DNA from: a virus
IMG/VR virus record: IMGVR_UViG_3300034682_000436
Span: 1 to 30,610 of that record
Length of the DNA stretch: 30,610 nt
Strand: one strand, 5' to 3'
Shown here one piece after another: positions 1 through 30,610 of the stretch (positions are counted from its first letter, which is position 1; every line of letters starts with the position of its first letter). The position numbers and the translations under genes were made by a program. The notes beneath the pieces are model-generated. The model made no database searches. It saw nothing but the letters and a program-made list of their open reading frames with translations, and had not been told where the DNA came from.

Positions 1-1011
1 ATGCTTAAATCAATTCAGTCTCTTAGGGGGATTGCTGCGTGGTTGGTTGTAGTTCATCACATTCATCAGATCATGCTTCCGTCTGGAGTCGGATATAAAT
101 ATATTGATTCTATTATCCTAAAATTTGCCTCTGGTGTTGATCTCTTTTTTGTTATTAGTGGCTTTATTATTTATAACAGCATAATTGGTTCAAGTTCTTC
201 CGCATTTATCTTTCTCGCTAAACGCTTGTGGCGCGTTGTTCCTTTATACTGGTTTTATACTTTTGTCGCCGTTATGGCAACCATGTTATTGCCAGGGATA
301 GTTCTGCAACCTAGTGTAGAAATTAACGAAGTGATAAAGAGTTTGCTTTTCATACCATACATGAACACGGAGTTCGGGGTTCATCTTCCTTTTTTAACAG
401 TAGGCTGGACCCTAAACTATGAAATGTATTTTTATGTTGCATCATTCTTTGCTTTGTTGATATCAAGAAAGAATTATTTGCTTATCATCTCTTTTTTAAT
501 AATCTCAATATCTTCTATTATCGCATGGGTTTCCAATGATGCTTCATTTTACGCTGACGGGGTAGTTAATGAGTTTTTGATAGGTGTTTTTGTAGGGTGG
601 CTTTATCGCTCTGGAATAATAAAAGGAATTAACTCAAAATTATGTTTATGGCTGATATTATTGGCATTGTGTTTCATATTGGCTTCGAATAGCTATCATG
701 ATTATATATCTGTAGGAATACCTTGTGGCGTTATAGTTTTATGTTTCTCTCTTAGTGAGAGCAGATTAAATGGAAGAAAGGTTGTTAAATATCTTTCCAT
801 CCTTGGTGACTGGTCTTATTCAACTTACTTATCTCATGTCTTAGTTATATGCATCGTGATGAGGGTTTATGAGGCTTATAGTTTAAATATAATTGCATGC
901 ATGATTGTTTCAGTGATAGTGACAGCTTTTGTTTCTTATTATACATTCAACGTCATAGAATCAAAGCGGATACCATATTTTAAAAAACGAACGCACCACA
1001 CTGCAAAATAA
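1..1011 (+). CDS. acyltransferase family 3 membrane protein (probable O-antigen acetylase)
   Basis: This is a 336-aa, strongly hydrophobic protein with about ten predicted membrane segments. It matches the acyltransferase-3 (OafA/Oac-like) family, which transfers acetyl groups to surface polysaccharide in the inner membrane. The family N-terminus is visible: LRG at residues 8-10, then a hydrophobic helix ending in His-His at 19-20, where the family's catalytic His lies, and the GVDLFFVISGF motif at 45-55. The ATG is the first base of the window. The protein begins just where family members normally begin, so it is probably complete, but its promoter is unseen. The gene is much more AT-rich than the virion genes and lies on the opposite strand just past the tail-fibre module. 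That is the usual place for lysogenic-conversion cargo such as O-antigen modification. The substrate is inferred, not shown. Confidence 0.88.
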   Translation: MLKSIQSLRGIAAWLVVVHHIHQIMLPSGVGYKYIDSIILKFASGVDLFFVISGFIIYNSIIGSSSSAFIFLAKRLWRVVPLYWFYTFVAVMATMLLPGIVLQPSVEINEVIKSLLFIPYMNTEFGVHLPFLTVGWTLNYEMYFYVASFFALLISRKNYLLIISFLIISISSIIAWVSNDASFYADGVVNEFLIGVFVGWLYRSGIIKGINSKLCLWLILLALCFILASNSYHDYISVGIPCGVIVLCFSLSESRLNGRKVVKYLSILGDWSYSTYLSHVLVICIVMRVYEAYSLNIIACMIVSVIVTAFVSYYTFNVIESKRIPYFKKRTHHTAK

Positions 1012-1013
1012 AG

Positions 1014-1041
1014 ATCATGCAGAGTTTGAACTCTGCATGAT
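1014..1041 (-). terminator. long perfect hairpin between convergent genes (terminator)
   Basis: A 13-bp perfect inverted repeat, ATCATGCAGAGTT and its complement, is separated by two bases. It sits between the convergent acyltransferase and zinc-ribbon genes. On the minus strand the stem is followed by a T-rich tail (CTTTATTTT), which suits a Rho-independent terminator for the end of the late operon. The plus-strand tail is weaker, so it may also act there but less well. Confidence 0.75.
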
Positions 1042-1047
1042 TGATTA

Positions 1048-1203
1048 TCATACCGGATTCCAGAAATCACATTCAGGGCAAACCCAGCATTCTATTTCGT
1101 ATTTGGTCTCAACAACCATCTGTGTGCCGCAAATCGGGCAGAATCTCACAGGTGTAGATTCTGTAGTCGATTCCTGCTGTGTGTTTTCTTGTTGACTTGC
1201 CAT
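1048..1203 (-). CDS. small zinc-ribbon protein
   Basis: This 51-aa gene starts with an ATG preceded by a good ribosome binding site (GGAG, seven bases upstream). The N-terminal 18 residues are polar and rich in Gln, Ser, Thr and Glu. The rest carries two Cys pairs, CPIC at residues 22-25 and CPEC at 42-45. That spacing is typical of a four-Cys zinc ribbon. It is the last gene of the rightward-to-leftward late operon, 11 bases after the fibre chaperone gene and just before the long terminator hairpin. The function is unknown. Zinc ribbons of this size can bind nucleic acid or protein, but nothing in the sequence decides between them. Confidence 0.7.
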   Translation of the reverse strand: MASQQENTQQESTTESTPVRFCPICGTQMVVETKYEIECWVCPECDFWNPV

Positions 1204-1214
1204 ATTTCGCTCCG

Positions 1215-1622
1215 TTAAGAAGAATATTGAGATATTACTGCTGCACGATCAGCGGCATACTTAACTTTGCGTGCATTTAACTGCTCAAGCACCGCATTTT
1301 TCTTTGGCACTTCCTGCGCTCCATCATTTACAGAAGCAGCAAGCCACGCTCGGTTTAATTGCTCTGAGTCATTGGCATATTCAACGCTTAATGCAGCCAG
1401 CGCAGCTTTCAGTAGTTCTGAGTTTGGTTTCGTAGAAATATCTATCCATGCAGGGTGGCCGTCACTTCCTGTGCCTCGTTGTTTTCCTTCAGGTGGTGGT
1501 GAGATGAACTCATTAAACACATCTTCGTCTACCTCTACATAACTGGATGGCCATGTACCAGACGACTCATAGTCCGCTCTCATCGAGAGAGGATAGAAAA
1601 TACCATTAGAATATGCGTACAT
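1215..1622 (-). CDS. tfa: tail fibre assembly chaperone (Tfa/gp38 family)
   Basis: This 135-aa protein resembles the Tfa family of tail-fibre assembly proteins. It has an N-terminal region describing a value or cell (YAYSNGIFYPL), a central PPPEGKQRGTGSDGHPAW segment, and a helical C-terminal half ending in a charged Ala-rich helix. Family members bind the C-terminal tip of the neighbouring fibre and are needed for its folding or trimerisation. The gene follows the fibre gene directly. Its ribosome binding site (AGGG) overlaps the last codons of the fibre gene, and only two bases separate stop and start. Pairing with the upstream fibre is the usual arrangement and supports the call. Confidence 0.85.
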   Translation of the reverse strand: MYAYSNGIFYPLSMRADYESSGTWPSSYVEVDEDVFNEFISPPPEGKQRGTGSDGHPAWIDISTKPNSELLKAALAALSVEYANDSEQLNRAWLAASVNDGAQEVPKKNAVLEQLNARKVKYAADRAAVISQYSS

Positions 1623-1624
1623 TT

Positions 1625-2743
1625 TTAATACCCTATTGCATACCAGCTAATATAAGAATCTACTCTTGTGGCGCTAGTGTTCCATGCCTGGATTGTGAAT
1701 CCAGTGGTGCCAACGCCTGAGAAATTGACCACTACTGGAGATACGGCATTATTCCTTTCATTGGCGCAAATTGCCGTGCATGTAGTTGGAAAGGCTATTG
1801 GAAATGTAACGCTCGCACCGCTAGTTGTGGTATTGCCTGAGCCCCATTGCAAAATGACTCCATTTGGCAGTCTCTGGTAGCCGATAAGGCTTTTTGCAGA
1901 GGTAAAAGATCCCATATCAGGGATTTGTCCGCTGGATGTCCCCACATCCCTCTGGGATGCACTTCCAAGGCCAAGGACACTCCTCATATCTGAAGCCGTT
2001 GATCTTGATAGAAAATCAAGTGACAAAACGGAAAGCGATCCACCCTGCATAACCCCGCTACCGTTTCTGAACGGGAACGTATAGTTTGCCAAGGTAACGC
2101 TTGCAAACTCGGTCAATTGAGTGCTTTTGGGTTGATAACCTGTTAGTGCATTTGCGACAAAGGCTGTCGTCGCTATGGACGTATCATTATCACCTGGAGC
2201 AGGAGTTGGAGCTTTAGGGTCACCAGTAAATGTCGGGCTATTAACTGGAGCAGCCGACAACAAGCTAAGCATATCAGCCGAAGTTGATTTTGAAAGAAAG
2301 TCTAATGATAAATTGGTTAATGCACCCAGCCCTATGCTTTTCGGTCCATTAAATACCGGAAACTGCAAGTTAACTGTGTCGAGACTAGCCAGTGCTGTGA
2401 GCATTGCGTCAAGTGGTTGTGTGTTTGACATAATGTAGCTAATCGTCCCTGCCGTCATCATGTTTGCTGCAATGTCATTTGCTGACCACGCCCTTGCTGT
2501 AGTACCCTCCTGTGCTCGACTGATTGTCATGGTATCGCCTGATCGACCAGTTACATGCACGATCTCGCTTATTTGACCTGTGGCAGCGTCAATTAAAGTT
2601 AACTTAAAGAAACTTGTCCCAGAAACGGGGGATGGGAACAAATTACCTGTGCCAGTGTTTACAGTCATTGATGTAGCGGAGGCGCTAATTCCTGCTGCAA
2701 GCACCGTTTGTGCATTGTTTGCAGCTAAAAGTGTGAGTGCCAT
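1625..2743 (-). CDS. tail fibre protein
   Basis: This 372-aa protein is the likely receptor-binding fibre. The N-terminal 100 residues form a small phage-attachment-type domain rich in Thr, Ser and Ala, with the signature SRAQEGTTARAW at about 75-86 that is common in phage tail fibres and collars. Two related segments with the core SLDFLS lie at about residues 144-164 and 239-260, so the shaft contains an internal repeat. A segment at 164-200 (SPTFTGDPKAPTP, then TSIATTAFVANAL) is a motif shared by many enterobacterial fibres. The C-terminal 75 residues (GVILQWGSG onward) look like the compact gp53-like receptor-binding tip. A strong ribosome binding site (GGAGG) lies five bases upstream of the ATG. 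It pairs with the downstream Tfa gene. Confidence 0.9.
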   Translation of the reverse strand: MALTLLAANNAQTVLAAGISASATSMTVNTGTGNLFPSPVSGTSFFKLTLIDAATGQISEIVHVTGRSGDTMTISRAQEGTTARAWSANDIAANMMTAGTISYIMSNTQPLDAMLTALASLDTVNLQFPVFNGPKSIGLGALTNLSLDFLSKSTSADMLSLLSAAPVNSPTFTGDPKAPTPAPGDNDTSIATTAFVANALTGYQPKSTQLTEFASVTLANYTFPFRNGSGVMQGGSLSVLSLDFLSRSTASDMRSVLGLGSASQRDVGTSSGQIPDMGSFTSAKSLIGYQRLPNGVILQWGSGNTTTSGASVTFPIAFPTTCTAICANERNNAVSPVVVNFSGVGTTGFTIQAWNTSATRVDSYISWYAIGY

Positions 2744-2766
2744 TTATCCTCCGGGATTCGGGCAAT

Positions 2767-2790
2767 AAAAAGGCCACGCAAGGTGGGCTC
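2767..2790 (-). terminator. weak hairpin plus T-run before the tail fibre gene
   Basis: On the minus strand, GCCCAC and GTGGCC flank a short loop and are followed by TTTTT. Only four inner pairs and one outer pair form, so it is a marginal terminator. It could damp transcription into the fibre cassette, or mark the boundary where the fibre module and the membrane-protein gene were acquired. Confidence 0.25.
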
Positions 2791-2830
2791 TTGGTTTCAA
2801 TTAAAATTAACAGCGACAGGGGTTTTAAAA

Positions 2831-3079
2831 ATGAATAGAATTATTGTTTCTTTTTCAAAATTTATTTTATCCTCACTTTACGCGATAGTAATTTTACTCT
2901 CAGCGCTCCTTATTTATTTAATTTTCGATATGTGGATCAATGAAGGAATTCCACCGTTAGAAAATTTGAAATTCAGCATAGCGACTTTTGCAATAATAAT
3001 ATTGTTACTTATTATATGTCATTGTCTTAAGTATATCAGTGGTATATCACTATATTGCCAAAGGAACGTTAACCGATGA
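2831..3079 (+). CDS. small two-helix membrane protein, opposite-strand cargo (moron)
   Basis: This is an 82-aa protein counted from the ATG at 2831. That start is chosen over one at 2783 because AGGGG lies just upstream of it and the alternative adds no recognisable sequence. It has two hydrophobic segments, about residues 7-31 and 45-65, with short positive tails, so it is probably an inner-membrane protein. It lies on the strand opposite the late operon, between baseplate and fibre genes. It is strikingly AT-rich, and its last 11 bases overlap the end of the convergent baseplate gene. These are features of a moron, a gene expressed independently from the prophage. I do not recognise the family. 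Superinfection exclusion or surface alteration is possible but is inference only. Confidence 0.6.
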   Translation: MNRIIVSFSKFILSSLYAIVILLSALLIYLIFDMWINEGIPPLENLKFSIATFAIIILLLIICHCLKYISGISLYCQRNVNR

Positions 3080-3773
3080 TAGTGACGGTAACTGGTTGAT
3101 AAAACGGCATATGTAGAAGCCCGCTATCAAATGCTTGCTTAAATAATGATGCATACTCATAATCTGTGCTTTTAATCAGAAGGCTATCCTTCTGGTTAAA
3201 AGTTTTCGTGTTGTATGAAAATTTGTTGAACATTGAGGATTCTGTTATTTTTCTGAATCCCTTTATGATGGATATACTGGCTCCTGAATCAGAAAAAAGG
3301 ACTGAGATGCTCCATCTCTGATCGTTAATGACGTCTACTCCATCAACGCCTGTAAGAAACCTCATTATCCGGCGCTTTAACCATGGAATGGTGAAGTAAT
3401 ACCCGTCACCTTTATAGAAATTCCACGTCATGATTCGCTTAAAAAGATCGTCAGAAACTACAACCTGCTCTGACTGATTAACCACCTTTCGCCCATTGAA
3501 TGGCAACTGGTTGAACAGGACAGCGTTGTACGGACCGAAAACGGATTGCTTTCCACTGACCAGCACTGGCGGCTTAACGCCATAAATCCCTCTGGCTATC
3601 CATTTCAGCTGGTCACCAGCATTATACCCGCCGACAAATATCGGAAGGTTGGCGTTAATCATCCATGAATAAATTTCCTGGGCCATGGAGTTATACGCAG
3701 TGACGAACGCCTGGAGATCATCATCGTCGTTATACTGCGTATACAAGTAAGACTTAATGATATCTTCAAGCAT
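3069..3773 (-). CDS. baseplate protein, DUF2612-like
   Basis: This is a 234-aa protein from the ATG at 3773. A longer reading frame from 3857 would overlap the previous gene by 83 bases, whereas the 3773 start lies one base after that gene's stop and has GGA upstream. The N-terminus (MLEDIIKSYLYTQYNDDDDL) and the core with repeated aromatic and FNQLPFNGR elements resemble DUF2612-type proteins found next to the J-like baseplate protein in contractile-tail phages with DUF3383 sheaths. By position it takes the place of P2 gpI, connecting the wedge to the fibre. It is the last of a run of overlapping baseplate genes and the fibre gene follows. The function is inferred from order and weak resemblance. 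Confidence 0.68.
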   Translation of the reverse strand: MLEDIIKSYLYTQYNDDDDLQAFVTAYNSMAQEIYSWMINANLPIFVGGYNAGDQLKWIARGIYGVKPPVLVSGKQSVFGPYNAVLFNQLPFNGRKVVNQSEQVVVSDDLFKRIMTWNFYKGDGYYFTIPWLKRRIMRFLTGVDGVDVINDQRWSISVLFSDSGASISIIKGFRKITESSMFNKFSYNTKTFNQKDSLLIKSTDYEYASLFKQAFDSGLLHMPFYQPVTVTIIG

Positions 3774-3774
3774 A

Positions 3775-5193
3775 TTATATTCCGTCCACGATAACCCCGT
3801 CAGAGGCAATGAACCAGTAGCTGTAAGGATCGCCGCTGATAATGTTGGTTCCGGCATCCACTCCTGTGATTACACCATTCACCGTAACAATAACGTTAAG
3901 TGTCGAAATCAGGCTCATATCGAGCGTGCTGTTAATCGCCTGAAGAAAGACATCCTTGACGTTATTGATATTCATCGGCTTTCCGGCGAATATCCCGTTT
4001 ACATAATTGATAACCGGTTGTGAAACCAATGAGGCGATAGTCGCGTCAGTCAGATAGTTGGCGCTTTCCGTCGCCCACTCAAACTTAATCGTCACCAGCT
4101 GCTGCAGCGGGATAACAAAGGGTATGACGTAGTTATCAGGCCAGTCGTTGATCGTGACAACGTTATTCCTCAGGTTCGGGGTTACAATTCCGCCGCCTGT
4201 CCATGCCCCGGAGGTGGTGGTATTGATGCCAATAGAGAAAGTGTGGGGGCTCAGTACGGTAATGGTAAGGTCAACGTTGTTGACGCCACTCATCCCTGTT
4301 ACGCCGGTGATACGAATCACCTGACCTGAGCTGAAACCATGAGTGATGTCAGTCGTGACAACCCCAGGGTTCGCATTGGTGATCCCGGTGACATTCAGGT
4401 CTGCGCCCTTGAGCCTGCTGATGTCGCCAGCTGACTTATAAATGACCCCGGCCATTTCATAGATATCACCGCCACCGCACATCACAATCCAGGCATTGCC
4501 GTTCTGAACCACAGAAACCAGTCGGGCCTGAACATTGCTCAGGTCGGTTAGCTTCTGGCGGATAAAGCCAGGATACCCCTGAACGGTTGACATCTGGCCT
4601 TCCCAGACGCGCTCGCGAAACTCGTAATTGGTTTCAGGTGAACCACCCGGCGTACCGGCAACAGGGTTGGTACAGGTTAGTGTAATGTCCGACGGCAGAC
4701 TGGTAAGGATCTGGTTAACTGAACCTACCGGAACAGCCCAAGATCCTGTGTTCGTTGCAATAGCTGTTACCATTGAACTGACACCTGATGACAAGATTAT
4801 CGTCGCGTCGGAGATCTGGTAGGTATGCGTGCCATCGCTGACCAAAAAACCCTGGGGAATTACGAATCCAGCAGGTCCCGAGAACGTCACTGGAACCGTA
4901 GTCGCCCCTTCAGTTTTTTGCGGGCTGATACCTGCCTGCTGGGCCAGAAGGTTCAGCATGTACATATTGGCTTTCAGCGGGCCTACGGAGTTGATGAGGT
5001 CGACACGAATCTGATCGGCCATGAGTAGCGCGCCAACGTCTGTACCGACGATATCCTCGATAAGTGATCCGGGGAGGTCCGTAGTGATACCAGGTGATAA
5101 CTCAATGGCTCTTGAAACTAAGTCGGCGCGCAGTTCTTCGGATGTTTTCGGCACGGGCCCGGCTGCGTCATAGCTTACGGACAAATCACTCAT
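3775..5193 (-). CDS. baseplate wedge protein, J-like
   Basis: This is a 472-aa baseplate J-like protein. The N-terminal helical region (residues 1-95) is followed by beta-rich segments containing the family's GTPGGSPETNYEFRER stretch at about 180-195 and a C-terminal domain with the typical IPF/INV strands. J-like proteins, like P2 gpJ and T4 gp6, form the wedge ring that triggers sheath contraction. An extra beta-rich module lies at about residues 267-337 (GVVTTDITHGFSSGQ, then HTFSIG). It resembles the E1-type FCCH/Ig-like modules also seen in this phage's sheath and cement-like proteins. It interrupts the J fold. The gene overlaps the preceding wedge gene by four bases, suggesting translational coupling. 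Confidence 0.9.
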   Translation of the reverse strand: MSDLSVSYDAAGPVPKTSEELRADLVSRAIELSPGITTDLPGSLIEDIVGTDVGALLMADQIRVDLINSVGPLKANMYMLNLLAQQAGISPQKTEGATTVPVTFSGPAGFVIPQGFLVSDGTHTYQISDATIILSSGVSSMVTAIATNTGSWAVPVGSVNQILTSLPSDITLTCTNPVAGTPGGSPETNYEFRERVWEGQMSTVQGYPGFIRQKLTDLSNVQARLVSVVQNGNAWIVMCGGGDIYEMAGVIYKSAGDISRLKGADLNVTGITNANPGVVTTDITHGFSSGQVIRITGVTGMSGVNNVDLTITVLSPHTFSIGINTTTSGAWTGGGIVTPNLRNNVVTINDWPDNYVIPFVIPLQQLVTIKFEWATESANYLTDATIASLVSQPVINYVNGIFAGKPMNINNVKDVFLQAINSTLDMSLISTLNVIVTVNGVITGVDAGTNIISGDPYSYWFIASDGVIVDGI

Positions 5194-5522
5194 ACGTTCA
5201 CCGTTGTGATAATTTTAGAACCGGCGTTCGTAATCGCCGAAATGTTGTATACAGGCGGGTCATCACTCACAAGGGCGATCTGCAGCGATGAAAAATACGG
5301 ACTAAATTGCCGCTGAAGCCTGTCTACATAGTAGGTAGGCAGCACCTGCTGAATGACCGAGCTCTGGGACGGTATGCCGTTGTTTGCAAAAAATGGTGAC
5401 TCCTGCGGCGCCAGTTTCAGATTCTGAATCAGCGTCGTAAGATAGATGGAGTCGTTGAAGCCATTTTCATCCGGCACCACCAGCACCCACTTGCCGTCTG
5501 CGTCTCTTCCGTAGGTTCTCAT
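5190..5522 (-). CDS. baseplate wedge protein, gp25/gpW-like position
   Basis: This 110-aa protein sits between the spike and the J-like wedge gene, where the gp25-like (P2 gpW) wedge component normally lies. It starts with RTYGRDADGKWVLV and has a central Asn-rich helix (YLTTLIQNLKLAPQESPFF) that resembles gp25/W or DUF2634-type proteins, in which a similar helix packs in the wedge core. The ATG overlaps the end of the spike gene by four bases and the stop overlaps the J gene start. I call it by position and general resemblance, and could not see a decisive motif. Confidence 0.65.
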   Translation of the reverse strand: MRTYGRDADGKWVLVVPDENGFNDSIYLTTLIQNLKLAPQESPFFANNGIPSQSSVIQQVLPTYYVDRLQRQFSPYFSSLQIALVSDDPPVYNISAITNAGSKIITTVNV

Positions 5523-6235
5523 TGCGTGATATTCCCGTTGAAAGTGGTGGTAGGACCGCCAGTGTTTGCACCGCCATTACCGTTTGAATGCTGATGAGAA
5601 TTCAGCCATGCAACCAGGGCGGCCCATCCGTTGTGCATAATCTGCGGGCTGGTGCTGGCGGTTGAGTCCTGTAGCTTTCCGCTCTGCCCTGTGATGCTCC
5701 ACATACCCTGCGTAAGGGTTAGTACCGTACTTCCGACTGTTACCTTAAACAAATCGACGGCCGCAATCGTCACGCTGTCAGGCGTTAACAGAAATGTGGT
5801 ATTTCTTCCCTGGTCCCGAATGGTAACGCCCTCGGGCCCGTAAATAGTGACAACGTTCCCGTCGACAGCCTCCCATTCCGTGTTGCTGATTGGCAGGTAT
5901 ACCAGGGCGCTTAAGTTTGCAGGTGGCGTGAGATCGGCAACGCCTCCCCCCTGCCCGCTGACACCGCCGAGATATGTGTCAGCAGGAATGACAATACCTT
6001 TGTCCCCCGGCTGCATCGGATAGCGGATGTACTGCGGGCCGAAAAGAGGGATGGTGACATTCGGGAACACATATGGCGTGTCATGCAGCTCGAAAGCCAC
6101 GGTGACCATATTTCCCTGCTGCTCAACAATGCTGGCAGGCAGGATTTTCCCGGCCGCCTGAAAAGCCTCATTAAACTTCTGCTCAGCGAACCGGTTCATG
6201 TTCCGGCCGAAATTTAGCTTCTGGTCAACGCTCAT
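5519..6235 (-). CDS. baseplate spike protein (gpV/Gp138-like)
   Basis: This 238-aa protein looks like a central spike. Residues 1-100 form an OB-fold-like region with MVTVAFEL and the segment IRYPMQPGDKGIVIPADTY, which matches the N-terminal domain of Gp138/gpV-type spikes. The middle is a beta-rich stretch of short repeated strands (VDGNVVTIYGPEGVTI onward) expected to form the trimeric beta-helix. The C-terminus carries His-Gln-His followed by Asn and Gly. In P2-type spikes an HxH motif binds an iron ion at the tip, so this may be the metal-binding site. The gene overlaps its neighbours by four bases on each side. Confidence 0.8.
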   Translation of the reverse strand: MSVDQKLNFGRNMNRFAEQKFNEAFQAAGKILPASIVEQQGNMVTVAFELHDTPYVFPNVTIPLFGPQYIRYPMQPGDKGIVIPADTYLGGVSGQGGGVADLTPPANLSALVYLPISNTEWEAVDGNVVTIYGPEGVTIRDQGRNTTFLLTPDSVTIAAVDLFKVTVGSTVLTLTQGMWSITGQSGKLQDSTASTSPQIMHNGWAALVAWLNSHQHSNGNGGANTGGPTTTFNGNITQ

Positions 6236-7251
6236 TTTGTCTTAACCGCCTCCGCCGGGTATGCCTCAATCACGGTGATCCACGCCTCAGCTGTAGGCTG
6301 CCTGCTGTTACCCAGCAACCGCACCGATTGAACGACGAATTCACCGTTAAAGGCAGAGTCGTCTCGAAACTGGGAGTAAGAAGAAGCCTGAATCATCGGC
6401 CTGGCCTTCTCCGGCATCAGGATATGGTCCCCAGTCTGCAGGTCAGCGCGCATAACGCAGATGACGCTGACAACGCCAAAACTGATCCACGTTGGCTGGC
6501 CGATCAGATCATTGAAATTTATCTGGACGGGGTTTTTGCTTCTTTCCGTCGCGCTGGTCTTTGAGCCCTGATCGGGGTGATTGGCGTAGTCGTTATCCCA
6601 CACCCGTATCTCGTTGCCGTTTACCACGGCAATTTCAACGCCCGTGTATCCTGGGTCTTTGATGCGGGACAGCGAAAATGCCCTGAGGTTTTTTGCCAAC
6701 TCAGCGAGGGAGCCGCAAAACATGGGGCGATCGTAATTCAGCGTCAGCCTGTCGCTGATACTTATGTTCGGCGTAAACCCTCCCATCGTCATTACACATT
6801 GTGTCAGTGCAACGGAAAGTTTCTGCCCCATAGACCACGGCATGGTCAGCTGGAGAGGAATCATTTGCCCGCGGGCCGTGGTGTTAACGGGGCCAGACAC
6901 AATGATGAAGTCCAGCCGCAGCTCTGTGCCCTGCCAGTTGCCGAACACCTGGAAAATGGTCCCCTCTATGGCAAGCTTTTTGTCCCACACTCCCGCCAGC
7001 GGCAACCCTTTCGACATTCCGGCAAAGATCTGAATTCGCTTACCGTAGAGGTTCTGTCTGGCCTGCTGCATATCTTTAGGGCCGATGCCCCACACAGTGA
7101 GATGCGTTTCCCCTGCTGGCGTTGATTCACCAAAGCGCATGATGTCGAATTCGACCATCAGCGCGCCCGGGTTATAGACTCCGTTCTTCAGGCTGGAATA
7201 TTGCTGAATTAAGGTGTCGCCATCAAAAATGTTAATTTCGTAATAGCGCAT
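6232..7251 (-). CDS. baseplate hub protein (gp27/gpD-like position)
   Basis: This 339-aa protein lies between the plug and the spike genes, where the trimeric hub of contractile tails is encoded. It begins RYYEINIFDGDTL and then has many beta strands (LMVEFDIMRFGE, LTVWGIGPKD, IQIFAGMSKG). This pattern is usual for the first tube-like domain of hub proteins of the gp27/gpD kind. The C-terminal part (GDHILMPEKARP, then FVVQSVRLLGNSR) also fits. It would join the tube to the spike. It overlaps the plug gene by one base and the spike gene by four. Family membership is inferred from layout and strand pattern. Confidence 0.75.
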   Translation of the reverse strand: MRYYEINIFDGDTLIQQYSSLKNGVYNPGALMVEFDIMRFGESTPAGETHLTVWGIGPKDMQQARQNLYGKRIQIFAGMSKGLPLAGVWDKKLAIEGTIFQVFGNWQGTELRLDFIIVSGPVNTTARGQMIPLQLTMPWSMGQKLSVALTQCVMTMGGFTPNISISDRLTLNYDRPMFCGSLAELAKNLRAFSLSRIKDPGYTGVEIAVVNGNEIRVWDNDYANHPDQGSKTSATERSKNPVQINFNDLIGQPTWISFGVVSVICVMRADLQTGDHILMPEKARPMIQASSYSQFRDDSAFNGEFVVQSVRLLGNSRQPTAEAWITVIEAYPAEAVKTK

Positions 7252-7526
7252 CAGCTCGTTACCTCAATCTGCCCGTTTTTTTCACGCCAGATCATGGTCG
7301 TCGATGTGAACACCCCATTCAGGAGGTTTATTCCACCTGAAGAAGTCGACCCAACAACGGCGGTATTCAGCACCGGGTTGCCGGCGCTGTTGGTGATCAG
7401 CAAATACCAGCGCTGCGCGGCGATGTTCCATTTCATCTGGCAGGTGTAGACCGTCCCGTCGAGAACCGGCGAGAACGTCATGCTCTTCCTCTCAAGCCCG
7501 GTAAACGGGTAATTGACGGTGCTCAT
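7251..7526 (-). CDS. small baseplate plug protein (Pam3 gp18-like)
   Basis: This 91-aa, beta-rich protein has the pattern of the DUF6983 / cyanophage Pam3 plug family: a start with LDGTVYTCQMKWNIAAQRWYL, a conserved WN...W...I core, and a Gly-rich turn before the end. In those simple baseplates the plug sits under the hub and seals the tube. It lies between the Dit-like gene and the hub gene and overlaps both by one to four bases. The assignment rests on length, the W/Y pattern and gene order. Confidence 0.68.
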   Translation of the reverse strand: MSTVNYPFTGLERKSMTFSPVLDGTVYTCQMKWNIAAQRWYLLITNSAGNPVLNTAVVGSTSSGGINLLNGVFTSTTMIWREKNGQIEVTS

Positions 7527-8239
7527 ATGCCAAATACCCCCTGCAGTTTGCCGATCACGCCCGTTATCGCCTCTGTAACCGAACCGCCAAGCGATGTGTT
7601 ACCCAGCGCACTGACAGTGTTTGTCCATGCGCTGCTGTTGTTCTGGTCACCACCATCAATTTTGCTGAGGAAACTGTTTACGGCCTGGTCAGCTGCGGTT
7701 TCGGTAATAAGCGGCTGCTCGAAATCCCAGAGCCAGGAGCGCTGAGGAAGCGGATCATTACCGGCTGAGTTGTCCTTAACCGTTTTCAGGATGCAGTTGT
7801 TATATATCAGCGACGGGGTGGCCACGATGTAAGTACCGCCCAGGTTGGCATGTGCCTGAAGCACCGCCTGAAGCGAGCTTAGGGTTACCAGTTTGGTCAT
7901 AGCGCCGGTATTCTCGTTCACCGGCGCGTCCATCATCAGGCTGACCCTCAACGGCTGAGCCAGAAGCGCGTTAGCCGCGACGGTCTGGTTAGCAAATGGG
8001 TATTTAGCAATGTCGTAGTCGACCATCGTTGCGCCCTGAACAGGACGCCAGTGACAGAAATATTTATCCAGATCAGTAAGGTTAATTGCCCCTCCTATCA
8101 GCCCGGTCACAAAGCTGGCACTCTGGGTTAGTGCCACTATGGGCAGCATGCCGCCAGGGATAGCCTCCGCAACTCCATTGCAGAGGATAACCGGTGAGAT
8201 TTCAAAGCCAAGCCGGTAGAGTTCACGAGTAAATGCCAT
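7523..8239 (-). CDS. Dit-like/baseplate initiator protein downstream of tape measure
   Basis: This 238-aa protein follows the tape measure gene and starts one base inside it. Its first half (ILCNGVAEAIPGGMLPIVALTQ, then FCHWRPVQGATMVDYDIAKYPFANQ) looks like the Dit-like N-terminal domain seen in compact contractile baseplates. The C-terminal 60 residues are Ser, Asn and Gly rich and less ordered. It probably attaches the tail tube to the hub and starts baseplate assembly. I infer the role from position and from its resemblance to Dit-like proteins. Confidence 0.6.
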   Translation of the reverse strand: MAFTRELYRLGFEISPVILCNGVAEAIPGGMLPIVALTQSASFVTGLIGGAINLTDLDKYFCHWRPVQGATMVDYDIAKYPFANQTVAANALLAQPLRVSLMMDAPVNENTGAMTKLVTLSSLQAVLQAHANLGGTYIVATPSLIYNNCILKTVKDNSAGNDPLPQRSWLWDFEQPLITETAADQAVNSFLSKIDGGDQNNSSAWTNTVSALGNTSLGGSVTEAITGVIGKLQGVFGI

Positions 8240-10059
8240 TATCCAGTCACTCCCAGCTGTGATGATGAAACGATGGCATTGCCGCCTGTGTTGTTGAATA
8301 TCTGGATAACCGCGCCCTCGCTAACCCGGTTCCCGGCTCCCTCTTTCGTGGACATGGCGGAAATGAGTTTTGCCAGAATTGCAGGGTCGTTGAGATTCAA
8401 CCTGTCGTTAGCGCCAAGCCCGGTCGTTTTAACGACGTGGCGGATATACTCCGCTGTGTCGTTCTCATTCGACGGCGCCCATTTTTTCGCTATTTCGCTG
8501 ACTGTGTTGATGCCGCGGGTGCCATAAATTTGCAGCTGTTTCGCCGATGCAAGCACACCCTCATCGAGGGTTGGGAATACCGCAAATTTTCCGCTCTGCG
8601 TGTTGTGCGTGCCGTACCCCTCTGCCCAGCGCAGATTGGTCGGGTTATTGAACCGGTCGGCGATCGTCCTGCCTTTCGCGGTGACATCAGCAGGGGTTGG
8701 GTCAACCGGCTTAACATCACCACTGGAGAAGAAGCGCTTAACACCCTTCAGCCATCCCCACACCCGAGGGTCATCTTCAGAACCAGGCGTGTAAGTCTGC
8801 CCGGTCTTCGGGTCAGTGACTGTCTTGTTGCTCAGTATTGAGGATCCGGAAGTCACATCCGATACGGAGATGTCGGTTTTACCCACGACCCAGTCGTAAA
8901 CTTTACCGATGAGCGTCCCAAGTTTTTCGATGCCGGCCATGAAGCTGTCAACGTCTTTGGTGAACTCTGGCGATGCAAGGTATTTCCCGAAGCGCTCTAT
9001 TCCGCCAGCCAGACCATCAATCCACTTACCGAGTTCTGGCGACTGCAGCACCGTATCAATGGCACCTGCCAGCGCATCAGAAAGCTTGCTCAGTTGCGGG
9101 GTTAACGGACCGAGCCCGCGCACAAACGTATTACGGATGCTCTGCCAGCTGTAATCCAGCTGGACGTTGAAATCCTGCCACTGCCGTGCCTGCTGATCGG
9201 TGATCTGCAGTAACTTCGCATCCTTCTGCGCCCGCCGTTCCATCGCATCTATTTCTTCATCGCTCATGTTTTTAAAGCGATTCAGGTCATCAAGGCTGAA
9301 GAAGTTCGTCAGGCCGTAGGCGTTGGCTCCCTGCAGAGTGCTGCCGTTTTTGACAAAGATGTCTCGAGCATTGCGAATCAGCTGCGGAAGAAGTTTGGCC
9401 GGGTCCTGGTCAGGGTTGTTAATGCCCATAGCCTGGAACTGCCAGCGCTTTGACAGGTCCATCTGGCTGTCACGAATAGCCCCCAGCGTTGCTGTTGGGT
9501 TGCCGAGCGCTTTCTGGTAGTTAATGGCTGTGGAGTCCAGCGCGCCGATGCTCGTACCGATCCCGAGAGAGGTGAAACGCTGGGAACCAGTTGTGGCCGC
9601 CAGACGGTTCAGGCCGAACAGACCACCTACGCCCAGCACGCCGGTGAACAGGCCGACGATGCCACCCCATGACAGCAGGCTTGTGGTGGCATCCCTGATG
9701 TGCCCGGCCAGAGATTTCGCGTCCTTCGTGGCGTCACTCAAAAACCCCTTTGATGAGCGAGTTTTCTTGTTGAAGTCTTCCTGACTTTTGTTCGCCCGGT
9801 CCAGGCTGTCGGTAAGCCGCTCAATGCCGCTGTTTATCGACAGAATCGCGCTTGCCCCCTCCGAAAAAGCTTTAGCCAGTAGGTCGCCCTCTGTTTTCGC
9901 TTTCGCCGTCTCTTTGGTGGCATCAGTGGCGCCATGCGCCAGCCCGCGCCATGCTTCAGGCAGGTCCTCAAGTGCAGCCTGATATTCTTTAAACTTCTCC
10001 ATAAACGCGACAAATTTGTCGTCATTTACGTCAATATCGACAATAGACTTAGCCACCAT
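8239..10059 (-). CDS. tape measure protein with C-terminal lysozyme-like domain
   Basis: This 606-aa protein sets tail length and occupies the tube. Residues 1-125 are largely coiled-coil helix with polar and Ala-rich heptads. A hydrophobic, Gly-rich stretch at about 128-150 (WGGIVGLFTGVLGVGGLFGL) could insert in the host membrane. The middle is helical. From about residue 470 a compact domain begins FNNPTNLRWAEGYG and continues with FAVFPTLDEGV and KWAPSNENDTAEYI. This matches the PRD1 P5-like/lytic transglycosylase-related lysozyme-like domain found in virion-associated muralytic proteins. The tape measure thus likely carries its own peptidoglycan-opening activity. The start overlaps the end of the frameshifted chaperone by 11 bases. 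At about 600 residues it is short for a myovirus. Confidence 0.88.
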   Translation of the reverse strand: MVAKSIVDIDVNDDKFVAFMEKFKEYQAALEDLPEAWRGLAHGATDATKETAKAKTEGDLLAKAFSEGASAILSINSGIERLTDSLDRANKSQEDFNKKTRSSKGFLSDATKDAKSLAGHIRDATTSLLSWGGIVGLFTGVLGVGGLFGLNRLAATTGSQRFTSLGIGTSIGALDSTAINYQKALGNPTATLGAIRDSQMDLSKRWQFQAMGINNPDQDPAKLLPQLIRNARDIFVKNGSTLQGANAYGLTNFFSLDDLNRFKNMSDEEIDAMERRAQKDAKLLQITDQQARQWQDFNVQLDYSWQSIRNTFVRGLGPLTPQLSKLSDALAGAIDTVLQSPELGKWIDGLAGGIERFGKYLASPEFTKDVDSFMAGIEKLGTLIGKVYDWVVGKTDISVSDVTSGSSILSNKTVTDPKTGQTYTPGSEDDPRVWGWLKGVKRFFSSGDVKPVDPTPADVTAKGRTIADRFNNPTNLRWAEGYGTHNTQSGKFAVFPTLDEGVLASAKQLQIYGTRGINTVSEIAKKWAPSNENDTAEYIRHVVKTTGLGANDRLNLNDPAILAKLISAMSTKEGAGNRVSEGAVIQIFNNTGGNAIVSSSQLGVTG

Positions 10060-10797
10060 TGAAGGAACCCCTGTCTTTTAGCGCGGAAATGATGTAACGC
10101 TGGCGGTACTGCGCCGGGCTGGCGAACTCCTCGCCGGTTATTTCCCTGATTACCCGCCAGAAACCCTCATTCGACGCCCAGTCTAGGAGGGTATATGCGA
10201 CGTTTCCGGCTGGGCATTCTGGGTCTGGGTATCGGTAGGAGGATTCGACGTCTGCAAGGAATCGCGGAACGCCGTAACGCTCGATGATACGAGTTGCCCA
10301 CCGAACATGCCGATCACTGAGCCCACCGTCGGGGCGATCAGATGGGCTTTCTGAATGGCAGAGGTAACCATAAAAAAAACCACCTCACCTTCAACTTCGC
10401 GGTATTCGTCAGGAGAGATAATCCCCTGCTTCATCGCGACTTCGAAAGATGCAGTTTTCCAGGCACCGCAGTCATTCCAGACCACAGACGTAAGGCGCTG
10501 GATCTCGTCAACGATGTTTGGGGCCTGCTGGGCCTGCTGGGCCTGCTGGTTAGCTTCGTCCATCAGCTCCTGCTCGCGCTTGAGCTTTTTGCGGAGCATC
10601 ATCGCGGCGACGCGCGCCGATCCCAGACCGCCGACCTGTGAGATGAAGTTGGTAAAGAGGTTGCCCAGCAGCAGGCAATGCTCCTCCACCACCTCATACG
10701 GGAACGGGGTCACATGCAGGTACACGATTGACCCGTCTTCCCGGGTTATGTTTGTTACCAGGTTGAGCTTTTTGTCAATTTTCACAATCAGACCCAC
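10049..10797 (-). CDS. tail assembly chaperone, long -1 frameshift product
   Basis: A -1 slip at the T8 run (10372-10379) after codon 142 of the tail chaperone gene opens a new frame of 107 further codons, ending at TAA 10049-10051. The full product is about 249 aa. The added sequence is plainly protein-like (ERYGVPRFLADVE, then TLLDWASNEGFWRVI and QYRQRYIISALKD) and ends GSFNGG, overlapping the tape measure ATG by 11 bases. In the -1 frame two TGA codons lie just upstream of the slippery run, so the frame opens exactly there. This follows the G/GT arrangement known from lambda and found in many tailed phages. It also explains why about 120 bases between the zero-frame stop and the tape measure appear non-coding. 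Confidence 0.82.
10183..10797 (-). CDS. tail assembly chaperone, short zero-frame product
   Basis: This 204-aa protein lies between the tube gene and the tape measure gene, the standard position of the lambda G / P2 E tail chaperones, which bind tape measure and tube subunits during assembly. It has a hydrophobic start (IVKIDKKLNLVTN), a helical Lys/Glu and Gln-rich centre with a QQA repeat at about residues 84-92, and an unusual tail past codon 142. That tail is decoded in the zero frame from bases that also encode the -1 extension, so part of its sequence is a by-product of the dual coding. Its start overlaps the tube gene by 10 bases. The ending TSHIPS stops at 10183. Confidence 0.8.
   Translation of the reverse strand: MGLIVKIDKKLNLVTNITREDGSIVYLHVTPFPYEVVEEHCLLLGNLFTNFISQVGGLGSARVAAMMLRKKLKREQELMDEANQQAQQAQQAPNIVDEIQRLTSVVWNDCGAWKTASFEVAMKQGIISPDEYREVEGEVVFFMVTSAIQKAHLIAPTVGSVIGMFGGQLVSSSVTAFRDSLQTSNPPTDTQTQNAQPETSHIPS
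10372..10380 (-). promoter_or_regulatory. -1 ribosomal frameshift site (T-run)
   Basis: On the minus strand the run reads G followed by eight T, in frame as GTT TTT TTT. T TTT TTT fits the X XXY YYZ slippery heptamer, and a -1 slip continues as TAT GGT TAC. Upstream in the -1 frame the reading frame is blocked by TGA codons, and downstream it is open for 107 codons. A short GCCCA/TGGGC stem lies about 25 bases downstream and could stimulate slipping, but this is weak. The site is inferred from the sequence and the known family pattern. Confidence 0.78.
10522..10548 (+). repeat. three perfect tandem copies of a 9-bp unit
   Basis: The unit GGCCTGCTG is repeated three times without change. It lies within the tail chaperone gene and encodes the Gln-Gln-Ala repeat of that protein on the minus strand. 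A 9-bp unit keeps the frame when copies are gained or lost, so length variation would be tolerated. Confidence 0.9.
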
Positions 10798-11225
10798 ATG
10801 TTGTCGTTAGCCAGGATGTAGCCGCTGATGGTCACCACGTACCCGGCATCCATACCGGTAAACGGCAGTTCGTTGAAGTTCACCAGATAAGCGTTCAGCA
10901 CGGTGAAATTACTGAGCGTGTTCGCGTCAGGGGTGATCACCACCTCGCCCAGTGCCGTATCGGTGGCGAAGCGGTTTTTGTAGCTGTCGCTAAGCCCCTG
11001 GGTACGCAGCAGATGGACGGTGACGGTCACCTGCTGATAGGGCGCCTGGCTGCCTACAGTGCCGGTCATTGTCGGGATGATATCCGTAGCCGCGCCGTCA
11101 GGACGCATACTGATCCCATCCTTGCCAAGATAAGAGGCGGTGATGTTCAGCGCAGGCACGTCAGTTACCGACACCGCGCCGCGTACACGATTAAGGAATC
11201 CCTGCGGTACTAATGGGTTTGCCAT
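10788..11225 (-). CDS. tail tube protein (DUF3277-like)
   Basis: This 145-aa beta-rich protein directly follows the DUF3383-type sheath gene and precedes the tail chaperone. That is the normal slot of the major tail tube in this group of contractile phages, where the tube belongs to DUF3277. The N-terminus (NPLVPQGFLNRVRGAV), the central VTVTVHLLRTQG strand and the C-terminal LPFTGMDAGYVVTISGYILAN fit that family and the tube fold, with strands that form the inner barrel. It would polymerise into hexameric rings around the tape measure. The gene starts three bases after the sheath stop. Confidence 0.8.
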   Translation of the reverse strand: MANPLVPQGFLNRVRGAVSVTDVPALNITASYLGKDGISMRPDGAATDIIPTMTGTVGSQAPYQQVTVTVHLLRTQGLSDSYKNRFATDTALGEVVITPDANTLSNFTVLNAYLVNFNELPFTGMDAGYVVTISGYILANDNMWV

Positions 11226-11228
11226 TTT

Positions 11229-12623
11229 TTACGCCCCTACAAAGTTGGTTACGTTCACGTTAAACGTGATGGATTCGAAGCCGCGGCGCGGCGTCATCAC
11301 GGCGCTCAGGCCGTTATATTTGCCATCGGCGTAATCTGACGGGTTCAGGCTGGTGTAATTCGCGAACGGAACGGCGTTAATTACTGCGTTCCCGGCATAC
11401 GTGCCTTTCTCGTACTCGGTATTGAAATCCTGCTGCGTCAGTGCGGTACCAATCACGCGACCCAGGATCAGGCCGTAACTGATGCCGTTGCGCAGCGTCT
11501 TCAGCGCGCGGCGTTGCAGACGGTCGATGCCGTTCTGCTCGTAGTACAGCGGGTTAACAGTGGTGTTTGACCCGTTGATGATTTCGTTGGCCAGATCCAG
11601 CTCAAGGTTGATTGCAGTCCAGGCCACTGAATACCAGTAGTTGAACGGATTGCCGTCAAGCATGTGGCCTGCCACCAGCATTTTGTTGCTCAGCCCACCT
11701 TCCGCGGCGGTGCCGACGTAGTTGATGCTGTTGTCCTGGAGTTGCTTCAGCAGCGTTCCATTGCCTTCTACCGGGTACTCTGTAACCCCGTAACCAAATC
11801 GGTACGCCATTGGCGGTACCATGTTTGAAGAGCCAGGATCGTTTACCAGCGAGGACTGGAACGGGAACGCCATGGAAAACTCGCCCGCAGGGATGTTTGT
11901 CGACTCCACACCTGCAAGCACAGATTTGTTTTTGGTGGCGACCCACGCCGGATAGGTGGCAATCGTGGTGGTGACAAAGAAATAGACCAGTGACGCCGGG
12001 CTGGTATACAGACCTGTCAGGGTTTTAAACGTCGTTTCGCCATCCCATTCGCGCGGCACCAGGTACGAGAAGAATTTCTGGTAGGTATTGCCCAGAGAAA
12101 TATCCTCATCGATGAAGTCGGCCAGTGCAGCCACAGCAGCCGCAACAGACACATCACCCAGCTCCAGCACATAGACCGCGCGGGTAGTTCCCTGGGACCA
12201 GAACGTGGTGTTCATCTCGATGATTTCGTTTGCCGCCACTGTTTTCACCGTACCCATAACTGTTGCCGTGCCGGGGTCAGTCACCAGCGGATAAGTGAAG
12301 GCGGTAGAAGTGGTCACGGTGGCCGTTACGGCGCGGTTATACGCTGCTGGAGTAACGCCAGAGACTACCAGCGGGATAGTGTCTCCAACATTCCAGCCAT
12401 GCGCCGCAGAAAGGGTCACCGTGACCACGCCGGTTGCCCAGGTGATCGTTGAAATAGTTTTAGCCGGTGAGGTGATATCCTTCAGATCGTCTTTCGTTGT
12501 CAGGAGCTGATACTCACCTGCAGCCAGGGTTGTTCCGCCCATGGAGATCATCGCGCCGGATTTGAGCAGCTGAGAGGGCTTCGGTGGATTGGTCACCGAG
12601 ACGTTAATGTTAACAATTGCCAT
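11229..12623 (-). CDS. tail sheath protein (DUF3383-like)
   Basis: This 464-aa protein is the contractile sheath, of the DUF3383 type. It begins AIVNINVSVTNPPKPSQLL and contains the family's FPFQSSLVNDPGSSNMVPPM stretch near residues 250-270 and a C-terminal domain with RRALKTLRNGISYGLILGRV. Between about residues 58 and 126 it carries an extra beta module (ATGVVTVTLSAAHGWNVGD, then AAYN, then STAFTY). This strongly resembles the FCCH/Ig-like modules of the baseplate J and cement-like proteins here. As the sheath surface is exposed, this module would decorate the tail. A sheath gene proves that the tail is contractile even though the regulatory genes are lambdoid. Confidence 0.87.
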   Translation of the reverse strand: MAIVNINVSVTNPPKPSQLLKSGAMISMGGTTLAAGEYQLLTTKDDLKDITSPAKTISTITWATGVVTVTLSAAHGWNVGDTIPLVVSGVTPAAYNRAVTATVTTSTAFTYPLVTDPGTATVMGTVKTVAANEIIEMNTTFWSQGTTRAVYVLELGDVSVAAAVAALADFIDEDISLGNTYQKFFSYLVPREWDGETTFKTLTGLYTSPASLVYFFVTTTIATYPAWVATKNKSVLAGVESTNIPAGEFSMAFPFQSSLVNDPGSSNMVPPMAYRFGYGVTEYPVEGNGTLLKQLQDNSINYVGTAAEGGLSNKMLVAGHMLDGNPFNYWYSVAWTAINLELDLANEIINGSNTTVNPLYYEQNGIDRLQRRALKTLRNGISYGLILGRVIGTALTQQDFNTEYEKGTYAGNAVINAVPFANYTSLNPSDYADGKYNGLSAVMTPRRGFESITFNVNVTNFVGA

Positions 12624-12627
12624 TTAT

Positions 12628-13569
12628 TTATTTCTCCGGGTAAATGGACGGAATCGCTGACGTGATCAGCTTGCGCGCGACGTTCCGCATGCGCTGCTGG
12701 TAATAGTTGACTTTGAACTTGATGGTTTTTCTCATGGCGATGATGTTCAGCTCGTTCTGCGTGACGCGCTCGTCCTGAACTACCGGGATATTCATCACGC
12801 CCATTTCCGCGTCATCGCCGAGCGTGTACTGCTGTACGTACCTCAGAAAATCTTCAACCCCGGCATTGCGCAGGCCAGTGATGGAGATCGTCACATCCTC
12901 GGAAACCAGCTGATACTGGTTCTGCTGCTCATCGAGGTAAAAGCTCCCGGCGATCGGCGCGGTGTTGCTGCACTTCACCGTTGCATACGGCGGAGACAGG
13001 TTCTGCGTCGACAGCATTGCCGGGAACATCGGCATGTACTGGCTCAGCGCCAGCCATACCGGCAGTGAACTCGAAACCACAACGTCCGACAGGTCGATAT
13101 CGTCGGCAGAGTTGATGATCTGCGATCGCATGTAGGGGAAGATTGCCTCCCCTGTGTAGTGGTAGAGGTTGGCCGGTTCGTTCAGCCCGGTGCGCCGGGA
13201 GAAAGAAAACTGAATTCCGAAGAACTCGCCGATATACAGGACATCAGATCCGATATCGTTGAACGGGTCGATGTCCGCCTGCGCGGTAAACGTCACGACG
13301 TTCCGGTCGTAGAGCTGCTCGTCGTCCTGGATGATTTCGGTCGTCAGGTGCAGATAACCCTTAACATCAACAGTATCGGGCTCACTGCTGGGGTCGTCCG
13401 ACAGAACAGAAGCCTTCACCCAGAAGACGAAGCCATCGAGGGGTAGCACCTTGCGGATATACTTCGTGAACGTGACCACCTGAAAGCGACTCAGGTCATC
13501 AAGACCCTGCGTCAGCGTGGCGTTAAGCTCGGTTTTTGCAGTTTGCTGCAACTCATCCAGGGAAGGCAT
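12628..13569 (-). CDS. structural protein of unknown function (neck or tail terminator region)
   Basis: I do not recognise this 313-aa protein. It lies between the tail-completion gene and the sheath gene, where tail-terminator or neck proteins are usually encoded, but it is longer than those. It has a helical start (LDELQQTAKTELNATLTQGLDD), then mixed beta strands with aromatic-rich segments (FVFWVKASVL, VWLALSQYMPMFPAML), a possible second domain at about 200-250, and a basic C-terminus (NYYQQRMRNVARKLI). It overlaps the preceding gene by 17 bases. Virion structural role is inferred from position alone. Confidence 0.6.
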   Translation of the reverse strand: MPSLDELQQTAKTELNATLTQGLDDLSRFQVVTFTKYIRKVLPLDGFVFWVKASVLSDDPSSEPDTVDVKGYLHLTTEIIQDDEQLYDRNVVTFTAQADIDPFNDIGSDVLYIGEFFGIQFSFSRRTGLNEPANLYHYTGEAIFPYMRSQIINSADDIDLSDVVVSSSLPVWLALSQYMPMFPAMLSTQNLSPPYATVKCSNTAPIAGSFYLDEQQNQYQLVSEDVTISITGLRNAGVEDFLRYVQQYTLGDDAEMGVMNIPVVQDERVTQNELNIIAMRKTIKFKVNYYQQRMRNVARKLITSAIPSIYPEK

Positions 13570-13990
13570 TTAGCACCCCGCTCACCCAGGCGCACATAGC
13601 CCCTTGGTAGGTTCCGGTATCTATGAATGAAGGGCGAGGTTTCGGCCCTTTTCCGCTCTTGAATCGCTTCGAAATACCCTCCAGCGCGCGCTTCGTTGGC
13701 ACGCCAGGCAATCCGTTCATTTCGGCGTTGTCGAGGAATCCGACGAACAGGTCATGAATCTGTGACATTGATTGTCGAAAAGGGTCACTCTGCGGCGGGA
13801 AGCCTGCAATCAAGTTTTCCAGTTGTTCCGCCATATCCTTTGCCATCAGGTCAGCAATGTCGTTGCTGTACCTGTCGAAAAACGTCTGCATGATCTGGTA
13901 CTTTTCCTCCAGATACTCGGCGACGTCTCCTGTCGTGGTGTTCTCGTCCTCATACGGGATGTCAAACACTCCCAGATGGAAGGTGATCAT
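13553..13990 (-). CDS. tail completion / virion morphogenesis protein
   Basis: This 145-aa protein starts at the ATG at 13990, which overlaps the stop of the preceding gene as ATGA. The reading frame continues 57 bases upstream, but that part has no recognisable sequence. The protein has a helical centre rich in charged residues (VAEYLEEKYQIMQTFFDRYS, MAKDMAEQLENLIAG) and a basic segment with KRFKSGKGPKPRPSFIDTG. That last stretch resembles the FxDTG element common to gp10-like tail-completion proteins (HK97 gp10, Mu virion morphogenesis). It is likely a head-tail joining component. Support is partial. Confidence 0.6.
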   Translation of the reverse strand: MITFHLGVFDIPYEDENTTTGDVAEYLEEKYQIMQTFFDRYSNDIADLMAKDMAEQLENLIAGFPPQSDPFRQSMSQIHDLFVGFLDNAEMNGLPGVPTKRALEGISKRFKSGKGPKPRPSFIDTGTYQGAMCAWVSGVLNAFPG

Positions 13991-14415
13991 GACAGCCCCC
14001 ACAGGCTGCCGAACTGCTGGGCAATCATCAGGTACCGGCGGCCCCATGGGTCCTGCAGCATCTGCAGGTCAGCCAGTGACAGGTCTTTGAAGAAGTCCGG
14101 CACCAGGCGCTGAGCGCTGGTTGAGTTATCCCCGGCTCCAGTAATTACGCCAGCCTTGAGATTATTCAGTCCATACTCTTTCCTGAACTCGGCGAATACA
14201 GATTCCGTGCCATAGTTGACCAGGAAAGACGCCCCCAGGTTGTACACGGCCACTATGTACAGATTCGGCGTGACGCACGCGATATCAGGGTTTACCCACT
14301 CAACCGCGCCGCCATACGCCAGGGTGAAAGACGGCGAGTCGTCGGGAACCTGCGCGGCGGTCACGCCCATGTCAGTTCGAACGAATTCGATGAGTCCAGA
14401 CAGGCTCGTTGTCAT
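13987..14415 (-). CDS. head-tail adaptor candidate
   Basis: This 142-aa protein lies downstream of the capsid cassette. Such adaptors (gp6/gp15-like) dock under the portal. It has no motif I can name, but it is helical with a conserved-looking LADLQMLQDPWGRRYLMIAQQ near the end, a pattern that fits a connector. The last four bases overlap the next gene. Its role is inferred from gene order. Confidence 0.5.
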   Translation of the reverse strand: MTTSLSGLIEFVRTDMGVTAAQVPDDSPSFTLAYGGAVEWVNPDIACVTPNLYIVAVYNLGASFLVNYGTESVFAEFRKEYGLNNLKAGVITGAGDNSTSAQRLVPDFFKDLSLADLQMLQDPWGRRYLMIAQQFGSLWGLS

Positions 14416-14894
14416 TTTTTCTTGCTCCCGGATTTTTCAGTCACGATTGTTTCGTTAACCGTTGGGGTGTCTTCGCTGTCTTCGCGGCCTTTCGCCTGCT
14501 CAGCGCTGACTTCCATTTCGCCGGAATAGCCGGTACCGCTTTCGCGCAGAGAACTATCCAGAGCCGCTACGGATGCCTGGCGACGGCCGTGGGCGCCACG
14601 GGTCAGGTGAATATCGTTATCGCGGATTGCTTTTTCGATTACCGACGCTGATACAGGCTTGTTCAGGCTGTAGCACAGGCCGACAAATGCCTGGCTCTGG
14701 TCGATTGTTGTCGAGTCAACCAGACCATAAACCTGATGGTGCTGCACCACCGCTTCAATCTCTTCAGTTGTGCCATCCAGTACCATCATCTGGTCGCCGT
14801 GGTTAATCGGGATCTGAATAAGGCGACCGGTCTCCAGCTTGCGATAGGCGAAAATCTGGCGCTGCTTGGTGGTGTTAGCGATATAGAGTTTCAT
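14412..14894 (-). CDS. unknown structural or accessory protein downstream of capsid gene
   Basis: This 160-aa protein follows the major capsid gene after a strong terminator. The first 60 residues are ordered (LYIANTTKQRQIFAYRKLE, GDQMMVLDGTTEE), with a beta-rich start like a small capsid-bound or adaptor domain. The last 50 residues are Ser, Glu and Gly rich with a Lys-rich end (KSGSKKK) and are probably disordered. I do not recognise a family. It overlaps the next gene by four bases. A head-associated role is inferred from its position between capsid and connector genes. Confidence 0.55.
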   Translation of the reverse strand: MKLYIANTTKQRQIFAYRKLETGRLIQIPINHGDQMMVLDGTTEEIEAVVQHHQVYGLVDSTTIDQSQAFVGLCYSLNKPVSASVIEKAIRDNDIHLTRGAHGRRQASVAALDSSLRESGTGYSGEMEVSAEQAKGREDSEDTPTVNETIVTEKSGSKKK

Positions 14895-14907
14895 TGGTTA
14901 CCCTCGT

Positions 14908-14942
14908 AAAAAAGCCCCTGCTGAGTTTCCCCGGCAGAGGCT
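14908..14942 (-). terminator. terminator after major capsid gene
   Basis: On the minus strand AGCCTCTGC pairs with GCAGGGGCT (nine pairs, one G-U) across a 12-base loop, followed by TTTTTT. It lies 20 bases after the capsid stop. It likely reduces transcription of the low-copy neck and tail genes relative to the capsid, and would be passed by Q-modified polymerase. Confidence 0.8.
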
Positions 14943-14962
14943 TAACCACTTCAAAGAATGAA

Positions 14963-15994
14963 TCAGGCGCTGTACGCCATGGACAGGATGGTGATGGCTT
15001 CAGGACGAACTGCCCAGCCTGCGGTGGAACGCATTTCGGACAGAACATCGATGGCACCACCAGCGATCGGCGTTGGAATCTCACGCGGCGCGGCCATGTC
15101 GGTAAACATCAGCGCGTTCGCGGCGAGAGACGGAGTCAGCTTGGCGAACTCGTTGGTGTTCACAGTCGAGTTGACCATTGGAACTTCGACCTCAGGGATG
15201 GTGATTACCACCGCGTCGGTACCGCCAGCACCAGCGCCGATCAGGGTATCGTCATACACCCAGTCAACCTGGACGTTTGCGCCTTTCAGCACTTCTTTCA
15301 CCGTGCCGCCGACGGTGTCAGTACCTCCACCAGGACGCTGGTAAGAAGTCAGCTGAACGATCTGCTGAATCTCCATGGCGCCGAGGACGCGCTGCGGCCC
15401 CAGGATAACGACACGCTGCTGGCGGCCCAGTTGCATGGTGCGCGTCAGTGCGGCCTGTACGTGGCCCAGCAGATATACCGCCATCTGGCCGTGGTCATAG
15501 GTCAGCACAGTGGTGTTGCCGTTGCTGTCCGGAGGCAGGGACTCGGTCGTCGCGCCAGCAGTGTTCAGCAGGCCTTCACCGCCAGCTGGGTTCATGCCGT
15601 ACAGCAGAGCAGAACGCAGCTGCTGGAAAATGCCCTGACGCATGCCCAGGCGCTGAGCTTCCGGCAGTGCAAAGTTCCAGTTACCGGCAGCGGCCATGTC
15701 ATGGTGATCGTAGATACCACGGCAGCGGAACAGGTAGGTTGGGGTTTGAATCATCTTCGCATCCAGCGCCACGCTCGGCAGCTGGTTACCGTTACCGGAC
15801 TGGCTGGAAGTGGTCTGGGTGCGAATATCCAGGCGGCGCATGTAGACGTACTGATCGCCTGCGCCGAGACGGACTTGCGGGTTACCGCTGGCGATGGTTT
15901 CAAACGCACCTGACGCCTGCTGATAACCAATGATCATCTCCGGCGCGATGTACGACGGATTGACGATGGTGTAGCTGGGGGTAATTGCAGCCAT
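14963..15994 (-). CDS. major capsid protein (HK97 fold, DUF2184-like)
   Basis: This 343-aa protein lies between the cement-like protein and the neck genes and is followed by a strong terminator, as expected for the most abundant virion protein. The N-terminus lacks a long delta domain, and scaffolding is supplied by the upstream fusion protein. Segments such as IYDHHDMAAAGNWNF, MQLGRQQRVVILGPQ and the C-terminal PREIPTPIAGGAIDVLSEMRS fit the DUF2184 family of phage capsid proteins. It would assemble into T-number shells after protease cleavage of the scaffold. Confidence 0.85.
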   Translation of the reverse strand: MAAITPSYTIVNPSYIAPEMIIGYQQASGAFETIASGNPQVRLGAGDQYVYMRRLDIRTQTTSSQSGNGNQLPSVALDAKMIQTPTYLFRCRGIYDHHDMAAAGNWNFALPEAQRLGMRQGIFQQLRSALLYGMNPAGGEGLLNTAGATTESLPPDSNGNTTVLTYDHGQMAVYLLGHVQAALTRTMQLGRQQRVVILGPQRVLGAMEIQQIVQLTSYQRPGGGTDTVGGTVKEVLKGANVQVDWVYDDTLIGAGAGGTDAVVITIPEVEVPMVNSTVNTNEFAKLTPSLAANALMFTDMAAPREIPTPIAGGAIDVLSEMRSTAGWAVRPEAITILSMAYSA

Positions 15995-16010
15995 TTAATT
16001 CAGCTCCCGA

Positions 16011-16871
16011 TTAAAGTAAGACCAGCGCGCAGCTGTCGGTGTTATTCCAGGTCAGGAAACCAGTCGCACTGTCATAGCTGACAGTCTTGGAGTTGCCTGA
16101 TTCGATGGCGAGCACTTTTACCGGCAGCGTGATGTCGGAAAGCGCAACCGCGCCGATGGTGCCCTGTGTGGTAGCAGCGCCGCCTGGTGCAGTTGCCGGT
16201 GCGTAGGTGAATGTCGTTGAGCTTGGAACAGACAGCACTACCACAGTGCCGTTGTACGCCGCAGGTGCAACGCCGCTGATTTTCACGTACTGACCAGCAG
16301 TAAGGCCGTGCGCTGATGCGGTTGTCGCCGTCGCCACGCCATTGGCATAGGTCACAGCAGTTGTCGCAATATCAGAGCCAGCGAAACCGGCCGCCGCCGC
16401 AGTTGTGATCTGGTTGTTTACGAAGTCCCAGGCCAGCTGAGTTTTCACTGAAGCGCCAGAAGTGCCCAGCGCGATAACCTGCGCAGATGCCTTCAGCGGA
16501 ACGCGCATGTTAGAGCCAAGGCGGTAGTACGAAACGCTCATGCCGGAGGCGTACAGCGGGACCGGCGACTGCGGAGTGGTCAGGCCGTTGTGAGCCTGAT
16601 TGAAGACGGTGAAGCCTTCCAGCTCGGCAACAGATACAGCGCGACGGATGTATGACCCACGCGGGCTTGAACTGGTACCAGGCAGAAGCTCAGCAACCGG
16701 CAGGCCGCCCCAGAGAGGTTTGGTTTCCGTTGCCGCCACGGTGCCCGCTGCCAGGTTGAAGCGGTTGGCCGGGTCATCCAGCGCCACGCCCTGAATATAA
16801 CCGTCGGACTGCACACCGAAGGAGCCCAGCGCGTTCGTGGTTGCCATCGGGTTAAGAGATAAGTTAGCCAT
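16011..16871 (-). CDS. capsid cement/decoration-like protein with FCCH-like insert
   Basis: This 286-aa protein lies between the protease-scaffold fusion and the major capsid gene, the usual position of decoration (cement) proteins. Residues 1-165 and 241-286 appear to form the core beta structure. From about 172 to 240 there is an inserted module with the pattern GVATATTASAHGLTAGQYV, then ISGVAPAAYNG, then STTFTY. It aligns closely by eye with the module in the sheath protein and, less closely, with the one in the baseplate J protein. It probably projects from the capsid surface. The capsid-binding role is inferred from position. Confidence 0.68.
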   Translation of the reverse strand: MANLSLNPMATTNALGSFGVQSDGYIQGVALDDPANRFNLAAGTVAATETKPLWGGLPVAELLPGTSSSPRGSYIRRAVSVAELEGFTVFNQAHNGLTTPQSPVPLYASGMSVSYYRLGSNMRVPLKASAQVIALGTSGASVKTQLAWDFVNNQITTAAAAGFAGSDIATTAVTYANGVATATTASAHGLTAGQYVKISGVAPAAYNGTVVVLSVPSSTTFTYAPATAPGGAATTQGTIGAVALSDITLPVKVLAIESGNSKTVSYDSATGFLTWNNTDSCALVLL

Positions 16872-16886
16872 GCTTGAGAGCTCCCG

Positions 16887-18509
<1,623 letters not shown>

Positions 18510-18518
18510 TTAATGCTC

Positions 18519-19343
18519 CTATGCTGCTTTCTTCATCGACTCCATGAACTTCTGCCCCTTCTGGGTCAGCATGTATTCAGGAATGCTTCGGATGTTGTAG
18601 ATGTAGGTCACGTAGCACTGACAAAAAACCTCTTCGCCAGGCTGAGTGATTTCGTCCAGGTAACCGGCAGGCCCGGCTTTCACGTACCCGTTTTTTTGCG
18701 CCCAGTTCCCGCGAATCAGGTAATACAGCTGATCGCGTTCCTTGTGGTCTTCCCGGAAGTCATAACCCGGCCGCCGCCAGTGGCTGTGCCATATCGCTGC
18801 AATCGCGTTATTGCTCGTTGCGATCACGTTGTCGATGTTGGCTATCAGCTTATGGTTCTGGTCGATCATCACCCGGCGCGCTTCATAGTCCACCTTCTCG
18901 GCGGCCTTCTGAATGTGCGCTGCCGTCTCCCGCATTGTTCCCTGAATGCCGGTCAGCGCAATGCTGTCGGCTGAGGGAATGCTGCTGGCCCAGCCGCTAA
19001 ATCGCGACAACGTAGTGTCGATGGCTTTTTTGCGATTGAGTTGGATTAGGTCAGCGCTGGCGAGGATCCGCCTGTCGAGTTCCGTCCTCAGCTTCGGCTC
19101 AAGGTAGTTGAGCGTAAACCGGGATATGCCCTGGTGGCGCTTCAGCGCGCCAGCGCTACCAACCTGCAGGTCGTAAGCTTTCGTCAGGTTGCGGGTGACC
19201 ATCGCCATGTAGTCATCGGCGGTTTCGCTTTCGGCGGCCTGGCGGATAATCGCCTGCCAGCGCTCCAGCTCTTCCCGGGACGAGTAGCCGTTGCGGAGAA
19301 AGAACTTCACCGCGTCTCTCACTGTTCGGGTGAAAGTGTTCAT
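18519..19343 (-). CDS. head morphogenesis protein (Mu F / SPP1 gp7-like)
   Basis: This 274-aa protein follows the portal gene and overlaps it by four bases. The N-terminal half is helical with several Arg/Glu-rich helices. The C-terminal 80 residues carry the Mu F-type signature, HSHWRRPGYDFREDHKERD, then GYLDEITQPGEEVFCQCYVTY, with a conserved His, Arg, Asp and Cys pair. Mu F and SPP1 gp7 proteins are carried in low copy in the head and assist morphogenesis or DNA ejection. The call is well supported by order and motif. Confidence 0.85.
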   Translation of the reverse strand: MNTFTRTVRDAVKFFLRNGYSSREELERWQAIIRQAAESETADDYMAMVTRNLTKAYDLQVGSAGALKRHQGISRFTLNYLEPKLRTELDRRILASADLIQLNRKKAIDTTLSRFSGWASSIPSADSIALTGIQGTMRETAAHIQKAAEKVDYEARRVMIDQNHKLIANIDNVIATSNNAIAAIWHSHWRRPGYDFREDHKERDQLYYLIRGNWAQKNGYVKAGPAGYLDEITQPGEEVFCQCYVTYIYNIRSIPEYMLTQKGQKFMESMKKAA

Positions 19344-20761
19344 AGCATCATCCCGCCGCCTGGTTCTTCAGCTTTTGGCGGCTCCGGTGGTGGGTTATCT
19401 TTCAGTGAGTCATAATCGAGGTTAAGCCGCTGAGGGAAGAGGTTCTCGTTGGCATTGGCGTTCTCACACGCCCACTCGATAATCGTCGCGCGGTTCTCAG
19501 GATCTGCTGTGAGCTGAGGCAGCAAGGTTTCCAGCATGCTCACGATAGCCTTGAAGCGCGTCTCGTCGACCTTCACCTTTTCGCTTTCCGGCTCTTTCAG
19601 GGAGGACGGCCAGCGATATTCGAAGTTGTTTATCCAGCTCGCGAAATACACGCTGTAGGTGTTTTTCAGCTCCGGGAAGTCAGCACGCAGCGACTGGAAG
19701 AACTCAATGCTCCAGGCGCGGTACTGGCACACGCGGATGAAGAACGCATAAAGCGGGTCCAGCCACTCGCGGATGTTGTCGATGTACACCGCCACGGCGC
19801 GGGCATCTTCAGTGCCTTCACCGAAGCCCTGGGCGAATGTCTCAGAGTTGAGGATGATCGCTGGCATGTCGGCGGCGGCGGCCACGTTCTCGAGAATGTG
19901 CTTACGCGCAGAGTCGAGAGGCTTTTCCAGGTTGCTCAGGTCGATTGACTCGATGTTGTCGCTCTCGCCGATCTGCAGGACCTCTCCCGTCTTCCCGCGC
20001 TTAAGCATCATGCGCTTAATGCCGCTGAGCTTCTGCATCATGTTGTTGACGACGGAGCTTGGCCCCTTGATTTTCGTCACCAGCAGGCCGCCTTTCACCG
20101 CAACCATATCGTCTGTGCGCATGGTCTGGATGAAAGACTTCAGCGGGTAGAGCGCTCGCTGGTACACGCTGCGCCCGGTAAAGCCGAACGCCGCCGGGTT
20201 GTATGCGAGGTAAATCGGATCCTCGTTCTGCACGACGACACAGCGCGATTTGTGATACGGCTTGCCTGCAACCCGGATGCCGTCGACTTTCTGGAAGTCC
20301 TGCGCGTTCGGGTCCTGATTCAGCACGATACTGCCGGCGGTGTTCAGCGGGTCGAGAATGTTGAAGCTGACGTTGTGCTTGTACAGCGTGCGGTAGTCCA
20401 GCGATTCATTTGGCTCCTGGTTATCCACCAGCATTGCGATCGCTGATACGCCGTAAATGCGGGCAATGCGTGCGGCGTTGGCGATGTGCTGGTTCGCACC
20501 CATCGCTTTCCATTCGCGCTCGAACGCGTCGCGCAGGCGCTGCTCAAGCCCATAGGACTGGGCAACATGCACGGTGCGCGGCTCATTCATTGCCATTTTA
20601 ATCGGGCGATCCACCATCTTGCCGCCCAGCGGGTGGTAGAGGTAAACCGTTTTGCAGGTCTGATAGCCAGCCGTAGAGCCGGGCTGGATGTCGTCACTGT
20701 CCAGCAATGCCATCAACTCTGAGTGAGAGCAGCTGCCGATTTCGAAATCGTCTTCGTTCAT
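19340..20761 (-). CDS. portal protein (DUF1073-like)
   Basis: This 473-aa protein lies between the large terminase and the Mu F-like gene, the standard portal position. Sequence features such as IARIYGVSAIAMLVDNQEP, KSFIQTMRTDDMVAVKGGL and the stretch GEGTEDARAVAVYIDNIREW at about residues 315-340 fit the DUF1073 group of portals. It would form the dodecameric ring through which DNA is packaged. The C-terminus is Pro and Glu rich (PPPEPPKAEEPGGGMML) and likely disordered. Some DUF1073 portals are fused to an Acb1 anti-CBASS nuclease domain, but there is no such extra domain here. Confidence 0.85.
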   Translation of the reverse strand: MNEDDFEIGSCSHSELMALLDSDDIQPGSTAGYQTCKTVYLYHPLGGKMVDRPIKMAMNEPRTVHVAQSYGLEQRLRDAFEREWKAMGANQHIANAARIARIYGVSAIAMLVDNQEPNESLDYRTLYKHNVSFNILDPLNTAGSIVLNQDPNAQDFQKVDGIRVAGKPYHKSRCVVVQNEDPIYLAYNPAAFGFTGRSVYQRALYPLKSFIQTMRTDDMVAVKGGLLVTKIKGPSSVVNNMMQKLSGIKRMMLKRGKTGEVLQIGESDNIESIDLSNLEKPLDSARKHILENVAAAADMPAIILNSETFAQGFGEGTEDARAVAVYIDNIREWLDPLYAFFIRVCQYRAWSIEFFQSLRADFPELKNTYSVYFASWINNFEYRWPSSLKEPESEKVKVDETRFKAIVSMLETLLPQLTADPENRATIIEWACENANANENLFPQRLNLDYDSLKDNPPPEPPKAEEPGGGMML

Positions 20762-20772
20762 TGGTTCTCTCG

Positions 20773-22104
20773 TCAGATTGCGTCGCCGCTGCCGAAGGCG
20801 ATGATCAGCCCGTAGGTGTAATCATCGAGCAGGTCATCGGCGCGCTTATGCGCTTTCTTGTCGGCAAGGTGGAATCGGGATACCTGCTTGTGCAGATGGT
20901 TTGCTGTTTCGCCCTTGAAGACGGCCGTCTTCTCGTAGGCGTGACGGGATATTTTCGCCAGGCCGCGGTAGTGATAACCGGAGGCCATAATGGCGCGCTC
21001 GTCCTTTCCTTTGCTGGTCAGGGCAGACTCAATTTTGTTGACCGGCCATCCCAGGCTTTCGCCTTTCTGCAGGAGGATGCTGCCCATGCTGGCGTCTTCG
21101 ATAAAAACGCCCAGGCTGCCGTTGATGGCAACGCACTGCCCGGAAAGCTCGTTGAGGCGGTCGAACACCGACGGCATCCACGTTTCCAGCAGCGCGCCGT
21201 CAATCTGCACCACATCCCAGTCGAGAATGGTTAGGCGCTGAATACCGGGCCTGGTGTCGACGGCGTAATACACCACCGCCGTGCCGTCATGCTCGGATCC
21301 ACCTTTTACGGCGGTATCCATGACAGCAAAGACGGCCTGGCACATTTCAGGGTAATCGACAGGCTGATCCTGATTCTCACCCTCGAACCATTTGCGGACG
21401 TCGAACAGCGAAGCGGCGGACCAGTCGACGAACTCGGCCAGAAACTCCTGGCGGAAAACGCGCGGGTCGTTGTTGGCCTTCTCCTTCTCGAGTTCTTCCG
21501 GCGGAACGAACGGGTTGGAGGATGTCGGCGCGTGATGCTCGATGAATCCGAGATTCTTGTCGTGGCAGATGGCATAGAAGAAGTTCTCTTCGTCCACCCC
21601 ATCAGGCGTTGAAAATACGTAGGCCCGGCCTTTCGTCGTCAGCAGCGTTGGCTTAATCGACTTTGGCCAGATCTCCCTCAGCATCTCCGGCGACTTGGTA
21701 AACGCCGCCTCGTCTATCAGGATGATTTCGTATTCACGGCCACGGCCCGCCAGTTTGTTGTCGTTGGTGACCCAGAAGTCAATCTTCCCTCCGTTCTTCA
21801 GCAGCAGGCGCTTCTCCTGGCGGCTGAAGCTTTTCTTCAGCGGCAGCAGGATTTCTTCGAGCTTGTCGTAGATCTCCTGATACTGGCGATACTCAGCTGT
21901 GAAGATACCGACGCGGCCGCCGAGCTCAATGTCCATGCCCGGACGCTTAAAAGGCGCTGTTGCGTAAGTAACCGCGGCGCTGGACAGCATGAAAGTCTTA
22001 CCCCAGCGTCGGCCACACCGGACAGCATGCAGCTGACCTTCCCAGGAATCGGACCAGACCTTTAACTGCCCGTCATGCAGAGTCGGGAGGTAAATGTCGG
22101 CCAT
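20773..22104 (-). CDS. terL: terminase large subunit
   Basis: This 443-aa protein is the packaging motor. The ATPase domain has Walker A CGRRWGKT at residues 30-37, a Walker B ending in IILIDEAA with Asp131 and Glu132, and the coupling-type region FSTPDG at about 164-169. The C-terminal nuclease domain has Asp263 (AVMDTAVKGG), Asp337 (FIEDAS) and an Asp cluster near 423-427 (RADDLLDDY), the expected metal-binding acidic residues. It pairs with the small subunit one base upstream. At 443 aa it is within the normal length range. Confidence 0.93.
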   Translation of the reverse strand: MADIYLPTLHDGQLKVWSDSWEGQLHAVRCGRRWGKTFMLSSAAVTYATAPFKRPGMDIELGGRVGIFTAEYRQYQEIYDKLEEILLPLKKSFSRQEKRLLLKNGGKIDFWVTNDNKLAGRGREYEIILIDEAAFTKSPEMLREIWPKSIKPTLLTTKGRAYVFSTPDGVDEENFFYAICHDKNLGFIEHHAPTSSNPFVPPEELEKEKANNDPRVFRQEFLAEFVDWSAASLFDVRKWFEGENQDQPVDYPEMCQAVFAVMDTAVKGGSEHDGTAVVYYAVDTRPGIQRLTILDWDVVQIDGALLETWMPSVFDRLNELSGQCVAINGSLGVFIEDASMGSILLQKGESLGWPVNKIESALTSKGKDERAIMASGYHYRGLAKISRHAYEKTAVFKGETANHLHKQVSRFHLADKKAHKRADDLLDDYTYGLIIAFGSGDAI

Positions 22105-22105
22105 A

Positions 22106-22846
22106 TCATCTTCCAGGTATCGGCAGGGTATTGTGTACGACGATCGCGTTGTCGCTGTCGCCGTCCTTCATGATGTCGATTTCCATTTCCACTTTCTCAG
22201 TGGCGCGTTCGCGGTAGGCGGCATCGACCCGTAGCTTCTCTATCGAGCCTTTGGTGTACTCCAGCGACTCGATGCGCTGCGTATTTCGGTGCATCGCCTT
22301 TTCAGCAGAGGAAATCAGCGAGTGCAGATCCTTCGCTTTGTCATCATCGGCCAGCTCCAGCTCAGCCTGCCAGCGCCCGATATTTTCTGCCGCCTTCAGG
22401 TTCGCAGCGCGCAGCCAGAACAGCTCATCGTCGAGAGTGAGCAGCTTCGCATCTTCTGTGATTGCGTCAGACAGAAGCATCCTGCGGCCATAGCCACCGT
22501 GCTTCAGTGCATTCTGGTTGCCAGGCTGGAAAGCGTTAGTCGGCGGTGCAGTGCGGGATCCGCGTATCGGTTTCGCGTCTCGGGAATTTTTGGCGCTGCC
22601 TGTTTCACGGGCGGATTTTTTGACCTTCCCGGATTTGCTGGCCTCGCCCTTTCCCTTTTGCGAATTCGCATTTTTTTTCGCAGATTCTTTCTGCGATTTC
22701 GCACCATACGACGTTACTTTGATGTAGCGTTTCGCAGAGGCGTAATTCAGTCCCTGAGCCTGGCACCAGTCTTTGGGGGAAATACCTGTTTTGGCATGCT
22801 CGGCGAGGAACTGGTCTTGCAGTGCTCCCCAGTCCGGTTTTGCCAT
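22106..22846 (-). CDS. terS: terminase small subunit
   Basis: This 246-aa protein precedes the large subunit by one base. The N-terminal 45 residues form a helix-turn-helix-like domain (DWGALQDQFLAEHAKTG, then SAKRYIKVTSYG) that would recognise the packaging site. A Lys/Ser/Ala-rich linker (45-105) is followed by the motif NAFQPGNQNALKHGGYGRRM, typical of this small-terminase family, and then a helical oligomerisation core. Its ribosome binding site (GAGG) is seven bases upstream of the ATG. The packaging site itself is probably in or near this gene but cannot be identified by eye. Confidence 0.88.
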   Translation of the reverse strand: MAKPDWGALQDQFLAEHAKTGISPKDWCQAQGLNYASAKRYIKVTSYGAKSQKESAKKNANSQKGKGEASKSGKVKKSARETGSAKNSRDAKPIRGSRTAPPTNAFQPGNQNALKHGGYGRRMLLSDAITEDAKLLTLDDELFWLRAANLKAAENIGRWQAELELADDDKAKDLHSLISSAEKAMHRNTQRIESLEYTKGSIEKLRVDAAYRERATEKVEMEIDIMKDGDSDNAIVVHNTLPIPGR

Positions 22847-22866
22847 AATACTTACCTCACGTTGAC

Positions 22867-22891
22867 ATTATCGAAGCCCCTCAGTGAAGGG
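22867..22891 (-). other. short hairpin between unknown gene and small terminase gene
   Basis: On the minus strand GAGCCCTTC pairs with GAGGGGCTT around a three-base turn, in the 58-base gap before terS. No T-run follows, so it is probably not an intrinsic terminator. It could be an mRNA processing or packaging-site element. I see nothing else in the gap apart from the terS ribosome binding site. Confidence 0.35.
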
Positions 22892-22904
22892 CTCCTGTAA
22901 TGCC

Positions 22905-23288
22905 CTACTTAACAGTTTCGATGGTTGAGCCGTGAGAGTTCATCACGTAAACCTGGTCACCCGGATAGATGAACTGGTAACGGATGCCATCAAAGGCGCG
23001 CTTCTTTGCATGCTCAGGACTTTCGAAGTCTTCAATAAGGACAGCGATGGCATCATGGTCCAATACGCCATCGCGCTCACTGACAATCAACTCCTCTTCC
23101 TGAAGTGCGTGTTTGCACTCTGGGTCGGCATACACATCCGGGAGCCAGATAGCAAAGTCAGGGTTAGAGTGGTCATTTGTAAGCTTGAGGATGTCGTCAA
23201 ATCTTTCTGAGTCAGGTCGAGCTACTGTGAATGTAGGCAACTCGCAGATATGGGTTACACCATTGATAATGGTTTTTACAGTGAACAT
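22905..23288 (-). CDS. unknown small phage protein between lysis and terminase genes
   Basis: This 127-aa protein starts at the ATG at 23288, which has AAGGAAG upstream; a longer frame extends to 23417 but runs into the lysis genes. It is acidic and mixed alpha/beta, beginning FTVKTIINGVTHICEL and ending with a compact IYPGDQVYVMNSHGST stretch. It lies after the lysis cassette and its terminator and before the small terminase. Similar proteins are common in lambdoid phages at this spot, but I know no function. It may play a role in packaging or be host-directed. Confidence 0.65.
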   Translation of the reverse strand: MFTVKTIINGVTHICELPTFTVARPDSERFDDILKLTNDHSNPDFAIWLPDVYADPECKHALQEEELIVSERDGVLDHDAIAVLIEDFESPEHAKKRAFDGIRYQFIYPGDQVYVMNSHGSTIETVK

Positions 23289-23320
23289 TGTTACTTCCTT
23301 CTTCGTCTTCTGGTTACAAC

Positions 23321-23342
23321 AAAAATCCCCGCTATTGCGAGG
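23321..23342 (-). terminator. terminator at end of lysis cassette
   Basis: On the minus strand CCTCGC pairs with GCGGGG across AATA, followed by ATTTTTG. The stem overlaps the last codons and the stop of Rz1. It is placed to limit unmodified transcription into the head genes. Confidence 0.65.
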
Positions 23343-23586
23343 CTCGTTTCTTCTCTGCTTCCCGGATGTCGGCCTTGTCGCGATTGCACTGCCCCAGGGC
23401 AGAAAGCAGGCTGACATTCAGGTCCAGGCTTTGGCCCCATGACATGGGGTCCGGCATTGCCGGTTGCGGCGTCTCAGCTGTCAGGTTTACCGGGAGCGGC
23501 ACCACCGGCACCTTGATGTAAACCGTCCGCGTATTGTTGCAGCCGCTTAACTGCGCTATCAGGAACAGGACGGTGAGCACAGTCAT
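23332..23586 (-). CDS. Rz1: Rz1-like outer-membrane lipoprotein spanin
   Basis: This 84-aa protein is nested in a different frame inside Rz and continues past its end. It starts at ATG 23586 or a little upstream, perhaps at one of two TTG codons; the ribosome binding site is not decisive. A short signal segment ([16 protein letters not shown]) ends in a lipobox, with LSG before Cys16, so it should be lipidated and moved to the outer membrane. The mature part is Pro-rich ([18 protein letters not shown]), as in Rz1. With Rz it spans the periplasm and fuses the membranes in the last step of lysis. It is longer than lambda Rz1. Confidence 0.8.
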   Translation of the reverse strand: MTVLTVLFLIAQLSGCNNTRTVYIKVPVVPLPVNLTAETPQPAMPDPMSWGQSLDLNVSLLSALGQCNRDKADIREAEKKRASQ

Positions 23587-23863
23587 CGCTCGCAACAGCA
23601 ACCTTGATATCTGCCGAGGCTCCCGATGCGTCCAGTGCGATCTGCTCTTTTGCATGCTGATTGGCCTCAGAGATGGTGTTGAAGATGGTCATGGTGGTCA
23701 GGACGTTAGAGGTCACTGACTCAGCGGCGTTAATCTGCTGCTCTGCGGTTTCCGCTCGCGCCTGCTGCTTGCTGGCGGCGTTGTGGTAGTGCATTGCCAG
23801 CCAGCCAAGGCAGACAATCAGGCAAGCCACAACCGCGGTGATGATGGCGGTAAGGCGGCTCAT
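23474..23863 (-). CDS. Rz: Rz-like inner-membrane spanin
   Basis: This 129-aa protein starts at the ATG at 23863, overlapping the lysozyme stop as ATGA. It has one N-terminal membrane anchor (about residues 5-23, [17 protein letters not shown]), a helical coiled-coil segment rich in Ala and Gln, and the conserved end [20 protein letters not shown]. This is the usual form of i-spanins. It overlaps Rz1 out of frame over about 110 bases, a typical spanin arrangement. It acts with Rz1 to disrupt the outer membrane. Confidence 0.85.
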
Positions 23864-24351
23864 TTCTGGCCCCACATGCAGACTTCGCGCTCAATCTCCC
23901 GGCGGGTTACCAGACCTTTCCACTGTTTGCCGCCAGCATAAGTCCAGCGCATCAGCTCATCGCATGCGCCCTTCTGGTCGCCCTGGTTGATTTTGCGCAG
24001 CAGAGTGGAGGTCTGGAAGTTTCCGGCGCCTACGTTATAAGCGAACGAGTACAGAGCCCCACGCATCGTTTCGGGGATCGGCTTCTGGATGTACGGGTCA
24101 ATCTGGCGGGCGACGGTGGTCAGGTCTTTATTGAGCAGCGCACGGCACTCTGATTCGGTGTACGTCTTCCCGATTTTTACGTCGCTTCCGGTGTGACCGT
24201 AGCAGACAGTCCAGACGCCGATCACATCCTGGTAGGGTTTGTATCTCACACCCTCAAGGCCATCGTTACCGGTTGGCCCGGTGATTAGCGCAGCGGCGAC
24301 GGCAATCGCACTCCCGGCACCGAGAACGCTGTTTCGCAGTGCTGGGGACAT
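23860..24351 (-). CDS. R: SAR endolysin, T4-type lysozyme (GH24)
   Basis: This 163-aa muramidase has the GH24 triad Glu33, Asp42 and Thr48, spaced as in phage 21 and P1 lysozymes ([12 protein letters not shown], then [11 protein letters not shown]). The N-terminus holds a weakly hydrophobic Ala/Gly-rich segment, about residues 8-24. That is typical of signal-arrest-release domains: the enzyme is exported by Sec and tethered inactive, then freed when the membrane is depolarised. Such an enzyme pairs with a pinholin, and one is encoded directly upstream. The start overlaps the holin stop by one base. Confidence 0.92.
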
Positions 24352-24566
24352 TATTCACCTCGCGCGGCCTTACGCCGATCTTCTTTAATTTTGAAGTACA
24401 GGTTCGTCAGGAAGGTCAGGAGGCCAAACATCAAGCTACCCATGACGCCAATCGCAGCCCACTGTTCCGGCGTGTATCCATCAAGAAGCCTCTTGAACCA
24501 GAACAACGCGCTACCTCCTGATGCGCCATAGGAGATACCAGTCGTTAGTTTGTCCATTCGATACAT
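24351..24566 (-). CDS. S: pinholin/antiholin with dual start (S21-like)
   Basis: This 71-aa protein matches the phage 21 S holin in length and pattern: [14 protein letters not shown], one Gly/Ser-rich helix, then [20 protein letters not shown] and a basic C-terminus. Met1 and Met4 (ATG at 24566 and 24557) are both preceded by suitable sequence (GAGGTGAGAG before the first). In phage 21 these give a 71-aa antiholin and a 68-aa pinholin that differ by an added positive residue. The same difference, Arg3, is present here. The pinholin forms small holes that collapse the membrane potential and activate the SAR endolysin. The open frame extends upstream, but that part is not coding-like. Confidence 0.9.
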
Positions 24567-24666
24567 ACTCTCACCTCGCTGTATGCGGGTGCTGTTCGTG
24601 TAGTGGGGAAGGCCGTCAGACACGATAGCTACGGGGCATCTGGAATTGATTGTCTGCGGCCGAAAT

Positions 24667-24689
24667 AAAAAAGCCCGCGACAGGCGGGC
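24667..24689 (-). terminator. terminator between tRNA array and lysis cassette
   Basis: On the minus strand GCCCGC pairs perfectly with GCGGGC around CTGTC and is followed by TTTTTT. It lies upstream of the holin gene. Only antiterminated (Q-modified) polymerase should read through to lysis genes, so it may back up the first late terminator and protect the lysogen from leaky lysis expression. The rest of the 24567-24746 gap holds the holin ribosome binding site and nothing else I can identify. Confidence 0.8.
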
Positions 24690-24746
24690 AATATGGGGGT
24701 AAGGCAATGTCGGCTCGTTGGCCGAATGGTCCCAGGCAGTGGGTTC

Positions 24747-24784
24747 TGGTGCCGGGCAAAGGAATCGAACCTCTGACGCGCAGC
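24747..24784 (-). pseudogene. 3' half of a split tRNA gene
   Basis: The 38 bases match positions 39-76 of a tRNA: anticodon-stem 3' strand GCTGC, a five-base variable region, a T arm (AGAGG, TTCGATT, CCTTT), acceptor strand GCCCGGC, A73 and an encoded CCA. The stop codon of the HNH gene lies directly before it. The other half is found on the other side of that gene, so the tRNA gene was split by insertion. Confidence 0.72.
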
Positions 24785-25210
24785 TTATTTCCAGGTTTCG
24801 CCATTTAAGGCTGAAAGCACTGTTTGATGTGTTACACCAAACATTCTCCCTAGCCCTCTGGCTCCATAAACCTTATGACGTGGAATGTAGTTTTCTCTGA
24901 TGAACTGGACGCTGTCCATTGTTAGCTTACTCATACCATTCAGCTCACCAGCTACTAAGTAGCTAAGGTCAAATTTGGTTTTCTGAATGTGGCATGCAGA
25001 ACATAGTAGTTGGCACTTTTCAACCTCAGCATAAAACACCGAATCTGCGTGATAGTGCATCTCGCTTACATTTGCTGATTTGGTGGAAGGATCTATGTGG
25101 TCAAACTGAAGCGAATCTTTGGATCCGCAACTCGCGCAACGACCACCCAACTTTTCCATGGCCTTAGCAAGCCTAGCCCTTCGATTAAGATAGTAATCTT
25201 TGCTCGGCAT
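24785..25210 (-). CDS. HNH homing endonuclease inside a tRNA gene
   Basis: This 141-aa protein starts at the ATG at 25210; a longer frame to 25306 merely reads through tRNA sequence. It has an HNH domain with two zinc-binding Cys pairs (CASCG at residues 25-29, then FDHIDP, then CSACH), and the His of the active site in DHIDP. The C-terminal part ([23 protein letters not shown]) looks like a helix-turn-helix DNA-binding segment. Its ribosome binding site lies in the 5' tRNA fragment. Its stop codon abuts the 3' tRNA fragment. A free-standing homing endonuclease of this kind normally cuts an allele that lacks it and copies itself over. Its presence in a tRNA array is a sign of mobility. Confidence 0.8.
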
Positions 25211-25216
25211 TTTCCA

Positions 25217-25240
25217 CCTCTGCCACTGAACTAGACCGGC
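25217..25240 (-). pseudogene. 5' half of the split tRNA gene
   Basis: Five bases after tRNA-Gly, on the minus strand, the sequence GCCGGTC TA GTTC AGTGGCA GAGG reads as a tRNA acceptor 5' strand and D arm. Six of seven acceptor positions complement the GCCCGGC strand of the 3' half. The D stem is imperfect at its end, where the HNH gene begins. The spacing of five bases equals that between the two intact tRNAs. The anticodon arm is missing, so the identity is unknown. Confidence 0.62.
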
Positions 25241-25245
25241 GAATT

Positions 25246-25320
25246 TGGAGCATCTGGCGGGGATCGAACCCGCATCTTCTGGTTGGAAGCCAGACGTAAT
25301 TCCCAAACTACGACAGATGC
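25246..25320 (-). tRNA. tRNA-Gly (UCC)
   Basis: A complete 75-base cloverleaf with encoded CCA. The acceptor pairs GCATCTG with CAGATGC in all seven positions. The D arm is GTAG/TTAC, the anticodon stem TCTGG/CCAGA encloses CTTCCAA with anticodon TCC, and the T arm is GCGGG, TTCGATC, CCCGC. It reads GGA-type glycine codons. The D stem has a weak G-T pair. It is part of an array between Q and the lysis genes. Confidence 0.92.
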
Positions 25321-25325
25321 AGAAT

Positions 25326-25400
25326 TGGCGGGACAGGAAGGATTCGAACCTTCGACCATTCGGTTAACAGCCGAACGCACAACCGCTGTGCTTCTGACCC
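25326..25400 (-). tRNA. tRNA-Asn (GUU)
   Basis: A complete 75-base cloverleaf with encoded CCA. The anticodon stem TTCGG/CCGAA encloses CTGTTAA with anticodon GTT. The D stem GCAC/GTGC and T stem GAAGG/CCTTC are perfect. The acceptor pairs GGGTCAG with CTGTCCC except for one T-T mismatch at position 4-69. It is first of the array, five bases from tRNA-Gly. Confidence 0.92.
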
Positions 25401-25407
25401 TGAAACG

Positions 25408-25434
25408 AAAAAGCCCCGCACGATGGCGAGGCTT
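25408..25434 (-). terminator. late-leader terminator (tR'-like)
   Basis: On the minus strand a nine-pair stem (AAGCCTCGC with GCGGGGCTT, one G-U pair) encloses a six-base loop and runs into TTTTT. It lies between Q and the tRNA array, just after the candidate late promoter. This is where the lambdoid tR' lies; Q would antiterminate it. Confidence 0.82.
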
Positions 25435-25479
25435 CGAATTCATTCATGTTACACACAACACTGGCAACATATACGAATT

Positions 25480-25508
25480 ATTTTGCTCATTTGTTCATTA
25501 AATTGCAA
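25480..25508 (-). promoter_or_regulatory. candidate late promoter (pR'-like)
   Basis: On the minus strand TTGCAA (25503-25508) and CAAAAT (25480-25485) are separated by 17 bases and overlap the end of Q. Each hexamer matches four of six consensus positions, so the call depends on position: late promoters of lambdoid phages follow Q and precede a terminator, as here. No Q-binding element is recognised. Confidence 0.35.
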
Positions 25509-25995
25509 GCACGTTGTGTGATTTATTTGCAATTTTCATCACATTTTCGCGATCGTTAAACGCATTTTGCAGCGGCTGGTATAAACAGAACAGTGAAGCA
25601 TTGATGATTTGCTTCACCTCTCTGCGGATTGTCGAGATGCTTGGGTGTTTATACTGATTGCCGCCACGAGTCTTCATCAGGCGAGGCTTACTTACTGCAT
25701 GCTGCCATGATGCAATTCGGATCTCGCTGGAGTTGCAGACGTAGTAGGCGAAGATAACCCGCCAGGCATTTTCATCCACATTCTTCAGGTAGTGGCGAAT
25801 GACAGCATCAATGAGCATCCCGTCATCATCACTACATACCGGCCGTGATGCTTGCTGGGGCTCGACGGTAGCCATGAATCTGGCAATCATGTTGATCATC
25901 GCTTTATCAATCTTGCCGGTCTGGCACCATGCGCCCCACAACTGGAGCCACTGGTCTACCCATTGATGCTGGTCGTTGGTTAATTCCAGTTTCAT
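25498..25995 (-). CDS. Q: late antitermination protein Q (phage 21-like)
   Basis: This 165-aa protein resembles the phage 21/DLP12-type Q family: a start with WVDQWLQLWGAWCQTG, the conserved RPVCSDDDGMLIDAVI stretch at about residues 51-66, a helical centre, and a basic HTH-like end (KHPSISTIRREVKQIINASL). Q binds DNA at the late promoter, joins paused RNA polymerase and lets it read past terminators into the late genes. Its length is close to that of phage 21 Q, which fits the S21-like holin downstream. Its start overlaps the stop of a 38-aa gene (TAATG). No zinc motif is present, as expected for this type. Confidence 0.85.
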   Translation of the reverse strand: MKLELTNDQHQWVDQWLQLWGAWCQTGKIDKAMINMIARFMATVEPQQASRPVCSDDDGMLIDAVIRHYLKNVDENAWRVIFAYYVCNSSEIRIASWQHAVSKPRLMKTRGGNQYKHPSISTIRREVKQIINASLFCLYQPLQNAFNDRENVMKIANKSHNVLAI

Positions 25996-26111
25996 TATGC
26001 GGCTTCCTTCTGTGGCTGGTTGGTTTTGGTCTGGCTGTGCTTTGCTACTGGTGGCATGCTGGCGCGCTTAACGCTTTCTGCCTGGTATCGCAGGAAGTCG
26101 GCGTGGTTCAT
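25995..26111 (-). CDS. 38-aa peptide gene between ninG and Q
   Basis: A 38-codon frame on the minus strand starts [18 protein letters not shown]. It has a strong ribosome binding site (AGGAGG, five bases upstream). The start overlaps the ninG stop (ATGA) and its stop overlaps the Q start (TAATG), so the peptide is translationally coupled on both sides. That overlap pattern and its charged helical start support real coding. I do not know its function. Confidence 0.65.
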   Translation of the reverse strand: MNHADFLRYQAESVKRASMPPVAKHSQTKTNQPQKEAA

Positions 26112-26740
26112 GCGGCCTCCTGTCGGCGGGCCCGGCGTTTTTCCAGCGCGCGGGCTTTACGGGTGAAAATGGATTTGATGCGCTGCAGGTATGGGATGTC
26201 GAACCGGCGGACGTAATTGTCGTTGTTTATCGCCTCAACTTTTTCGGCACCGATGCGCTCAATAAGGCCCTGTTCAAATGCCTTTTGCGCGCCGTCCCGA
26301 TCCCGGTTGCAATAGACGCACTGGGCTGCGGTATTGTGAAGGTTGAAAGCCAGGTGCGCCGCTGCGCCGCGGGTGCGGTAGTGGCCGCAGTCCATGGTTC
26401 CGCCAAACTTCTGCTCCGGCAGCCTGCCGCAACTGATGCACGGCTTACCTGCATCCCTCAGACGGACGTACCGGTTGAAAGCCGCCTGCGCTTCGGCCCT
26501 CCACTGCGGTTTCGTTTTCAGCGCCACCTTTCTCGCTTTCAGATCCCGGCGTTCCGCGCGCTCTTTCTCTTTGCGTTCCTTGATGCGTTTCGCCGCGGCC
26601 TTAACCCTCTCCTTCTCGCGTTCTTCCATCGCGAGGATTGCGCCATGTTCCGGGCTACACCAGCGGATCCGGATGTCGTGGAATTTCGGCACGAAGTATT
26701 CACCGCATACTTTGCACTTACGGCGGGATGGTTTACGCAT
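26108..26740 (-). CDS. ninG: NinG/Rap recombination protein
   Basis: This 210-aa protein starts at the ATG at 26740 (AAGGTGG upstream), overlapping ninI by eight bases. It matches lambda NinG: the N-terminal zinc-binding part ([10 protein letters not shown], then WCSPEHG), a long Lys/Glu/Arg-rich helix, and the C-terminal HNH-like part ([28 protein letters not shown]). NinG/Rap is a structure-specific endonuclease that acts on branched DNA in phage recombination, with Red in lambda. The order ninI-ninG differs from that in lambda, where ninG comes before ninI. Confidence 0.9.
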
Positions 26741-27401
26741 GGGAACCACCTTGAACCTGTACCAGTGTGAGGTTTCCGCAGAACACGGCACCGGTATCGA
26801 TGTACATCTGGTTGGCATACTTCAGGGGCTGGCGAGCTGGAGTGTGTCCGAAGATAAATAGATCAGCACCGGCTATCGGCGAGACAATGCCGTCCTGAGC
26901 GTCGCTAACCCGATCGCGATTCCAGATGACCATGTCTTTCGGGACCGGCTTGTCGAACGCATATTCGTTATGCGGGTAGTCAGCGTGGCAGATAACGACC
27001 TTCCGTTCAGCGGTAACCAACTCGATGATGAGTGGCAACTCAGCCGCTTTATGGACCAGAGCCTTAGCCAGCACCTCTTTGTCATAGTCGAGATTGAAGA
27101 ACCAACCGCCACCGTTTACCAACCAGTGATTGACGTCCCCATACTCCGATAGCCCATCAATCATCATCTGCTCATGGTTTCCTCGCACAGCCCGGAGCCA
27201 AGGCATAGTAATCAACTCCAGGCACTCGACGTTTTCCGCGCCGCGGTCAACAAGGTCACCAACCGAAATCAGCAAATCACGCGCCGGGTCGAACGAAACT
27301 TTTTCGAGCTCATTCATCAGCAGCGTGTAACACCCATGCAGGTCGCCTACGACGAAGATATTGCGCCAGTCAGCGCCATTAATGCGTTGATACATGCTCA
27401 T
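26733..27401 (-). CDS. ninI: NinI serine/threonine protein phosphatase
   Basis: This 222-aa protein is close to lambda protein phosphatase (orf221). All metal-binding motifs are present: GDLHG (19-23), GDLVDRG (48-54), GNHEQ (74-78), [10 protein letters not shown] and [11 protein letters not shown]. The likely start is ATG 27401 with GAGGAG upstream; an ATG two codons later is also possible. The enzyme uses two metal ions, usually Mn2+, to remove phosphate from Ser/Thr (and possibly Tyr/His). It overlaps ninE by four bases. Its target in infection is not known. Confidence 0.93.
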
Positions 27402-27568
27402 GCGGATTTTCTCCTCGCCGCGAGACGCAGCCATTTCTGATCCACCAGGCGGGCGGTGTAGTCTTTCAGTGTCGGGATGTCGGACGGCTTAACCACGGAC
27501 TTGCGCTGGCGGCGAGCCGGAACGCGGAAGATTTCGTTTGTGATGACGCGGGAAAGTGGGCTACTCAT
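27398..27568 (-). CDS. ninE: NinE-like small protein
   Basis: This 56-aa protein begins at the ATG at 27568 (GAGGG upstream). Its second half ([27 protein letters not shown]) resembles lambda NinE, which has a like pattern of Asp-x-x-T, YTAxLxDxxWLRxxAR at its C-terminus. It is basic, with Arg-rich ends, and might bind nucleic acid. Function is not known. The longer frame upstream to 27721 overlaps the HNH gene and is not coding-like. It overlaps both neighbours by four to eight bases. Confidence 0.72.
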
Positions 27569-28133
27569 TGCGCTCACCCTCAAATCGCCAGTTATACCCT
27601 TTATGGTAAGATGAGTGACCTGCGCAGCACCTGCTAATGCAGCCACTGTCGAACCCATCACGAACCGCATCCATAGCGGCAGCGTAGCGAACCTCTTTTC
27701 CTGTAACACGGCATGTGGCAATTACCGCTTTACTTGCGTTGTGATCCTCACCGAACCTACCGAGCTGATTTGGGATAACACCAAGATCGCTATAGGCATG
27801 GCGAAGATTGTTTGACGGAGTTGTCCATTCAAGGTTTTCAGCGCGGTTATCTTTTTTGTTGCCGTTTTTATGGTTAACAACTAATCCGTCGTCGTAACCG
27901 TCGCAAAATGCAATGGCGACAAGCCTGTGAGCTGCATACTTTTTGCCGCGAATCTTTATCTGAAGGTAACCAGTGGTATGCACGTCAAACGGCTTCAAGT
28001 CCTTACCTTCTAAAACCTTCTTGTAGCCACTCATCACGCTAACGGTGCGCGTTAAGGATCGGAATCGACCATAATTACTGACTTCATAATCGCTTGATAT
28101 AGAAGTTTTTTTCCAAATCTCTTCTTCAAACAT
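27561..28133 (-). CDS. NUMOD4-HNH homing endonuclease in nin region
   Basis: This 190-aa protein starts at ATG 28133 (AAGGA upstream). The N-terminal NUMOD4-like part (EIWKKTSISSDYEVSNYGRFRS) is followed by the HNH core (AAHRLVAIAFCDGY, VVNHKNGNKKDNRAENLEW) with the His-Asn motif, and a C-terminal NUMOD1-like part (AVIATCRVTGKEVRYAAAMDAV). These modules bind DNA and cut it. It lies between ninB and ninE, overlapping each by eight bases, so it uses their ends for its own ribosome binding and stop regions. It is probably a free-standing mobile gene that replaced genes between ninB and ninE. It differs from the HNH gene in the tRNA array and belongs to another subgroup. Confidence 0.85.
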   Translation of the reverse strand: MFEEEIWKKTSISSDYEVSNYGRFRSLTRTVSVMSGYKKVLEGKDLKPFDVHTTGYLQIKIRGKKYAAHRLVAIAFCDGYDDGLVVNHKNGNKKDNRAENLEWTTPSNNLRHAYSDLGVIPNQLGRFGEDHNASKAVIATCRVTGKEVRYAAAMDAVRDGFDSGCISRCCAGHSSYHKGYNWRFEGERNE

Positions 28134-28557
28134 GGTCGTGTCCTTTTGAGTGATATTCGGAGTTGGCCGGGATCCGCAATTTGATACCGCGTTCAGCACA
28201 CCAGACTTCAATACGGCGCAGGTAGAAGGTCATTTCTTCGGTGTCGAGTAGCTTGGTGGACTTCACCATCTTGGTTTCACCAAGAACGGTTACAGGCTTG
28301 GCGGGACAGAACATATCCTTCAGGAACTCGTGAAGGTCTTCTTCGGTTAACTTGCTTTCGGAGTAGTGGTTGACGGCAGATGCAACGTCGCTATTCCACA
28401 TCCAGAGAAGAGAATTTTGGGAGAGGCTGCGCTTGTCTTTCCAGGGCTTGATGATGAGGCGATAGCAGTCGCCAGATTCCAGCATTGGCTGTATCTGCTG
28501 CCCGATGGCGGAAAAGTTGGATTTGTGCAGACGGATGCCGTCTTTGTTCATGCTCAT
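28126..28557 (-). CDS. ninB: NinB-like recombination mediator protein
   Basis: This 143-aa protein resembles the NinB family: a start with LHKSNFSAIGQQIQPML, then the conserved KRSLSQNSLLWMWNSDVASAV and TEEMTFYLRRIEVWCAERGIKL. In lambda NinB (Orf) binds single-stranded DNA-binding protein and helps load recombinases. The HNH gene overlaps its end. The ATG overlaps the stop of the 31-aa peptide gene (ATGA). Divergent from lambda NinB, but the family is recognisable. Confidence 0.8.
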   Translation of the reverse strand: MSMNKDGIRLHKSNFSAIGQQIQPMLESGDCYRLIIKPWKDKRSLSQNSLLWMWNSDVASAVNHYSESKLTEEDLHEFLKDMFCPAKPVTVLGETKMVKSTKLLDTEEMTFYLRRIEVWCAERGIKLRIPANSEYHSKGHDHV

Positions 28558-28649
28558 ACGGCCTCCTTAACGGAAACCGCAGAATGCAGAAAATCGCAGG
28601 TGCATTTCTGCATCTGTGACAACGTGGAAAGTTCAGATTGTGGTCGCAT
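28554..28649 (-). CDS. 31-aa peptide gene at start of nin block
   Basis: A 31-codon frame (MRPQSELSTLSQMQKCTCDF at the start) on the minus strand ends as ATGA with the ninB start, so it is coupled to it. Its ribosome binding site (GGGGA) lies in the loop of a perfect hairpin and its ATG in the stem, so translation is probably controlled by RNA structure. It contains a further inverted repeat. No family is known to me. Confidence 0.55.
   Translation of the reverse strand: MRPQSELSTLSQMQKCTCDFLHSAVSVKEAV
28584..28613. repeat. perfect 9-bp inverted repeat in small peptide gene
   Basis: ATGCAGAAA and TTTCTGCAT are separated by 12 bases. It lies within the 31-aa gene and near two longer inverted repeats. 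It may form an RNA hairpin or be a protein-binding site. Confidence 0.55.
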
Positions 28650-28668
28650 TTAAGTCCCCTTAAATGCG
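28645..28668 (-). promoter_or_regulatory. perfect hairpin covering a ribosome binding site and start codon
   Basis: On the minus strand CGCATTTAAG pairs with CTTAAATGCG in all ten positions around a four-base GGGA loop. The loop holds the ribosome binding site and the right arm holds the ATG of the 31-aa gene. This would hide the start and make translation of the peptide, and perhaps the coupled ninB, depend on unfolding. Confidence 0.65.
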
Positions 28669-28671
28669 AAG

Positions 28672-28706
28672 AAGTCACCGCCGGGTGTTCAGTCCTGCGG
28701 TGACTT
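28672..28706. repeat. perfect 10-bp inverted repeat near promoter start
   Basis: AAGTCACCGC and GCGGTGACTT are separated by 15 bases. The right copy lies about where transcription from the candidate promoter would begin, so it may be an operator. In a read-through RNA it would form a hairpin next to the hairpin at 28645-28668. Confidence 0.6.
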
Positions 28707-28707
28707 A

Positions 28708-28736
28708 ATTATGGCTGGCTGATAACGAATAATCAA
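28708..28736 (-). promoter_or_regulatory. candidate sigma-70 promoter upstream of nin block
   Basis: On the minus strand TTGATT (28731-28736) and CATAAT (28708-28713) are separated by exactly 17 bases. The -10 matches five of six and the -35 four of six consensus bases. It lies in the only non-coding gap of this block, so it could give the nin genes their own start. It is predicted from sequence only. Confidence 0.5.
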
Positions 28737-28770
28737 ACGTTGCTTGACGTTTAGTTATGCGTCGAATGGG

Positions 28771-28947
28771 TTAGGCATCGCGCTTCTCCTTGGGTGGTGC
28801 ATCTAACATGACGCGCTCCATGCGGCGACCACATGCCAGGCGAACTTTGCGTGCAACCTTCTCGATCGCCAGTGCAGGCTTACCGAGCAGTGAGCACAGA
28901 ATCAGGTTCGGCAGCACCACGGTGATTACGTAGCGGTTGAAGGTCAC
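28771..28947 (-). CDS. small hydrophobic/basic phage protein (GTG start)
   Basis: This 58-aa protein starts at GTG 28947, which overlaps the stop of the preceding gene (GTGA) and has a very strong ribosome binding site (AGGAGG). The frame runs on upstream but without a start signal as good. Residues 6-25 are hydrophobic (YVITVVLPNLILCSLLG). The C-terminal half is basic with Arg-rich helices (KVRLACGRRMERV). It could be a peripheral membrane or nucleic-acid binding protein. I do not recognise it. Confidence 0.6.
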   Translation of the reverse strand: MTFNRYVITVVLPNLILCSLLGKPALAIEKVARKVRLACGRRMERVMLDAPPKEKRDA

Positions 28948-29627
28948 GGCTTCACCTCCTGCTGCGGCGCTTCTGGTGCGGCGGCGAGCATTTTCGAGTA
29001 GCAATGCACTGTATTCAGCCAGAACCCAACCACCGATTGTCCAGCACGCAACATATCTTTTGTTGGGTCAATCGGAACAAGTTTCCATCCATTAGGAATT
29101 GGTGGAGTATTAACGATTTCATCCTGAAGCGCGGCAGCAGCTCGCTCCAAAAGCTCAGGTGATTTGATCTCTCCTTTTTCTCGAAGATATTTAGCTCTAC
29201 CAGTAAGCATGCAAATAAAATCATCTGGAGACTTGTAAGCCGTCGTTACAGGTTCGGAACCCTGAAGCATGGCGGCGCGATAGGCGTTCCAGCCGACAGC
29301 TTTTCCGTGTTCAAACGCGCTGTCAAAGTCATCATCCATTTCCATCGCAGCGGGCACAGATACCGGCGCTGGCGGGGCGGTGTAAAGAGCAACCTCTCCC
29401 TGATGACGAACTGTAAGCATTCCGCCTACTTTTATCTTTTTGCGCATCAGGTCTACATCATCAGCAAATGCAAACCCAATCGGCTCCGCTTCGAGCGATG
29501 CCAGCGCTAGTTTCATCGCTGCCAACGCCATGGCCGCATCTTCGTTTACAACGCCGAGCATAGAATCGCGCTCTTCTTCAAGCTCCGCGATTGTCCTGAG
29601 GAGCCATTCTTTGGTTAATTCAGTCAT
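28944..29627 (-). CDS. accessory phage protein with DUF551/Ea22-type C-terminus
   Basis: This 227-aa protein starts at ATG 29627 (AGGG upstream), a few bases after the stop of the previous gene. The N-terminal 40 residues form a charged helix (LTKEWLLRTIAELEEERD). The C-terminal 50 (PPIPNGWKLVPIDPTKDML, then MLAAAPEAP) match the segment common to many enterobacterial phage accessory proteins, in which a W-x-L-V-P-x-x-PT motif recurs. The centre (DDDFDSAFEHGKAVGWNAYR) also fits. The function of the family is not known. It is among the small host-takeover-type genes upstream of nin. Confidence 0.6.
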   Translation of the reverse strand: MTELTKEWLLRTIAELEEERDSMLGVVNEDAAMALAAMKLALASLEAEPIGFAFADDVDLMRKKIKVGGMLTVRHQGEVALYTAPPAPVSVPAAMEMDDDFDSAFEHGKAVGWNAYRAAMLQGSEPVTTAYKSPDDFICMLTGRAKYLREKGEIKSPELLERAAAALQDEIVNTPPIPNGWKLVPIDPTKDMLRAGQSVVGFWLNTVHCYSKMLAAAPEAPQQEVKP

Positions 29628-29631
29628 AACC

Positions 29632-29925
29632 CTAATTCCCCTTGATGCTGACTTTGACACCAACCTTGCGAATCTCATCGGCGCATCTGTTCACGATACT
29701 CCGGTGAAACTCACAAAAAATTTTCGCCGACTGTGGCCCTAATGGGTGAACATCTTGCGTACTCGGCAGTACAACCTCCCGCGCCTCCAGCTCAGCAATC
29801 CTCTTGTCTTTGGCTTCCAGCTCATCCAGCAGCGCCAGCACGTCGCGAGTTTCCACGAACATATTCGGGTCGAAGTTATCGACAGCTTTAGCCGCGGCTG
29901 CTTTCAATTTGTCGATGTTGGTCAT
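29632..29925 (-). CDS. Ea22-like accessory protein
   Basis: This 97-aa protein starts TNIDKLKAAAAKAVDNFD and has the typical LLDELEAKDKRIAELEA helix of Ea22-like proteins at about residues 32-50. Such proteins are found in the early regions of lambdoid phages and their function is unknown. It overlaps the previous gene by four bases. Confidence 0.65.
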   Translation of the reverse strand: MTNIDKLKAAAAKAVDNFDPNMFVETRDVLALLDELEAKDKRIAELEAREVVLPSTQDVHPLGPQSAKIFCEFHRSIVNRCADEIRKVGVKVSIKGN

Positions 29926-30299
29926 TGGGCGGCCTCCTTGCGAATCTGCTCCCTGAACAAGCGGGCTGAGACGATGATGTCTCTGATGCGTACTGATTTT
30001 TCGTCGAACTGCTCACCACCGTTTTTAATATGCGCATCCAGTTCTGCACTGTGATGCCGAATGAAAGCGTTGAGGTCATGCGCCCGCACTTCAGCCAGGA
30101 AAGCATCTAAAGCAGGCGCTTCGCGTTTCGATGGCAGGTATGTGCCAGGATGTTTCAGGTCGTACACTTCCCCAGCCAGCGCCGCGAATGTGGTTTCAAC
30201 CACATTAAGCAGGGTCGTAACTTCCGCGGGCGACATGTGCTCACCGCAGTCGGCATTCATCCTGGCGTTTTTAATCAGATCTTCGTATTTGTTGCTCAT
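29922..30299 (-). CDS. unknown accessory phage protein
   Basis: This 125-aa protein starts at ATG 30299, overlapping the previous stop (ATGA) with GGGG upstream. A longer frame to 30521 runs inside the previous gene in another frame and is not coding-like. The protein is mainly helical and charged (NKYEDLIKNARMNADCGEHM, then LDAFLAEVRAHDLNAFIRHH). No known motif is visible. Confidence 0.6.
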   Translation of the reverse strand: MSNKYEDLIKNARMNADCGEHMSPAEVTTLLNVVETTFAALAGEVYDLKHPGTYLPSKREAPALDAFLAEVRAHDLNAFIRHHSAELDAHIKNGGEQFDEKSVRIRDIIVSARLFREQIRKEAAQ

Positions 30300-30595
30300 A
30301 CCCCTACCCTCCCCCAAACCATCAATACTCGCTTCATCGCCGGACTGTTGCGGCACTCCTGAAATATTCCGTTGGTGCAGCTGCGCGCGGTGCCATCCTG
30401 CTCTTCCGGCGTCGCCAGGCGATAAGTCACCGTTCGCCAGACCTTGCTCACCCGGACAATCTTGCGGGCCCGCTCCAGGTCGATAGCGTTCTTCGTGATG
30501 CAGTTGATGGTCATGCCGCACTCTGTGGCCACATCCTTCGCGGTGAAGGTCCGGTGCGTTTCGAGATAACGCAGAATTGCCTGTTTGCCTTTCAT
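30296..30595 (-). CDS. winged-helix/HTH DNA-binding phage protein
   Basis: This 99-aa protein has a helix-turn-helix at about residues 6-45 (AILRYLETHRTFTAKDVATE, then NCITKNAIDLERARKIVR) and a strand-like VWRTVTYRLATPE, the pattern of a small winged-helix domain. Similar proteins lie in the replication/nin area of lambdoid phages. A strong ribosome binding site (AAGGGGG) lies upstream, at the edge of the window. It could regulate the neighbouring early genes. The target is unknown. Confidence 0.65.
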   Translation of the reverse strand: MKGKQAILRYLETHRTFTAKDVATECGMTINCITKNAIDLERARKIVRVSKVWRTVTYRLATPEEQDGTARSCTNGIFQECRNSPAMKRVLMVWGRVGV

Positions 30596-30610
30596 GCTGC
30601 CCCCTTGGAG

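Follow-up and report, generated by a model that had tools for sequence, protein, structure and literature searches.

The window, by which we mean the complete viral record of 30,610 bases that was analysed, carries on its minus strand a contractile-tail morphogenesis module with terminase, portal, head genes, sheath, probable tube, a putative chaperone gene, tape measure, baseplate and tail fibre. The part of this module that concerns us is the succession of sheath, probable tube, putative chaperone gene and tape measure (Table 1), an order that is common to relatives. Homologues of the tape measure protein in these relatives are annotated as tape measure or lytic transglycosylase. We regard the 145-aa gene as probably encoding the tail tube protein because of its place between the sheath and chaperone genes.

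Three further observations concern other genes of the window. The head maturation protease gene (16887-18506, minus strand) has an N-terminal part that matches NUDIX hydrolase families (phrog_1198, E 2e-16) along with protease families (phrog_530), an unusual combination. The family phrog_9998 is matched both by the tail sheath protein and by a second protein of the virion module (16011-16871, minus strand), which hints at a common added domain. At the window's edge, beside the tail fibre genes and on the opposite strand, lies an O-acetyltransferase gene (1-1011, plus strand; phrog_3333, with a weaker O-antigen acetylase match) that is possibly a surface-antigen conversion gene.

Table 1. Features in and around the putative chaperone gene, in window coordinates
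Feature	Position	Strand	Basis
Tape measure protein, lytic transglycosylase-like C-terminal part	8239..10059	-	phrog_2276 tail length tape measure, 8.2e-28; phrog_873 endolysin, 6.8e-35
Overlap of extension end with tape measure start (ATGGTGGCTAA), 11 nt	10049..10059	-	sequence
Predicted -1 extension, 107 residues and TAA	10049..10371	-	phrog_14324 match in all 26 aligned sequences
Apparent intergenic gap, 123 nt, coded by the -1 frame alone	10060..10182	-	pN/pS
Doubly read stretch: 62 codons past the slip site, plus the 0-frame stop	10183..10371	-	pN/pS
0-frame gene, putative tail assembly chaperone short form, 200 aa	10183..10785	-	phrog_11810, E 1.2e-79
Slippery heptamer T_TTT_TTT, part of the T8 run	10372..10378	-	identical in 156/160 distinct relatives
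Probable tail tube protein, 145 aa	10788..11225	-	phrog_6566 (function not given by family); position
Tail sheath protein	11229..12623	-	phrog_205 tail sheath, 2.2e-43

The slip site and its two reading frames

A run of eight T lies at 10379-10372 on the minus (coding) strand, in the context GAGGTGG-TTTTTTTT-ATGG, and is read in the 0-frame as GTG GTT TTT TTT ATG. The coding strand of the window has no other run of at least seven T. Free of stops from 10384 onwards, the -1 frame reaches its TAA at 10051-10049, which gives a stop-to-stop length of 111 codons. The first codon of the predicted extension, TAT, starts one base back from the tabulated interval, at 10372.

The 0-frame gene ends with TAG. 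Its most likely start, judging from relatives, is the GTG at 10785; RefSeq annotates the equivalent codon as the start in E. coli 88COLEC, and other relatives have ATG there. An alternative GTG upstream, at 10797, would give 204 aa. With the start placed at 10785, the predicted products are 200 aa (not 204) and 245 aa, so the 249-aa product proposed in an earlier, sequence-only reading of this DNA would be four residues too long. The predicted fused product consists of 138 shared and 107 new residues. The same reading described the space before the tape measure gene as a 120-base gap, which we correct to 123 nt (10182-10060), and it stated that the extension overlaps the tape measure start, which we confirm: the tape measure ATG is at 10059, and an overlap is likewise found in 138 of the 155 distinct relatives scorable for it. 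It had also argued that upstream TGA codons show that the -1 frame is entered only at the run. In the window, a TGA is indeed present in this frame just 5' of the T8 run; the -1 frame of some relatives, however, already opens 26 nt upstream of it. Since the TGA is thus not universal, it is the conserved heptamer that sets the entry point.

Further upstream in the gene, a tandem 9-nt repeat (GGCCTGCTG, plus strand) at about 10524-10550 corresponds to Gln-Gln-Ala repeats in the protein, and its copy number varies among relatives.

Conservation of the site and selection on the -1 frame

Relatives of the locus were taken from E. coli genomes, phage records, viral contigs and bacterial genomes. We scanned 255 sequences, 248 of which were scorable, leaving 160 that are distinct. 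All 160 have a -1 frame that stays open beyond the 0-frame stop, although it is important to consider that this complete openness arises partly by construction, as the scoring rule demanded an open -1 frame of suitable length. Two observations are independent of the rule, namely the identity of the heptamer and the fact that just 7 sequences failed, each from a cause that can be seen or is likely. Four of these lie at contig ends or are truncated at the 5' end (L061, L089, L132 and L136), and one is a copy of the window (L105). In L099, from Kluyvera, the gene is broken by indels; we dismissed this case as a probable assembly error, its close relative L100 being intact. The last, L172 (IMGVR_UViG_2917413769_000001), has T9 at locus position ~2880, which joins both frames at the DNA level. 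It is 98% identical to the T8 relatives L101 and L156, and its T9 reflects either an indel that occurred naturally or an error in sequencing the homopolymer.

The homologous site reads T_TTT_TTT in 156 of the 160 distinct sequences, and its conservation reaches down to ~25% protein identity. The natural variants, in each of which the -1 frame is kept, are G_TTT_TTT in two Serratia sequences (L097 and L098), C_TTT_TTT in one (L193) and T_TTT_TTC in one (L158). The run as a whole is T8 in 144/160, T7 or T8 in 157/160 and T6 in 3. The two Phe codons are preceded by GTT in 130 sequences, ATT in 14, TGT in 6, ACT in 4, GCT in 3, GTG in 2 and ATC in 1; the third position of this preceding codon is therefore T in 157/160, for Val, Ile, Cys, Thr and Ala alike. 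Elsewhere in the gene, Phe is encoded by TTC 373 times vs 189 times by TTT, and Val by GTT in about one quarter of cases, where these counts come from 94 loci that are not independent because many are related. Two distant homologues with T8 are on contigs binned to other phyla (L102, a Nitrospira MAG, and L103, a Mucilaginibacter MAG). In L102, another reading frame, homing-endonuclease-like by eye, directly follows the extension, at the place where one would look for the tape measure gene.

We analysed diversity and pairwise pN/pS in 48 less redundant relatives without indels, pairs of which are not independent. Diversity is 0.49 at third positions upstream of the run and 0 within it. Across the 120 nt that separate the 0-frame stop from the tape measure start, variability shifts to the third position of the -1 frame (diversity 0.39, vs 0.14 and 0.12), and pN/pS is 0.22 in the -1 frame vs 2.04 and 1.84 in the other two. 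Within the doubly read stretch, pN/pS is 0.56 in the 0-frame and 0.66 in the -1 frame, as compared with 1.31 in the unused third frame. A sliding view of 92 sequences shows that 0-frame third-position diversity drops after the run, in a gradual rather than an abrupt change. Judged by these substitution patterns, the extension is kept by purifying selection at the protein level.

A T8 run followed by an open -1 frame is well beyond what chance would produce, because the run is the only one of at least seven T on the coding strand, the site is kept as TTT TT(T/C) in the 160 distinct relatives that were scorable and the -1 frame is under purifying selection. These data, along with the position of the gene, support the sequence-only reading, which had proposed a -1 frameshift at the T8 run extending a tail chaperone by 107 residues and had suggested looking for conservation of the run and the -1 frame. 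It had named an absence of homologues of the extension, together with -1-frame stop codons in close relatives, as evidence against its proposal; homologues exist, and their -1 frame is open.

Probable identity of the protein

From a comparison of the locus and its neighbours, the window's phage is placed in the group comprising Felixviridae, as defined in PMC12451628, and their relatives. The locus has 77% DNA identity with Chronis/RothC, and PdC23 is related by protein; gene order is common with Chronis, RothC/D and PdC23. We are fairly confident that the locus, in what is a contractile-tailed relative of Felixviridae, encodes a tail assembly chaperone with a programmed -1 frameshift, where the role of the protein is one that we infer from context. 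Specifically, the gene sits between the probable tail tube and tape measure genes and has a -1 extension, an arrangement that is the hallmark of tail assembly chaperones, e.g., lambda G/GT and P2 E/E+E' (PMC5009743, PMC3931495, PMC3091744). Slippage at the poly-T run very probably gives two forms of this chaperone, one short and one longer and rarer.

Searches for direct similarity were less informative. PHROGs assigns the 0-frame protein to phrog_11810 and the extension to a separate family, phrog_14324, both of unknown function. The comparison with tail chaperone families suggested in the sequence-only reading gave no match to the curated families in Pfam or NCBIfam, which are too diverged for this absence to count. 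A sequence search of the PDB yielded no match for the 0-frame protein, and the extension gave a single meaningless one (E 0.98). The 0-frame protein was modelled with AlphaFold2 (pLDDT 79); the model had no significant match in a fold search of the PDB, and its sole significant match in a viral fold library is an uncharacterised relative. Among the next 33 viral fold matches are several whose annotation names a tail chaperone, a tape measure chaperone or something similar (Maja, ctxpQ22, ct9dX1, POR1 and Sano), with E from 0.4 to 1.3 and none significant; these are suggestive only. The model of the extension (pLDDT 65) was too poor for a useful fold search.

The frameshift is of a kind known in phages; unusual here are the long doubly read stretch and the deep conservation of the site. 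In lambda, a -1 frameshift likewise yields two isoforms, gpG and gpGT, from a gene flanked by those for tail tube and tape measure, although lambda is a siphovirus and the window's phage a myovirus. The lambda slippery site is G_GGA_AAG and lies near the end of G, whereas the T_TTT_TTT of the window lies 62 codons before the stop. A likeness is also found in P2 E/E+E' (T6G) and in Smp131 and related P2-like prophages (T7G or T7C), which also combine a contractile tail with a -1 shift at a T run in the gene preceding the tape measure gene (PMC3931495, PMC3091744). As here, the P2-like extension overlaps the tape measure start and no downstream RNA structure was found (PMC3931495, PMC3091744). 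However, we found no sequence similarity, the P2 products are shorter (91 aa for E and 142 aa for E+E', vs 200 and 245 aa), and the frames overlap by 37 nt in P2 vs ~190 nt here. The chaperone locus of Vandenendeviridae/Andersonviridae, e.g., phage Adele, also has a conserved -1 frame that spans what looks like a gap, along with a GTTTTT motif in the chaperone gene, likewise in myoviruses (PMC12846349), but its conserved T run is shorter and the phage family is another one. A further parallel is Shigella spa13, whose slippage extension of ~110 residues overlaps the start of the length-ruler gene spa32 (PMC5009743); there, it is RNA polymerase that slips, and the system is type III secretion rather than a phage.

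Mechanism and alternative explanations

We propose that the majority of ribosomes would make the 200-aa short form, while in a minority the tRNA-Phe on the two UUU codons of U_UUU_UUU would slip back by one base and re-pair perfectly. The slipped ribosomes would continue in the -1 frame and produce the 245-aa form with its 107-residue C-terminal domain. If lambda G/GT is a guide, the common N-terminal part may serve as a coat for the tape measure protein, with the C-terminal domain perhaps recruiting tail tube subunits. That the ribosome rather than RNA polymerase slips, as well as any ratio of the two forms, is part of what we infer. The plain T run had been taken in the sequence-only reading as a hint that the mechanism may differ, but T_TTT_TTT fits the canonical X_XXY_YYZ form, and P2 (T6G) and P2-like phages (T7G/T7C) use similar runs in the same gene (PMC3931495, PMC3091744). 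Ribosomal slippage on two Phe codons would explain all of the variants, T6 and T_TTT_TTC included, with the caveat that in the three G/C_TTT_TTT forms the P-site re-pairing would be imperfect.

We folded the 40-90 nt after the run in 25 relatives and found no conserved stem as a downstream RNA stimulator (mean z -0.15 to -0.44); P2-like sites likewise lack one (PMC3091744). A strong stem in the window (z ~ -3.8 at 60 nt) was rejected as a stimulator, not being kept in most relatives. We also rejected the Shine-Dalgarno-like GAGGTGG adjoining the run, which is lost in relatives, e.g., L007 and L092, and follows conserved Glu-Gly-Glu-Val codons.

The main alternative is that RNA polymerase slips in the U8 run, such that some transcripts carry an extra U and yield the same long protein by normal translation. 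We consider this unlikely to be the explanation, yet it is a serious alternative or addition to ribosomal slippage and could contribute. E. coli RNA polymerase gives ~5% -1-frame reporter output on T7 and ~10% on T8, with none detectable below T7 (PMC6260861), and T8, the commonest run length at this site (144/160), is long enough for it to slip. Shigella spa13 is a close formal parallel, in which transcriptional slippage adds 112 residues overlapping the start of the length-ruler gene (PMC5009743). However, the three T6 relatives are below the length at which slippage by the E. coli enzyme is detected and nonetheless keep the -1 frame, and a further relative has T_TTT_TTC. The T6 relatives, though just 3/160, suggest that RNA polymerase slippage is not the sole mechanism across the family. 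Run length also tracks the residue before the Phe pair, being 7 mostly with Cys, Thr or Ala and 8 with Val or Ile, as expected if the heptamer is what is selected; this pattern is not decisive, since T7 satisfies the RNA polymerase model too. A further idea, to which we give slightly less weight, is that the nearly invariant T8 serves both RNA polymerase and ribosomal slippage, which would jointly set the long:short ratio, and that ribosomes ending at ATGGTGGCTAA boost tape measure translation. If true, the dosage of ruler and chaperone would be coupled.

Other explanations dispense with the chaperone or with the frameshift itself. It is quite improbable that the frameshift is real and the protein something other than a tail assembly chaperone: a curated chaperone family match and a significant fold match are both absent, but tail chaperones share no sequence similarity between groups (PMC5009743, PMC3931495), and the position, the two-isoform design and the tape measure overlap fit the lambda/P2 kind. 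We consider it very improbable that the extension is not fused at all and belongs to an independent small gene with a start codon to itself. Although PHROGs lists it as an independent family (phrog_14324) and the RothC annotation has a 34-codon ORF in this interval, the first half of the window's -1 frame has no ATG, GTG or TTG. Among the 160 relatives, 117 lack an ATG in this frame before the 0-frame stop and 118 lack ATG, GTG or TTG in its first 20 codons, and conservation of the frame starts at the slippery run. Finally, we attach almost no credence to the open frame and T run having arisen by chance, or to a sequencing artefact that hides a single fused gene. The T9 of L172 does fuse both frames in DNA, but the comparative data refute this reading, as 144 distinct sequences have T8, complete E. 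coli genomes and isolated phages among them, and pN/pS is 0.22.

We found no earlier record of such a frameshift in this phage family, and a paper on Felixviridae (PMC12629751) does not mention frameshifting, but other literature may exist. As the sequence-only reading anticipated for simple gene calling, most annotated relatives have hypothetical proteins and an unannotated gap at the locus, and the long form is missed. The long product thus appears to be missed systematically by gene calls. The natural variants, i.e., T8, T7, T6 and GTT TTT TTC, provide a ready-made set with which ribosomal and transcriptional slippage could be told apart. Our analysis gives a likely role to phrog_11810 and phrog_14324 in Felixviridae-like phages, which are found as prophages of Enterobacteriaceae.

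Follow-up and report, generated by a model that had tools for sequence, protein, structure and literature searches.

The late leader of this phage raises the question of whether an HNH endonuclease gene has split a tRNA gene and, if so, how the gene came to be there and what became of the tRNA. The window, that is, the whole 30,610-bp stretch analysed (virus record IMGVR_UViG_3300034682_000436), has a gene content that reads as a lambdoid prophage, including a Q antiterminator, a P21-type holin, a lysozyme, a portal, a terminase and NinG/NinI. Close to tail fibre genes, the edge of the window carries an O-acetyltransferase-like gene (1-1011, plus strand; phrog_3333, E 1e-51).

A tRNA-Thr gene split by an HNH gene

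On the minus strand of the window, Q is followed by a terminator-like hairpin, tRNA-Asn, tRNA-Gly, the 5' half of a tRNA-Thr, a 7-nt leader, the HNH gene and the tRNA-Thr 3' half (Table 1). The original prediction of two intact tRNAs followed by a 5' half, all with 5-nt spacers, agreed with ARAGORN and Rfam, which both recognized tRNA-Asn and tRNA-Gly. It had also proposed comparing the junctions with relatives that keep the third tRNA intact. Enterobacter phage ENT1 is such a relative and provides the exact empty site, an Asn-Gly-Thr(TGT) array with the same neighbours and spacers in which tRNA-Thr is whole. E. coli EM18-18-42 has an Asn-Thr array, and intact relatives of the tRNA-Thr were also found in Hafnia phage Meifeng and E. 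coli ECCWS199.

Table 1. Features of the late leader in the window
Feature	Position	Strand	Basis
Gene Q, late antiterminator	25498..25995	-	Pfam Phage_antitermQ, E 1.4e-21
Terminator-like hairpin in the late leader, upstream of the tRNA array	25410..25435	-	Consensus scan only
tRNA-Asn(GTT), intact	25326..25400	-	ARAGORN and Rfam
tRNA-Gly(TCC), intact	25246..25320	-	ARAGORN and Rfam
tRNA-Thr(UGU) 5' half, canonical positions 1-24	25218..25240	-	Identical to intact ENT1 tRNA-Thr up to position 23
430-nt insert, in place of tRNA positions 24/25 to 35	24788..25217	-	Comparison with ENT1
HNH endonuclease gene, 141 aa, TAA inside the tRNA anticodon loop	24785..25210	-	PF01844, phrog_4234, AlphaFold2
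tRNA-Thr 3' half: U36-A37-A38, 3' anticodon-stem strand, variable loop, T arm, acceptor, CCA	24747..24787	-	41 nt identical to ENT1
Terminator-like hairpin 3' of the array	24673..24689	-	Consensus scan only

Compared with ENT1, 430 bp stand in place of 12 nt (A24-G35) between position 23 and U36 in canonical tRNA numbering. Position 24 is G in the split allele and A in ENT1, and the insert length is counted from that G, which may have come with the insert or from a tRNA variant that has G there (3/84 intact contigs). The parts lost are the end of the D stem, the 5' anticodon strand and the first two anticodon bases. The predicted removal of the anticodon arm is too broad, as the 3' strand of its stem stays. 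Likewise, the HNH gene does end at a CCA-bearing 3' half, but its stop codon does not merely abut it; judged from intact ENT1, the TAA (24787-24785) is itself U36-A37-A38. The six of seven acceptor pairs noted earlier are also present, but they are no sign of insertion damage, since the intact tRNA has the same U6-C67 mismatch. The ribosome binding site that had been placed inside the D arm is a Shine-Dalgarno-like GAGGTG straddling the junction of D arm and insert.

In a tRNA prediction across the joined halves, as the original prediction had suggested, ARAGORN found no tRNA and called the empty allele tRNA-Thr(TGT). No tRNA was found at the window locus when introns of up to 500 nt were allowed. 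At a lowered threshold (-ps60), three calls appeared, one of which, a Leu call (404-499 of the scanned stretch), covered the 3' half and was taken as noise. The observation that an HNH gene splits a tRNA-Thr gene is therefore confirmed, and an empty allele with the same neighbours in public phages, together with 17 alleles sharing their junctions, places the insertion beyond chance.

Population of alleles and fate of the tRNA

Viral alleles were collected with a search pattern built on the 3' half of tRNA-Thr, in which the sequence was fixed up to the T arm. The 3' half was found in 96 viral contigs, intact in 84 and HNH-split in 12, counted per contig with shared ancestry included, and some of these contigs may come from related isolates. 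The window, the 12 viral alleles and four E. coli prophages make up the 17 split alleles, all with identical junctions. A protein scan gave 12 viral loci with the HNH at 95-100% identity; phage records held only distant relatives (<60% identity), and the plasmids scanned for relatives of the HNH protein held none. The intact target tRNA-Thr was present in 0/12 HNH carriers and 3/3 controls, all counted in records that may be fragments.

Among 5,426 complete E. coli genomes, the whole HNH gene was present in four and only its first 93 nt in two. In the latter two prophages (L022 and L023, 1501-1593), the 93 nt are joined to a different late region, one that has a lambda-type holin. This remnant is an inactivated allele.

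Indels at the acceptor or CCA end were present in 11/17 split and 0/84 intact alleles, a comparison in which only the last bases were free to vary under the pattern (Fisher 8e-11, a test that ignores shared ancestry). Eight split alleles had lost acceptor bases, three had a CCA indel, two had point changes, and four, including the window, were unchanged. Point changes occur in intact genes too, with 10/84 tails differing at the acceptor or T-stem end, and hence they carry no weight as evidence. Because the indels separate split from intact alleles in this way, it is well supported that the split tRNA-Thr is a decaying pseudogene with no foldable tRNA left, which bears out the earlier suggestion that the tRNA is probably dead.

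Origin and spread of the insert

The product of the HNH gene matches PF01844 above the cut-off (24.3 bits) and, over residues 11-84, the phrog_4234 profile (E 2e-22). Among the key residues of the HNH motif, D37 and H38 were invariant or nearly so across 19 relatives, along with H74 and the C25/C28/C66/C70 set. In the AlphaFold2 model built on 19 sequences (mean pLDDT 80.6, pTM 0.54), a helix at the N terminus precedes the strand-strand-helix core, and a linker that is poorly predicted (83-93) leads to a helical domain at the C terminus. Residues 62-141 share 41% identity with a Kuravirus HNH protein whose nuclease domain belongs to other families, and owing to this likeness of the C-terminal half, the protein may represent a swap of DNA-binding domains. 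A comparison with solved structures gave one match by sequence (E 0.33), none by fold at E <= 0.001 and no named relative. The HNH frame is open in 17/17 split alleles, with a pN/pS of about 0.25 (pS 0.057, pN 0.014; 8 distinct sequences of close relatives, 30 variable sites). A hairpin at the ribosome site, of the type known from T4 endonuclease genes, was rejected after four folds of the 5' half and start region proved no better than shuffles (z -1.39 to 0.38). The nin region of the window contains a second HNH gene (27561-28211, minus strand; phrog_59, E 7e-38; C-terminal HTH-type match), whose product is unrelated to the 141-aa protein by BLASTP.

The locus is probably best explained by an intronless, free-standing HNH homing endonuclease gene inserted in the tRNA-Thr(UGU) of the late-leader array of lambdoid phages. 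From the alleles compared, the insertion itself is well supported, and homing at tRNA-Thr likely. The enzyme would bind and cut intact tRNA-Thr genes around the common anticodon-region sequence GCCTTGTAAG. The cut target would be a co-infecting phage or a resident prophage, into which repair would copy the HNH allele, and carriers would be immune because the insert destroys its own site. The HNH gene has its Shine-Dalgarno-like site across the D-arm junction and takes its stop codon from U36-A37-A38; the Q-controlled promoter would drive its late transcription together with that of the tRNAs. With the phage tRNA dispensable, an intron or splicing would be unneeded. After insertion the 3' half decays while the endonuclease gene remains open.

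Three split alleles (L002, L012, L020) and the truncated L022 and L023 have a different tRNA 5' half. Among the 120 matches listed in a pattern scan, this half belongs to another phage tRNA-Thr(UGU), 119 with an intact anticodon region and one with the HNH gene; among these listed matches, the intact region reads GCCTTGTAAG in 110 and GACTTGTAATC in 9 of 119. In these alleles the left junction lies in the same D-arm motif, GGYAGAG, while the sequence from the 3' half into the right flank is that of the first lineage. The join could have come from break repair in the second tRNA or from a rare crossover.

The flanks are mosaic. At a 90% threshold, the flanks of the 17 split alleles form 9 groups on the left and 7 on the right, and several flank backgrounds carry the same HNH sequence (types H1 and H2). 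The intact alleles used as a control (74/84 with full flanks) form 36 groups on the left and 29 on the right, which combine in 52 ways. Mosaic flanks were weakened as proof of homing by this control; since the intact alleles are themselves mosaic, spread across backgrounds needs no homing. Nuclease genes have been described as marking exchange boundaries in phages (excerpt of PMC10448857). Against the empty allele L054, the left flank has 0 mismatches in the nearest 100 nt and about 5% beyond 500 nt, and the right flank differs at once. As the near part holds the tRNAs, constraint on these may account for the identity next to the insert.

The original idea of homing into an anticodon region fits in that the insert ends in the anticodon loop, no carrier keeps the target and a second lineage was entered, although ordinary recombination could also spread the allele. 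A single illegitimate insertion of the HNH gene that then spread by ordinary lambdoid module exchange only is in fact the most serious alternative, yet we regard it as unlikely. The identical junctions point to one origin, the 52 flank combinations among 74 intact alleles show how mosaic the locus is and count against homing, and one rare crossover in the short D-arm match could account for the second-lineage join. Such exchange fits poorly with a frame that stays unbroken in 17/17 alleles at a pN/pS of 0.25 while the tRNA end decays in 11/17, with identical HNH sequences on different flanks, and with relatives that recur in tRNA arrays. Homing is further suggested by exact empty sites within the same array (of 96 alleles, 84 are intact and 12 split), by two tRNA-Thr(UGU) lineages with a common anticodon region that appear to have been entered at the same D-arm motif, and by an HNH protein with a C-terminal helical domain. 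It also agrees with the relatives in tRNA arrays of many viruses, where three filled/empty comparisons show mobile insertion beside or in tRNAs.

The minority status of the HNH allele (12/96) speaks against homing, and also against the idea that the insert is kept because tRNA loss or the nuclease benefits the phage, for example by excluding rival phages. This idea is very improbable, even with phage tRNAs that can be anti-defence genes and a homing enzyme, SegB, that cuts inside tRNA genes (excerpt of PMC13096335). Hardly credible at all is an insert that is an intron, or halves that join in trans, so that the tRNA is still made. Both halves are recognisable and the 3' end is unchanged in 4/17 alleles, but the 12 missing nt include two anticodon bases, GCAGC of the lost stem strand does not occur in the insert, 423/430 insert bases are coding, Rfam detects no intron, and split 3' ends decay. 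ARAGORN finds no tRNA with introns of up to 500 nt or across the joined halves, and neither there nor at the locus is there a complete tRNA of the kind regenerated by integrases at tRNA sites.

Known systems and relatives in other tRNA arrays

Group I introns sit in tRNA anticodon loops. They have invaded tRNA genes (excerpt of PMC3984707) and likewise place mobile endonuclease DNA near the anticodon, whereas the window insert has no ribozyme or splicing and part of the tRNA is lost. Other parallels are two free-standing HNH genes that have likewise inserted into and split a phage gene with no intron involved, MobE within nrdA (Aeromonas phage Aeh1) and MobA within gene 60 of T4 (excerpt of PMC2988022). 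In those cases the pieces of the protein come together again (shown for NrdA), whereas tRNA-Thr is not restored here. A homing endonuclease in a phage tRNA array is also known from T4 SegB, between tRNA-Arg and tRNA-Ile (excerpt of PMC2988022), whose cuts fall inside tRNA genes and which spreads the tRNA region (excerpt of PMC13096335). SegB is a GIY-YIG enzyme that lies between tRNAs and carries them along, whereas the HNH gene here splits one. HNH genes have been reported in tRNA arrays of mycobacteriophages and others (excerpts of PMC5966550 and PMC6409571). In the open-licence literature, as far as its accessible text extends and with most subscription papers outside its scope, we found no report of a phage tRNA gene being split by an endonuclease gene.

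The locus offers a clear example from nature of a non-coding gene killed by a selfish endonuclease without an intron, and the exact before and after alleles are found in prophages of E. coli and phages of Enterobacter. The split and intact alleles offer a direct test of whether HNH enzymes of tRNA arrays target tRNA DNA, and hence of why phage tRNA sets turn over. Phage tRNAs have been linked to escape from host defences that cut tRNAs (excerpt of PMC13096335), so an element that removes them may alter phage-host outcomes.

The phrog_4234 HNH genes in tRNA arrays share the nuclease domain and the kind of neighbourhood of the window HNH. We surveyed 102 loci, comprising 12 window-type and 67 further viral loci (the best 80 of 261, one without a complete frame being dropped), 16 genome contigs and 7 phage records (of 236 with a match). 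At 80% identity they form 70 clusters, 46 with a tRNA in the surveyed DNA and 24 with none. A tRNA starts at most 50 nt after the HNH stop in 32/70 clusters and overlaps the stop in 22/70. This overlap (at least 3 nt) was rejected as a family hallmark, as other ORFs near tRNAs in the same loci show it in 17/47 cases. In Mendera it follows from plain insertion between tRNAs.

None of the three filled/empty pairs compared has a split tRNA next to the HNH gene as in the window; the tRNA there is either kept or replaced. Mendera differs from Marzo by a clean HNH insertion between tRNA-Lys and tRNA-Arg, the latter altered in two end bases only. In Escherichia phage JohannJBalmer (L243, 1501-1935), compared with HNH-free phi92 and ALITA (L343, L344), the first two thirds or so of the downstream tRNA-Lys are replaced and the 3' end is identical, as though a replacement 5' part had come with the element. 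In Mycobacterium phage Crossroads (L245, 1474-1903), the adjoining tRNA-Leu differs throughout from that of HNH-free Bazzle and Tourach (L345, L346), and the next tRNA-His is nearly identical.

We suggest only tentatively, as a possibility that may well prove wrong, that the phrog_4234-type HNH enzymes form a family specialised in entering the tRNA genes of viruses by homing, with the conserved anticodon-region DNA as the sequence they read, so that a single enzyme could reach different tRNA gene lineages. Some would swap in a recoded, cut-proof tRNA (JohannJBalmer tRNA-Lys, Crossroads tRNA-Leu), and the lambdoid lineage would destroy its target. If this is true, viral tRNA arrays are shaped by enzymes that cut tRNA genes.

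Among the surveyed loci, an orphan tRNA 3' half right after the HNH stop was found only in the window-type loci and, with some uncertainty, in L311. L267 was rejected as a further split tRNA, having a T arm only, far downstream of the HNH stop. In L311 (1897-2420), the acceptor strand of the orphan half pairs 7/7 with the start of a whole tRNA-Phe that precedes the HNH gene, and this locus is a candidate for a second independent split tRNA.
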